Source of the DNA: [Phialemoniopsis] sp. UDSM-2020
Lineage: Eukaryota; Ascomycota; Sordariomycetes; Thyridiales; Thyridiaceae
Reading direction: 5' to 3'
NCBI GenBank assembly: GCA_018873225.1
Contig: JAEILZ010000007.1
Span: 2,604,001 to 2,668,000 of the forward strand
Length of the DNA stretch: 64,000 nucleotides
The notes under the pieces were generated by a model, which did no database searches, had not been told where the DNA came from, and saw only the letters and a list, made by a program, of their open reading frames with translations. The position numbers and the translations under genes were made by a program. Position 1 is the stretch's first letter; the number at the start of each line of letters is the position of its first letter. Shown here one piece after another: positions 1 through 64,000 of this stretch.

Positions 1-741
1 GTCCATGGTGTTACCAAGATCCACGTTCTGGCCAAAACCCAGATTGAAGAGCAAGGAGTCTTGATCTGCAGGACCACAGTAGTGTCGACTTGAAGGTGCG
101 AGTAAGATCAGAGATGGAAGTGTGATGGTAGTAATATGTGGAGGGTATTTGGCGTGGCCAAGGGGACTTGGTGGAATGCTCTTGAATCGTACCAAAGTTG
201 AAAAGGCACGATGACAGAGAGAGATGATTCAGAGAGCAGTGAGACCGTTGAATAGGAAGAGAATTCAAGGAATTTGGGAGTGTATGGCAGCTAGAGGTTT
301 GCTGAATGATTAATAGCACACTCTTGCTTTCAATCAGCAAAGCCTATGCTTGAAAGGGGACAAGAACTGCCTTCCAAATGATCGACTGAATCACCTTTTT
401 GCGGGTAGGCCTGCTTGCAAGCTTGAGGTGTTTGTTTGAAGTCTTTGGCCTTTTTCTCACTTTGTCATCAAGACAAACTCAATCTGCAGCTGTCTGTTAC
501 ACCAACTTTCCCAAAAGGCCGTTTGCCATCCTTTGATCCTACTGATGTCACCACCAGACTGACAGCATTCTCTTCCCAAACTCTTTATCTCTCAGCTCCT
601 GCGGTCGTTTGATAATCTGATGAGCAAATCTATCATTTTACACGCGCGGCACTGCTCTAGGCAACAGACCACTTCCCTCTCTGAAACAAATACTGAACAA
701 CAGTAACACGCACCGCCAGAGAAATCTTCAAATCCGGCAGC
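1..741. other. Left-edge non-coding stretch, promoter side of first MYND gene
   Basis: I see no convincing coding region here. A minus-strand open frame near 11-340 shows no recognisable domain. The last part is the 5' flank of the MYND gene starting at 742. Confidence 0.4.
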
Positions 742-2466
742 ATGAGCACCAGAAAGGGCTTCAAGGTGTTTGAAGGGGATGAAGTTGACAAGGCCCTTGA
801 GAACCTGAAAAAGGAGCATTGCCTGCCCTTGAGCTTGGCTGAGAAGAAGATCGAGCCACTCCAAGTCCTATTCTCGCGACTACCTCCTGTTAACGCGGAT
901 CCCTATCCATACTTTCTGCATGAGACGGTGACCACTGACGTGGAGGTTGAAGGCAAGGTCATCATTGCTGGAGCGAATAAGACGACCGTCAAGTACAGCC
1001 AAGCAGTTCAGGGTTTTCATGACGCCTTTAAGCTCCATGGCTCGGCTGGTGACGCGAAGTCAGCTCTCCTTCGCGTGGCCCTTACTGGGAATGGGAAAAA
1101 CGACATCATTCCCTTCATCAACAAGCTCGCTTCTCTAGCCATCGACACGCCCAAGGAAGTGGTCAGGGATGACAGCACCTTGAACGGCGAGCAACTCGCG
1201 TACTATGCCTGGATCGCACGTGGTCGAAAGGACGAAGAGTCTCCTCTCCAGGGCAACACCATTCCCGCCAATTCAAACTCGCATGCTTTTCTTCCAGATA
1301 TCGCTCATCCAGAGAAGTGCGATCATTGCGGAGCCCAGGGACACCTTCAAAACTGCGCAGGCTGCTTTGTCAAGGAATCTGACCATGTCATGTTCAAGAC
1401 TTCCTACTGCAGCAAAGCCTGCCAGACCGAGGGTTGGAAGAAGCATAGGGCATACTGCAGAGACATTCAACGTCTTTCGAGAGCCACGGCTTTGTTCCAG
1501 CAAATCTTTGTCCATTTCCTTGGATCAGCATCTTGCGACACTCTGGCTGAGATTTCCGAAGAGGAGGGTGTCATTGTTGCGAAATACAACAAGTGCGGAG
1601 CCGTCGCCATGAAAACCTCCGCAAACCACGGCCCACACGTCTCTGATGCCGCGAAAGCCGTACTGATGGCATCGAACTACAACATCATCGCGAAGTCCTA
1701 CAAAGAGATTCTAGAGTTGCTTCTTGGCGGTTAGTTCCACCTTTTGATCTTTTGAGTAAAGCATGAGTACTAACATATGGTCAACTCAGGTAACCTCAAG
1801 CACATGTGGAGGGCCACTTTCATTCCGAAGAATGCGCACCGGGTGGTGAAGCAGACCGGATGCGGTGATGGATCCCCCGAGTTCTACAACTCTCTCTGGA
1901 TGCATGAGGTCATACGTCTTACAACCCACTCAGGAGTTGACATTGCCTTCGATCCAACAGGTGCTCAGTTTGGCTGGCGGGAGGTCATATCGCCTTGGGC
2001 CAATTATCGGAAGCATCGAATGATGGAGGACATGCTGTCTGAGGCTGACACCGACATGGGCGCGGAAAGAAATCTCCTTCATTTCCTTCTTCGAACCAAA
2101 CGGCTGTCATCATGGGATGGCTGGTGGGCAATGCCCATGAAGGACATTCTGATGGCACGCATCGTGTCCGCTCTCAAAGGCCAGATTGCCGCGATTGCGA
2201 ACAGTGATGGAATGTCCAAGATCCTGTCCCTCAAGCCATCTGAATTCAACCAAGCCCGAGATCGGCTTGTGGTAGCAGCTGTGGAGGCTATTACAACCCA
2301 AACACTGGGCCTGGCCAACAAGTCCAATTGGGACAGCAATGGCAACGTGAGCCTTTCTATCCGCCCAGATCGACCTCGAAAGGAATGGCTGGGCTACCCA
2401 AGCAGCACCTTGTTTCAGCATTGCCCACAGGATATTCTCCAGGACCTCCTCAGTCGTGTTGCTTGA
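742..2466 (+). CDS. MYND-type zinc finger protein (full-length paralog A)
   Basis: Two exons, 742-1729 and 1790-2466, give 554 residues. The 60-nt intron has GTTAGT, a TACTAAC branch site and CAG, and sits in phase 1 inside a Leu-Gly-Gly motif. A MYND zinc finger lies at about residues 193-239, starting CDHC and ending HRAYC with the expected Cys/His spacing. MYND fingers usually mediate protein-protein contacts. The flanking sequence has no domain I can name, so the cellular role is unknown. The ATG at 742 is the first in frame and opens MSTRKGF. The next gene downstream is a clear paralog: both share the EQLAYY..W.A.GRKDE block before the finger, the SGVD.AFDPTG.QFGW block after the intron, and the same intron position and phase. 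The exon structure is well supported; the function is not. Confidence 0.85.
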
Positions 2467-3105
2467 ACACCCACCTTTCCGGGGTGTCCTGGCCCATCCA
2501 AGGGCCAAGGGCACCAACTTACCTAGCACAATGCCAATACTGCCCCTAATATTGCCGCTCATGTGAGAAAGAACTGTTAAATACGGGGATATTGAGGTGG
2601 TTCATATGGTGAAAGAGCGCAGGGAATCTCTATCTCGCGTCTAAATTGGGCAAAGACATTCCTACCGCCCTCCTACGTTGCTAAGCTAGCTAAAGAAGAG
2701 TTGAATTTATTAAATTCATGACAGCAGTCAAACAATGCAAATGGATCTTAAGGGAATGACGTGCAAGAGATGCTTTGATGACCATTACTACATCCGACAC
2801 TGTTGTTGGATGGCAAGGCACCAATATGACAGTAGAAATCTTTCCATTAGGAAGACTTTGACCTGTTGAAAGAGCGCTATGAAAGCTTGCTTGTGAGATC
2901 TGTCGATTGTTGAAACACCCAATTGTAGATTCTATATTTGTACCGTTACGAAAGGGAGTCAATCAATACAGCATTGCGATCTCTATCAAATGTGATAAAG
3001 CAGTCCTCTTTTCCCCCCTGACCTTCGAAAAGGACCTAGTTACATCCTCCTACGTTCTGGCATCCGCCCTGATTTCCCCCAAAACTACCGGACTCCATTT
3101 CACCC
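2467..3105. other. Intergenic gap between MYND paralogs
   Basis: This holds the 3' flank of the first MYND gene and the promoter of the second. I looked here for a counterpart of the first paralog's N-terminal 130 residues and found none in any frame. Confidence 0.5.
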
Positions 3106-4527
3106 ATGGTTCAGGCTCTCGCCCGCCTCGGCGTGATGACACAAGAGTCCGGGGCAGGCGGGCACTACAACAAGAAAGCCGAACAGTTGGCCTACTACCG
3201 CTGGGTCGCACTTGGTAGGAAGGATGAGACCTCGCCTTTCAACAAGGAAGCATCGCATTCGCTCACCCTCTCGCATGCTTATCTTCCAGAAGATGCTGCT
3301 TCTCGAATCTGTGCCCATTGCGGTAGCCGTGATGCAACTAAGACGTGCTCCGGCTGCCATGTCCGTCATGGGGACCATGTCGTTTTCTGCACGAGCTATT
3401 GCAGCGCGGAGTGTCAGAAATCCGACTGGAAGAAGCACAAGGCTTACTGCCAGGATTTGCTTCGTCTGAGCCGAGCGACATCTATGGTCCAGGAGATGCT
3501 CGTCACCTTTCTCAACACGGTCTATAGCCACGACCCCGAAGCAGTTTCCGAGACCAAGGACTTTGTCACTGCCAAGTTTGGTGTTCCAGAGTCGCGAGGC
3601 TACACAGGCGAGCCAGTCATTCAGCGTTTCCCATCTCACATCTCTCCAAATGATGAGACTACCGTCGCAGTCCTGACCAACCTGCGATGCGACGACATCA
3701 TGACGATCTTCAAAGACATGTTTGAAACTTTCCTGGGTGGTAAGTAATTCCAACCTAATTTCATGACCTGGTATGATATCTGACTTGTGGTAGGTGCTGC
3801 AAAGTCGTTGCAGCTAATCAACTTCTTTCCGAAGAATATGGAGCGGCCAGTGAACAGTGGTGCTATGAATGGTGCTGTCCTTGAGGATTTCAGCTCGCTG
3901 TACGATCAGACAGTCCTACGCCTGATATCGGATAGCGGAGTTGATGTCGCTTTTGATCCCACCGGTATCCAGTTCGGATGGAAGGAAATCATGGCCCCGT
4001 GGGAGACGTACGCGGAGCATAGAATTCGTCACATCAACTCCATGAAGCCCCTGAGGGATGTTGAGACTCAGGCGCAGCTGCAAAGTTCCTATGATACTAC
4101 AGGCGCCCAGATTGGACGTTGTTCCAAGTTGATGTGCAAAATCCTTGACGAAGAAGCCGCTGCCATGAAGTGCGTAATGGAGCAAATTGCATCCTGGACC
4201 AAGGAGCGCGTCACTGGCAAAGGACTGTCTCTATCTGAATTCCTGCTCTTGGACAGCCATCGGTTTTCGAAGAGTCGAGCACCCCTCATGACCGCGGTCA
4301 AGGATGCAGTTGACGGGATTGAACGCGCTGCGGGCAAGAGCACGCTTAACCACATCTTCCTTGACAGCCGCCTGAAGATGGACTTCACCACCTCGCGCGC
4401 AGAGTATCGCAGGTTGAAGAAGGTCTGGCTTACCAAGAACCAGTATGAGCAGCTCAAGAACAACAAGCACGAGCTTGACCAGCTGTGGCTAAGGCGCCTT
4501 GACAAAGCTGGCCTCTATAACGGGTAG
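3106..4527 (+). CDS. MYND-type zinc finger protein (N-terminally shorter paralog B)
   Basis: Exons 3106-3739 and 3794-4527 give 455 residues. The 54-nt GTAAGT...TAG intron is in the same place and phase (after Gly-Gly, phase 1) as in the upstream paralog. The MYND finger lies at about residues 69-115 (CAHC ... HKAYC). The shared blocks EQLAYY, SGVDVAFDPTG and FGWKE show it arose by tandem duplication. Compared with paralog A it starts about 130 residues later, at the position equivalent to INKLASL. The ATG at 3106 (ACCCATGG) has a favourable context, so the shorter start may be genuine. A missed upstream exon cannot be excluded, although I found no candidate. Function is unknown beyond a probable protein-interaction finger. 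Confidence 0.8.
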
Positions 4528-5091
4528 AGCGCTGCACCGATTCTCGCACTTCTACCCACGAGACATACTATGGGGATGAAGCCCTTGATTTAGAGACTGA
4601 TGGAGGGAGTGGAAACCACATTGTTCTTTGTGATCAGCTGTCGTGGACATGTGGTGAAAGTGTCGAGATAGACTCCTCCAGGAGAGACATAGGGCACTCT
4701 ATTTTGTTCTTTACCAGTAGCGTAGACGCTAATACACTTGATCAATCGCTCCCATACCCTCAGCAACTAGTAGTACTATGTATCGAAAGCCTATTTTTGA
4801 GTTGTCATTGCACATCGAAGCTGGGTAGACTCGACGAGTGATGTCGTCTTCGTAGGTGCGCCAAGATCGGGTCAGGAATGTGGGGCCGGAAGTCTTATCT
4901 GCTATCGGACCCTTCCTCCCCAGGAAAATTTCTTGAAAATATGTGAAGAGAAACCACTTGCGGAACCCACCGACTTTTTACATGTGCGGCTGAGCTTCTC
5001 TCACACAAAACGCCTTCCAGACAAGTCAATCTCCCTGATTGAGTCGTCCCAGAGAAACGCCGAGTCTCAGGTCTACATACACACCGCCGCA
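4528..5091. other. Intergenic stretch before NOP13
   Basis: 3' flank of the second MYND gene and promoter/leader of the RRM gene. The NOP13 reading frame stays open upstream to 4933, but that extension does not look like the RRM protein's N-terminus. Confidence 0.4.
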
Positions 5092-6462
5092 ATGGCCGCA
5101 GACTCAAGCTCCCCGCCCTCCAGCCCGGAGCCGGCCACCGCCCCCTCCTCCGCCTCCAAGAAGCGCAAGGTCTCCCTCCCGGAGCTCGAGGTCGACGTCT
5201 CCCTCCCCGAACCCCCCTCCAAGCGTGCGAAACGTCTCCTGAAGAAGGGCAAACCCCTCCCGCCCTCCAAGAACGCCGACTCGGACGACGACAAGGATGA
5301 TGGCCAACCCAACGATGACTTGAACCTACCCGCCCAGCCCGCCGACGGCGCCCACCGCCGCAATAAAAAGGGCAAGAAGGGCGACAAAGACAAGGACGGT
5401 GAAGGCAAGGAGAAAAAAGAAGAAGTCCACGGCGTCTGGATCGGCAACCTGCCCTTCACCCTCACTCGGCCCGAGCTGTTCAAGTGGCTCGTCGAGAACT
5501 CGGGCGGGTCCATCCCCGAGGAGAGCATCACGCGCGTCAACCTGCCCGCGGGCAAAAAGGCCAACGACCCCCGGCAGCGGCCCCACAACCAGCACTCGGA
5601 CAAGCTGGCGCCGCAGAACCGCGGCTTCGCCTACGTCGATTTCGCGACCTACGACGCCTGCATCGCGGCCATCGCCCTGTCCGAGACGGAGCTCGGCAAC
5701 AGGCGCCTGCTCATCAAGAACAGCAAGTCGTTCGAGGGCAGACCGACTCCGGCCCCGGCGGCGGCGCAACAAGAAGGCGCGGACGGTGCTGGTGCTGCCG
5801 CCGCTGCGGAACCGGCTAACACGAGCCGCAAGATCTTCGTCGGCAACCTAGGCTTCGCGACGACCGAGGACGACCTCTGGTCCCACTTTGACAAGTGCGG
5901 CGAGATCGAGTGGGTCAAGGTGGCCACCTTTGAGGACACGGGCAAGTGCAAGGGCTACGGCTGGGTCAAGTTCAAGGAGGCCGACGGCGCCGCCTGGGCC
6001 GTCAAGGGCTTCGTGCGGATAAAGGAGGAGATCGAGACCGAGGAGGACTTCATGGACATCGAGAAGAAGGAAGACGGCGAAGGGGAGGACGACGACGAGG
6101 ACTCTGCTGAAGACGAGGATACCAAGAAGGCGGCACCCGCACCCAAAAAGACAAAGATGCGCAAGTGGTGGGTCAACATGCTGAGGGGCAGGCCGCTCAA
6201 GATCCAGTTCGCCGAGGACGACCAGACGAGGTACAAGAAGAGGTTTGGCAAAGACGCCAAAAAGGAGAGAACCGAGGGCGGTGGCGGTGGTAGACGCCGA
6301 GACGATGCTACAGCGGCGACAGACGGCCAGGAGCAAGCAGAGGCTACTCCCCGTGAGCAAAGAAAGCCTCGCAAGGAGATCCAGTATCGTGAAGACATCA
6401 ACGTTGCCAGGCTTACAGGTGCTGCTGTGGCTCCTCAAGGAAAGAAGACTACCTTCGAGTAG
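5092..6462 (+). CDS. NOP13: Nop13-like nucleolar RNA-binding protein, two RRMs
   Basis: Single exon of 456 residues. I chose the ATG at 5092 (CGCAATGG, strong context, opening MAADSSS) over the open extension back to 4933. The N-terminus is Ser/Pro-rich and then Lys-rich with nuclear-localisation-like runs. RRM1 begins at about residue 113 with VWIGNL and has a long loop before its RNP1 strand (GFAYVDF). RRM2 begins at about 246 with IFVGNL and GYGWVKF. RRM2 is interrupted by an acidic, Lys-containing insert at about residues 308-360 before its last strand (RPLKIQF). The C-terminus is basic. This layout fits the yeast Nop13 family, found in nucleolar pre-ribosomal particles. The role in ribosome biogenesis is inferred from family membership. 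Confidence 0.85.
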   Translation: MAADSSSPPSSPEPATAPSSASKKRKVSLPELEVDVSLPEPPSKRAKRLLKKGKPLPPSKNADSDDDKDDGQPNDDLNLPAQPADGAHRRNKKGKKGDKDKDGEGKEKKEEVHGVWIGNLPFTLTRPELFKWLVENSGGSIPEESITRVNLPAGKKANDPRQRPHNQHSDKLAPQNRGFAYVDFATYDACIAAIALSETELGNRRLLIKNSKSFEGRPTPAPAAAQQEGADGAGAAAAAEPANTSRKIFVGNLGFATTEDDLWSHFDKCGEIEWVKVATFEDTGKCKGYGWVKFKEADGAAWAVKGFVRIKEEIETEEDFMDIEKKEDGEGEDDDEDSAEDEDTKKAAPAPKKTKMRKWWVNMLRGRPLKIQFAEDDQTRYKKRFGKDAKKERTEGGGGGRRRDDATAATDGQEQAEATPREQRKPRKEIQYREDINVARLTGAAVAPQGKKTTFE

Positions 6463-6985
6463 TATTGCTGTGTTGGTTGGACTATACAATGAATGGCCTC
6501 GAAAACTTTATGTGCCTATTTTGCCTTGGTAGAAGAAAAGATACCCTGACGATTTCATGTTATCTACGTTCTTGATCACACACACACATTAATTCCGACC
6601 AATTTGCAAGTGAGGAATTCCATTTCACTAGAAACCTTGTTAGACAGTCTGAGATACATCATGGTCTTGTGACATGTAAAGCCACGAAAGGAGAGTAGCC
6701 GCTTTTTGACTTTGCCGTCCTAATTAGACGGGGATGTCGAGCAGGGGAACAAAGTCCAGCCAGCAGTATGTTGCCGTCATCATGTATGCGAGGTGGTAAT
6801 CGCGGAGCCAAGAAAAAGCTAGGAAATGAACACAACGCAGCCCAGTAATGATCACAGCAAGGAAATAGAGAAACAATGTGCTCCGTCCGTACACGCCGAT
6901 ATCCTGTCCGTTTGCCGGATCCTTAACTTCTTCTCCAAATCGCAGAAAAGACGTGTGCACTGAGTAGGTTGAAAGTGGTCGGCCC
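6463..6985. other. Convergent intergenic region NOP13 / NBR1
   Basis: Both neighbouring genes end here. It contains a (CA)6 run at 6577-6588 and no convincing ORF. The 78-codon minus-strand frame near 6724-6960 looks like chance. Confidence 0.4.
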
Positions 6986-9765
6986 CTACTTCTTCAGAAG
7001 CTTCTTCTGCTGGTCCTCAAGGTACTCCTCGTCCGAAGCATCAAGGATGTCGTACTCCTCGTCCGTCATGAAGCCGTCAGCAGAGTCGTCCTCAGCCCAC
7101 TCATCATCCTCCTCAAAGTCATCAATCTCCTCGTTGACATCGACATCAGCAGCAACAGAGTTAGGTGCGGCCTCTTCGTACATGCTTGCAATGGGTGACT
7201 CCTTCTCGAGTTTGGGGAAGATCATCTGGCTTGACTCCTCCGGCTTGGCAGGAGCCACTTCACGGGTGACCTCTGGAGCAATCTCCTGGACCTCTTCCTT
7301 GACAGGAGTCTCTTCCTTGGCGGGTGCTACGGGAGTGGCATTGACCATCGGGATCCGAGACTGAACAACAATATGGCACCAGAGACGGTCGCCGAAGCGG
7401 AAGCCATCCGGAGTAGTCAGACGCCAGTATGAGGTACGTTTGCCAAGCTGGCTCGGGGATCTCAGAGGCACGTGGAAAGTGCAAGTCTCGCCGGGGCCAA
7501 TATCCCGCGCACAAGGTCCACTCTCTGAGGCGGCTAGGAGCTCCTTGGTGCCAACGGGGTGAAGGTGGTTGACGAGGCCCATGAAGTCACCACCGACGAA
7601 CTTGATGCGAGTACCAGCGGGCCAGGAGACAGTGCCCTCATTCCGGAGAGTCCACGTCTGCTCAAACTCGCGGTTAGGAGCCAAACCAGTACCATCAGCG
7701 ATGGCATCCTCAACAAAGACGGCAACCAAGTCCTCAGGGGAAGGCTCCGACTTGACATCCTCGACGGGCTTCTCGACCTCAGCCTTAGGCTCGGGCTCGG
7801 GCTCACTAGGCTTGACATCGACCACAGTACGAACGGAATCGATGGCAATTCCTTGGTCTGTGACCGAAGTCTCTGTAGCCACAGAGCTCGTGGCCTCGTC
7901 ACGGACTCGGTCGCCCATGACGCGCATAGGCTTACCGTTCAGGTGCTCGCCATGCGTGCTCACACTGCAACCGCGAACGGGGGTCTTGAACTTGATAAGA
8001 GGGTGAGTCTTGTTGTGCGTGTTGGATGGGCAAGCTTCGCAGCTTGCGCAGAAGTCGGTGTCGTGGCAGACGGCGCACTTGTAGCGGTCGCCAACGATGT
8101 AGGTAGATCTAGCCTTGCTCGAGATGTTGCATAGCGGTCCATCGCAGCAAATGCCGAAATGAGTGGGCTTACCAGGCAGGCGGGCATTGCTGGTCTCCTG
8201 GATGGGCTCATAGAGTGGGACGAAGCGGTGGTTGGGGTGAATGAACCCAGCATCCTCATGACACTGAGAGCAGTAGTCCCAATCGGGGCAGTCGAGGCAC
8301 TTGTAACGGACACCAGTGATGTAGCTGTCACAGCTGTCGCAGATGGCATTGTGCACACGATCTCGACCGGCGGGGAGACGCTTAGAGATGCTAGCGCTGA
8401 AAATTGTGCCGGCGACGGCTGGAACGAAGGCATGCTTGGGGTGGTGGCCATGCTGGTCTTTCTCAAAGCAAGCTTTGCAGAGATCAAAGTCATAGCATGA
8501 AGTGCAGTGCACGAACTCTTCCTCGGCCATTTCTGAGATGCAATTGTTGCAGGTTCGCACGACATCCGACTGATAGAGCAGGTGGCTGATGGAGGGTGCA
8601 ACCTGGGCAACGCTGCTGGCATTGCTCGAGTTCAGCTTGTCGATTGTCTCGACATTGCTCGAGACCGGCTTGGCCATTTTATCGAACCAATCGATGGCCG
8701 TCGCCGTCGCCGTCTTCGTCTTGGGCTTGGGTGTGATCCTCTCTGTGGTGCTGTTGATGATGACACCATTCTTGACAACACGCTTAATCAGCCAGTGAGA
8801 GGCATCACGGCAAGTGATTCCCTTCTCGACGCAGTCAATGCAGAGGTCGAAGTCGCCATCATCGCAAGACGAGCAGTGGTAGTGAGCCTCGGGAATAGTC
8901 TCATCGCAGCTGTTGCAGCACACGGCATAGCCTGTCCGGGGCACATCATTCTGACAGGGTGGGTCGGTGATCATGGGAATGGAAATGAGACTCTCGCGAG
9001 GCGCAGGCTTTGCCATCTCAGCTGTATGTAGCGGCGGAGGAGGACCGAATGAAGGGTGGTACGCAGGGTTGGAAAGGCGGCCAGGGTCGGAAAGGCGGAC
9101 AGGCAGAGAACGAATGCTCGAAGTAGGTTGGATGACAGGTCGTGTCATTCCAGGGCGGGCAGTGGCCGCCTTGAGGCGTGCGAACTCGGCCGACTCGTGG
9201 GGAATGGCCGAAGGGAACGAAAGTTGCTCTCTCAACTTGGGAGGTACCATGAGATCGGGGTATCGGGGACCAGACTTTGCGTCCTCAGGTACATCCTCTA
9301 GGGTGACGGGCTTGGGCACGACCTTGCGAGCCTCAGCTTCGCCCTGCGAATCGTCGGTCGGTGTTTGAGAAGAATCGCTCTCCTCGTGAGCGGCCGGAGC
9401 CTCCTTCTGGGTGGTGACTCGCAGCTTGAGCTTCGATTTGGCCTTGGCCGCCCGATAAAGCTGCTTGTAGGCAGAGGTGTTCTCAGGTGTCAGGGTGACA
9501 TAGGTTGCGAGCGAGTCCGAGTATCGCTCGATCAACGTATCGGTGCCCTGGGCGATGGGAAGAATGGCTCGGAGCTGTTGGGGGATGGCTTATCAGTGCA
9601 TGCTCGCCTTTGTTAATCGGGAAATTGCTGAGCATGACGTACCTTATCTTCGAGATCGCTGGCGCCGAGATCACGCAGCGGAAGCTTGAGCTTCTTGACG
9701 TAGCCATCATGGTTGACCTTGAGGCTGATGAGGGTATCTGGAGATGCTGGGGTAGGGGCAGCCAT
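6986..9765 (-). CDS. NBR1: NBR1-type selective autophagy cargo receptor (PB1, 4 x ZZ, FW domain)
   Basis: Exons 9765-9643 and 9574-6986 (68-nt GTACGT...CAG intron, phase 0) give 903 residues. The first exon is needed to complete the PB1 domain: ISLKVNHDGYVKKLKLPL is spliced to LRAILPIAQGTDTLIERY (about residues 12-95). Four ZZ-type zinc fingers follow at about 259-306, 383-426, 448-494 and 513-569. An FW (NBR1-like) domain at about 655-780 contains TWTLRNEGTVSWPAG. The acidic tail includes EEYDIL at about 880-885, a good fit to an Atg8-interacting motif (aromatic-x-x-aliphatic preceded by acidic residues). Known NBR1 proteins link ubiquitinated cargo, peroxisomes or vacuolar hydrolases to Atg8. 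I see no UBA domain, as in other fungal members. Family assignment is firm; the Atg8 motif is an inference. Confidence 0.9.
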
Positions 9766-12599
9766 CTTTGCGGATTGACAGATGCTGCGAATGATGATGG
9801 AAATGTCAGTATCGCAGCGAGCGGAAGGTGAGGAAGGCTATCTATGGGCGGTGGGTGGATGCAGTGCTGCTGCCTCAGCAGGTGCGGAGATAGGATAGGG
9901 CGGCTAAGCTTACCACTGCACGATCTAGTGAAGTGGCGGAGGCGGTGGATTTCAAATGAGGCAAACAGGGAGGAGTAAGCTGCCTGCCGTGATGGACTAT
10001 CAAGACCGACAAACGCAGGCAAAGAGACAAGACCTGCTTGATCGCCCTTTGGTGATGGATGAAGAAAGTGGAAGAAGGTGAAGGTGGGAGAGAGAGGTGG
10101 TGGGAAGGCAAGAAGGCGAAAGAGGAGTGAGTGAGTGAGTGAGGAGTAAGTAAGGATGGTAAACCGACTTAAGTGAGTGAATGGGTGATCCGGCCAAGAA
10201 GTGGTGAAGCTTGCCGTGTCATGCGTACACAGGCGGCGATGGCGACCAGGGCTTTGACTGGCTGAAGCCAAGGGGCGGTGGGTGGTGGTGTGGGCATGGA
10301 CGTGGGCGGCCGGCCTCTGTGCGGGTCCCAGGCTTTCCCTGTGCACTGGGTTTTTAGTGGGTGCAATGGATTCACGGGGGCGGGTCTTGAATAAGTCATT
10401 CACTGCAATTCAGGGTTCAGTCCATAGACGGCCATTTGACACATGAGGAGCTCTCATATTAAATTCCATTTCCTCGTGGGATCATCCCACTACCTCAAGA
10501 CGATGTATATTGCCCGACTTCTGCAAGGGCGTGATGCTCAGTGCCGCTCGAGCTGAACAGTCCCTGGTAACCTACAGAAGTCCTGGAGTACGGTGGTAGG
10601 CAGATATGGCGTCTGCGCAATCGGGGGCCTGGGTCCTCCCTGTAAGAAACGCCCAGCTCCGCTAGCTCGGCACTGATAAGGTGAGGCGAGGCGAGAGGGA
10701 GACGGGCACGAGAGTCAGTCACTCACTTCACTCACACCAACAATCATCATGGATCCCGGATGGCACACCCACCCCTCTTACCAATCCAAGGGCGGCCACT
10801 AACAGCTCTCCATACGTGCTACGGTATGAGGCTGTTAGCCTTTTGCTCGTCCGTACGCCTGGCCGCGTACTTTGGTAAGGGCTTACGTAGCCCACTATGC
10901 TACCTGGAGAGTGGCTCTAGGTCTGGAAACTCCGCGAGCCTTTCCATCCCAAAATGATAAAAGGCCAACATCGATTACGAAACCACGCCTCCTGCTACGA
11001 GCTATGGGTTATGTGTTTGTTTGTCTGTTCCACGAGATTCTCATTGCTCAAGTAATCCTGGGCTCTGCTTGCCATGTGTAAGGAACAGCGTTGGCGAAGG
11101 CTAATTAGCAGCTAACACCAACATTTCCGATCCATCGCGTTGATCTCTTGGTTTTGCCCATCTTTGCTATGCCTACACAAGCACAAGCTCGGCCTGAAAT
11201 TTGGTAGCACCGTCGAACAAGCTCGTCTTTGCGGAGTTTGCTGTTGGCGTCGGCCGAGATTCCTCATGGTGTCCGTGGTAGCACATGATGATTTATGCCC
11301 TCAGCGCGAGCCAGCCATTACACCGCCGCTCTCCGTGTAAAAACTACCTGCAGCTCTTAGAGCTATCTTCCCAATCCAGCCTCATGAATAGGACAGCTCC
11401 GTCGGACCTGATGTGCGCTGGGGAAGCTCCCCAACGAGTCAGACATGCAGGCAAACATGATACACTTCCTAGTGAACCAACGATCGCCGTCCCACGGCTC
11501 GCTAGAGTTGGGCCCCGAGCGCTGATCACAAGGCGGGGAAAATATGTAAGTGCTCATATGGGCTCGGCAACACCACACACGCTTTGGTCACACCGACCGA
11601 CCGGACGGACAGCGTTTAACTCGCATCATGCTTCCTCAGGGGCATCATAAACGTAAATGGAAGCACAATGCCATACTCCTGCTCTGGCATGTAACACTGC
11701 CTGTAGACGTGATGTGAGCATGGCCATGATGTAAATCCTCCTTCGATCCGCAGAAATCCGTGCAGTATCTAGGTATGCATGATAGACACACCTCATCATC
11801 TCATCGTTCCCACTCAATGACAGCCTTATAGTTGTAATAGAACTTTCTCCTTCTCGTCCAGCCTTTGTCTCAGAGCAAGTTTTGTCGCTCCCTTGTGTAC
11901 TCCCTCCCTTCCCGTCCGAACCCCTAGCGGTATTCACTATCCAACTTTCTATCCTGTCTGTACCCGAGCCACTGCTGCTCGGCTCCGTCATCTCTGTGAG
12001 ACCGCGGACCGGGTATCTCCCACACCGCCCCGAGATCACTCGAAAGCTGGGACGGACTCGTTGACAAGCAAAACCACCATCGGGCCTCGCCACTCCGCGA
12101 TTTACAGATTAGCCCACTCCGGACCGCATTTCAAAGCAAAGCGGCGAGAGCAGGTGTCAGGGCCCACGAAAGGAGCGGTGGCGAGACACCGCGGTCAGGC
12201 TACAGCCGTGACACGTATTCCCTGGTGACACCAAGTAACCAACAAGCAGGGAAGCAAACACATCAAAGACAGAGGTGGTAAGGGAGAATGACACGTTCCT
12301 GCGAGGTATTGACTTATATGTTCGGGTAGTGTGATGCGCCTCCACCCAGCAGTCGTACATAGTAAGGGGATCGAAATCACAGCCTTGAACCTTCGTAGAA
12401 CAGAAACATAATTTACTAATTTGCCTCGTTCGCTGCGATACTCTAATAGTCGTAACAAACACCTCTACCTAGACATATAACCCTATCTTACCACGAGACA
12501 AGCGGTATGCGCGCCTTCCTGAACCCCCGGAGGCACAAGTCCTCGCCCCTTCGCTCCCTAATGTAGGGCCGCTTCGCCCCCTCCGGCTGGCCGGGCCAT
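9766..12599. other. 2.8-kb gene-empty region
   Basis: The part nearest 9766 is the NBR1 promoter/5' leader, with pyrimidine-rich minus-strand sequence. A (GAGT)n microsatellite lies at 10125-10143. Open frames here are short, appear on both strands and show no recognisable domain. I found no tRNA, transposon terminal repeats or long duplicated segment by eye. Confidence 0.4.
10125..10143. repeat. (GAGT)n microsatellite
   Basis: Four and three-quarter copies of GAGT, inside a purine-rich tract upstream of NBR1. Confidence 0.8.
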
Positions 12600-14216
12600 T
12601 CACTCCTGTATAATCCCCTCCAGAGCCCTCGTCAGCACCTCCTCCTCATACCTCACGATCTTGCCCTTCTCGTCCCACCGGCCCTGGACCCTCACGCACC
12701 TGATGCCCATCTTGGCGAGCGCCTCGCTGTCCACGACGGGCGTCCCCTCCCCGGTCAGGTAGATCAGGTGCGTCACGTACCTCCCGGCCTCGGCGTCGCC
12801 CACAGCGCCCTCGCTAAAGTCGGACTGGCTCTCCCTCGCCGCGCGCGCGAGCGCCCGCACAAAGTCCACCGCCGTCATCGCCTGGCTCCGCGGGCCCGTC
12901 TCCCTGTCGATCTTGCTGTTGAGGATCAGGACCTTCTTGCGCCGTCGTCCTTCGTCCCCGGCGATGGCGGCGCCGACGCCGCGCAGGATGAGGTTCGGGA
13001 TAATGCTCGTGTACAAGCTGCCGATGCTGTAGACGATGGTGTCGGCGCGGGCCAGCGCCTCGAGGATCTTGGGGTTGGCCACGGGCCAGATCTCGTGCCC
13101 GTACGGGTTGATGTACCAGATGCGGTCGATGCGCGCCGGCAGGTCCTCCTCATCGTCCTTGCTGAAGGTGATGTGCTGGCGGCGCAGGACGGGCAGGGAC
13201 CCGGGGAGGTTGGCGTCCTCGATGCGGTCGTGGGCCTCGGTTAGGAGCTCCGCCCGGCGTGGGTGGGCCTTGCCCGGCGCGGCGTGCTGCTGCGCGTCTG
13301 CCGGCAGCGAGTTGTCCGGAAGCGACGTCGGTGCCGAGGGGTGTGAGATAGCGACTTGACCTGCGATGATCGTACCATCGGCAAGTCCGGCCGAGATGTG
13401 GTGAGTAAAGTTGGAATTAATGGAAGGCAAGACCGCAACGGTAGGTGGAATTGAGCAGATCATAGACAGCAGATAGATACCAGCCTCAAACGACCCAGTG
13501 AAGAGACGTGCCCTGTAGCATCGCCGATTAGCATGAGTAAGTCTTCCCCAAACGTAGACGATGACCTACCCAGTCAGGAAGAGATTTCCCACACTCGCCT
13601 CCGCAAAGTTGAACACAGACGTCGGCCTGGCCCTCTTCACGATCTCAAGATTCAGCGAGTTCAGCACAGACCGGATCAGCTCACGCTTGGAGCTCGATAT
13701 GAAAGTCCACAAGAGATGCCTGGCCTCGACAATGTCGAGCCACTCGACTCTTGCCTTGTTAGGGTCCTTGCACAGTCTATGCTCAAAGAGCGTTTTGAGT
13801 GCCGTCATCTCCTCATTGTCCGCATGAGCGGGAATCAATCGCACTAGACGACCTGTGCCGTAGCAAGCCATGTCAATCATACGGCACATAGCAGGAGGAG
13901 ATCTGCCGGTGTCAAGACTCACTTCTAATATCGCCAACACCTTGACATACTTTGTGAGCACATGTATGAAGAATAAGCTGGCTAGGGATCACATACTCGG
14001 CCCTCCAAAAACCCGGATCAGCTCCGAGGAGCTTCCGCCATTGTCACTGATCGGAATGATGTAATTGAGGCTGCACTGCCGCCTTTCCACGATCTTGTCA
14101 AACACATCGACCAGGAAATTGGCCGCCGTGCCCCCGGAGAACACGCAAATACCACCTCCGTTGGTGCCACCGTTTCCGGCAGGACTCTGATCGGACCTGG
14201 GGGCACCGTTCTCCAT
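12600..14216 (-). CDS. CofD/YvcK-like family protein (UPF0052-type), four coding exons
   Basis: Exons 14216-13997, 13940-13923, 13852-13570 and 13512-12600 give 477 residues. Introns are 56, 70 and 57 nt, all GT-AG. The second exon is only 18 nt. With it, the conserved block reads VFGGPSVGDIRSRLVRLIP. The family's nucleotide-binding N-terminal signature is also present (FSGGTAANFLVDVF, then PISDNGGSSSELIR). In prokaryotes CofD makes the F420 precursor and YvcK/YbhK relatives regulate cell-wall or carbon metabolism. The fungal members (the group containing yeast YNL011C) have no established reaction. Catalytic activity should therefore not be assumed. The C-terminal half carries SKDDEEDLPARIDRIWYINP and YSIGSLYTSIIPNL, typical of the family. 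Confidence 0.88.
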
Positions 14217-15716
14217 CGAGGCCGGGGTGTATGAAGGTTGGGGTTGGTGGTTGGTTAACTGTGGGTTCCGGCGCTCTGCTGCAGGAGGGACGGGCGGTAA
14301 GACCTGGGCTGTGGAGCGAGTAATGAAGCTAGAATGCTTGATTGATGCCGGTGACGTGGGTCGGAGCACGGTTCGACACGAGCTGACCAGTCGAGATGTT
14401 TATCTCTTACTGATTACTGTATAATCTAATAAGGTCGATTCAAAATCTTCAATGAGGTTCGTATATTCCCAATGGAACAGTCTTTATATGGACTGAAGCA
14501 ATTGGTTCTGATTCCGATGTCTGGTGTAAGTAGAGCAATGGTGTCCGCAGATCCTCTTCCCCGCGCCGTTGTCGCGTGCGCCTGGCCAAACTTGGAAAGA
14601 GTCTTCAACGTGTTCAGATCGTATAGCCCACAAGCCAGAAAAGTAAAATGAAATGAACGTAATCAACACAGCCACGATGAAGTTTTAAAATGAGGCTCTG
14701 GGTCACAGCCCGGGGGGTTTAAGACCAGATCCTGTAGAGCCTCGTAATCATGGTTGCACGGTAAGAAGTGTGTCCTCAGCGGAATGACCCAAAGCGTAAA
14801 CTCCGGTGGAGCCGTTTCTCCAGTCGACGGCGCCTGTCACATCATCGCCGCCGACTCCGCCGTCGATCGGACGCTGATGAGCGTGGTTGACCTGGAGCTG
14901 GTAGCATGTTCGGGTGTCGCCTCTTTGCTCCTGTACCTAGCCAAACCGACCTAACGCTCAAGACTTCTGAGGCAATTAGCTTCACAGAAGAACACCAGCC
15001 GTCACAAAGTTCCGCCAGATAAGCAAAGAGCATGGGCATGTGTTCATTGGGTTTTGGACAATGCCGTCTAGTTTTCTGCAGTACTGATGTCCCATACCAG
15101 TACGTACGTCTAGTCGCTTTTCCAGCTATCCACAAAGAACAATGCACTGAGACACTTCCTCTCCGCCAGCTTGATGATAATGCTGAAAGGCATCCTATAC
15201 TGAGGCAAGCCGTCACGACTGTTCAGGCACTCCCCCTATACGACTTCCAGTCCTCTCCCTAGCCAAGCCCATTCAGCGACCAACGCCTTTTTCCACCCGA
15301 CAATAGCGTCCCCCAGCTCAAGCTCAAACACACAAGCAATACACACGACGACCGTCCCACAATCCTAGAAAACGTGAAAGAACGTATTTATGCTAGGAGC
15401 AGGAAAACCAAACCAACGTCGATCCAACACTGAGGAATAACAAACAGATAGCTGTACACAGAATACAGCCAGCCCCTGACTCCATCCATCGGCTTCCAGT
15501 GATCCGCATACTCCGGGCAATCCGACGACGCACCGCAGACGGAGCAGGGCGGTTGGAGCTAGGTCATCATGGAGCGTTGCCCGCCATGTGGACATGGAAG
15601 GATCGACAGCCCTTTTGAAGAATGCAAAAGTTGTGTAATTAAAGGTAATAATTTTCGGTAGGTGGTGCTAGGACCAAATAGGGGTTTGAAGGCGTGCGAA
15701 GTCGATATTCTCAGTA
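14217..15716. other. Intergenic stretch between the CofD-like and Btz genes
   Basis: Promoter side of the CofD-like gene and 3' side of the Btz gene. Scattered frames under 130 codons on both strands show no recognisable features. Confidence 0.4.
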
Positions 15717-17951
15717 CTACTGAGGATAGTAGTAACTACCGGGCCCAGCTTGGGGGTAGTAGAATGCGTCGGGACTGGGGGTCATCATTCCACCCATGCC
15801 AACCACACCGGGAGCATAGGTTTGTGGGGCGGAATACGGCGGGTAGTTGATCTGAGATGCGTCATAGTAGTAGACCATGCCGTTCGCTTCTTGGGCAATG
15901 AGATTCTGGCCTCCTCCCGGTTGACCATTTGCCTGCATGTTGCCAGCCTCTGGCTGGTTCGGCTGCTGCGCCTGCGATCCCGGCACGAAAGCCGGGGCCG
16001 CAGCAGATGGTGCATTGTACTGAGGCTGGTAATAGTACCCAGGTTGTTGCTGCGGCTGCTGAGGCATCGGGTAGGGCTGGTTGTAGTAGTTCTGCTGCGT
16101 GAACTGATTAGGTTGAAATGGAGCAGCATGGATGGCTCGTTCAGGGATTTGTGACAACGGCGTGCCAGTAGTGTGCGACGGGTACGAAGGATTGCGGCTA
16201 TGTCCCTCATGGACGAATCCATTGGCAACCTGCACGGGTACCTGTTGGTGGAAAGCCTGTTGGAAAGGTTGGGGAGGCGGGTTCATCGACATGGTCGGTG
16301 ACTCAATGGAGTCGATCTTCAGAGGGGCCTTCTGTGGCTGGGGCTGATGCATTTCAAGAGGCTGCGTCCTGTTCTCCTGGAAGAGTGGCTTCTGAGGAAG
16401 AGGATGCATCTGAGGCTGAGGGAGGTCAGTGATCGAGGTTTCGGGCGCTCCCATCAGACCATCCGGCTGCGGCATGAATGCCTCGGGAGGAGGAAGAGGA
16501 TGCTGGGCAAGTCCCTGATCCGGCTGGATGGCCGCCGGAGGCAGGCGAACAACCGGCCTCGAAGAATCGACAGGCATCGGCGGCCGTGATATAGCCGAAC
16601 CGGCAGGGGAGATGAGAAAGTCTCGACCCATGTCTGGTGCGATGGACGAGCGGCGAGACATTGCAACGCTAGGAGTGTAGACACTTCCACCATAGTAACT
16701 ACCTCCGGCACCGCCATAGATGCTCGTTCGTCTGGAGAAGCCTGAGACTGAGCCCAGGGCTGACCTCGGCTTACCCCGGACACGTTGTTGGTTAGGACGC
16801 ATAGCTCGGGGTATGAAGATGAAGGATCGATCATTGGCCGGGAAGATGTAGCGAGGAGGGTGATTGGGCAACGATATCCGGACGGGTTTGTCGCGGCGGA
16901 GGGGAGGGCGGTGATCAGGCAACTTGGTGTATTGCTTGCACGGGATGGGAGGTATGATGGTCGGGCCCTTCAGACCTGGGAAGAAGAGCCTGAGCTGCAC
17001 GTTGCCGATTACCTTCTCCGTCGAAAGCGTCCGGTTGATCGGAGTGGGGTTAGGCGGGCAGGTGGGGATGAAGCCGTTGCCGTTCGGCGGTCCTTCATTG
17101 TTCATCATGTGCCGGCCACCTCTGGGATAAGGAGCAGTAACGGCTTCGTGCATGTCGTGGGCCCACGGAGCACTTGTCGTGGGATCGGCTGGTGGATGGA
17201 ATTGACTACAGTGTTGTCAGATGATTAAGCTTAAGGGCGAAGGGGGTAGCGAGGTGACTTACTGAACAGGTGCGAAGGGGCCTCCGATGCCTCCTCGACC
17301 TCCCCGACCACCACGGCCACCCCTGCCAAATGGGCGGAAGCCATTCGCGGAGGGCCCGGCAGCTCGGTGGTCGTGCATGAAGAAGGCCCCTCGGTTGGGG
17401 ACGAAAGCCGGATCCTCATCCCTCTTGCGGCGATATTCGTCATGTTCCCGTCTTGACCGGTCCATTCTTGGCTCTTGCCTGGGAGGCTGTGGTGCAGAAG
17501 CCGAGCTCACGATTATGGGCGCCGCAGCCTTTGGCGGTGCTTTCTCGATATCGTCAAAGTTGATCTCCTGGACAGGTCCAGTCTGGTCCGAAATGGAGAG
17601 CCCATTAAGCATGATCTCGGTGTCTGTTACTGCTGCCTGCGTGGGTTGGCTGGGAGCGCTTTGTGTGATGGGAGCCCGCGATGATTTCCGAGCACGAGAT
17701 TTCTTGGCTTCTTGACTGGCGGTATTTCTCGCAGGGAGCGACTTCGGAGACGCCTCCTCGACATTGCTCGTATCACTGTCATCCGCCTGGTCATGATCTT
17801 CACTAGCGATGGAGCCTTCCGTCTGAGAATCATCGTCGAGCTGGTCGATAGCATCAAGTCCTTCCTCATCTCCCTCATCATCTTCCCGTCGGCGTCGACC
17901 GATGAGCTTTCTGCGCCTATGCAGGGCCGGTGCGGTGACGGTAGTGGCCAT
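15717..17951 (-). CDS. Btz (Barentsz/CASC3 SELOR) domain protein
   Basis: Exons 17951-17263 and 17205-15717 (57-nt GTAAGT...TAG intron, phase 2) give 725 residues. An alternative ATG nine codons upstream at 17978 is also in frame. The N-terminus is acidic. The Btz signature begins at about residue 180 (DPAFVPNRGAFFMHDHR). It continues through an Arg-Gly-rich FGRGGRGGRGGRGG stretch and across the intron to APWAHDMHE. In animals this domain embraces eIF4A3 and is part of the exon junction complex, which feeds nonsense-mediated decay and mRNA localisation. The long C-terminal half is rich in Pro, Gln, Asn and Tyr (runs such as QQPQQQPGYYYQPQY), so it is probably disordered. The domain call is good; its participation in a fungal EJC is inferred. 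Confidence 0.82.
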
Positions 17952-20009
17952 CCTAGTGTTGTGGGATGAATCGATCAAAGGTCGAAAAGAAGGACGGCGA
18001 GGAGGCTTGGCCGAGGGGAGCTGCGAGGGAGCAGCCGTAGATTGTACGAGGCGATGTCATGCGGTGGTTGGCGTCGGGTTTGCCTCGAAGCTTGATGCCG
18101 GGAAAGATCAACCAAGAACCGCTCTGCGGTAAGACAATCTTCAAAAGCGAGGGAAGAGCTTTTTTCCTTTTTCCTTTTCCTTTCGTATACGGCCGCTGCA
18201 AAAACAAAACAGAGAAAGGACAAGCAGACCGGGGGACTGCAGAGGACGACAGAGATGCCGGATGCAGAGGCGAGGAGCGTCGTGATGGGAGATGACCTCA
18301 CGGACCCAGCTGCCACAAAACGCAAGAAACAAAATGCGAATCAGCTCCCGGAATTACGAATCAACCAAGTAGAGAAGAGGATTAAAAGAGCCCCGACCTT
18401 CAGAAACCAGTGTTTCAGGGATGGCAGGAGAAGGGAAAGGTGGGAAAACGAGGGTCGAAACGGAGGATGAAGTTGGTGATTGTGCCAGGATGGGGTTCGT
18501 CCTAGGTTGGGATTTGGGGAGGGAAGGCCGAATTAGGCCAGCGAGGATGTCAAGAGACAAGCAGGCGTGTTGATTTTTTGCTGGCCAGTGAGGAGGGAGC
18601 AAGGTGGTTTAGTGCAGAAAATGAGAGCCAAAAGGTGGAGTTTGAGAGGAGGAGTGAGGAGTGTATCTAATGGAGTGGTGTGTGCTGGTTTTGGTGGTAA
18701 CTACCTAGGTACGAAGTAGGTGGGTTGAGTAGGGAGTGGGCGTGTGAACAGACAGTGCACTTCACCAACGACCTACCCTACCCAAAAGACCTAAAGTCTG
18801 TGCTGTTGCTTGGGGATGCGTTGCCACTGTCGATGCTTTTGATATTGCTGCTGGTGGATTGCCGATGTGAATCGGTTTGTGTCTATACTACACTACATAG
18901 GTATTAGAGTACCGAAGCGACGCTGCTGCTGGTGATGTTGTCGCTGTTCGCTGTTCTCTGCCGCATCCTGTCTGTCTGTGGTTTATGCGGCACCACCTGG
19001 CAGCTTGTGTCTTGCCTGCACTGATCTGGGTCTGAGGAGGTCTGGCCATTGGATCCTTGTGCTGGCACCGGCTGGGCTTTTGGGGCTTCCGGAGCGGGAC
19101 TCGACGGGGATTTGGCAAGCTAAAATGCTCGTTCCAGCTGTGACGGAGTGGGGGAGGAATCTGGAAGATTGGGTCAAGGCCAATGGGGACAAAGATATCT
19201 CAACTTGTGCATCTATGCATTCACTCATTGATTGACACAAAAGGCAACCTTTTGGCTCGACCCCTAGGATGGAGCTACACCCAGCCCACCCAGCATTTCA
19301 CCCTTCCACGGACTGAGCTGTCCCAAGAGGACAAAGACTGCTTGACTGGCTCCATGCGGAGGACACTACATGCACCCCGGACTAATGTTTTGACATTGAA
19401 GCTTTGACTTGTTTATATGCTATTCAATGTCCCTCTTACGCACAAATACTCGTCTCTTAAGAATGATGGCTAGGAACACACCCCGCCGGGGATCCACACT
19501 TAACCATCATCAGAGATCCAGCATCTGATCCCCATGGTATCCAGATGAAACTCCCTGCTGGCATGAGAGGATTTCAAGTCATGTTCTTCAAACTTCTTAT
19601 TAACACCTCGATGCCAGACGGCCCCTGATTCGTTTGCTTTCGAGATCCCCTCTAAACTCAACCTGTTGCATTTTCTGCCCTTACGATCATGGGCGACTGC
19701 TGCAGGCCAGCAACGACTGGTTCCCGACGTGCATAATCTAACATGCAGCACTGTGAACACAAATCTCACAGCAAGTCAAACAGGGCGAACATTGTCACAC
19801 TGAAGCATGCCTGGAGGGAATTTGCACAGATCGCTCAGTAAGCACATGTAAACTAACAATTTATTCCTTTTCGATCGTGTTTGTGCCGTATGCAACACCG
19901 TGACCTTAAATATGCCACCAAAGAGGGAAGCTCAAGAAAAGGCAAAAGCAAATTAGGTGAGCTAGAAGCGAGGACAGCATCTACCGTACCGGGTCCGAGC
20001 AAATCGCCC
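17952..20009. other. 2-kb intergenic region
   Basis: 5' flank of the Btz gene, then sequence with no supported gene. A perfect 10-bp palindrome TACCTAGGTA lies at 18702-18711. The reading frames are short and unrelated to known families. Confidence 0.4.
18702..18711. repeat. TACCTAGGTA palindrome
   Basis: Perfect 10-bp palindrome in non-coding DNA. The same palindrome occurs at 39566-39575. Confidence 0.5.
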
Positions 20010-21466
20010 CTAGGTAGAAGAGCTCGTTCCCAGGTTCTGCGTCTTCTCAATTTTGGGAACACATCCGAAACGATTGTTGCCCTGATCCCAAATCTTGGAG
20101 TGCGCTGTTAGCATCATGATGACGTCCCCTCCGCTGAATACATAACAGGAGAACTTACAGCATATATGGACTTTAGGAAGGTGTCGCCGAGGATGTCAAA
20201 GGGGTTGTCTCCCCGGGACTGGACTCCCCCGTACCAGTGCTGGTCATCAGCCTGCGCAAACGCGAGATCCTCCTTCTGGATAACGAACTCGTGATCACCG
20301 ACAGCAATGGAGAATTCGGGGAGCTGGTCTGCCGTGACACTCGTGGGAAAGACATAGCCCTGCTGCTGGGAATCGTACTTCGCTCCTGGGATCTGCTTAT
20401 ACAAGGCGTCGCACACCTCGTCAGAGACAAGAGCAAGAGTGGTTCCGGTATCAGCAATGGCCTTGTTGTCAGCAAGCGTCATCTTCTTGCCGCTGATGGT
20501 TGCCGATGCCGATGGGAACATCCAGAAGCCTTGACTATTGTCAATATCCGTCCAGATGATGTCTTGACCCGATGATTTGACGAGGTCTTGGTCGATGTAC
20601 CCAAAGGTATAGAAAGACTTGGCGTCCTGATCACGAGAGCTGTAGAACGCGGAAGTGAACAGCTCGGCTTCCTTGGGAATATCGCCCTGCGATATCATGT
20701 TGGCGACAGGAGTATTCTGTGGATCCGGCTGACCACCAGTCTTGATGGTGTTGATGGCCGGGAAGGCAAGGCCCAAGAGACCATCGCCAGTACCTTGAGC
20801 GAACTGATCGGCAAGCTTGTCTGCCATCTCAACAGCCTGGTTCTCAATCTTGAGGTTACCAATCGTGACCGTGTCGTAGCCGACCTCTCCAGAGGCCGAG
20901 CTGCCGTCACCATACGAGATCTGCCATGTCTGGTCATCGGATGCCTTGAAGGTCGAGGACCTGCTTGGGTCGTAGATCTCATGATTCTGCTGGAGTTGGG
21001 AGTCAAGCTTTGGCGAGAAGACCTGACTGTGTCAGGACGATTCACAACAGTCTTGCAGAATTCAGAGACTTACCCAGAGATCTGATGAGCCTGTGTCGAA
21101 GTCAAGTCTGACAGTCTGTGCTGGCTCGCCGATGCCCACCTCGCACAGGTACATGGAGTCGTTTTGGACATCCTCGGCAGTGACCTCTCCCTGGTATTCG
21201 CCATCTGGGCCGTCCTTTTTGACGAGGACCTTTTTCATACTCACGCGACCTCCCACGGCCACCCTCTGATTAGCGAGGCCTCGCTGGTGAATTCGGTTGA
21301 CATGGCCATATGGACCAGGCTTGGTGGGTTGAAAGCCGAAGCGGTTGAGAAGATAGACGTAGGATTTGGTACCATGGGCCTTGTAATTCTTGTTGGGGAC
21401 AGCGATGACTTTGATCAGACCCAAGTCCTGCCTGAACTTATTCTGGACCGAGTAGATTCCGTCCAT
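20010..21466 (-). CDS. Pepsin-like (A1) aspartic endopeptidase without an obvious signal peptide
   Basis: Exons 21466-21074, 21022-20159 and 20093-20010 give 446 residues; introns are 51 and 65 nt. The two catalytic motifs are present: [10 protein letters not shown] (Asp at about 124) and [11 protein letters not shown] (Asp at about 322), with the downstream pepsin blocks WQISYGDGS and GLLGLAFPA. The last intron has a GCTAAC branch site only about 10 nt from its acceptor and joins FLKSIYA to [10 protein letters not shown], a normal pepsin C-terminus. I preferred the ATG at 21466 (MDGIYSV, A at -3 and G at +4) to the upstream one at 21499. Neither start gives a hydrophobic signal peptide. The region before the catalytic core is basic and could be a propeptide. 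The enzyme may act inside the cell or use another export route. The protease call is firm; its location is uncertain. Confidence 0.85.
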
Positions 21467-22710
21467 GATTGCCGGTTTTAGTGAGCGGGAAATGTGCATC
21501 CAGTGAGAGCTTTGGGTGATGTGAAATTGACCTCAAGGTCCTAGGAGTGTGTTTCAAGAACTAGGCGCTTAAAGATGAATGTTCTCTGGAAGATAGGTGG
21601 TTAAAAAGTTGAGAGAGGAGGATGGAGAGGATGGTGCAGGATCAAGATCAAGATCAAGAGGTGTGGTCGGTTGACTTATACGTCAGGAACCACCGCCGTT
21701 TTAGGAAGGTTGAGATGAAGGCGAGGGTTTTGGGCCTGACGACACAGGCAAGTGGGTGTCAAAAAGGTTGACGCTTTTGGGGTCAATCTCTACCTTTAGG
21801 TGGTGGGATAATCCTGGGCGATCAGTTATAAGTCGAGGTACAACAAGAAGGCAAACCGTCAACTAATGTCACCCACTTGACAAGTTGCATCGAACAAGTG
21901 CAAACCCGGTTTTTGTTTGCCTGTTGGTGAACAGTGATTGCGCGTCTCGTGAGCCACAATGATGTCGCCTCAATATGTGCGACGAGATATGGCACATCAA
22001 TTGTGTCTGATACCGGGTCACAGAATCGCTGCATTCAAGATTCTTGGCTCCTGGCTCATCGATGCCAGGTCTTCACTGTAGACCACGGGAGAGGAATGAC
22101 TCCAGCTTCCTCAAACGCCCTAGTCGTCATGTAGGTCGGAGACTAGACAGAACGAAAGTTGATTGATCCACGAGGTAAATGAGAGGTCATTTTCGGGCTC
22201 GTGGATGAGGTCGACATGTGGGGGCAGTCGGTACTCCTCTCGGTGAGAGACGTGGGGATGCAAGGATGGCACAACACTTGGTTGCCGATCAGGCACGAAA
22301 CAAGCTTTCCAGCCTCCATTTCTTGGCTATCCAGTACCTGCATTTCAACTCTTTCGCATTTGTTGACCCATGATCGCAGACGATAGGGACTGACATATCA
22401 GTGGCGAGTACGTTGCAACCTCTCACGTCATGGCGATGTGCACGAGGGCAGAACCCATGGACAGCAACCGTGCTGCGCGCGTCACAGCTCCAGTCACACA
22501 ACGATCACGGTTGACTGCCTGACATCAAGATTGTACAACTCGTCCGTTCTCATCTCTTCCGCTGTATTACACAGATATCAGATTGTTACATTTATTTGGA
22601 GCTGATTGACAGGTATCTTGCAGCCGGCGCTCTGGCGAGCTTTCGTGGCTACTCTTTTCGAACTATTGTAAGACCGTCACAGCTCTCTGTCGAGAGAGCA
22701 ATCCGTCCCA
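21467..22710. other. Intergenic region
   Basis: Promoter side of the protease gene and 3' side of the PLP-enzyme gene. Contains a short AGATCA repeat near 21646-21660. No supported gene. Confidence 0.4.
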
Positions 22711-23577
22711 TCACAGCTTGACTCTGCCAAATATGAAGCCCTTGAGAGCATTACTTAGCCAACACTCTTCCCCGTCAACGAGTGAGCCCACCGGAACCAC
22801 CTCCTCGGCAGCCAGATTGCTGTTCCAATTTGTTAGTGCATGGCCCTCGTCCTCACGGCAGGTTATTGATGCTCACCGTTCGAGAGCCCACCGACGAGTG
22901 GTCCCATCATTGCCTCCACTATCAATGCCGGCAGTGTATCGAGGAGACACGGGCGGAGTAACCCACCTACCATTTCTCCAAAAGTACGGAGTGGTGATAC
23001 TGCCCTCCATGATGGAATCGTCTGATTCATTGATTGTGAGTACTTCTTTCAGGTCTGGAAGCTGGATGCCGAGCCTCTCTCGAGCTGCTTCGTACATGGG
23101 ACGGTGCGTCGTCTTGAAGTGCGTAAACTCGGACGACGCTGTTGTGTCTTTGTCGAGGTAAACTACGTACTCGGGAACTTTCAAGATCGCACCCGTCTCC
23201 CCTGGCGGTGGAAGCTGGCTTGGGAACAGGTTGCTCAGAGGAACATCAGGTGTAGGGGCAGCTACATGCTCAAAGTTCCCTTGCTCATCGATTGTGAGCC
23301 TCATTCGAAAGGGTTTCTCGGCGTCCACGGCGTGCTGAAGGACATAATTCTGCAATTTGGCCAGTCCTGCATCACCAGAGAGCACATCGATTGTAGCTTG
23401 CCACTGCCAGTAAGTAGCAGCTCGTAACAGACGGTCCCGGTGGTAGTCGAGCATGTAGACTGGCGATGAGTTGCGGTGGTTCCAACCCGCATGGCTGAGA
23501 TCCTCTTTCTTCGGGACTTGAGCGAGCTCTAGATCATACCGTAAGGTGGTGAAGATTTTGAAGTTGTGTGAGCCCAT
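22711..23577 (-). CDS. Class IV aminotransferase-fold protein, ABZ2-like (aminodeoxychorismate lyase candidate)
   Basis: Exons 23577-22877 and 22819-22711 (57-nt GTGAGC...CAG intron, phase 2) give 269 residues. The start at 23577 opens MGSHNFKIFTTLRYD; the frame is open slightly further upstream but without an ATG. Class IV PLP-enzyme hallmarks are visible. These are a His/Arg substrate-loop motif (LDYHRDRLLRAA), a probable PLP lysine at about residue 155 in FKTTHRPMYEAARER, and the C-terminal TNES/EGSITTPYFWRNGRWVTPP-type block (written here as separate pieces). The small second exon completes the C-terminus (LAAEEVVPVGSLVDGEECW). Yeast ABZ2 releases 4-aminobenzoate for folate synthesis, and fungal relatives are usually annotated that way. 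A D-amino-acid or branched-chain substrate cannot be ruled out from sequence alone. Confidence 0.75.
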
Positions 23578-24302
23578 TGCGACTTGCTTCACTCATGGAC
23601 AGCGGCATTTAGTGTCGCAATGAATGTTCGGCCACATCTATTGGAACTGCCTGCTTGCGAGTTATTGAGCTTCAGACCAGCTCTGGTTGAGCTGAGATGG
23701 ATTTGTTGTATGCCTGTGCAGAGGGGGGAAGCCAAAATTGTAGGTAAGATGTATTCCTACCAATCTTCCTTCACTAAGTCAGCATATATGCCTCTGCACA
23801 TCATTCAAATGAGGCTCAAGCAGCTGTTGCTTATGCCCAAATTGCTCCGAGTGAAGCTTTCATTCCGTGTGTACACTGTCTGAGCTGCTGGAGCTTACGT
23901 TTAGTGAATTAATCAGCTTGGCGTCGGACGTTTACTCCACTATTTACGCGGACGGTGGGGGGACTTGGAGTGCTTGGCTGGTGCGTTTTGGGGGCTTTGG
24001 GGGGGAGTGTCGGGAAAACAAGGGCTACTGGAAGCTTCCAGGTTTAGTTAGCCTAGCCTTCCTCCCCCCAAAAAAGACTGGACCTAACAATAATTTTTTT
24101 TTCGTCAAGGTACTGGTTGGTCCGCGGTAAACTCCATCTGATCTAGGAGCTGGATTGATGCGAACCGACATCATCATCGACAGACAGACGGAGTCTTTGC
24201 GTCTTTCCACCCTGAGCCTCCTTCCATCCACCCTTTCTTTTCCATCTCCTCTTGCCCTGTATAACTGGCTCTACATCCCTTTGTTCTATAATCGCGGTCA
24301 AC
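23578..24302. other. Divergent promoter region, ABZ2-like / TOM70
   Basis: Both flanking genes are transcribed away from this stretch. It contains T-, C- and G-rich runs near 23960-24110 and no supported ORF. Confidence 0.45.
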
Positions 24303-26428
24303 ATGCCTGTCACGCCGCCCTCAATTCCTGCTGTCAAGGCAGTCCCGGTTCCCGCAGATTCCTCTGTCTGGGACCGGATATCCAACTGGGCATCTGAGAA
24401 CAAGGCTGTCGTCTACACCATCGCCGGTGTCGCCATTGTTGCGACCGGTGCTGGTGTTGTCTATTATGTCCAGAGCAACTCTGTATGCGCCCCATTCTTG
24501 TCAATCGTGGTTTTCACATGGCCTGTCAATTTTCCCAGGGGTCATTGGACAGACTGCTGTCCTGAGCTTCTTTTGACTTGCTGTGCCTGCACCATAGCCT
24601 TTAGGCACTCTTGACTAACCATCATGCTAGGGCTCCTCACAGAATGCAGATGCCGCGCCGAGGTTGAGCAAAAAGGAACGAAGGAAACGAAAGGAGGAGG
24701 AGAGGAAGAAGGCAGAGGCCGAGAAGTCCGCGACTGCTCCTCGCGAAGCCAGCGACTCTAAGCCCCAAGTCGCGTCTGTCACAAGCGAAGACGAACTTCC
24801 CGATGTCGACGAGACGAGTGTTCAAGCCCTGAGCGAAGAGCAGCGCAAGGAGTACGCTCAGAAGCTGAAGGAGGCAGGCAACAAAGCATACGGCGCCAAG
24901 AACTTCGACCGAGCCATTGAGCTGTATTCCAAGGCTATCATCTGCAAGCCCGACCCCGTCTACTACTCCAACCGCGCTGCTTGCCACAACGCCAAGCTCG
25001 AATGGGAGAAGGTCGTCGAGGACACCACTGCCGCCATCGGCCTTGACCCCGAGTACATCAAGGCGCTCAACCGCCGCGCGAATGCCTACGACCATCTCGG
25101 CAAGTACAGCGAGGCGCTTCTCGACTTCACCGCCAGCTGCATCATTGATGGTTTCAAGAATGAGGCCAGCGCCCAGTCCGTCGAGCGCTTGCTCAAGAAG
25201 TTCGCCGAGACCAAGGCCAAGGAGATGATGGAGGGCCGGACTGCCAAGCTGCCAAGTCCTACCTTTGTTGGCAACTATCTCCAGAGCTTCAGAGTCAAGC
25301 CGCGCCCTGCCGGCCTGGAAGACTCGGTCGAGCTGTCGGATGCAACCGGAAAGGGACAGCTTCAGCTCGGTCTGCAGGCCATGGAGAAGAAGACTGGCGA
25401 GGGCTACGAGGAGGCCGCTACCGCGTTCGACAAAGCTCTCGAGCTGAACGAGCTCGGCGAGTTTGAGGCTTATGCCTACAACATGCGCGGTACCTTCAGG
25501 TGCCTCCGCGGTAAACACGAAGATGCTCTTTCGGATCTCAGCAAGAGCATTGAGCTGGACCCGTCCCTTACCCAAAGCTACATCAAGCGCGCAAGCATGA
25601 GCCTTGAGCTCGGTATGTATCAACTGGAAAGACCTCACAAAGTTTCCCTTTGCTAACCAACTATGCGCAGGCGCCCCTGATAAGGCGGAAGAGGACTTTG
25701 AGCAGGCGATGAAGCAGAACAGCCAGGACCCCGACATTTACTACCATCGCGCTCAGCTTCACTTCATTAAGGGCGAATTCTCTGAGGCTGCTAAGGACTA
25801 CCAAAAGTCAATCGACCTAGACCGGGAGTTCATCTTCTCCCACATTCAGCTCGGTGTGACCCAGTACAAGATGGGCTCTATTGCCTCGTCGATGGCCACC
25901 TTCCGCCGTTGCATTAAGAACTTCGAAAAGGTGCCCGATGTTTATAACTACTACGGAGAGTTGCTTCTCGATCAGGGCAAATACCAAGAGGCCGTCGAGA
26001 AGTTCGACACCGCCATCGAGATGGAGGCTGCCAAGCCCATGAGCATGAACGTTCTCCCGCTTATCAACAAGGCTCTCACCCTGTTCCAGTGGAAGCAGGA
26101 GTTCAGTGAGGCAGAGAAGCTCTGCCAGAAGGCTCTGATTAGTACGTTCCCACCTCCTTCATAATCTTGATGGCATAGAACTAACCGCTCAATAGTCGAC
26201 CCCGACTGCGATATCGCCGTGGCTACCATGGCCCAGCTCCTGCTCCAGCAGGGCAAGGTCGCGGAAGCTCTCAAGTACTTCGAGCGTGCCGCTGAGCTTG
26301 CCAGGACGGAGGGTGAGCTTGTCAACGCTCTATCCTACGCCGAGGCCACGCGGACGCAAATCCATGTCCAGGAGAAGTACCCTCAGCTGGCCGCCAAGCT
26401 GCAGGGCATGGGCGCCATGGTTAAATAA
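24303..26428 (+). CDS. TOM70: Mitochondrial import receptor subunit TOM70
   Basis: Four exons, 24303-24482, 24631-25612, 25671-26141 and 26196-26428, give 621 residues. Introns are 148, 58 and 54 nt with clear CTAAC branch sites. An N-terminal membrane anchor lies at about residues 35-56 ([21 protein letters not shown]), followed by a very charged Lys/Glu linker ([19 protein letters not shown]). The rest is tetratricopeptide repeats (for example [21 protein letters not shown] and [15 protein letters not shown]) to the C-terminus. This is the layout of Tom70, the outer-membrane receptor that binds carrier precursors and Hsp70/Hsp90 clients. The first intron separates the membrane anchor from the cytosolic domain. 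Length and domain order match fungal Tom70, so the call is confident. Confidence 0.95.
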
Positions 26429-27437
26429 GCCATTCATTTGTACAACTTTATTCCCAAGGGCCTCCTGAGGAGGCCCGGGATCTCGTCTTTTCTCGGGCCG
26501 TATGAAGGGGCTCTCACATCCCTTCCACGACTAGCCTTATATTAGCAACGATACGGCGGCATCCCGAAAATTTCTCTCTCTCTCATGTTTCTCTCGCATA
26601 TTGGATGGGTACGGCTGGGTTGATCATTGACGCGGGCATCAAAGGACAATTGGGGCGGAATCCTTTCATAAGATGCATTCCGCGACTGTCCAAAGGAAGG
26701 GGGCGAAGAAGCCTGTTGATGCAACCAGACCATCAGGCTCCTTTTTTTACATCCCCTTTTGGCCGTATCTTTTCCCTCTTTTTAACCGACTACGCATGCA
26801 ACAAAAACTTTGTATGCTGTACATAATCACCCCTTCTCAACTTTCTCCTGTCTTGTTAGCACATTCCCCCGGGGACAATGGGGTTCCTGGGCTGTAGAAT
26901 TATACGATAATTGAAATGTACGAGTGGACTGAAACCTGTTGATACAATCTGATGACTGCCGTGAAGCTGGAAATTACGTGTCGATGATAACAGCACTACT
27001 TCTTCTCAAACACAAACGAATTGCAGCTCTCATCTCATGCAACAATACCATCTATAGCAACCTGAAACTATCGTGTCTGTTTCTACAAAGAAAAACATGC
27101 CGCTCCATTATTATAATTAAAACAGGTGGTCCTCTACCGCCGTAGATGGCACGGCCTCGAGCCACCCCAGATGTGGTACATCTGGAGAATATGTCAGTTC
27201 TAAAGACCTTCTCCTGCATTTTACAGCCGACCCAAATGCTTTTCGTCTCCGGTCATGTTCCCTTCCTCCTCGAAAGACGTGGTGGACGTTCCACAATCAT
27301 TCTCTCCCCAAGCTATTCCTTCCATACAAGCATCAATGTATACGCACATAGCATATAGAGGGCTGCAGCCATCACCACAACGCAAATCGGCGCCTCCTGT
27401 TCTGTCCACCACCAGCTACACCTCCACCTCCAGTCAT
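26429..27437. other. Convergent intergenic region TOM70 / SSO1
   Basis: The 3' ends of both genes fall here. AT-rich around 26900-27130. No supported gene. Confidence 0.4.
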
Positions 27438-28605
27438 CTATTTGTTCGGCTTCGTCAGGGCAACACCAAGGCCGACACCGAGGGCGATGGCGATGATGAT
27501 GAGGAGGACGACGAGGGCGCACCACCACTTGAGCTTGCGGCGGTTGCGGGCGTGCTTGTTGGCCACGTCGACCTGCTCGTTGCCCTTTTGCAGGTGCTGG
27601 TTGGTCTCCTCGGTCCGCTGCTCGGCGCTCACGACGGCGGGCTCCTGCATGACGACGAGGGTGTCGAGGTCCTGGAAGAGGCCGCTCAGCTCGTTGATGG
27701 ACTGCTCGATGCGCTGCAGCTCGTTGTGGCGGGCGCGGACGGCGCCGAGGACGGCCGAGGCTTGGCCGGTGCGGTTGGTCCGGAGCTGTTGATTCTGCGA
27801 GTCAGTACGGTTTGCTCTTCACACATCGGGGGGTTCTTTCAATAAAGGTAGTACATACAGCAGTCTGGAAGACACCCTCGTTGCCCCAATCCTGCTCGGC
27901 GGCCTGCCGGACCTCGGCCTCGGTAGCGTCGGGGTTGACGATGCGGTACTGGCGCGAGATCTGCTCGCGGTAGCGCTGCTGGAAGTCCGACTCCTCGCTG
28001 AGGTAGTTGTTGAGCTCGCGCCTGAACTCGTTGCTGATGGTGTCAAATTGGCGCTTCTTGATGCCGTGCAGGTTGCTGTCGGTCTCGCGATTGGCGTCGC
28101 GCTGCAGGGAGCTCAGCTGGTCCTTGATGCTCGTGTTGCGCAGCTGGGTCTGCGAGACGAGGGCCTCGAGCTGCGACGACGAGGAGCCGGAGTCGTCGGT
28201 GAGCGAGCGCTGGTGCAGCTGGGCGATGTTCTGGATGTCGTTTGTCATGGTGTTGATCTCGCGGCGGATGTTGGAGATCTTGGCCAGGAAGTCGCCCTGG
28301 GAGAGGGTCGAGACTCCGGCGCCCGCGGCGGGCGCCTGCTGCTGCTGACCGTAACCACCCTGCTGCTGCTGGCCGTAACCACCCTGTTGCTGACCATAGC
28401 CACCTTGCTGGCCGTAGTTTTGCATCTCGTGCGACTCCTGTTCATCGGCCGGAGGTTAGCATCCATCGCCAATCGCGCCCGGGACGACGCCGAGCAAGCT
28501 GTCGATGCTTACCTGGCCGTAGCCAGCGTTCCCGCCGTAGCCGTAGCCCGCCTCGGCCGAGGGGGCCTGGCTATAGGGGTTGCTTTGATACTGGTTGTGC
28601 GACAT
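27438..28605 (-). CDS. SSO1: Plasma-membrane syntaxin (SSO1/SSO2-type t-SNARE)
   Basis: Exons 28605-28513, 28437-27859 and 27785-27438 give 339 residues; both introns (75 and 73 nt) are phase 0. The N-terminus is low-complexity Gly-Tyr-Gln with repeated GYGQQQ. Then comes the Habc region (FLAKISNIRREINTMTNDI ...), the linker ending QDWGNEGVFQTA, and the Qa-SNARE helix (RHNELQRIEQSINELSGLFQDL ...). The probable zero-layer Gln is in VVMQEPAVV. A C-terminal membrane anchor follows (WWCALVVLLIIIAIALGVGLGVAL). These proteins pair with Sec9 and Snc1 to fuse exocytic vesicles with the plasma membrane. The second intron lies just before the SNARE motif. The family call is confident. Confidence 0.93.
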
Positions 28606-30200
28606 GGCGAAAGCGATATGTCAATTGGCACGTCGAATTCGATATCCTTTTCTGCGAGTATCGAAAATATCAAGTCGGGATGGAAAATCGACGGTGGTTC
28701 GGTTTTAAAGGTCGAGTTCCCCGGGGCGACTGCAAGGATAACTAGTGTTTATGCCTTGGTCGTCGTAAGGTTTTTGGGGGCGGATGCGAAAAAGGGCGAC
28801 AAGGGGAATGAAGAGATGACGTTAGCAGCCTAGCGGGCAAGGCAGTGGTGTTTAAAAAGGCGGCAACCCGTGTTACTTGGTGGGAAAATGGGATTTGATG
28901 GGCAAAAGATGGCAAGGGAAAACGGACAGGGGTCTGGGCTCGGCTGAGCACCCTGGAAATGGAAATAGAAATGCTCAGCCTCCTGAGATGGTTTAGATCA
29001 TCCCAATTTGCCGCCGTTTTTCGCTTTGTGGATTCGCGGAGTTGGGCGAGGTACCTTGCTTGCATCTTGGCTCGCTCTGCTCTCGTTCATCTTCCCCACC
29101 TCGAATTGGCCCGACAGAACATGGCAATACATGGGTATGTGCATGTGAATGTTTCTTGTTTCATTCTCTTGTTTCTCTTCGAAACCATCTACATTTGTCT
29201 TTACTTCAACTCAATTGATCCTACTTTCTCTGCTGGCCCTTCGTATCAACATCTTTCTGCATTTCTTTCCAGGCTCACCATTTAGCTAGCCAATTGAAGG
29301 CTCCCCTGCAGATCCGATGATCAGCTTCCACTAAATGGTAGCCTATTTTGCACCAACAACCTCCTTCTAGCTAATTTCAGTGGCCCATATCAGAGACATT
29401 AGACGTCAATCGCAGACCATCCCGTCCAATGCGATTGGAACAAACGACATACCTAGCTGTATCATTATTCTGTTTAAGTACACTGTGACGATCGTTTCAT
29501 TGACTTAATACAGTAGTTGATGCCTATATTTTGTTAGTTCCGTCCTACGGTTGTAGCGAGTGTTAGCATGACACGAGTAAGCAAAGAAAACTTGGTACTT
29601 CAGTTGTGGTAATGAATATCAAATCCGTGGCTTTCATCATTATATCTGTTCTTCAGCCATGTGATTGCGCCCGCGGATGCTATACTGGCGGCTTTATCTA
29701 GCTACCAGTGGTGATAGGAGTTGGACGATCTGTCGCAGCAACAGCCTAACAATCCCGACGGAAGTCGTCTTATCAAAAGGGCCTCGTAGTGCCTTGATAT
29801 GATGTGCCCACGGCAGGCAGACACGAGATGGTCTTCTTTGCTATAGAACCAACAGAATCCTCCAGGCATCCAATGTTTGAGCCACCAACCTGAGTCTGGC
29901 CCCTTTGATCCGGTCGGCCATCATTGCGAGTTGCGAATCTGCACCCTTTCCTGACAATATGTGCCTTGCCTTCTCTGGGTTTCTGTCCAAATTTGCCGTA
30001 GCTATGGCAGCTTATCGTGATGACCGGTCCAACAGCCAGACGCAATAAAGGGCGACTTGCGTTGTAATAGCCGGCAATCGCAAGCAGTTACTCAGACCCC
30101 GTAGGGGTCCAGACGAGCGTCGCCAACCTCGAAGGTTGCTTCCGCGAAGGCCTTTGTGAACACATCTCGGATGTGTTTACAGACTGCCTCAGATCAGGGC
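28606..30200. other. Intergenic region SSO1 / IMP4
   Basis: SSO1 promoter side, then IMP4 3' flank. The only organised structure I see is the five-hairpin array at 30095-30177. A 90-codon minus-strand frame near 29773-30045 has no recognisable domain. Confidence 0.45.
30095..30177. repeat. Array of five consecutive perfect inverted repeats (hairpins)
   Basis: Within 83 nt there are five perfect hairpins with 2-3 nt loops: GACCCC-gta-GGGGTC (30095-30109), GACG-ag-CGTC (30112-30121), CAACCT-cga-AGGTTG (30124-30138), CTTC-cgc-GAAG (30139-30149) and AACACATC-tcg-GATGTGTT (30159-30177). They begin 24 nt past the IMP4 stop codon, so they probably lie in its 3' UTR or terminator region. No known element is recognised. 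Confidence 0.7.
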
Positions 30201-31266
30201 TCATAGATAATCCTTCTTCCGACTCGTTCGGGTATATGTGCTAACATGCCACTCGACGTCTCCATCCTTGTTGTCAAGGGTGCCACCCCTGATCTCGAAC
30301 AGCCGCATGGTCATGCGCGGTCCCACTTCGGAAAGTTCCACGCTGTCGTAGCCCGTCCTAACCCAGACGTGATGTCTGACCTCAATGTTGTCTTCATTAT
30401 TCTTGAAGGTAATAACGCGGTTGCCGAGCTTTGTCTTGTTGGTGATAGGCTCCATGGGTGGGAACAAGTGCTTAAGGGCCTTGCAGACTCTCTCACCGAG
30501 CCTCGTACTGAAACCTTCGCATATAATTTGCGGATATTGCTCCGATCTATCCATTGTCAGTTGAGAACCAAAGGGATTAGTCGAGAGGTACTGACATTGT
30601 GCCTTTGATGCTGTTGGGGATTTGACTCCGCTCGACAACGTTCTGATCGCTCGGTTAGCACCAGATAGAAGGGACAGTAGGATAGCGATATTGACGTACA
30701 TGAAGACTGAAGCTCAGAATAGGGCCGTGAGGAAGATGGGCAACTTGGAGTGAGGTGGGTGTTCCTCTGTGCTCGTGGACCATGACAATGTCGGTCAAGC
30801 CGGCGCTCTCGGCGGATCGGACCAGGTCACCGACAATCAGATTACCACGGTTGAGACGGATTGCCGTAGGAAACATCAGTCGGATCTCCTTCGAGAACGC
30901 TGCCAGCTTTGTAGATGGATCACGACTCGTGGTGACTAGCACTCTGGGGTCGACAAGGCCAGATAGGGCAGCATATTCGTCGTCTATGTCGAGCTGCTCG
31001 TCCGTGGTCAAGTCAGGTCGCGACTCGTCGTATTGGAAGTCCTTGCGCAGATTGCTATCATTTGCAATGTCCCGGTCGAGGGGTTTGCCCTGAGCAAGGG
31101 AAGCTCTCAGCTTGGCCCTCTTCTCGCTGATCTCGGCATCTCGAAGGGTCAACGCCTTGCGGTAGAGATAATCTCTCCGTTGGCGGGCTTGCTTGCGCTG
31201 CAGTAAAAACTTGAGTCAGTAATGGCATACGCTGGTCTTCAGAACCTTTGAAACACCTACAATCAT
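30201..31266 (-). CDS. IMP4: U3 snoRNP protein Imp4 (Brix domain)
   Basis: Four exons, 31266-31261, 31197-30700, 30642-30596 and 30546-30201, give 298 residues. The first coding exon is just ATG ATT; splicing (63-nt intron) yields MIRKQARQRRDYLYRKALTLRD, the family's N-terminus. The Brix domain follows: VLVTTSRDPSTKL, FPTAIRLNRGN, then the C-terminal VGPRMTMRLFEIRGGTLDNK and KKDYL ending. Intron 3 uses a less usual GTCAGT donor and is only 49 nt. It makes residue 188 or so Ile in KGTISEQYPQ. Imp4 stabilises U3-pre-rRNA pairing in the small-subunit processome. UPF1 lies head-to-head about 770 bp away. The family call is confident; intron 3 is slightly less certain. Confidence 0.92.
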
Positions 31267-32034
31267 TGCCGCTACAAAGTATTGTTGTAGACAACAGTCT
31301 TGAAGACACTCAGGTCAAAACTTTGCGGTTGGTTTTGAATCTTTATCGTCTGGCACTATTCTTATCGAGCCGCCTCTGCTCTGCAGATAAAAAAAAAATC
31401 CAAATCCAGGGACCCTGTTAGTGCTCCACAGTTGTTGCGCCCGCCAATGCGGGACCTTGAATGCACCAGAAAAAGGTACCGGGATTCTTTTATCTCCACG
31501 TGATGCCACTAAAACAGAGGCGCAAATCATTGTCCCGCACGCCACGCCAGCCCTGGAGCACTTTGGAGAGACTTCTGGGTGCTGATTTGATTGCATGGCG
31601 AAAGATCGGCTTTGTACTCACCACCCAACCAAGCCTTTGTGCCTTTGTGTGTAGCAGTACCAAAATCCACCTTTCTTCGCCGGAGTCAAATCCTACCTTC
31701 TCAACACCCGCAATCCCCTTACCTTCTTTTCCTCTCCCTCGTCCAGGGTCGCAAGACTGTGGAAATCCTTAGTTCTCCCTCGCGATGATGTGACGGTTCT
31801 TCAACTCGACATAGAACCCCTCCCAAGCAAAATTGTCCCCCCACGAGCCGAGCCGCCTGTCTACCCCCAGCTCAAATCTGAGAAGGCTGTGAGTCCGAGA
31901 CTGACTTGACGACGAGCTGCCGGATTGTCCGCGCGAGCCGACCCTCTCGAGCCCGATATACTGACTTTGATCCACCGTTAGGCTCGTCAAGTAAACCAAG
32001 CTCGCACATTCTTTACCCTTCACCCCCTTCGACC
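31267..32034. promoter_or_regulatory. Shared divergent promoter region IMP4 / UPF1
   Basis: The 768 bp between the two start codons must carry both promoters. The UPF1 side is C/T-rich, common for fungal leaders. No specific binding site is claimed. Confidence 0.5.
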
Positions 32035-35000
32035 ATGGAAGGCGCCTTCACCCACCTGGGCAACCATCTGATCTCCGATTCCGCAGCTGCCATTAAGGCT
32101 GGCGACAATGATGATCTTTCAAACATCGACCCCGACGAGAGTCTACTCTATGGGAAGTTCGGAGGTCGAGCAGGTCTAGGCAATGCCCGGCGACGAGCAG
32201 ACGACGATGACAACGAGACCGAGGTGTACGACGATGAGGACGATGAGAGCGTAGCCAACGTCCCTGTTGATGGGATGCGTGCGCTAAAGCTCAAGGACGA
32301 GGAGGAGGAACGAGAACTGCCGGCCCATGCATGCGCATACTGCGGTATCCATTCGCCTGCCTCTGTTGTTAAGTGCTTGTCATGCAGCAAGTGGTTCTGC
32401 AGCGCGCGTGGCAATTCCACCTCCTCCCATATCGTCAACCACCTTGTGCGCGCTAGGCACAAGGAGGTTCAACTGCACCCGCAATCTGCCCTCGGCGACA
32501 CCGTCCTCGAATGCTACAACTGCGGTACCAAGAACGTCTTTCTGCTAGGCTTCATCCCAGCCAAGTCGGATACTGTCGTTGTCCTTCTCTGTCGCCAGCC
32601 ATGTGCCGCCAATACGTCTTCCAAGGACATGAGCTGGGATATTTCGCGATGGCAGCCCCTCATCGAAGACCGCTCGTTTCTCAACTGGCTAGTCACTACT
32701 CCCACGGACGCCGAGCAGCTACGTGCACGACATCTGACCCCGCCCATGATTGCCAAGCTTGAAGAGATGTGGAAAGAGAACAGCAACGCCACTGTACAAG
32801 ATCTCGAGAAGGCTGCCAGTATTGACGACGACCCCCATCCTGTTCTCCTCAAGTACGACGATCCTTACCACTACCAAAACATCTTTGGGCCACTGGTCAA
32901 GATGGAGTCGGACTACGATAAGAAGCTCAAAGAGGCCCAGTCCGAAGATGGCCTCGTCATTCGCTGGGACTATGGTCTCAACAATAAGCACCTGGCTAGC
33001 TTCATTCTTCCAAAGATTGAGTCTGGCGATGTCAAGCTGGCTGTTGGAGATGAGATGCGCTTGAAGTACAAGGGCGAGCTTCGGCCGGCCTGGGAAGGCG
33101 TGGGATATGTCATCAAGATCCCCAACAACCAGTCGGATGAGGTCACTCTCGAGCTGCGTAAGACCGGCAACGACAAGTCTGTGCCGACAGAGTGCACGCA
33201 CAACTTCTCCGCCGACTATGTTTGGAAGGCTACCTCGTATGATCGCATGCAGGTCGCCATGAAGACATTTGCAGTCGATGAGATGAGCGTGTCGGGATAC
33301 ATTTTCCACAAGCTCTTGGGTCACGAAGTCGCTGTTGCACCGATGAAGACCACAATGCCTAAGAAGTTCACTGCACCCGGCTTGCCTGACCTCAATGGCA
33401 GTCAGATCAGCGCCATCAAGGCTGTTCTTTCCACTCCGCTCAGTCTCATCCAGGGCCCCCCTGGTACCGGAAAGACTGTGACCTCAGCAACGATTATCTA
33501 TCACCTGGCCAAGATGAACAACAGTCAAGTTCTTGTCTGCGCCCCGTCCAACGTCGCTGTAGATCAACTCTGCGAGCGCATTCACAAGACCGGTCTCAAG
33601 GTGGTTCGATTGACAGCCAAGTCGAGGGAGGATGTGGAGTCCTCTGTCAGCTTCTTGGCTCTACATGAGCAAGTCCGGATGAACGACACCAACCCGGAGC
33701 TGGCGAAATTGCTGGCCCTCAAGGGGGAAGTCAATGAATTGTCCAGCTCCGACGAAAAGAAGTTCAAACAGCTAACAAAGGCTGCTGAGCGCGAAATTCT
33801 GAACAATGCCGATGTCGTCTGCTGCACCTGTGTCGGTGCAGGCGACCCGCGCCTTTCCAAGATCAAGTTCCGCAATGTGTTGATCGACGAGTCCACCCAG
33901 TCTGCTGAGCCTGAGTGTATGATTCCGCTTGTGCTCGGGTGCAAGCAGGTCGTGCTTGTCGGAGATCACAAGCAACTTGGCCCGGTCATTATGAACAAGA
34001 AGGCAGCCAAGGCAGGTCTCAACCAGTCTCTCTTTGAGCGACTTGTCAAGCTCGGCTTTGCTCCCATTCGACTCAACGTCCAATACCGAATGCATCCATG
34101 CTTATCTCGCTTCCCCTCAAACATGTTTTACGAAGGGTCGCTCCAGAATGGAGTGACCCACCAAGAGCGGATTCGACGGGACGTGGACTTCCCTTGGCCT
34201 GTCGGAGATATGCCGATGATGTTCTGGTCCAACTTGGGCAATGAGGAGATTTCTGCCTCTGGAACGTCTTATCTCAACCGTACTGAAGCCTCCAACGTTG
34301 AGAAGCTCGTCACTCGCTTCTTCAAGGCCGGTGTGAAGCCAGCTGATATTGGAGTCATCACTCCGTACGAAGGCCAGAGGAGTTACATTGTTAGCACCAT
34401 GCAAAACACTGGGACCTTCAAGAAGGAGAGCTACAAGGAAGTTGAGGTTGCTTCTGTCGATGCCTTCCAAGGCCGAGAGAAAGATTTCATCGTTCTTTCT
34501 TGCGTTCGTTCCAACGACAACCAAGGCATTGGCTTCTTGTCAGATCCCCGTCGTCTCAACGTCGCTCTCACCCGTGCCAAGTATGGCCTCGTGATTATTG
34601 GCAACCCGAAGGTTCTCTCCAAACACGAGCTCTGGCACCATCTCTTGGTACACTTCAAGGAGAACAAGTGTCTGGTTGAGGGTCCCTTGACCAACCTGCA
34701 AACTTCGCTCCTTCAATTCAGCCGCCCGAAGCAAAGCTACCGCCCGCCTCGTAATACCCAGCAGTCGTCGCAGGTCTCTAACAGTGGTTACTCCAACGGC
34801 CGATTTGGCGGCGGTATGAATGGTTCAACGCGGGACTTCGACTCGGGCTCCATGATGTCCTTCATCCCGGACGATGTCTCATCAATTCACAGCTCCGCGC
34901 TCGGCGGCGCCGCTATCAGCTCTGCCTTTCCTGCCATGTTCTCCAGCTTCAGCCCAGACCAGTGGCCTGGTCTCCCTGGTGCTCAACCAGTCGGTCGCTC

Positions 35001-35316
35001 CAGCGCTCGTAATCGCGGGCGGGTCACGGAGAGTATCGCTGGTGAGAGTGTGGCAAACTCCGAGTTCACAGATGCCAGCGCCAGCGTCATCGGCGGACGA
35101 GGCATTGGTCAAGGCGGTGTCAGCCTCGGCGCCGGCCTCCACGATGCCATCGGCACTGGACGGCCGACATCCTACAGCCAGAGCGATCGTCTGAAGCAGT
35201 ATGTGGAGAGCAGTGGCCGTATGAATCAAGGCTACCCGTACCGCCGCTATGACGATGACCAGCAGAGTATTAGTACCGGTTTCGCCAGCCAGATCGGCGG
35301 CACCGGCTACGACTGA
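32035..35316 (+). CDS. UPF1: NMD RNA helicase Upf1 (Nam7)
   Basis: Single exon of 1093 residues from the ATG at 32035 (GACCATGG). The frame is open upstream to 31906, but the known family start and strong context favour 32035. An acidic N-terminus precedes the Cys/His-rich zinc domain, from about residue 100 ([15 protein letters not shown] ... [13 protein letters not shown]) to about 195. The superfamily 1 helicase core has Walker A GPPGTGKT at 474-481 and motif II DEST at 618-621. Later motifs include [28 protein letters not shown] and NVALTRAK. The Ser/Gly-rich tail contains several SQ dipeptides. Upf1 drives ATP-dependent degradation of transcripts with premature stops. Nothing is missing from the core. 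Confidence 0.97.
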
Positions 35317-36657
35317 TTGATACGCCTCAGACAATGTTTGGAATCTCGATTCTCCATCAGGCCTCAAACACTTGAAGGTGTCTTGTCACCAGTACCACGT
35401 CCGGTCACAGCTCAGTCCAGCTGAATGGTCGTATGACCAAGGATTTACAGCGAAGCAAGCTCCTACCGCCAGCCAAATGGCATAGCACTCCGAGTGCGTA
35501 CCACTGCGCGGGGCTCCTCGACTTTACCTACCCGCTCACAACAGCGATGGCGAGTAGGCAATGGCACACTGTGTGCATAGTGTATGCAGACCACCAAAGC
35601 GAGAGCTCCCGTGCCATACATCTCAAGCTCGATCTGTCCGACGATCAGCGGTATTGCGACGCTACTACTCCCAGCGATTTGCGGAAGACGACTTGGGGAA
35701 GAGATGAAGGCCTAGAGTCGGTCCAGAGGCTGTGGACTATCAATGATGTGGAAGCACTTGGTATCGGTTCGCAATAGCCTCGTCAGCTTGTCTTTGACAA
35801 ACCGAACTAGACTTGCCGTTCGTCTTCCCTCAGGGTCGATATGCGCGTATTATTATAACTTGTTTCTGGTAAGGGTGGTTGATCGCCCTCGCGTCCATTC
35901 ACTTCTATGTATTCCGGTGGCAGCTTTGACAAGAGCTTAGGAAACTCCCAGTTGACAAACTCCTTCGAAGCTGTCCCCTAGTCACTCCTTTAGACAATAA
36001 ACACTGCACTTTTCACTGAAAACCCATGGTCCTGGGACGACCAACATCTTGATGCTATAAGCTGTCCAGCCAGGCAAGCATTGGAAAAATGATAGCCAGC
36101 AAAGAACCTAAGGCCAGGCAAAAGAATCATTTCTCTCGCAACTTCACAAGATATGAATAAGAAGACATTTCAAGTGACGTGGAATGGCTTGATTGGTTAT
36201 ATACTCGTTCTGATGGGATGCTACGCACTTGAACTTATTTAAAGTACCTACTCTAGCTGAAGTGTTGGGTGGGTGGGCCCAGAGGGCTGGAACGCGGGGA
36301 GCGCCAGTGCTCCACTCTCAGCTCTGAAACCCTGAAACAGGGTGGAAGCTGATTCAGGTGTGGTATCAGACATCGTAACACCTCGAATACCGCTCCTCTG
36401 CCCAAGCGTTCATTGTTCTGCGTTGCCGCCTCGATAAATGTCTTTGTCGCGCTCCTCTTACGCTTCTTCTCGTTGATCATCTGAATTATTCGCGAGCAAT
36501 ACCCACCATCCTTTAAGATCTGCTCTTGGCTTCGGTCCATCTCGCCTGTGACATCATACGTCAATCGGAACCCTGTCCTGCAGTCGCATCCTGAACCTTG
36601 GCACCGCACAACCTTAATACCTTATTACCTCGTATTAACCCGTCAATCACCGCACCG
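35317..36657. other. Intergenic region UPF1 / AAED1-like
   Basis: UPF1 3' flank and promoter of the next gene. A 118-codon minus-strand frame at 36253-36609 is the longest here and is not recognisable. Confidence 0.4.
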
Positions 36658-37667
36658 ATGACATCCGCTACGGACACGACCGTTGCGCCGGCTACAGGCG
36701 CGGCCGATAGCAACGGCGCCTCGAAAAAGCCCGACGGCCCCGCCATCGTTACAAAGAAAGAAGAAGCCCCCATCGGCGATGGCATTGACGAGGTCAATCC
36801 AGAGGACTTTACCGGCGAGGTCGCGACCAGCAATGACCTCCCATCAGACGCAACGATGAAGCGGGTCGAGGACTACGTCCTGCTGGACAAGCACGGCAAG
36901 TCGCACACGTTCAAGAGCCTGTACAGCGGCAAGGGCGTCGCTCGGCGCGTCATGATCATCTTTGTCCGGCACTTTTTATGCGGTGTGCGTAATACGGTCT
37001 CCTAAATTCTTGCGCCCCTTCTCCCCTGCCATAAGAGATATCTAATACTGACATACAATATTGACAGAACTGCCGCGAGTACCTCCGCCTGCTCTCCGAG
37101 TCCATCTCCACCGACGCCCTCCTGCGCCTGCCCGTCTCGACCTTCATCGCCGTCATCGGCTGCGGCGACCCCAACGCCATCGACTTCTACGCCAAGTCGA
37201 CGGGCTGCCCGTTCCCCATCTACACGGACCCGTCGCGCAAGCTCTACTCGGAGCTCGGCATGGTCAGCACACTCGACCTCGGCAAGCGGCCGGCCTACAC
37301 GCGGAAAGGCCTGCTCATGAACTCGCTCGAGTCGGTGGCGCAGGGCATCATGAACATCGGGTCCGGGCTCATCACGGGCACGGCCGCGGCGCGGCAGGTC
37401 GGCGGCGAGTTTTTGTTTGAGCCGTTGACGGTGTCGACGCCGACGGACGAGGAGGACCGGACGATTGGGGCGCGGAGTCTGACGGGCATGTCGGCTGAGG
37501 GGGCGGAGGACGAGCCGGGCGTGCACGAGGCGAAGAAGGTTACGTGGTGCCACCGGATGAAGACGACGAGGGGCCATGCGGAGATCCCCGAGCTGATGAA
37601 GGTGCTGGGGCTCGACGAGAAGGGGCAGGCTATCCCTGGGAGGGAGCTGTGGTCGGAGGTAGCATGA
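36658..37667 (+). CDS. AAED1/PRXL2-like thioredoxin-fold (AhpC/TSA-related) protein
   Basis: Exons 36658-36984 and 37068-37667 (83-nt GTGCGT...CAG intron, phase 0) give 308 residues. The first ATG of the frame is 36658 (MTSATDTT). A Thr/Ala-rich N-terminus of about 60 residues precedes the peroxiredoxin-like domain: VLLDKHGKSHTFKSLY, VMIIFVRHFLCGNCREYL, FIAVIGCGDPNAIDFYAKSTGCPFPIY, YSELGM. The Cys-x-x-Cys pair is Cys108 and Cys111, and the intron falls exactly between Gly109 and Asn110. This matches the AhpC-TSA_2/AAED1 group, whose substrate is not established. Redox activity is plausible, not shown. The C-terminal TWCHRMKTTRGHAEIPELMKVLG block is shared with fungal relatives as far as I recall. 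Confidence 0.82.
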
Positions 37668-39359
37668 CGAGTGTCGTTATGGAAGGGGAAGGAGAGGTTG
37701 GGATTGATCACGAACGAGAATTTGACACAAGTCCTTTAGCATGAGCGAGACTGAGATCTGGCACTATTTGCTTGACTGTGGTAGCTTGCAGCCTATGAGC
37801 AATTGACATATATGATGCCGTTTCAACTCTTTGTCCTGAGCCTTTCAGGATGCGTGCCCTCGACTGCGAAATACTGTCATGAGACAGAAAGCGAGCAGAA
37901 CGAAGATGGTTCTGCTGCTTGAAGTAGACAGGACCTCGGTTCATTTGCCTAGCTATACAGGAATGAAATAAGATAGTCATCTCTCCGCCGAAATGACAAG
38001 CCTGACGGCTTACTGGAGGAGTAGATAGTAAGCTATCTTCATACCATACGCGTTGTCGTCGGCATCATGGCTGACAGAGCTGCTTGAGACTATGAGCTAG
38101 TTCCCCCAATGTTTCGCGTACAGCGTTCAGTCAGATTGCCCATCCAACGGAAGGCTGTGAAAATTGATCCTCCGAGACTGGGGCCAAATCTGGCAAAGAA
38201 TGAGATATATATTCTCGAAGTTGTTCGACACTTCCAGCAAGAACAATGCAAAATGCTGTTAGCATTCAAACTAGCATGTTCTAGATGACTCTGATATGGG
38301 AATCGATAGTTTCTTCACGAGTAAGGTTCATCATGGTGAAGCTTCTTTATAGTCGCGTGGTCTTGCTATATCGACAGTGCAACTCCTTTTCCTGCTTTCA
38401 TATTTCTTTCCATCCATTTTCTTCTCTCTTTTGCTTCTCGCTTGTCTTCTTATTTTCCTTGTATTATTCTTTTTGTATGGCTACCTTCAAAAGATACCAT
38501 GATGTCTGTTTATTTCGGCGCTTAGTATGTCCGAGGACTTTACAGTACTCAATGCATCAGATTATGACTTTGGGAATGACAATGGGGTACGCTGCAGTTG
38601 TTGCATACAAATAATTAAAATTGAAGACTCTGTATAGCCTCTACATTGCGAATCTACTACGTAGCTCCAGCCTTGGCAATTCCAATTCTACGTGGCAATA
38701 CTGGCGTGTCAGAAGGCGGATGGCGACTTTCCTGGGTGACACGCGTAGAGATAGTCGCGGCCACAACTAGTGATAAAAGATCAGCCTCGATTTGCGAGGC
38801 GCAAATAGTCCTGCCGGTTGGAGTGATTATGTTTGCACGCTACATTAGGGAGTCAATAGCAATTAGATTAGTAGGCTTGGTTTCCCACGTGTCCTGTCTG
38901 TTGATACATGATGGTCATCTTGACTGTTATTCGGCGAGACGTTGGAGGAATGGAACAAAGAAGCAGGCTGCCGCTGGTGCCACATGGCCTGGCTGACGTT
39001 GCCAAGCCCGTTGCCTCGGAGCCCTTTTTGTTCGACGTGGGGTTGGTAATGATTGGCAGGGAGCACTTGAGGGCGACGGGCCAAAACAGAGGTGACCGGA
39101 CCTGAGTCGTGGCCCGGTAAAGGCGCCCTGGTTTGCTCTCTTTTGGGTCCGCCGCTTGCCGTGTGAGCCTATCAATGCTTCCTCTAGGTTCCAAGCTGTC
39201 AGATCGCATCAAGCAGCCGGGCACCGTCCTGTGGGTGGTGGTCCTGGTGGGCTTTGAGACAACAACCCCTCTTGACCGCTTTGAATTGCAGACATCTCGG
39301 GAGCTGTGTGAAATGCAGGGATCCATTGCGGTCGCTGATTGGGTTTCTCGGTAGGCATC

Positions 39360-39375
39360 GGGGGGGGGGGGGGGG
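39360..39375 (+). repeat. Poly-G run (16 G)
   Basis: Sixteen consecutive G, about 640 bp upstream of STS1, with C-rich sequence shortly downstream near 39407-39416. Could fold as a quadruplex or be a length-variable homopolymer. Confidence 0.8.
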
Positions 39376-39565
39376 TCAATTGGGATGGGGATCTCTCAAG
39401 CGGCGCCCCTCCCCCCACAAGCTTAGCACTAGTAGCTCCTAGACATGCCTAAAAAGTCAGGAATAGGACCCAGTGACCCAGTGACCTTGGTGGCCCTTGG
39501 TGACCTAAACAACCACCGCCGCCAAAAACCCACCACGCTCGCACCCGTGCCGACCCAAGCCAAAT

Positions 39566-39575
39566 TACCTAGGTA
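39566..39575. repeat. TACCTAGGTA palindrome
   Basis: Second copy of the 10-bp palindrome seen at 18702-18711, here in the STS1 promoter side. Confidence 0.5.
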
Positions 39576-40017
39576 TTCTGACTGCTCCACCACAACCCAA
39601 GCCAACCCGAACAAACTCTCCCTCATTCCTCCTCATCTTCTCCTCTTTCTCAAAACTAACCACGCATCCTCCCACCTAATCTCTCCGACCAAACCTCGAA
39701 GCTTTCGGTCTTTGACAAGAGCATCACGTCGGGACTCGTGAGGCTCTTCACAATCATCTCGGGTCCTGCGCATTCGACCTTCTCTCATTCATCCGCCACC
39801 GACCGGCAGATCGTCCGTCAATTTTTTGTGCCGGCCGCTCGATTGATTGCTGGTCGGGTGCAGTCCACGCCATTCAAACTGGTCTTCACTTCACCCGACT
39901 GACCTCCAACTCACCCACTGTCATCCACCGCCTTTTACAAAGCGCCTTTTGTCTATCTTCATAGAGTCATATCAGCAAAGGCTACTTTGCAACTCCTTGC
40001 GCTATTAATTTGCAATC

Positions 40018-40986
40018 ATGAACGTCTTGTTGTCGCCACAACCTCCGCTCTTCCCTCACCAACACGAACCCGTCAGATTGTCTCCTACTCGATCAAGTAC
40101 GCCCATCTCCTACAGAGGATCCTGTTTAGACTCTCGCATACTGACCATTCCAACAGTGTCTCCCTATACCAACATGTCCTCGAAGAAGCGGAAAGCCGAT
40201 GAAGATGGCGACGAGATGTCGGTCTCGCCCCTTGCGTCCCCGGCCATAGGCTCCCGACAGCTCGCTCGGCCTGCCAAGAAGGTCCGATCCACCGAGGTCA
40301 CAGGTCGCCCTCTCTCCCTTCCGCGTCTTCTCGAGACGCTCGACACTACTCAACTCAGAACCGTCCTGCAGACTATCTGTGAACGGCATCCCGACCTCGG
40401 CCAGGAGGTGGTCAACCAAGCACCCCGCCCAACCGTTACTTCCGCCCTTCAAGTTCTCGAAGACTACCAGCAGAAACTTCGTGCTGCAGTCCCCTACGGA
40501 CAGTCTAGTTCCGACTACACTTACTACCGGGTGAAGCAACCGCTATCTGCCCTCGTCGATGCCATTTCCGATTTCACGCCCCAATACCTTCCTCCCACCG
40601 AGACCCAGATCAGCACTTCATTACAGTACTTAGATGGTGCCACCAAGATCATCCACATCCTCCCCGACTGGGACAGTCCGTCCTATCGCCAGCACAAGGA
40701 GAATGCGTACGACGAAATTGCCAGGGCCTGGGCCTTGGTAATTCAAGAGGCAGCTAAACGTGGTGGCGGTTTTGTCTTGCATACCGGTGGATGGGACGAG
40801 ACGCTGGCGAAACATAACCAGCAGTCTGGAGGTCGGTTAGAAGCTGCCATCAAGGCGATGGCGGATCTCGGCTGGACTGGTCCTGGTGCTAGTGCTGTTC
40901 AGAGCAGCACATCGGACCAGAACTCCATCCGCAACCAGCTGCTCAACGGCACTTACGGCTCGCCGGTGCGCGTCGGTCCTTGGTAA
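40018..40986 (+). CDS. STS1: Proteasome nuclear tethering factor STS1/Cut8
   Basis: I model two exons, 40018-40096 and 40157-40986, giving 302 residues. The 60-nt intron (GTACGC, ACTGAC branch, CAACAG) is a multiple of three and has no in-frame stop, so the unspliced frame is also open (322 residues). Splicing gives RLSPTRSMSPYTNMSSKKRKADED, which resembles the usual N-terminus of filamentous-fungal STS1; the retained version inserts 20 unrelated residues. Conserved parts include the basic NLS-like KKRKADED, RPLSLPRLLETLDTTQLRTVL, ICERHPDLG, FTPQYLPP and ARAWALVIQEAAKRGGG. STS1/Cut8 anchors the 26S proteasome at the nuclear envelope and promotes nuclear protein degradation. The family call is strong; the intron is probable. 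Confidence 0.9.
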   Translation: MNVLLSPQPPLFPHQHEPVRLSPTRSSTPISYRGSCLDSRILTIPTVSPYTNMSSKKRKADEDGDEMSVSPLASPAIGSRQLARPAKKVRSTEVTGRPLSLPRLLETLDTTQLRTVLQTICERHPDLGQEVVNQAPRPTVTSALQVLEDYQQKLRAAVPYGQSSSDYTYYRVKQPLSALVDAISDFTPQYLPPTETQISTSLQYLDGATKIIHILPDWDSPSYRQHKENAYDEIARAWALVIQEAAKRGGGFVLHTGGWDETLAKHNQQSGGRLEAAIKAMADLGWTGPGASAVQSSTSDQNSIRNQLLNGTYGSPVRVGPW

Positions 40987-42057
40987 GACTGTCGGTGGGC
41001 ATCCCCTCATCAACAGCTCTTGTTGTCTGGACCATGGTCCTTTCTACTATACGGCCGGGCTGTCCCCTTTTACGATGATCATGATGGTATCTTTGTTTTC
41101 CTTGCACATGAGGTCATTCGCAGCACAGGCATAGACTCTTTGGGAACCGGTTCACATGTCACGGCGTTACTCCATAGCACTGTTATTGATATCCCCATCT
41201 TTCCTTCGCTTTTTCCAAATTTGGGTGGATGGACGGAATGAATAAATGCAGATCACTATCGTCTTTCTCTCTCCTGGAGGTCAGCATCCCCAGCGCAATA
41301 TACGTTCTTTTACTCTTGTAATTAGCCGCCAGTCTCAGGCGTGATATTTGATGGACTTGCACGATCATCCAGAGAGCCAAAGTTTATCCTCGAGGTCACC
41401 GGATTGAGTGCTCTTTGGGAGATCATCGGTTCGTTCATGTTGCAGTGTATTTTTCGTCTTTTTGATTTACCCGTGCAACTTTGTTCATGCCAAGCAAGAT
41501 CGCACTTGGGATGAAGCCAGATCTGGTTCGCATGAAGCGACCAGAGTTTAGAGTACATCAATCAATGATTTTACCCCTGATCTGCATCTTGTGACCGAGA
41601 ATTTCCTTGGGATGATCGCCGGGGCATAACCGAGCCGCATGTTAATTTCTGTAGCCTCTTTTGTAAGGGCCGGGAGGGTGCTCATCAGCTCCGTCCGTGG
41701 ATCACGGGCCGATACCACGGAAAGCTTGGTCGTGGTTCCATGCGAATCTCGAACGTCGAATACAAGTTCTACCTGGCTTACCGGGAAATGTCGCTCATAC
41801 ATCCTCTCATCTCTTTTCTTACAATTGTTCCTTGAATTAGATGAGATCTCAGAATGGTATTTCGACCTTAGTCCACAATAAATCATTTAACTTGCTGAGC
41901 CGCCTGGCACTCAGAAACTGACTATATACTCAAAACCTCAAAGATCTCGCACTTTCACGAGTGTCCATGATCGAACGCCTCATGAACACCACGATAGGAG
42001 TCTTCTGCACAACTTTCATATCGGATACATCAGAGCAGAATTCTTTATAAAGTCGTG
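40987..42057. other. Convergent intergenic region STS1 / GPI-protein gene
   Basis: 3' flanks of both genes. No supported coding sequence. Confidence 0.4.
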
Positions 42058-42750
42058 CTATGTATTGAGATGAACAAGGAAAATCGCTATGCTCGCTATG
42101 AAAACGCCCGCGATCGATGCCCTGACTGACGTCCCCGCACTCCGAGGAGTGAGGTCCTTGACACACTGGTCAGCGCAGTCATCCGCCTTCTTCTCGCTCT
42201 CCGCATCGGCCGTGATGCGCGACGCGTCGCCGGTGTAGTACCGCTCGTAGCACTGCCGCGCACACCCCAGCGCCCAGCACGACATGGTCTCGGCGTCGCT
42301 GATTACGTGCCCGTCCAGCTCGCGCTGGCTCCACGTCCCGTTGCCGCCGGCCAGGTACGTCGTCGGCCCGTAGTTGTACCCGTTGGTGCGCGCTCCGGCG
42401 CCGCCCTTTTTACGGTTAAATAGGCCCGTCGAGATGCGCACTTTGGACTGGTCCGGCGCCACGTCGGCGGGCACCGTGATGTTGACCTGCGTCGTGTCTA
42501 GGCCTTCGCCGAAGGAGAGCCAGCATACGGGGCCCGTGCCCCAGCCCGGAGGGGTCAAGGCCAGGAAGACGCGGTACGAGTCGAAGCGGGAGCGGAGGTC
42601 CGCGTCGGCTTTGTATTTTATGGTGATGTTGAGGGGTACGCCGGCTGTGAAGGGCCAGGGGGTTTCAACGTAGGGGGCGGCGCTGACGAGGGATGAGCAT
42701 AGGAGGAGGAGGAGGGCGAACGCCCGGGAGAGTATGGGTGTCATCGCCAT
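42058..42750 (-). CDS. Secreted, probably GPI-anchored cysteine-containing protein of unknown function
   Basis: Single exon, 230 residues. The N-terminus is a clear signal peptide (MAMTPILSRAFALLLLLCSSLVSAAP, given here as a description of residues 1-25: hydrophobic core and an Ala-x-Ala-like cleavage site). The C-terminus is a hydrophobic tail (ASIAGVFIASIAIFLVHL) after a small-residue stretch (RSAGTS), typical of GPI attachment. Between them are two putative N-glycosylation sites (NIT and NVT-like; LNITIKY, VNITVPA) and six cysteines: one in PVCWLSF, three in SCWALGCARQCYERYY and two in DDCADQCVKDL. The first half resembles a beta-sandwich domain. I do not recognise the family. The location at cell wall or membrane is inferred from the two signals. 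Confidence 0.78.
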   Translation of the reverse strand: MAMTPILSRAFALLLLLCSSLVSAAPYVETPWPFTAGVPLNITIKYKADADLRSRFDSYRVFLALTPPGWGTGPVCWLSFGEGLDTTQVNITVPADVAPDQSKVRISTGLFNRKKGGAGARTNGYNYGPTTYLAGGNGTWSQRELDGHVISDAETMSCWALGCARQCYERYYTGDASRITADAESEKKADDCADQCVKDLTPRSAGTSVRASIAGVFIASIAIFLVHLNT

Positions 42751-43475
42751 GTCATTTTGTTTGGACGGAGCTCAACTGCAGAAGCCACCGGATAGGACGC
42801 TTTGACTTGGTTGGGCGAGGGTGCGATCTTAGGAGGTGATATCAGAGCAAGGCTTGCTGCCCCTGTCGAAAATTGTATGCCGATCTCTTAAGTGGGTATG
42901 GCAGCTTTGACCTGATCCCCGAGATGTGGTGAGCTGTACGTAGATCCAAGCTCATAACTTTTGAAGCAGAATTAAATCAGTTCAGTCAACATGAGATGAT
43001 GGGATGCAGTGTCAAGAATGACATCTTATAGATCCAATCTCCTTTGTTATTCTTTGTACTCTTTTCCTTCACCTGCTAGTTATCTGATGGACTTCATGTA
43101 CGGTTTGATAGCTCTGAAAAATGGTCCTCGGCAACAGCCAAGATAATCTTGGCCTAGAGCCATGACAGGCGACCAATTAACATGAATTGTGTAAATGTCT
43201 CAAAGAATTGAAGATCTCTCAAAGACTTGCTGCCTATGAGTTTTGAGCTGGCTGCCTGGCTGTGGTGCAAAGTTCCATGCACGTGACTGCGAGATTGAGA
43301 CGCGTAGTGTGGATTTCCAGGCGCGTCTCACTGTGACGAGCACAGCTCAAGCACAACACCAGCGGCTGGGACTAGGCTTGGTTAACGCGTGCCAACCACC
43401 TCGTCAATCGCCTCAAACAGGCGTCACCACAAACAGATTCGATGATAGAGTAGACCTGCCTCTACTATCGTCAAG
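42751..43475. promoter_or_regulatory. Divergent promoter region GPI-protein gene / RAD52
   Basis: Both genes are transcribed away from this stretch. An MluI-type ACGCGT-like site (AACGCGTG) occurs near 43383, about 90 bp before the RAD52 ATG. ACGCGT boxes control S-phase repair genes in yeasts, but here the match is only suggestive. Confidence 0.35.
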
Positions 43476-45263
43476 ATGCCTGCGTAAGTCTATATTATAT
43501 ACTCATTCGCACCATAGCAAAGTCCCAGGCTAACAAGCCCACCTACAGCCCAGGCGACCAGCACAGCGTCATTACCAATCCCTTCGAGGAGACCAAGCCG
43601 CGCATGTCCGAATACACAGCCCAGGAGATCGCCACCCTACAGAGCCGACTCGAGAAGCAGCTGGGTCCCGAGTACCTATCCTCCCGATCAGGCCCCTCCG
43701 GCCAAAAGGTGCACTACATCGCCGCGGAGAAATGCATTACCCTCGCCAACGAGATCTTTGGCTTCAATGGCTGGTCGTCGGCTATCCAGAACATCCAGAT
43801 CGACTTTGTCGACGAGAATGCCCAGACGCAGCGTGTGTCGCTGGGCCTGTCGGTTATCGTCCGTGTGACGCTGCGAGACGGGACTTTCCACGAGGACATC
43901 GGCTACGGACACATCGAGAACTGCAAGGGCAAGGCGGCGGCGTTTGAAAAGGCCAAGAAGGAGGGCACGACGGACGCTCTGAAAAGGGCATTGAGGAACT
44001 TCGGCAATGTGCTCGGCAATTGCATCTACGACAAGGCGTACCTACAAAAGGTGACCAAGATGAAGAGCGAGCCGGTCAGGTTCAACGAGAAGGGTCTGCA
44101 CCGACATGCAGACTTTGCTATCAAGGAGGTCAAACAGGAGAAGGTCGAGTCTGGAGGGATCAATGCTGGTGCGATGGTCACTGCTGGCTCTGCTGCCGGA
44201 GCCCTGGGTACGTGCAAGACTGTCTCGTCAGACCTGTTGGACCTGATCATGAAATGTTGTCGCTGACCAACTTTAGCCGACGATGCATTCGAAGATCTTC
44301 TAGGAGGTATGTATCCTGTCTGAGTGTAACAACGGAAAAGTGTAATATACTTACAGTGCTACAGAGTTCGACGAGGTTGACTTCTGCGTCGCCGAGGAAG
44401 ATCACCCTGATGAGGTTGTAGTTCCTGAGCCAGCCCAAAAGAATGCGGCCGTCACCAAGCCAAACCAGCAACCGGCAGGTGCACCTCATATGCAGCCACC
44501 TTCTCGGCCGCTAGGTCGGTCAACATCTGCCGCTGGCAACTACGCCCGGCCACCACACACACCAAACCAAGCGCAGTCCCGACCAGGGCCACCACAGCAG
44601 AATCACCAAAACCAGAACAACCAGGCCAGACCAAATACTCACCAGCAGCCTTCCAACGGTGGCCAGCGGCCGAACATGAACCAACCCTCGCACCAAGCCC
44701 CACCGCAAATGCCCCAGAACGCAGCTCCAGGTAATGGCTCGGAGCCTGTGGCATTCTTCTCTGCTCGTGCTGTTGCAAAGACAGGGGATGCTGCCCCTCC
44801 CACCCCTCAACCCGGTACCCTGTTCAATCCGAAGGCTGAGAGTCCGTCCATCCGCAAGACACCCGGTATCGACCACTCAACATCCAAGCCCGTGGGCCGG
44901 AATGGTCAGCACGTTCCTCCTAGTCAGTCGAGCGAGAAGCCTTCAGGTCCGGGTGCTCCCAACGCCAACGCGGCTGGCCGACCGGTCGGCCCCGGCATGG
45001 GCAGGGGCAATGTTTTGAACCCGCAGATGGACCATGCCAGGCGTATCGGTGCCCCAGGTACTGTAGGTAGCCCGCTGTCAAATAGGGGCCAGTATAAGCC
45101 GCCAATGATGACGAAGCGGCCTTTGCCGACCGAAGCTGGAGCAGGACGACCGCCCTTGGCTGACGTGTCGACGAATGCGCCCGCGGCTGGTGCCCCTCCC
45201 GCGGGTGCGGTGAAGGGTGCCGGTGTTGTCAACGGCGACGCGAAGAGGCAAAAGATCGGCTAA
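43476..45263 (+). CDS. RAD52: Homologous recombination mediator Rad52
   Basis: Four exons, 43476-43483, 43549-44207, 44277-44306 and 44365-45263, give 531 residues. The first coding exon is 8 nt (ATGCCTGC) and the third is 30 nt. Splicing gives MPAPGDQHSVITNPFEE at the start and GALADDAFEDLLGEFDEVDF in the middle. The conserved DNA-binding domain spans about residues 25-205 (LGPEYLSSR, VHYIAAEKCITLANEIFGFNGWSS, KEGTTDALKRALRNFGNVLGNCIYD). The C-terminal half is Pro/Gln/Asn-rich and probably disordered; the Rad51-interacting FxxA-like segment is not obvious by eye. Rad52 loads Rad51 on RPA-coated ssDNA and anneals complementary strands. The call is confident, and all junctions stay in frame. 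Confidence 0.95.
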
Positions 45264-46247
45264 TATGCTGTTAGGGGAAATCGGATTCTTTGTGTAAATG
45301 AGTTTTGCTGGGCGCTTGGAGTTCTGGCATTCTGGACTCGGGTCTCAGATTGGGTCACATGGGGTTATGGGAATCTTGTGTGTTGAGCGATGGCATGGGA
45401 GGAGCTTTCAAGGCTAGCTCTGAGTGTGTCACTTGGTAAGGAAGAGAATACTTGCTGGGCTTACAGCATGGCTAGCATGCAACAAGATATGGTCACTCAA
45501 GTGTCAAACACATAGCTTTATGGAAGAGCTATTTGACAGAAACAAACAAAATTGTGTCCATGGCATACTGCAGACTTGTTTTTCTTTTTTTTTTTTCAGA
45601 TGAGCTCTACAACCTCATATGTTGACTTATATGCCAAGGCCGACTACCTCCCTAGCAAGTTGCTGCAACCTGGCCTCGTAACATCTTAATCCAAGTCACA
45701 TTCTGTGCCCTAGATAGGTGTCAAGTAATGTGAGATGGTTGGCTTTTGGGTAGTAGAGTCTGAGGGAAAATTGCTCAACGAGGCCAAGGCATGCAATGCC
45801 GTCGAATGTACGGGCGGCGGCTGCACACTATAACCGGCTCTGCTCATGCGACCAGCATCTACTCTCAGTATCGAGGCTCATGTTGTCCAGAAAATAATGA
45901 CGATTGCATTATGAACACTTAAGAGATCGATGGATGCTATTAGATATCACGAATGTCCATCCAGAATTAGCTTCAATGGATGTAACACTTCCCAATGTAG
46001 AAGCCAGGCTCTGTGCCCGATTCCGGGGCTGGAGAAGCGTGGAAAGTCGGCTTGAATTGAATTAGCCGCCTTGTGATTGGCTCATTGCCATGTTCTTCCC
46101 CGGCTGGCTGGGTCCGACGTTTTGCGCCAGTCTTGGGAAATTTTTCTGGGGACCCCTCTAAATACTAAATCTACAGCCGAAAAAAGTAGACACGAGAAAG
46201 AGTCACAGGCCCTTGACAAGACGGCGACTCGGCCATTGACTGCAAAC
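45264..46247. other. Intergenic region RAD52 / ACO2
   Basis: RAD52 3' flank and ACO2 promoter. A T-rich run lies near 45581-45596. No supported gene. Confidence 0.4.
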
Positions 46248-48738
46248 ATGAGGTCGATTCAGATCGCAAGTCGCTCAGGAGCAGCGCTGAGGGTATGGAC
46301 TTCCCAATTTCTGCTTTATACCCCCCAGTTCTATCGCTAACTACCGTCAAATACAGCGCGTTCTGCACCCGCAGCAGCTCCGATGCCTCTCCGGCAACAC
46401 GAGCGCCCGCCGACAATACTCCCAGTCTCCCGACACCAACCTCCCCCCTGTCTACGAGAAGCTCTACAACAAGTACACCGAGGTTCGCCGTGTGCTGGGC
46501 AAGCAGCGCCTGACCCTGGCCGAGAAGATCCTCTACAGCCATCTCGACAACCCGGAGGCGTCCCTCCTCACCAACACCAACAATGGCCGCGACATTCGCG
46601 GCAGTGCGAACCTCCAGCTCAAGCCTGACCGAGTCAACATGCAAGATGCCTCTGCCCAGATGGCCCTGCTGCAGTTCATGTCTTGCAACCTGCCGCGCAC
46701 CGCCATCCCCGCCAGTATTCACTGTGACCATCTCATCGTCGGTGAGCACGGCGCCAAGGAGGATCTGTCGTCCGGTATTAAGATGAACCAAGAGGTCTTT
46801 GACTTCCTCGAGTCTGCCGGCAAGAAGTACGGCCTCGACTTCTGGCCCCCCGGCGCCGGTATCATCCACCAGACCGTCCTCGAGAACTACGCTATTCCCG
46901 GCCTCATGATGCTCGGTACCGACTCCCACAGCCCTAACGCCGGCGGTCTTTGCACCATTACCATTGGTGTCGGTGGTGCTGATGCCGTCGAGGCTCTCGT
47001 CGGTGCACCGTGGGAGCTCAAGGCCCCCAAGATCCTCGGTGTGAACCTCACTGGCAAGCTGAACGAGTGGGTCGCCCCCAAGGACCTGATCCTCCACCTT
47101 GCCGGCCTCCTTACCGTCCGCGGCGGCACTGGCTTCATCATCGAGTACTTTGGTCCCGGCGTAGAAACGCTCAGCTGCACAGGTATGGCCACGGCTTGCA
47201 ACATGGGTGCTGAGGTTGGAGCGACGACGTCGATATTCCCCTATACCGATGCGTCGGCGAGGTATCTCGCATCGACCCGCAGAGAAGCCGCCGCCAGCGC
47301 CGCTGCTGCTCTACAGAGCTTCCCTGGTGGCAACACCTCAGAGGATGCCTTCTTCAGGTTCAAGGCCGACGAGGGCGCCGAGTACGACCAGGTGATCAAC
47401 ATCGACCTGTCCAAGCTGGAGCCTCACATCAACGGCCCCTTCACCCCTGACTTGTCCATCCCTCTGTCTGAGTTCAAGGACACCGTCAAGGAGCAGCAGT
47501 GGCCCGAGAAGCTGTCTGCTGGTCTTATTGGCAGCTGCACCAACAGCTCCTACGAGGATATGACGCGTGTGGAAAGTATGCTGAAGGCAGCAGGTGAGGC
47601 AGGCCTCAAGCCGGCTGCTGATTTCTACATCACGCCTGGTAGTGAGCAGATCAGGGCGACTCTTGAGCGCGACGGTACCCTGGAGACTTTCACCGATGCT
47701 GGCGGTATTGTTCTGTCGAATGCGTGCGGTCCTTGCATCGGACAGTGGAAGCGACACGACGGTGTCGAGAAGGGCACTGCCAACGCTATCCTCACTTCCT
47801 ACAACCGCAACTTCCGTGGCCGTAATGATGGCAACCCCGATACGATGAACTTCCTCGCCTCGCCCGAGATTGTCACCGCCATGGCTTTCGCCGGCTCCAC
47901 CACCTTCAACCCCATCACCGACACCCTCACGACGCCCGACGGCAAGGAGTTCCGCTTCCCCGCCCCCAAGGGTCTCGAGGGCCCCCAGACCCCCTTCGAC
48001 TCCGGCGACGCCGAACTCGCGGCCCACAAGCAGGAGCCCGACGCCAGCGTCCCCATCGCCATCTCCCCGACCTCCGAGCGCCTCGCCCTCCTCGAGCCCT
48101 TCGACGCCTTCCCCGAGGGCGACCTGACGGGCCTGCGCGTCCTCGTCAAGGTGACGGGCAAGTGCACGACCGACACCATCTCGGCCGCGGGGCCATGGCT
48201 CAAGTACAAGGGCCACCTGCCCAACATCAGCAACAACACGCTCAACACGGCCATCAACGCCGAGACGGGCGAGGTCAACGCCGCCTACGACCTCGACGGC
48301 AGCAAGCACACGATCCCCGAGCTCGGCAAGCGGTGGAAGGAGGCGGGCCAGCCCTGGCTCGTCGTCGCCGAGCACAACTACGGCGAGGGCAGCGCGCGCG
48401 AGCACGCGGCGCTGCAGCCGCGGTACCTCGGCGCGCGCATCATCGTGACCAAGAGCTTTGCGCGCATCCACGAGACCAACCTCAAGAAGCAGGGCGTCGT
48501 GCCGCTGACGCTCGCCGACGAGGCCGACTACGACAGGATCAGCGCCGGAGACGAGGTCGCGACCGTGGGGCTGTACGACATGCTGCGCAACGGCGGCAAG
48601 GGCGAGGTGCAGCTGCGGGTGACCAAGAAGGACTCGGGCGAGGAGGTCATGATCAAGACCAAGCACGCCGTCAGCAAGGACCAGGCTGGGTTCATCCTGG
48701 CTGGTAGCGCGCTGAATCTGCTGTCCAAGGGTATTTGA
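46248..48738 (+). CDS. ACO2: Mitochondrial aconitase of the ACO2 type (lysine-pathway aconitase)
   Basis: Exons 46248-46292 and 46357-48738 (64-nt intron with CTAAC, phase 0) give 808 residues. The N-terminus, MRSIQIASRSGAALR plus an Arg/Ser/Gln-rich continuation, looks like a mitochondrial presequence. The iron-sulfur cysteines are Cys409 (SCTNSS), Cys472 and Cys475 (NACGPCIGQW). The sequence matches yeast Aco2 better than Aco1 at LTLAEKILYSHL, PASIHCDHLIVG, LSCTGMAT and EHNYGEGSAREHAAL. Aco2-type enzymes are linked to lysine synthesis, converting homocitrate to homoaconitate, alongside any citrate activity. One oddity is that the usually conserved TTDHISAAG reads TTDTISAAG here (Thr at about 622). 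Codon use turns strongly GC3-rich after about 47.9 kb, with no break in the frame. Confidence 0.93.
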
Positions 48739-48926
48739 TCTTGAGATGTGCAGAAGGTGAATCGGTTTTGCAGGAACGGGAGTTGTGTTGACTAGCATGG
48801 AATTGGGCTTTTGGCTCTTGGGGAAAACATGGCGTTATGCAATTTCAGAACAGATTTGTCGTGCATTGCGAATATCCGTAGAATACCTTTGGTAAATAAA
48901 GACGTTGCTACTTGTGAATTTAGACC

Positions 48927-50046
48927 TTACCTCTTCGCAGACCTGCAGCTGATCGTCTCTGCCCACGTGCCTCTTGCTGAACAACTTCTGTTGGCCATGA
49001 TCTCGTCCATCAAGACCCTCGGCAGTCTCATCGTAGCAGCATCGCTGCCGCGAAGCAGACCTGCGCTCGTCGCGAGATACCGGACATGGAATATCTTCCA
49101 CAGGCCACGGTCCACCTCATGATCGCTCCCCGGACGCGGGCAGAACGGATCGTTCCTCCAGAACGCAGCCGCCGCCTGCGCTACCCCGTCTGCGTACATG
49201 GTGATCGCCTTGCAGCAGTCAAAGTCCAGGATCCACAAGCAGTGCGGACCCAAAAGGGCAGAGTCAAACTCGAGGCGGCTCCATTGCCGCGCGGAACTCG
49301 CTCGCCAGCTTATCGCGATTCGCGCAGTGCCGTGCGGGCGCGAGGACGAACTCGACGTCGTTGGCGTCGACTTGGGCGCCCCAGTGCAGGAAGGCCAGCG
49401 CGTCGGCCATGATGGCTGCGTACCTCTGGATCGGAAGGTATAGTTCTTCCATCTGGTCCAAGTGGAGCGGGAAGTTTCGCAGACTGAATACTTGGAGGCG
49501 GCCCGGTCGTGCTCTCTCTCCTTCGCCGTGTTGTATCAATCGTCGTCGTCCGAGGTATGGACGGATTAGGCAGTGGTCCTCTTTGTAGCTGTCCAGCATT
49601 TGGGCCGCGAATCTCTTGACCAGTTCGTCCTGGGCCAGCTTGGGCATGGATTGGATCTTCTCGCTGAACATGGCGTTGCAAGCTGTGACCCCTTCCGGTA
49701 GTCGAGGCAGCATCTTTGGCCACCTGCTATCGCTCTCGACAAGGAAGTCCTCGGGGAAGGGCATGGCGAAACGGATATACAAAGTTTTCTTTTCCCAGCA
49801 TTCCTGGAAAGACAAGAAGACTTTTATTAGCATCAAGTATTCGTCCAGCAGTGAACGGCCTGGTCCTCCATCCTCTCGCTTGAGCACCAGATTGCGCAAG
49901 TCGGTACTCTCAGAGTGGGCTTCGTCGCCCGAATCGTCATCTTCCCTTGGCTGGTCCGGTGCTGCCCACACCGTACCACAAAACCCTTGACCGATCTTGG
50001 TCAGGAGTGAAGTCGAAGCTGCCGACGAATCATCTCGGTCATCCAT
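48927..50046 (-). pseudogene. DUF3669-family gene interrupted by a one-base frameshift
   Basis: From the ATG at 50046 the frame encodes a DUF3669-type protein (TSLLTKIGQGFCGTVWAAP, FSLRNFPLHLDQMEELYLP, AFLHWGAQVDANDVEFVLAP) but stops at 49264-49266. The family's continuation is in the next frame, EFDSALLGPHCLWILDFDCC through WKIFHVRYLATSAGLL, ending at 48927. The two frames differ by a single base around 49265-49275, and I see no GT-AG pair that could splice it out. DUF3669 proteins are an expanded fungal group with kinase-like features and no known function. Either the gene is recently broken or the sequence has an indel error here. I do not give a repaired reading. Confidence 0.7.
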
Positions 50047-50264
50047 TGTTGAAACTTGGATGTGCTGAATAGTCTGATGTTGAAGCAATCACTCTGTGAA
50101 AATCGATTGTAATGAAGTCAAGATGCAACTGTGCAAAAGTTTGAGGGGCAGACCTCGCCGAAGGCCATCAGAGAAAAACACACCTGTCATTGTACAATCA
50201 CTTTGAACCACACATCGTGTTCCGTGGATCAAGACAAAGTCTAAACTCTGGATCGAAGTCAAGC

Positions 50265-50299
50265 CCCCCGCAGCCAGCGGGGGTCAAACCTTGAAGGTT
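50265..50299. repeat. Paired inverted repeats, GC hairpin plus AACCTTGAAGGTT
   Basis: A perfect 7-bp stem with a 5-nt loop is followed 3 nt later by a 13-nt palindrome with a single-base centre. The second resembles CAACCTCGAAGGTTG in the hairpin array at 30124-30138. Confidence 0.6.
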
Positions 50300-51224
50300 C
50301 TACCAGTGATAGAGGCCGTCGTTTCAGCTTTGACCCCGGGATACGCATGTTCAATGTGGTGTTCGACCATTGCGAATCTCAGAGTCTCGGAAGCGTATTT
50401 CTCCTTTACTAGGCCTGGATGAAAACGAATTGTGATTCCCCAAACAGCCAGGGCGATCCAGTTCTTTCAGTACATTCCCATGACCTACTTTTCCTAACTT
50501 GCGCCCAAGTAATGAGGCTTGTCAGGTAAGCGGGTGTCAGACAGAGTGACGGTGTTTGATCAATCTCTACCCAATTACTAACAGACCGAATGAAGCATAT
50601 CAGCTTGGGTAGTGGGATAATTTCGGGTGATCAATCGAATGTGAGGTACATTGAGAAGAAAATCCGTCAGCTAATCTGTCGGCGAATCGACAAGTAAAGG
50701 ATGATGCTGTGAAAGAAGAGCATTCAAAACCGTGATGTCGCCGATCCGCTCCCGAAGACTCCATACAGATCATTGGGTGATTGCCAGACCGCTGCACGAG
50801 GCCAGCGACTAAAGCAAGACTGCATGCATCTCGGTCTGGCCCTGCTCCCATTGGAACTGCCACTTCTGCCATGCGTCAGATCTGCCAATATTTCCCCAGA
50901 CCCGAGCTATCACGGTTTGCCAACGCAGCAAGGTTTGATTCGTGGGTGTAGCATCCGGCTGACCAACACGCCTGGATGAAATGTTGAGGCTGCCGACTGG
51001 GCTCCTGGCGACTTCTGCTTGGGGCTTTGGGCCACTAAGAGTGAGGCGTTTGGGTCGTGAGAATGCCGTGCAACCCCTTCAGAAGCCGGAGGCCGCCAGG
51101 TTTGCCAAATGCGGCTCGAGGACTCGGATATATGGATGATCATCATGTTACGCGTGGTACATATATCGGTCATTGATATCAAGGCTTTAGATGTCCTCTG
51201 AACTCATGATCTACTATTCTTTGC

Positions 51225-51312
51225 AAGAAAGAAAGAGAGAGAAGTAGAGACAGAAAAGCAAGAAAGCAAGGGAGAACAAGAAAACGAAAAAGAAAGAGAA
51301 AAGAAACAAAAG
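51225..51312 (+). repeat. Polypurine (GA-rich) leader tract
   Basis: Almost uninterrupted A/G with GAAA and AAAG runs, ending about 40 nt before the deaminase ATG at 51354. Probably 5' UTR or promoter. Confidence 0.6.
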
Positions 51313-51353
51313 ACTTCCTGCTTAGTTGGAATAGCGAACGCCCCCAGTCAGCT

Positions 51354-53118
51354 ATGCCTTCGAAGAAGTCTCGGCGTTCGAGGTCGCGTGATAACCGTCT
51401 CTTGGAACCCCAGCAAGATCAAACCCCTCTTCCACTACGTGCCAAGCTACTCAATCGCTTTTATGAAGCTGTGATTATACTTGACGCCACAAGGTCATTC
51501 TGCACGCGACAAGCACCGCCCAAACCCGAAGGGTCAACAGAGAAGCTGAAAGGTTGCCCAGAGACTGCTTTTCAGAGTTTCGTCAACAAGATTTGTCAGG
51601 TCTGCGATGCGCACCCTTACGAAGGAGAAACAATCACCTCGTGTATGGTTCTACAGCACGGCAGTCATGTTGAATACCGGCTTGCCTCTAACAGACGCAA
51701 AGAAGCGGACTTGACCGCTGCCAAAGCCTTCTTGACTGATCTGCTGAGCCCCCTCGGCACTGCCGACGACAGAACACTTGAACGCGAATCCTTCTTCTGG
51801 CATATCATGAACAAAGTATTATTGTTTTGCCGACCCAGGGTCGAAGTCAAGTACTTGGCGGCGCTGAGAAGACAGATCCCCCATTGCAGAGAGCGAATAG
51901 GGCATGAACGGAGCTCAGATGGTATTATGACCTTGCAATGAACCCCCTCAAACAGACATACTGACGCCTTATAGCAGTGGCTCTTACCGCCAAGCTTCAA
52001 GAGGTGGAAGATGCTTTGTCTGCTCATACGAGCCAGGAGAGTCCCGGCAACAATACATGTGAGCAATTATGCTTCGAAATTCTTCTTGCCAATAAATAGT
52101 ATTCATAACGACGGCAGACCTTCACACCTGCAAGCAACTCATTCTGCTTCTACGGGATATGATGAACTCCCCGCTAGACGATTTGATCTACCAATACGCC
52201 AGTCCTGGCAGATTCGAGCAAAGGGACTCTTGGTGCAGCATGCGGCACGCCATGGGCCGCCTGGTGTCTTACTACCGCGCGGTCAAGCACATCCTGTCGG
52301 CGCCAATGCATTGGCCCGAGCTCTTCCAACAAGAGTTTGAAGTCACCTTTCTCTGCTCCAGCGCCTCCTGGAGAAGCCCATTGAGGAAGAAATATGGCCT
52401 GCAAGGTCTGGCCCACGACATCATCGGAAGGATGACATCGGACCCTGCCAGACAAGACGCGGCCAGGACTCACGCTCAGAGACTCCAAGTGGCGGGATTG
52501 GATTGCACATTGGATGGCAAGATAAAAAGGAAAGCAGATGATCTGAAGCCCATTGTGCACTGCGAGTGCCTTCTGCTCCAGTCCCTACAAGACGAAGAGG
52601 GCGGCACCCACCCTACGCGCTTCTTCAATGGATACAACTATATCGGCTGTAGCAAGCCGACCTGCCGGCTATGCACGCTCTACTTCCAGGCCTCAGCGGC
52701 CGGAGTCAAGATTCGTCCTTCGCATGACAATTTCTACATCCAGTGGCGTGTGCCAGATATGTTCAACACCGCTGCTGCGACAGAGAAGGAGCGGGTCATG
52801 GACAACATGCTGAAGCACATCCGAGAGGAGGCATTCCGCGTTCTGTCAGAGAAGGTCTATTCCTTCAAGCGCTTCGACTCCAACACGGATGCCACTCACC
52901 CTACGTTCGATCTGCCGATGGCACAGCTTCCCGGGGTTGCGGAGGAGCTAGAGGAAGCAATTGAGGATCTGCACATTGGCAGCCCGAGCAGCAGTACTCT
53001 CTCTGCCGGGAGTCTGGAAACCGCCTTTTGCAATCGTAACGACTTGGGATCGAGCGAGCCTGAACATGGCAACGACAGCGAAGATGAGGATGATGGTGGC
53101 GGGGCCAAACTTGACTAG
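51354..53118 (+). CDS. OTT_1508-like deaminase-fold protein
   Basis: Three exons, 51354-51921, 51975-52058 and 52118-53118, give 550 residues; introns are 53 and 59 nt. The basic N-terminus (MPSKKSRRSRSRD) could be a nuclear signal. The C-terminal part has deaminase-superfamily zinc and catalytic hallmarks: HCE at 365-367 (IVHCECLLLQSL) and TCRLC with Cys400 and Cys403 (YIGCSKPTCRLCTLYF). That spacing and sequence fit the OTT_1508-like deaminase group expanded in filamentous fungi. By family analogy it could deaminate a nucleotide or nucleic acid base, or have become a defence or heterokaryon-incompatibility effector; none of this is shown. The tail is acidic (NDSEDEDDGGG). It ends 261 bp from the end of the repeat-peptide gene (tail to tail). 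Confidence 0.75.
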
Positions 53119-53379
53119 TATCTTCCGTCTATAGCTATCTGTAAGCTATATATATCAGGAAGGTTACTACGTTGAAGGGGTGATCATTGGAAGACAATCG
53201 TAATTGCAGAACGTTGTCAAGTTGGGTTTCAGTCACGGACATTCTCGAAGGATACTTCATATTTACTATCAAGAATGACATTCATGTACCTGGAGGGCAA
53301 TGTACGAATCATGAAAAGAGAAACCAAATGTCGAGTATTCTGCCTTGGTCACGAGTCCAATTGTCTTGGCTGGGTTCGT

Positions 53380-53912
53380 TCAAGCCTTGAAGGTCGTGAT
53401 CTTGTAAGGAAGAATTTGTCTCTCCTCATTGTCGCGAGCTTCATTCCCGTCACGCTTGAAGGTTGTGATCTTGTAAGGAAGAATCTGGCGCTCCTCGTTG
53501 TCACGAGCCTCAACCTCGTCGCGCTTGAAAGTAGTGATCTTGTAGGGCAAGATTTGTCTCTCTTCGTTGTCACGAGACTCAACATCATCTCTCTTGAAGG
53601 TAGTGATCTTGTAAGGGAGGATTTGTCTTTCCTCGTTGTCTCGGGACTCGACCTCGTCTCGTTTGAAAGTGGTGATCTTGTAGGGGAGGATCTGCCTCTC
53701 TTCGTTGTCTCGAGACTCTACATTCTCGCGTTTGAAGGTGGTAATCTTGTAAGGGAGGATTTGTCTCTCTTCCTTGTGAAAGGACTGTGGGATCTGTATC
53801 AGCTACTGGGTGACTTGACTTTTCAGAGTCAAAGTTGGGTTACCTCGACTGGTGCTGAAGAGACCAGAGCAGTGAGGGAAGCAAGTCCCAAGACGAAGAG
53901 GTCGGAACGCAT
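53380..53912 (-). CDS. Secreted Kex2-processed repeat peptide precursor (dikaritin/KEP-like)
   Basis: Exons 53912-53844 and 53793-53380 give 160 residues. Exon 1 encodes a signal peptide, MRSDLFVLGLASLTALVSSA with predicted cleavage before PVE. The 50-nt intron (weak donor GTAACC, CTGAT branch, ACAG) is required because the unspliced frame stops after four more codons. Exon 2 is a short leader (IPQSFH) plus six repeats on an exact 69-nt, 23-residue period. Each contains EERQ-ILPYKITTFK; five are followed by Arg, making a Lys-Arg Kex2 site, and the last ends Lys-Ala-stop. Spacers vary (ENVES, DEVES, DDVES, DEVEA, DGNEA) and contain RDN. Kex2 cleavage would release six near-identical peptides. 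The divergent UstYa gene about 750 bp away suggests the core (probably YKITTF) is cyclised. An unmodified signalling or cell-surface peptide is the alternative. Confidence 0.85.
53386..53772 (-). repeat. 69-nt tandem repeat array, six copies, coding
   Basis: The CTTGAA or TTTGAA landmark (plus strand) recurs at 53386, 53455, 53524, 53593, 53662 and 53731, exactly 69 nt apart. Copies differ mostly at synonymous third positions. The 5'-most coding copy is partial on its leader side. Confidence 0.95.
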
Positions 53913-54666
53913 AGCTACAGGCTTTGAAAGGCAAGGGTTGATATAGGGCTTTGTTGCTCTCGGGCAGTCAACTCAGCAAGCGAGGCAGTGTCTGCAAAGC
54001 AAACTTATATATGATCCACGGTTGAGAAGTTCTTGCCACCCTCTTTATCGCAATGCTTTTTCAGTCTAGGAAAATATCATGTATTTTCCCTTCCCGAGGT
54101 TCGTCAACCGACGCAACCCTCGCCCCTTTTCCCCTCTTCTCCAGAGGCTCAAGCGCGATAACCACCGCTTGACCAAGGCCCAATGACGCCCTGGATATAT
54201 ACACAGCTTCCCATTTGGACGTCGCGAAGAAGCACTGCGGCGTTGCTGGTGGCGGTAAGCGTATCATCGCCCCGTCGTGCGAAGCTTTCGCCTGCCCGAT
54301 GAGGAAAGTGCTATGGCGCACGACAGCGGCGCGAATACGGGATCTGCACCTGTCTGATCCGGCGCCATCTCTCGAGGCCGGATTATCGCTCGAGATCTAG
54401 CCGAAAGAAGCCCCAAATCTGAGGCCGTTCGGAAAGTCTTGCCGTGATAGAGATGCGCGGCGTCTGTCTCGTAAGTGGCGGCGAGGTTTGTCATTGTGTC
54501 GTTGATGCCGAGACGGGAGGGATACCTCCGCCCACTTACACGCCATCTCTCCGCAAGATCTCAACGCCTCTTTCATCCAGACCGGTTCTCTCCGTAGAAG
54601 CTTTCTTGTCCTTTGGCGCATTTTCCTATCCCAATTTTTCGAATCTCTTTCTGAATAACGATCAAT
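53913..54666. promoter_or_regulatory. Bidirectional promoter between precursor and UstYa gene
   Basis: 754 bp separate the two divergent ATGs. On the precursor side is a TATA element (54005-54011). Two CTCGAG palindromes lie 12 bp apart at 54371-54376 and 54389-54394, a possible dimer-binding site. No other gene is supported here. Confidence 0.55.
54005..54011 (-). promoter_or_regulatory. Probable TATA box of the repeat-peptide precursor
   Basis: TATATAA on the minus strand (within CATATATAAG), about 95 nt upstream of the precursor ATG at 53912. That leaves a normal short leader. Confidence 0.55.
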
Positions 54667-55642
54667 ATGGATGACATCAATGAGCGATTCAAGTCCTCAT
54701 CCTCAGAGGAATTCGAAGATGATGAACGAGCCGGTTTCTTGAACGACAAGCTCATCAAACTTCCGCTCCGAAGACCACAGAGACTCTCCCTTCTCGTATC
54801 AATAGTAAACGTCTTCCTCTTCATCATAACCCTCTCCTTATGGGCAAGCTGGTACTACAAGACACACCTCGTCCTCAACCCCGAGCTACGCCGGGCCTCA
54901 ACATATAGTAATACACCCCTTTTCCATAATGCTGTCCCCAAGTAGACCATATCACTGATTTCCAACTCTCTCAGGCCCAATCCACGACCTCTTCGACCTA
55001 AAGATGCACAAAGAAGTCGTAAACGGCACCCTCTTCCCCCGCCCCGACCAGCCCTCCGTCGCCCGCCAGCAGCCGCCCAACCCCGCCGCCGACGCCGTCT
55101 GGGACGAGTGGGAGCTCACGCGCCCTTTCCCCGTGACGGCCGCCCAGATCCGCGCCATGGGCAAGGACCCCTCTACAGTCGCCAAGCTCGAGGACAGCGA
55201 CTGGGGCCTCGGCGACGACGCCTACGCCGCCGTGCTCGACGTGTACCACCAGCTGCACTGCCTCAATTCCCTACGAAAAATCATATACCGCGCGCACTAC
55301 GGCGCGCCGGAGCTGTCCGAGGTGGACGGCATGATGGACGTGCACGTCGGCCACTGCGTCGACATCCTGATGCAGGCGCTGCAGTGCAGCGGCAACGTCA
55401 ACCTCATCACGATGCACTGGCTCGACACGCAGGACTTCCCGTTCCCGGACATGAGCATCGAGAGGCAGTGCGTCGATTTCGAGGGGCTGACCGAATGGCG
55501 GAGGGAGAACACGCTCGATATGGATAAGTGGTCGCGCGTGATGAGCAAGAAGCCCGCCGGGGTCAAGGAGCTCAAGGCGCCCGAGGAGTTCCACACGCAC
55601 TTTGCGCCGGGTAAGGTGCATGGGGGTCATGTCCATGGGTAG
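54667..55642 (+). CDS. UstYa/DUF3328 family oxidase (RiPP-modifying candidate)
   Basis: Exons 54667-54907 and 54975-55642 (67-nt GTAATA...CAG intron, phase 1) give 302 residues. An acidic N-terminus (SSSSEEFEDDE) is followed by one membrane span at about 40-62 (LSLLVSIVNVFLFIITLSLWASW). The rest is the lumenal UstYa domain. Both signature motifs are intact: HQLHC at 172-176 (VYHQLHCLNSLRK) and HVGHC at 204-208 (GHCVDILMQALQC). In ustiloxin, asperipin and phomopsin pathways UstYa-family proteins install the oxidative ring closures of Kex2-released peptides in the secretory pathway. Other DUF3328 proteins serve cyclochlorotine and unrelated pathways. Its divergent position next to the repeat precursor makes that peptide the likeliest substrate (inference). 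The His-rich tail (HTHFAPGKVHGGHVHG) is unusual and might bind metal. Confidence 0.9.
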
Positions 55643-56468
55643 GAAGAGTGTAGAACAGTAATTTTTACAATAGAGACACAGAAAGATCTCTCTCATAATT
55701 TTATCTGGTGGTTTTTCGTGTGGCAATCCAGCGATCCGAAGGCCTGCATATGGATGCGTGCCCAGCCTAGCGAAACCTGGCACCAGCACGTCCTCTTCCC
55801 GCCGCCATTGTCTCTATACTCGTAGGACTGTTGCCAAAAATTTGATGTTATTCCAGACATATTGTCTAGAGGCCTTATTTACTGCGAAGTCGCTCGGAAG
55901 GACATGCCGAAAAGGTGTTTTTGCGTGATTCTTCGTGCCTATCAAAGTCAAGAATTGTAAGTGGGCAACCCCGGATTTGCTCACATGCAGGTTTCGTGGG
56001 CGACATGGTCATTCCAGGTATCAATCGATCCACGTCCATTCAATTCATTTCCCGTAATTACATTAAATTTAGACACAGCATCGCAGACTACTTTTTCTTC
56101 AAGTCATGCTCGACCGAGAAAAAGGCAGCAGCGAATAATGCGATAACTCCTCCATTGCAACCTGGCCAAAGATAGGCCGCAGTCAATGATGGGCCCAAGT
56201 GAAACTCCAGTGCTAATGCAGAAAAATCGTCCTTCAGCGTCCCTCTCCCCCCCAACGGCCCCTGTTCCAAGAAGTCCAAATTTCCCGGATAACGAGTGTG
56301 TCGTCAAACTCGTGACCCAACGCCGTATTCCAACCAGCCCGGGCCGCAATAACCTCACCGGAGCCGCCCATGAGTCCTCAATGTCTTGTAAGCTGCTCCT
56401 GCTCATGTACACGTCAAAGGCGCCCTCTATAGGCAGTGAGATGCCGCCACGGCGTGCCGGGGCCACCA
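55643..56468. other. Convergent intergenic region UstYa / PHD-like gene
   Basis: 3' flanks of both genes. No supported gene; I found no second UstYa, tyrosinase, methyltransferase or transporter here. Confidence 0.45.
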
Positions 56469-59189
56469 TTACCGCCTGTTTCGAGCGGCATTCCCTGCCA
56501 CGTCGGCCTCTAGTTGCTCCTGGATTTCCCTCTGCCTCGAGGCCTCTTTGTCCTTTTCCCAGTCCTGCCTGTCGCATTTGGCAGCCCATTCCAATGCGCG
56601 CCGCCAGGGCTGGTTTCCACGGACGGCCTCTGGAACCATTGTTTCCTCTTCGGCCGCCTTTCTCTGCTTGGCCAACCGTTCAGCCGACTTGCCGCAATTC
56701 GCCTTGCGCCCACCCCTGTCTTTGATTTCCTTTTGCTTAGCATTATGCCACGCCTGTGACCTCTCTCTGCTCCAGTGTGTTCGCGGATCAATGTGGCCAT
56801 AGTATGGATCTTTATGAGGCGCAGGCATCTCTTTCTTGGGGATCAAAGCGACGTCCGGAGGAGGAGCTGACGCGCCTTCCTGGTTGTAGATCCATGAATC
56901 GAGATCAATACTACCCAGCTCCTGTTCTTTGGCGACCCGACGTTCTGACTGCTCGCCGCTCAACTTATGGGTAGCCGCCGCGACCTCAGCCTGGCGGTGA
57001 ACGCTCGATACTGGCTGTCTAGGTCTCTGTACCTCGGCGGTAGCGGTTCGAGGTTGGACCAAGGGTCTTGCAGAGCTGGCCGACTGTTTAGCTTCTGTAG
57101 ATTGGGCTCTTAGCACCTCGTTTTGTGGCCGCTGTAGCTCAGTGCCCCTCTGAAAGACTGCTGATGAAGAGGGCACGTCTTTGAACCGAACAACCCCATT
57201 CGATACTTGCGCAGATACCTGTGGCTGTTTCTTTTGGGGTACTGCACGGTCGAATATTTGGCGGACGCCGTTCGTCTTTAGAGGCCAGCCCTGTTGAGCA
57301 CTAGGATTCGCCTTCTCCCATCCTGCGATGAACCACCGTGCCACCTCGTTGGGATCGCTCCCTTGCCTGGATTCATTCACACGGTGAGCGGCCTGGCCAG
57401 GCATCGAGTCTACAGCCATAGGCCATGGTCCTTGTGGTCTCTGACCGTTAGTGTAACCCGCAGATGCACTTCTGACCCCATTGGCCATTGCCCCGGGAAC
57501 AGCTCCGTTGCTACCAGTGTAGCCTCTAGCCGGCTCAGGTCTCGGAGGAGGCCCTACTTGACGTGACTGGTACGATTTACTTGCGGCATCGGAATGGTAT
57601 GGCTGGTTATGGACGCCATTGATACCGTTTGAGAGCCTCTGCAAGGGCTGACTGGCAGCTCTGGCACCCATGTCCGACTGAGTGTGTCCATTGAGCCTAT
57701 AGTCAGGCTCAGTCCCGTTAAGTCGTATTTTTTTGTGAGCATGCTCATACGTCGAGGCCGAAGTGTAGTTTGTTGGTGGGAACATTGATGGCCCTCTGTT
57801 ACTGCTCCCCTGTGCCGTGTGCGTGGAATGCAACCCATTTCCTTGCACAGGTGATGATACTAATGGGGCGGCACTGGAACGGCCTGCTTTGGAGGATACG
57901 CTGGGTGCAGTCTTTCGCCGCATGATGGGCAGCACACTGCCATTAGATTCATGATGCAATGCGGGATTCTGCGCATCGCCCGCTTTGTGAGGCGCTGTTG
58001 GTTGGCGGGGCGGCGCCCGATCTAGGAGTCGGATGTGATGATCGCATAGGAGTTGTAACCCATTACTAGTCATCGACTTGCATCCCTTATAGGCGCACGG
58101 AATACTCGGCAACACATATTCGACGGTGTCGGCGCCTGAGATGGGCCCATTCGGCGCCATATTGAGCGCTGGAGCGGGAGGGTGCTGAAGTGTGGGCGTG
58201 CTGTTCCTCGTTGAAAGCGACGAAGTTGAGCCGGCCTCATGGTAGCGGCTCTTGGGCTCCTTGGAGTTGCACTTTTTGCAGGTCCAATCTCTACAACCGC
58301 CAATTAATACATTACTGCGTCGGGAAGGAAAAGAAAGCAGCATGTGTGAGTGTGTTTGCGACGCGTGCGCCAGGAACAATTCGAGTCGAGAGGATAAAAA
58401 TTCAAGATGAATGCACGTGAGTCAAGGGCGCTCGCGCGTTGCGATGGCGAATAGAGGCGTGAGGTAGGGAGAAGAGTATTGGGTTGAGATATAAAAATGC
58501 GGAGGTAAGAGCGAAAGAAAGTCGGAGAAAATATAAAGAAATGAATAGATTTATAGGGAATGTGGGGGCTTTTGTCGAATGGCGACAAGAGGTGAGGTGA
58601 GGAACGCGGACTTTATTACCATAGCCGGCTCAGAGTTTTGCTATACGTGTTGGGAAAGGGAAGGGGAAGGCTGGCGGAGACTAGTTCGGTAGGAATTGGG
58701 GGGACAAGACGAAAAAGGCGGGCGGGGAAATAATATACATGACTAGGAAGGGTAGTAGTAGTAATGGGAGTAATTAGTCTAGTTGGTTGTTTATTGCGAT
58801 CGCGGGCCATGACACAATAAGCAAGACTAGAGTAGAGGGAATTTCAAAGAGGGGACAGGACGGGCTTGCGTGCGAATGGGGACTGGGACTGGGGCTAGGC
58901 AAAGACGGGAGATCGGGAATAGAATCGAAAGCCTCACTCACCTCGTGTCTTTGGGCAGAGGCCGGTGACAGCAGCTGTGAAAGCGCTTCCCGCACTTGGA
59001 ACAAGAAAATAGAGGCTTGTCGATGCGCGGGGGTTGCTTGCAGTTATAGCAAGTCGGCGGCATCGATAAGCTTGATAATGGATGGCGATGATTTTGCTGC
59101 TCTTGTTGCTGCCCCGTGGATGAGGAGCCGGCGAGGCGATGATAGGATGGGGACGCAGATGGGGGATCTCGAGGTTGCTGTGGATCCAT
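56469..59189 (-). CDS. PHD-like zinc finger protein with long disordered region
   Basis: Exons 59189-58942 and 58290-56469 give 689 residues. The intron is 651 nt, far longer than any other in the window, but has GTGAGT and TGTAG ends and keeps phase 2. Splicing assembles a Cys4-His-Cys3-like finger: CYNC and CSKC, then FHSCC in exon 1, and WTCKKC right after the junction. A second Cys/His cluster (IPCAYKGCKSMTSNGLQLLCDHH) follows at about residue 125. The middle is Ser/Pro/Gln/Asn-rich and probably disordered. The C-terminus is a conserved-looking charged block (DPYYGHIDPRTHWSRERSQAW ... KQRKAAEEE). PHD-type fingers usually read histone tails, so a chromatin role is possible, but I do not recognise the protein. 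The ATG could also be 59063 (MPPTCYNC). Confidence 0.75.
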
Positions 59190-59870
59190 TTCGGCTTTAG
59201 TATGTGACTCGACCTTTGTATAGTCGGCTCAACCTGGTCCAAGTATTCCGTCCCCCAGGCAGGCCGACTACATGGGGGAAAATACTATCGAATAAGATAC
59301 TAAAAGAAAATAACGATGTTGGTAATCTTCGATGCCGTCTTGGAAGAGAGACGAGATCAAGACTGGGCAAAGCAACGGGGTGGAAAGATGTAGTAAGGAG
59401 ATGCGATGTGATGTGTTGTCTCAGATCTTTTCAGTTTTTTGTATATGCTCAGCATTTCGCAAGGACGCGGCTTCGTAAAATTCCCCTCTGTCAGACCAGC
59501 CGACTCATAAATGGGTCAGGTGCAGTCACCCTTGGTCATGACGACCAGTAGCAAACTACTCCTTTTGTACACCGCAGCCTTTGGCCTCAACTTCGTGGGA
59601 AAAGTTGCGAAGACTGAGGCTCCATAGAGCAGTGTTCCACCAACAGGCCCCGAGAGACCTAGCTGGAAGAGTTGATATACTCAATCCTCTGCGAACCGAC
59701 CAGACTGAAACTGGCGACTGACGGAAAGAGGCAGGGAATAAGAGTGGCGCCAGCTCACTGAGCACAGGCCTAAAGTAGACCGGTGTGAAAAGAGAGGAAA
59801 CAAACAATGCCAGCAAGTCCCGGTTGCGATCTGAACTTTTACCATATGGGTCATCATAGACAACGTTGGG

Positions 59871-59888
59871 TGTGTGTGTGTGTGTGTG
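59871..59888. repeat. (TG)9 microsatellite
   Basis: Nine uninterrupted TG units in intergenic DNA. Confidence 0.85.
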
Positions 59889-60576
59889 AGTGTGAAAGGG
59901 GATGGACGAAGTGACAGCCCCCAATCCGAGGATCGATTTCATTTGAAATCAAAGCTCGCTGAACGGATCGGCCGAGAAGAAACAAATAAGACACTCCAAG
60001 GGTTTGATAGTGCCAAAATGGATAAACGAACGTACCGTTTGAAAGACACAATGACCTTTTTCGATATATTGGTGAGCATCAACTTCCAACAGAGTCAGGT
60101 CGTGTGCCCCGGCGTCGTGGTGCTGGCAGGAACAGGCCCACCCCGATCCCGAGAGACTAGAGCATACACCGGACAAGACACGGTGATCCGAGGCGCCACA
60201 CGTCAAACGGGTCTGGCGCGTGCTCTGAGAGGGGCGATGCGTTGTGACGAGAGGAGAGAGAGGGAGGCAAATGAGATTGGACGACGGGAAGAAGTCTCTG
60301 GGCGAGACGACGGGAGAGGTCTATATTCTGTGTTGTCTGGTCACACTGGCTGCTTTGGCATGCGTTCGTTATGTACAGGTAGGGAGGAGATGGGGCTTGT
60401 CGCAGGCTGATCAAATTTGTCCAGGGCAGAAAGGCGAGGTTGCATCGCCCAAGTCGGACTCTTGTACGTCTACTGGGTATCAAGACAAGAAAAGGGTAGA
60501 ATAAGAAAAAAGAATAAGATGAAGTCCAAGATGATATGCGCTGCTGTAGAAGAAAAATAGTCCTCCAGGGTCGGAT

Positions 60577-60600
60577 AGCAGCAACAGCAGCAGCAGCAGC
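60577..60600. repeat. AGC-repeat microsatellite
   Basis: Eight trinucleotides, AGC except for one AAC, in non-coding DNA about 470 bp upstream of CEX1. Confidence 0.8.
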
Positions 60601-61068
60601 GCAACGACAAGGCAGGAGCTCGAGGTGCAAAAGAAGCAAGCATCAAAAAAGCATCCCGGGCCAAGCCAGGGCCAGCCAAAATATCAACAAATGGGTCCTA
60701 ACCACAGCGACTGAACAGCGACCAAAGCGCACCGAATCCCCTGCAACGACGCCCGGATCATCTCCGGCCCCGCCCACTACCCAGCATCAATTGATTGATT
60801 GGGCATTGTTTCAGCGCCACCAACATCGACTTCAGCGTACTTGTACTTAGTAGAGCAACCCTTGTCCGACCACATGTCATTCCCGGCGCCGCCACTGATT
60901 GAGGCCTAGCGCGGGGGAACTGGACAATCTTTCGCGATAACAGCTTGCATGCTTGGGCGATAGCGAGGATATCGTGTCTGCTTCTCAGGCTCCAGACAGC
61001 AGCTTTGCGTACGTGCGCCTCAACCTCGCTCCATCGCCTACCCTAGAGCTGTACGAATTGCTGCCGGC

Positions 61069-63845
61069 ATGGATTTCCTCAAGTCGGCCGTCGCATCGGC
61101 CATCGCCAAGGGGCCGCCCTTCCCCTATACATTTGGCGATCGCGTCGACCTCGACCAGTCCATCTGGACCTTGTACAACGGCACAAAGCGCGTAAGCTCT
61201 CTGGCTCCTCCACGCCCGGACCGGACGCTCTTCTGCCGGGACATGCGCTGATTCACCATATGTAGGAGGACGGCTCGAACTGCAGCATCTTCTCCTTTGA
61301 CATCACCGCCAACAAGTCGCGATTGCCCCTCGCCAAGAATGCCGTCAAGAAGTTGCGGACGCTGCGACACCCCGGCGTCATCAAGGTGCTGGACACCGTC
61401 GAGGTACGACACCAACAACCCGACACTACCGATACTTTGCACGTTTGCCTAACGAGAACCTTGCGAGCAGACAGACACATATATTTACATTGCCACCGAG
61501 CGACTCGTGCCGTTGCGATGGCACATCAAGCGCAAGAGCCTGAGCCCAGAGACGTTGAAATGGGGTCTCTACAGCGTGGGAGTGAGTCGTCTGATGCTCT
61601 GGGGCAATATGAAGAAACGCTGACCACGAGTGACAGCGAACACTCAAATTCATCAACGACGAAGCATCCTCGATCCATGGCAATCTCAAGGTTGCCTCCA
61701 TATACACATCTGAGAGCGGGGAATGGAAGCTGGGCGGTTTCGAGGTCCTCAGTAACGTCAAGGACGATGACGCTGTCATCTACGTAGGGACAACCAACAA
61801 TTCTACTGCTTTCCACAGCTGTACTAACCTGCTACCAGAATTACGGCAGTCTCGTGCCGGACTCGGGGCGTTACACCCCTCCCGAACTCGCCAAATCCGG
61901 CTGGGATGCCATAAAACGGAGCCCACACTCGGCTGTAGACTCATTCAACTATGGCACCCTCATTTTTGAGGTCTTCAATGGAGATTTCATGGGGACCGAC
62001 CAAGCTGGTCAGACGAAGAATATTCCCCCGACTATGCATGCCAGCTATAAGCGTCTTGTTAATGCCAACCCCAAGGCACGGCTAACCCTTAGTCACTTCC
62101 TTGACCAGGGTCTCCGTAATGGAGGCTTCTTCGACTCGCCTTTGATCAAATTGACGGATGGTGTTGAGAACCTAGGCGTCAAGTCTCCAGAAGAGCGCGA
62201 GCAGTTCCTCGAGTATGTACCACCACCTCAAGCGGCTTGACTCAAAATCCTTGCTAACAAACTCACCAGTGATTTGGATCAGCTCACGGACGACTTTCCT
62301 GAAGACTTTTTCAAAATGAAAGTCCTGCCCGAGTTGCTCAAGTCAGTTGAGTTTGGCGGTGGAGGTCCCAAGGCGTTTGGTGTCGTGATGAAAATCGCAA
62401 CCAAATTGTCGAACGATGACTTTGATAGCAGGGTCACACCTGTGGTTATCAGACTTTTTGGAAACCCGGACCGGGCGATACGGGTGTGCCTGCTGGACAG
62501 TCTGCCTATGATGATAGACAGGTTGCCGCAAAAGACCGTGAACGATAAAATCTTCCCTCAAATTGTAAGTAAATCAACGGCAATCCTTTGCAAGCGCCCG
62601 TCTGACTTGAGACTGTTGTAGGTTACGGGTTTTACAGATTTGGCACCCGTGGTGAGGGAGCAGACGCTGAAGTCAGTGCTCACGCTCATCACCAAGCTTT
62701 CTGACCGGACTATAAACGGCGAGCTGCTCAAGTACCTCGCAAAGACGGCCAACGACGAACAACCAGGGATCCGGACTAACACCACCATTTGCCTGGGCAA
62801 GATCGCCAAGTACCTCGGAACATCGTCCAGAGCGAAGGTGCTCATCGCCGCATTCAGCCGCTCCCTGCGGGACCCCTTCGTGCACGCCAGGAACGCTTCC
62901 CTGATGGCGCTAGGCGCTACGGCAGACTACTTCAGCGACGAGGACTGCGCCGTCAGGTTACTGCCAGCGATATGCCCGGCGCTCATCGATAAGGAGAAGC
63001 TCGTCCGGGACCAGGCCAACAAGACCATGGACATCTACCTCCAAAAGATCCGCAAGGCCGCGGCGGGCATGCCGGATTCGGTCCTGCCGCCGCAGACGAC
63101 GGGCGATTCGGTCGCGCGTATGAGCACGCCGCAGCCGGCCGAGTCGACGACGGCATCATGGGCCGGCTGGGCCATCTCCTCCTTCACCAACAAGCTCTCC
63201 ACCGCTGCCGGTGAGATCGAGCCCTCGGCATCGACCAACGGCTCGCCGAGACCCTCGCCCTCGGCCACGCCCACTCTCGCACATCGCCCGACCATGCAAA
63301 CCACCTCCTCGGCATCCGCCCTGCACCGCCAGGCCCTCAAGTCCCCGCCCCCAGGGTCCTCGCGCTCAGCGACAAACCTAACCACGCCCGCGACAGCAGA
63401 CGAAGGCTTCGGCGACGAGGACGACGGCGCGGACGGCTGGGGCGACATGGACGACTCGGGCGCTGCCGCTGCCGACGCATTCTGGGACAACGACTTTGAC
63501 GACAACGCCGCGCAGACGACGACCACGAGCAAGGCGGGCAGTCGCAACGTCAGCAGCGGAAGCGGGTCGGCGCAGCCGTTCGCCAGCGGTGCCGGCGACG
63601 ACGGCGCGGAGCCCGACTTTGCGGGGTGGCTCGCGGCGCAGCAGCAGAAGAAGGCCGGCGCCGTCATGGGCAAGAAGACGCTGCCCAAGGGCCTGGCCAA
63701 GAGCAGCGGTAGCAGCAGCAGCGCGGCGGCGAAGAAGCCCCTCGCGAGTAGTAAACCGGCCGCGGCTAAGCCCGTCGTGGCCAAGAAGTTGGACATGAAG
63801 CCCAAGGAGACGGACGACGATGATGGGTGGGGAGATGGGTGGTAA
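61069..63845 (+). CDS. CEX1: SCY1-like pseudokinase (Cex1/SCYL1 family)
   Basis: Seven exons, 61069-61191, 61266-61403, 61471-61581, 61637-61783, 61839-62212, 62270-62564 and 62622-63845, give 803 residues. All six introns are 55-74 nt. The N-terminal kinase-like domain is degenerate. The glycine loop is not recognisable, the catalytic-loop region reads SSIHGNLKVASI instead of HRDxKxxN, and the DFG position reads LGGFE. HEAT-like helical repeats follow (for example LLPAICPALIDKEKLVRDQANKTMDIYLQK). The C-terminal tail is acidic with Trp-Gly-Asp motifs (DGWGDMDD and the terminal DDGWGDGW) and Lys-rich stretches. Yeast Cex1 moves tRNA at the nuclear pore and SCYL1 binds COPI. Those roles are inferred by family; loss of kinase activity is read from the sequence. 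Confidence 0.92.
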
Positions 63846-64000
63846 GGGACTCCGACGAGATGGTCGTAATGATGATGTGGGCATATGCAAAACGGCGTTT
63901 TTGTAATTTTTGGTGGGATGCTGAAAAGAAAAACATGTTTATGACACTCCGTAGGGGAAGCAGAGTAATTTAGCGCTTTCCGAATCGTTAGGATACCACT

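Follow-up and report, generated by a model that had tools for sequence, protein, structure and literature searches.

A putative minimal ustiloxin/asperipin-type RiPP locus with a new core peptide in a [Phialemoniopsis] genome

A 64,000-nucleotide stretch of DNA (the window: C9:2604001-2668000 of a 44.18-Mb genome in 11 contigs), whose introns and gene content fit its fungal origin, carries a two-gene locus in which a precursor gene encoding six copies of the core ILPYKITTFK stands head to head with a gene for a UstYa (DUF3328) protein. Judging from the sequence, we interpret it, with a probability of about 0.8, as a minimal ustiloxin/asperipin-type RiPP locus, by which the fungus probably makes a new cyclic peptide along a route known from other fungi. 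The core is new and the gene set unusually small; pairs of this kind have already been catalogued in large numbers. If the locus is expressed, it would provide a new cyclic-peptide scaffold whose mass can be predicted, and few systems would be simpler for testing a single UstYa enzyme acting alone: what one such enzyme can do has been a live question since copper dependence was shown for a member of the family.

The precursor gene and its divergent neighbour

The features of the locus, in window coordinates, are:

53844..53912, minus strand: precursor exon 1, with the ATG and a signal-peptide-like segment, MRSDLFVLGLASLTALVSSAPVE, including the hydrophobic stretch LFVLGLASLT
53794..53843, minus strand: predicted precursor intron, 50 bp, GTAACC..TACAG (GT..AG), phase 0
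53380..53793, minus strand: precursor exon 2, with six ILPYKITTFK cores, acidic spacers and the stop codon
53913..54666, no strand: intergenic region, 754 bp between head-to-head start codons, presumed shared promoter region
54667..54907, plus strand: UstYa exon 1, with the N-terminus and a hydrophobic, presumed transmembrane segment (residues about 40-58)
54908..54974, plus strand: predicted UstYa intron, 67 bp, GTAATA..CTCAG
54975..55642, plus strand: UstYa exon 2, with the DUF3328/UstYa domain
55247-55261, plus strand: UstYa HxxHC motif 1, HQLHC
55343-55357, plus strand: UstYa HxxHC motif 2, HVGHC

Exon mapping of both genes bears out the limits that a first-pass annotation had given for the locus (53380..55642), and the start codons, said there to lie some 750 bp apart on opposite strands, are divergent and separated by 754 bp. 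The repeat ORF, which has no Met of its own, must be preceded by another exon; with the two joined, the predicted product is a protein of 160 aa from two exons on the minus strand (53912-53380), with an alternative in-frame acceptor 9 bp further downstream. Its N-terminus is hydrophobic and then reads SSAP; the proposed signal peptide is a candidate judged from hydropathy.

The translation shows the six cores, five with Lys-Arg, that had been described. They recur with a period of 23 residues, and an R after five of them creates a Kex2-type KR site; the sixth and last ends in FKA-stop, without the R. Acidic spacers, for example DEVESRDNEERQ, separate the cores. TRF describes the same region as a 69-bp array of 5.7 copies (53386-53777), and neither a frameshift nor an internal stop interrupts it.

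Of particular interest is the pattern of variation among the copies: all nine core residues are the same in 6/6 copies despite 7 variable nucleotide sites (pS 0.51, pN 0.017, zero amino-acid changes), the non-zero pN being due solely to the routes that link the leucine codons CTN and TTG. The spacers, of which five were compared, are more variable than the core (pN 0.11, pS 0.84). When 10 random substitutions were simulated, an all-synonymous outcome arose in 0 of 200,000 runs. This pattern of substitution indicates that the core is under purifying selection. The EERQ preceding the core is also present in all six copies, the fully shared block being EERQILPYKITTFK, and conservation alone therefore does not set the N-terminal end of the core, which may be ILPYKITTF or, if cleavage follows the Arg, pyroGlu-ILPYKITTF. 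A back-translated core pattern, allowed up to two mismatches, hits these six sites only in the whole genome (reversed control, 0), and the repeat pattern is found in 0/698 ORFs from the remainder of the window and in 0/10,760 residue-shuffled ORFs from ten UstYa loci.

The core had been described as unrecognised, and it has remained so. A search of the 160-aa precursor against 5.8 billion proteins returned no relative at E ≤ 1e-3 or at E ≤ 10 among 6083 word-sharing candidates, and four overlapping core fragments had no match in the literature searched. In a local phmmer control, copies of the precursor with half of their residues randomly replaced still scored E values below 1e-35. This control covers the scoring step alone; neither the word filter nor the size limits applied to the database enter into it, and genes that lack annotation would escape the search. 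A Pfam match of the precursor to PH_17 was judged spurious (21.9 bits against a cut-off of 22.4, from a partial, 29-residue match within the repeats).

The neighbouring protein had been called a membrane-anchored DUF3328 protein with both HxxHC motifs. The domain (PF11807, E=1.8e-44) and both motifs, HQLHC and HVGHC, are present, and the anchor is deduced from hydropathy only. Its exon 2 is best matched by a protein of Thyridium curvatum (Sordariomycetes), at 83% identity over 94% of the query. Homologs numbered 181, of which 120 were listed; when 62 of those listed were aligned with the window protein, motif 1 was kept in 63/63 rows and motif 2 in 62/63. The third position of motif 2 is N in 56 of the 63 aligned sequences and G in only two, the HVGHC of the window included. 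An AlphaFold2 monomer model of exon 2 alone (221 aa; pLDDT 89.6, pTM 0.82) sets the two motifs on neighbouring predicted helices (88-103 and 118-138). Compared by description, this resembles CctR, which also has a double HxxHC on two helices and an N-terminal membrane anchor. According to excerpts of a 2025 report (PMC12435403), CctR is a DUF3328 homodimer that depends on copper, uses O2 and binds two copper ions through its HxxHC motifs. In contrast to what is proposed for the window, the substrate of CctR is a non-ribosomal cyclic peptide and its reaction a hydroxylation.

Divergent pairs elsewhere in the genome

The whole genome yields 34 PF11807 exon matches, which were grouped into 18 UstYa loci. 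Repeat precursors were sought only in the window and in the surroundings of UstYa genes, by a criterion of at least three similar 8-residue words before dibasic sites, which misses precursors with fewer repeats. Eleven loci (the window and ten others) were scanned over at least 20 kb and five over 3 kb. The scan found repeat precursors at five of the eleven loci in the wider set, and none at the other six or at any of the five covered over 3 kb. Apart from that of the window, the precursors are:

C1:514333-514785, plus strand: second precursor, five SPDILYNNAAGWG units before RKR
C8:1888139-1888747, plus strand: third precursor, nine VEPAYVWASPG units before KR
C9:490117-490602, minus strand: fourth precursor, eight ADYIYPIPPSVSPE/ADYIYPIPASDAPE-type units, seven before KR and one before KK
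C4:4051857-4052168, minus strand: fifth precursor, four LPQVYGAHQLKTKEDDF-type units, three before KKR

In all five pairs the precursor and a UstYa gene are transcribed divergently. The head-to-head gaps are 754 bp (window), 762 bp (C4), 924 bp (C1), 1538 bp (C8) and 1393 bp (C9); outside the window, the UstYa start codon of each pair was chosen by eye in six-frame translations. The C1 precursor sits between UstYa genes and is divergent from one of them; that on C8 adjoins a group of four UstYa gene matches. An antisense repeat match on the minus strand at the C8 locus was dropped, being the reverse strand of the same precursor. The precursors on C4 and at 490 kb on C9, like that of the window, have a signal-peptide-like ATG segment upstream in another frame. 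The cores of the other four are unrelated to that of the window, and a Tyr is present in 5/5 cores. The precursor at 490 kb on C9 contains YPIP, which resembles the phomopsin core YVIP. The five UstYa stretches share about 26 to 38% identity in their best pairwise matches, the C4 protein (38%) being the closest of the four compared with that of the window.

The occurrence of four further divergent pairs with unrelated cores in the same genome implies that the neighbourhood of precursor and UstYa gene is meaningful. A pairing by chance is unlikely: the probability of such placement is about 1e-5, or about 4e-7 with orientation included, figures that are rough and indicative only, given that they assume a total of 17 UstYa genes and an upstream zone of 1.6 kb picked after the data had been seen. 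A promoter motif common to the five intergenic regions was sought in the form of an 8-mer or longer present in at least four of them, and none was found; 17 shared 7-mers fall within the shuffled range.

Multiple pairs per genome are not new, since nine such clusters are described for Venturia inaequalis in the accessible part of PMC9632046. A description of the head-to-head layout was not encountered in the literature searched, a thin search of partial texts; the phrase 'divergently transcribed' occurs there in PMC6237848, where it describes norB and cypA in the aflatoxin cluster rather than UstYa genes. The five pairs suggest a search rule that could find precursors which gene annotation may miss: look on the opposite strand for a repeat ORF lying at most about 1.6 kb upstream from a UstYa gene.

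Known systems, the proposed pathway and its alternatives

In the consulted portion of Umemura 2020 (PMC7329392), 7878 Kex2-repeat proteins (KEPs) are counted in 1345 of 1461 strains; 1758 have a DUF3328 gene within 15 genes, mostly as the next gene, and Tyr occurs in 65.6% of the repeats of these DUF3328-associated KEPs. Le Marquer 2019, seen in part, is a comparable survey of such repeat proteins. KEPs are defined by an ER signal peptide and by at least three tandem repeats of at least 8 aa between KR, KK, RK or RR. The window precursor has a candidate signal peptide by hydropathy and six cores, five of them before KR, with a DUF3328 gene next to it (PF11807, E=1.8e-44; start codons 754 bp apart), and its repeats would place it with the KEPs that neighbour DUF3328 genes. 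The pairing of precursor and UstYa is treated as ustiloxin-type in the same source, and the first-pass reading of it as such is supported: both members are present, and four further divergent pairs occur in the genome.

The label dikaritin-type, which had also been applied, would hold only in the broad sense, for which a DUF3328 enzyme acting on the precursor defines the class, and not in the original sense of Ding et al., as both are outlined in excerpts of PMC12048977. The original definition is a five-gene set that includes a tyrosinase and multiple DUF3328 genes and also lists methyltransferase and transporter or peptidase genes. Tyrosinase (PF00264) is absent in and near the window, and the 64 kb hold one PF11807 match; the 30 of 67 window ORFs searched contain no methyltransferase, transporter or peptidase gene near the pair, an aspartyl protease lying about 32 kb off.

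Comparison with individual systems refines this picture. The loci of ustiloxin and phomopsin encode a signal peptide, for which the window precursor has a candidate by hydropathy, and, like the window locus, repeated cores before KR and DUF3328 proteins; their cores YAIG, YVIG and YVIP share with the YKIT of the window (ILP-YKIT-TF) a Y-x-I-x tetrapeptide, a motif short enough to be shared by chance; the ED that precedes Y in the EDYXI motif is absent from the window core. They differ in needing a tyrosinase for cyclisation, in having two and five DUF3328 genes (excerpts of PMC7329392), and in a core of 4 residues against probably 9 here. The nearest known gene plan is the small asperipin-2a cluster of Aspergillus flavus (aprA, aprY, aprR and aprT), which likewise has a repeat precursor, a single DUF3328 gene and, in the accessible text of PMC6514808, no tyrosinase. 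However, its core is FYYTGY rather than ILPYKITTF, and it includes a reductase and a transporter, of which there is none among 30/67 ORFs of the window. Aspergillus oryzae has served as the laboratory host for asperipin-2a. The epichloecyclins (GigA, Epichloe) are cyclic nonapeptides with an N-terminal Ile, an internal Tyr and a Kex2-type precursor, according to part of PMC9233826; the core predicted for the window is of the same length, likewise begins with Ile and has an internal Tyr, a likeness drawn by description.

A pathway may be proposed from these parallels. The precursor would enter the secretory pathway by means of its predicted signal peptide. Kex2 would then cleave after each KR, and a Kex1-type carboxypeptidase would remove the basic residues, to give up to five peptides ending in ...ILPYKITTF, from which further proteases would trim the acidic spacer. 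If it behaves as its family does, the membrane-anchored UstYa would act as a homodimer, with binuclear copper held by the two HxxHC motifs, and oxidise the core with O2, the product most likely being a side-chain cross-link at Tyr4. The calculated [M+H]+ of ILPYKITTF is 1095.645 if linear, 1093.629 with one cross-link and 1091.614 with two; that of pGlu-ILPYKITTF is 1206.677 if linear and 1204.661 if cross-linked. Tyr is the residue that is cross-linked in ustiloxins, phomopsins and asperipin-2a (excerpts of PMC7329392). By analogy, Tyr4-Ile6 is the favoured first candidate, because YKIT fits the Y-x-I-x of the ustiloxin and phomopsin cores given in that source; an Ile1-Tyr4 link, as in epichloecyclins, or one involving Phe9 would be the alternatives. 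The chemistry may nonetheless be closer to that of AprY, given that ustiloxin and phomopsin use a tyrosinase, that none lies nearby, and that the four-gene cluster of aprY lacks one in the accessible text of PMC6514808.

A bolder extension, possible though we would not bet on it, is that the locus is a self-sufficient two-gene RiPP pathway in which one UstYa, without a tyrosinase or a tailoring gene in the cluster, would form a new cross-link (Tyr4 with Ile6, Ile1 or Phe9) in a nine-residue core. The divergent layout, seen at five unrelated pairs of this genome, would then be the basic inherited unit, able to swap cores while keeping its shared promoter.

Other readings of the locus need to be weighed against a cyclising pathway. 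That the repeats belong to a decaying or unexpressed gene, or arose in tandem by chance, is very improbable. The R that would complete a KR site is missing from the sixth copy, the GTAACC at the intron donor falls short of a strong splice-donor consensus, and no homologous protein was found among the 5.8 billion searched; yet the six cores are alike with synonymous codon differences only, an outcome that led us to reject a chance repeat (0/200,000 simulations), the array is free of frameshifts and stops, and the UstYa gene is intact. It is also unlikely that UstYa alters the peptide by some reaction other than cyclisation, such as hydroxylation or halogenation. The enzyme need not cyclise, since DUF3328 enzymes can perform these reactions too: members of the family hydroxylate and chlorinate in the cyclochlorotine pathway (excerpts of PMC12435403 and PMC12048977), and the HVGHC of the window departs from the N found at its third place in 56/63 aligned sequences. 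In contrast, ustiloxins, asperipin-2a and phomopsins are all cross-linked at Tyr (PMC7329392, in part), and the Tyr of the window core stands in a Y-x-I-x context.

Equally at odds with cyclisation, and quite improbable in our estimate, is a linear secreted peptide, a pheromone-like signal or an effector, that Kex2 sets free, with UstYa a coincidental neighbour or one acting on another substrate. Such peptides are not exceptional: 6120 of the 7878 catalogued KEPs are without a nearby DUF3328 gene (excerpts of PMC7329392), and linear or minimally modified KEP peptides have been detected in Agaricomycetes (PMC9769878, in part). The locus itself has no nearby tyrosinase and no tailoring gene among 30/67 window ORFs. 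Against this, 5/5 precursors found by a scan of the window and the vicinity of UstYa genes are head to head with a UstYa gene, and mating-factor and pheromone KEPs, all but three, have no DUF3328 neighbour in the consulted portion of PMC7329392. A pheromone was rejected on the UstYa neighbour together with the Pfam results: at E ≤ 1 none of the five precursors, two of them searched as the repeat exon only, has a mating-factor match (MF_alpha or MF_alpha_N).

Neighbouring genes

The window has 67 non-redundant ORFs of at least 110 aa, and 30 of them were searched with Pfam. The neighbours among these 30 are mostly of housekeeping type (Cut8, Rad52, aconitase, UPF1), with no P450, methyltransferase, transporter, tyrosinase or other tailoring enzyme, and the sole protease is the aspartyl protease (20117-21031), about 32 kb away. 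The pair's own gene is the one PF11807 match in the 64-kb window. Genome-wide there are 21 exon matches to PF00264: the one on C9 is at 265 kb, whereas the window pair is at 2657 kb, and all are more than 100 kb away from each of the five pairs, the nearest being about 115 kb off, on C8. A single P_proprotein (Kex2-type) match is present in the genome. Rfam reports nothing at the gathering threshold in the window.

Two further genes of the window may be mentioned. An OTT_1508-like deaminase gene (52159-53118, plus strand) adjoins the precursor and is probably unrelated to it. An ORF at 6989-9589 on the minus strand combines ZZ zinc fingers with an NBR1-type Ig-like domain, and possibly encodes a fungal NBR1-like autophagy receptor.
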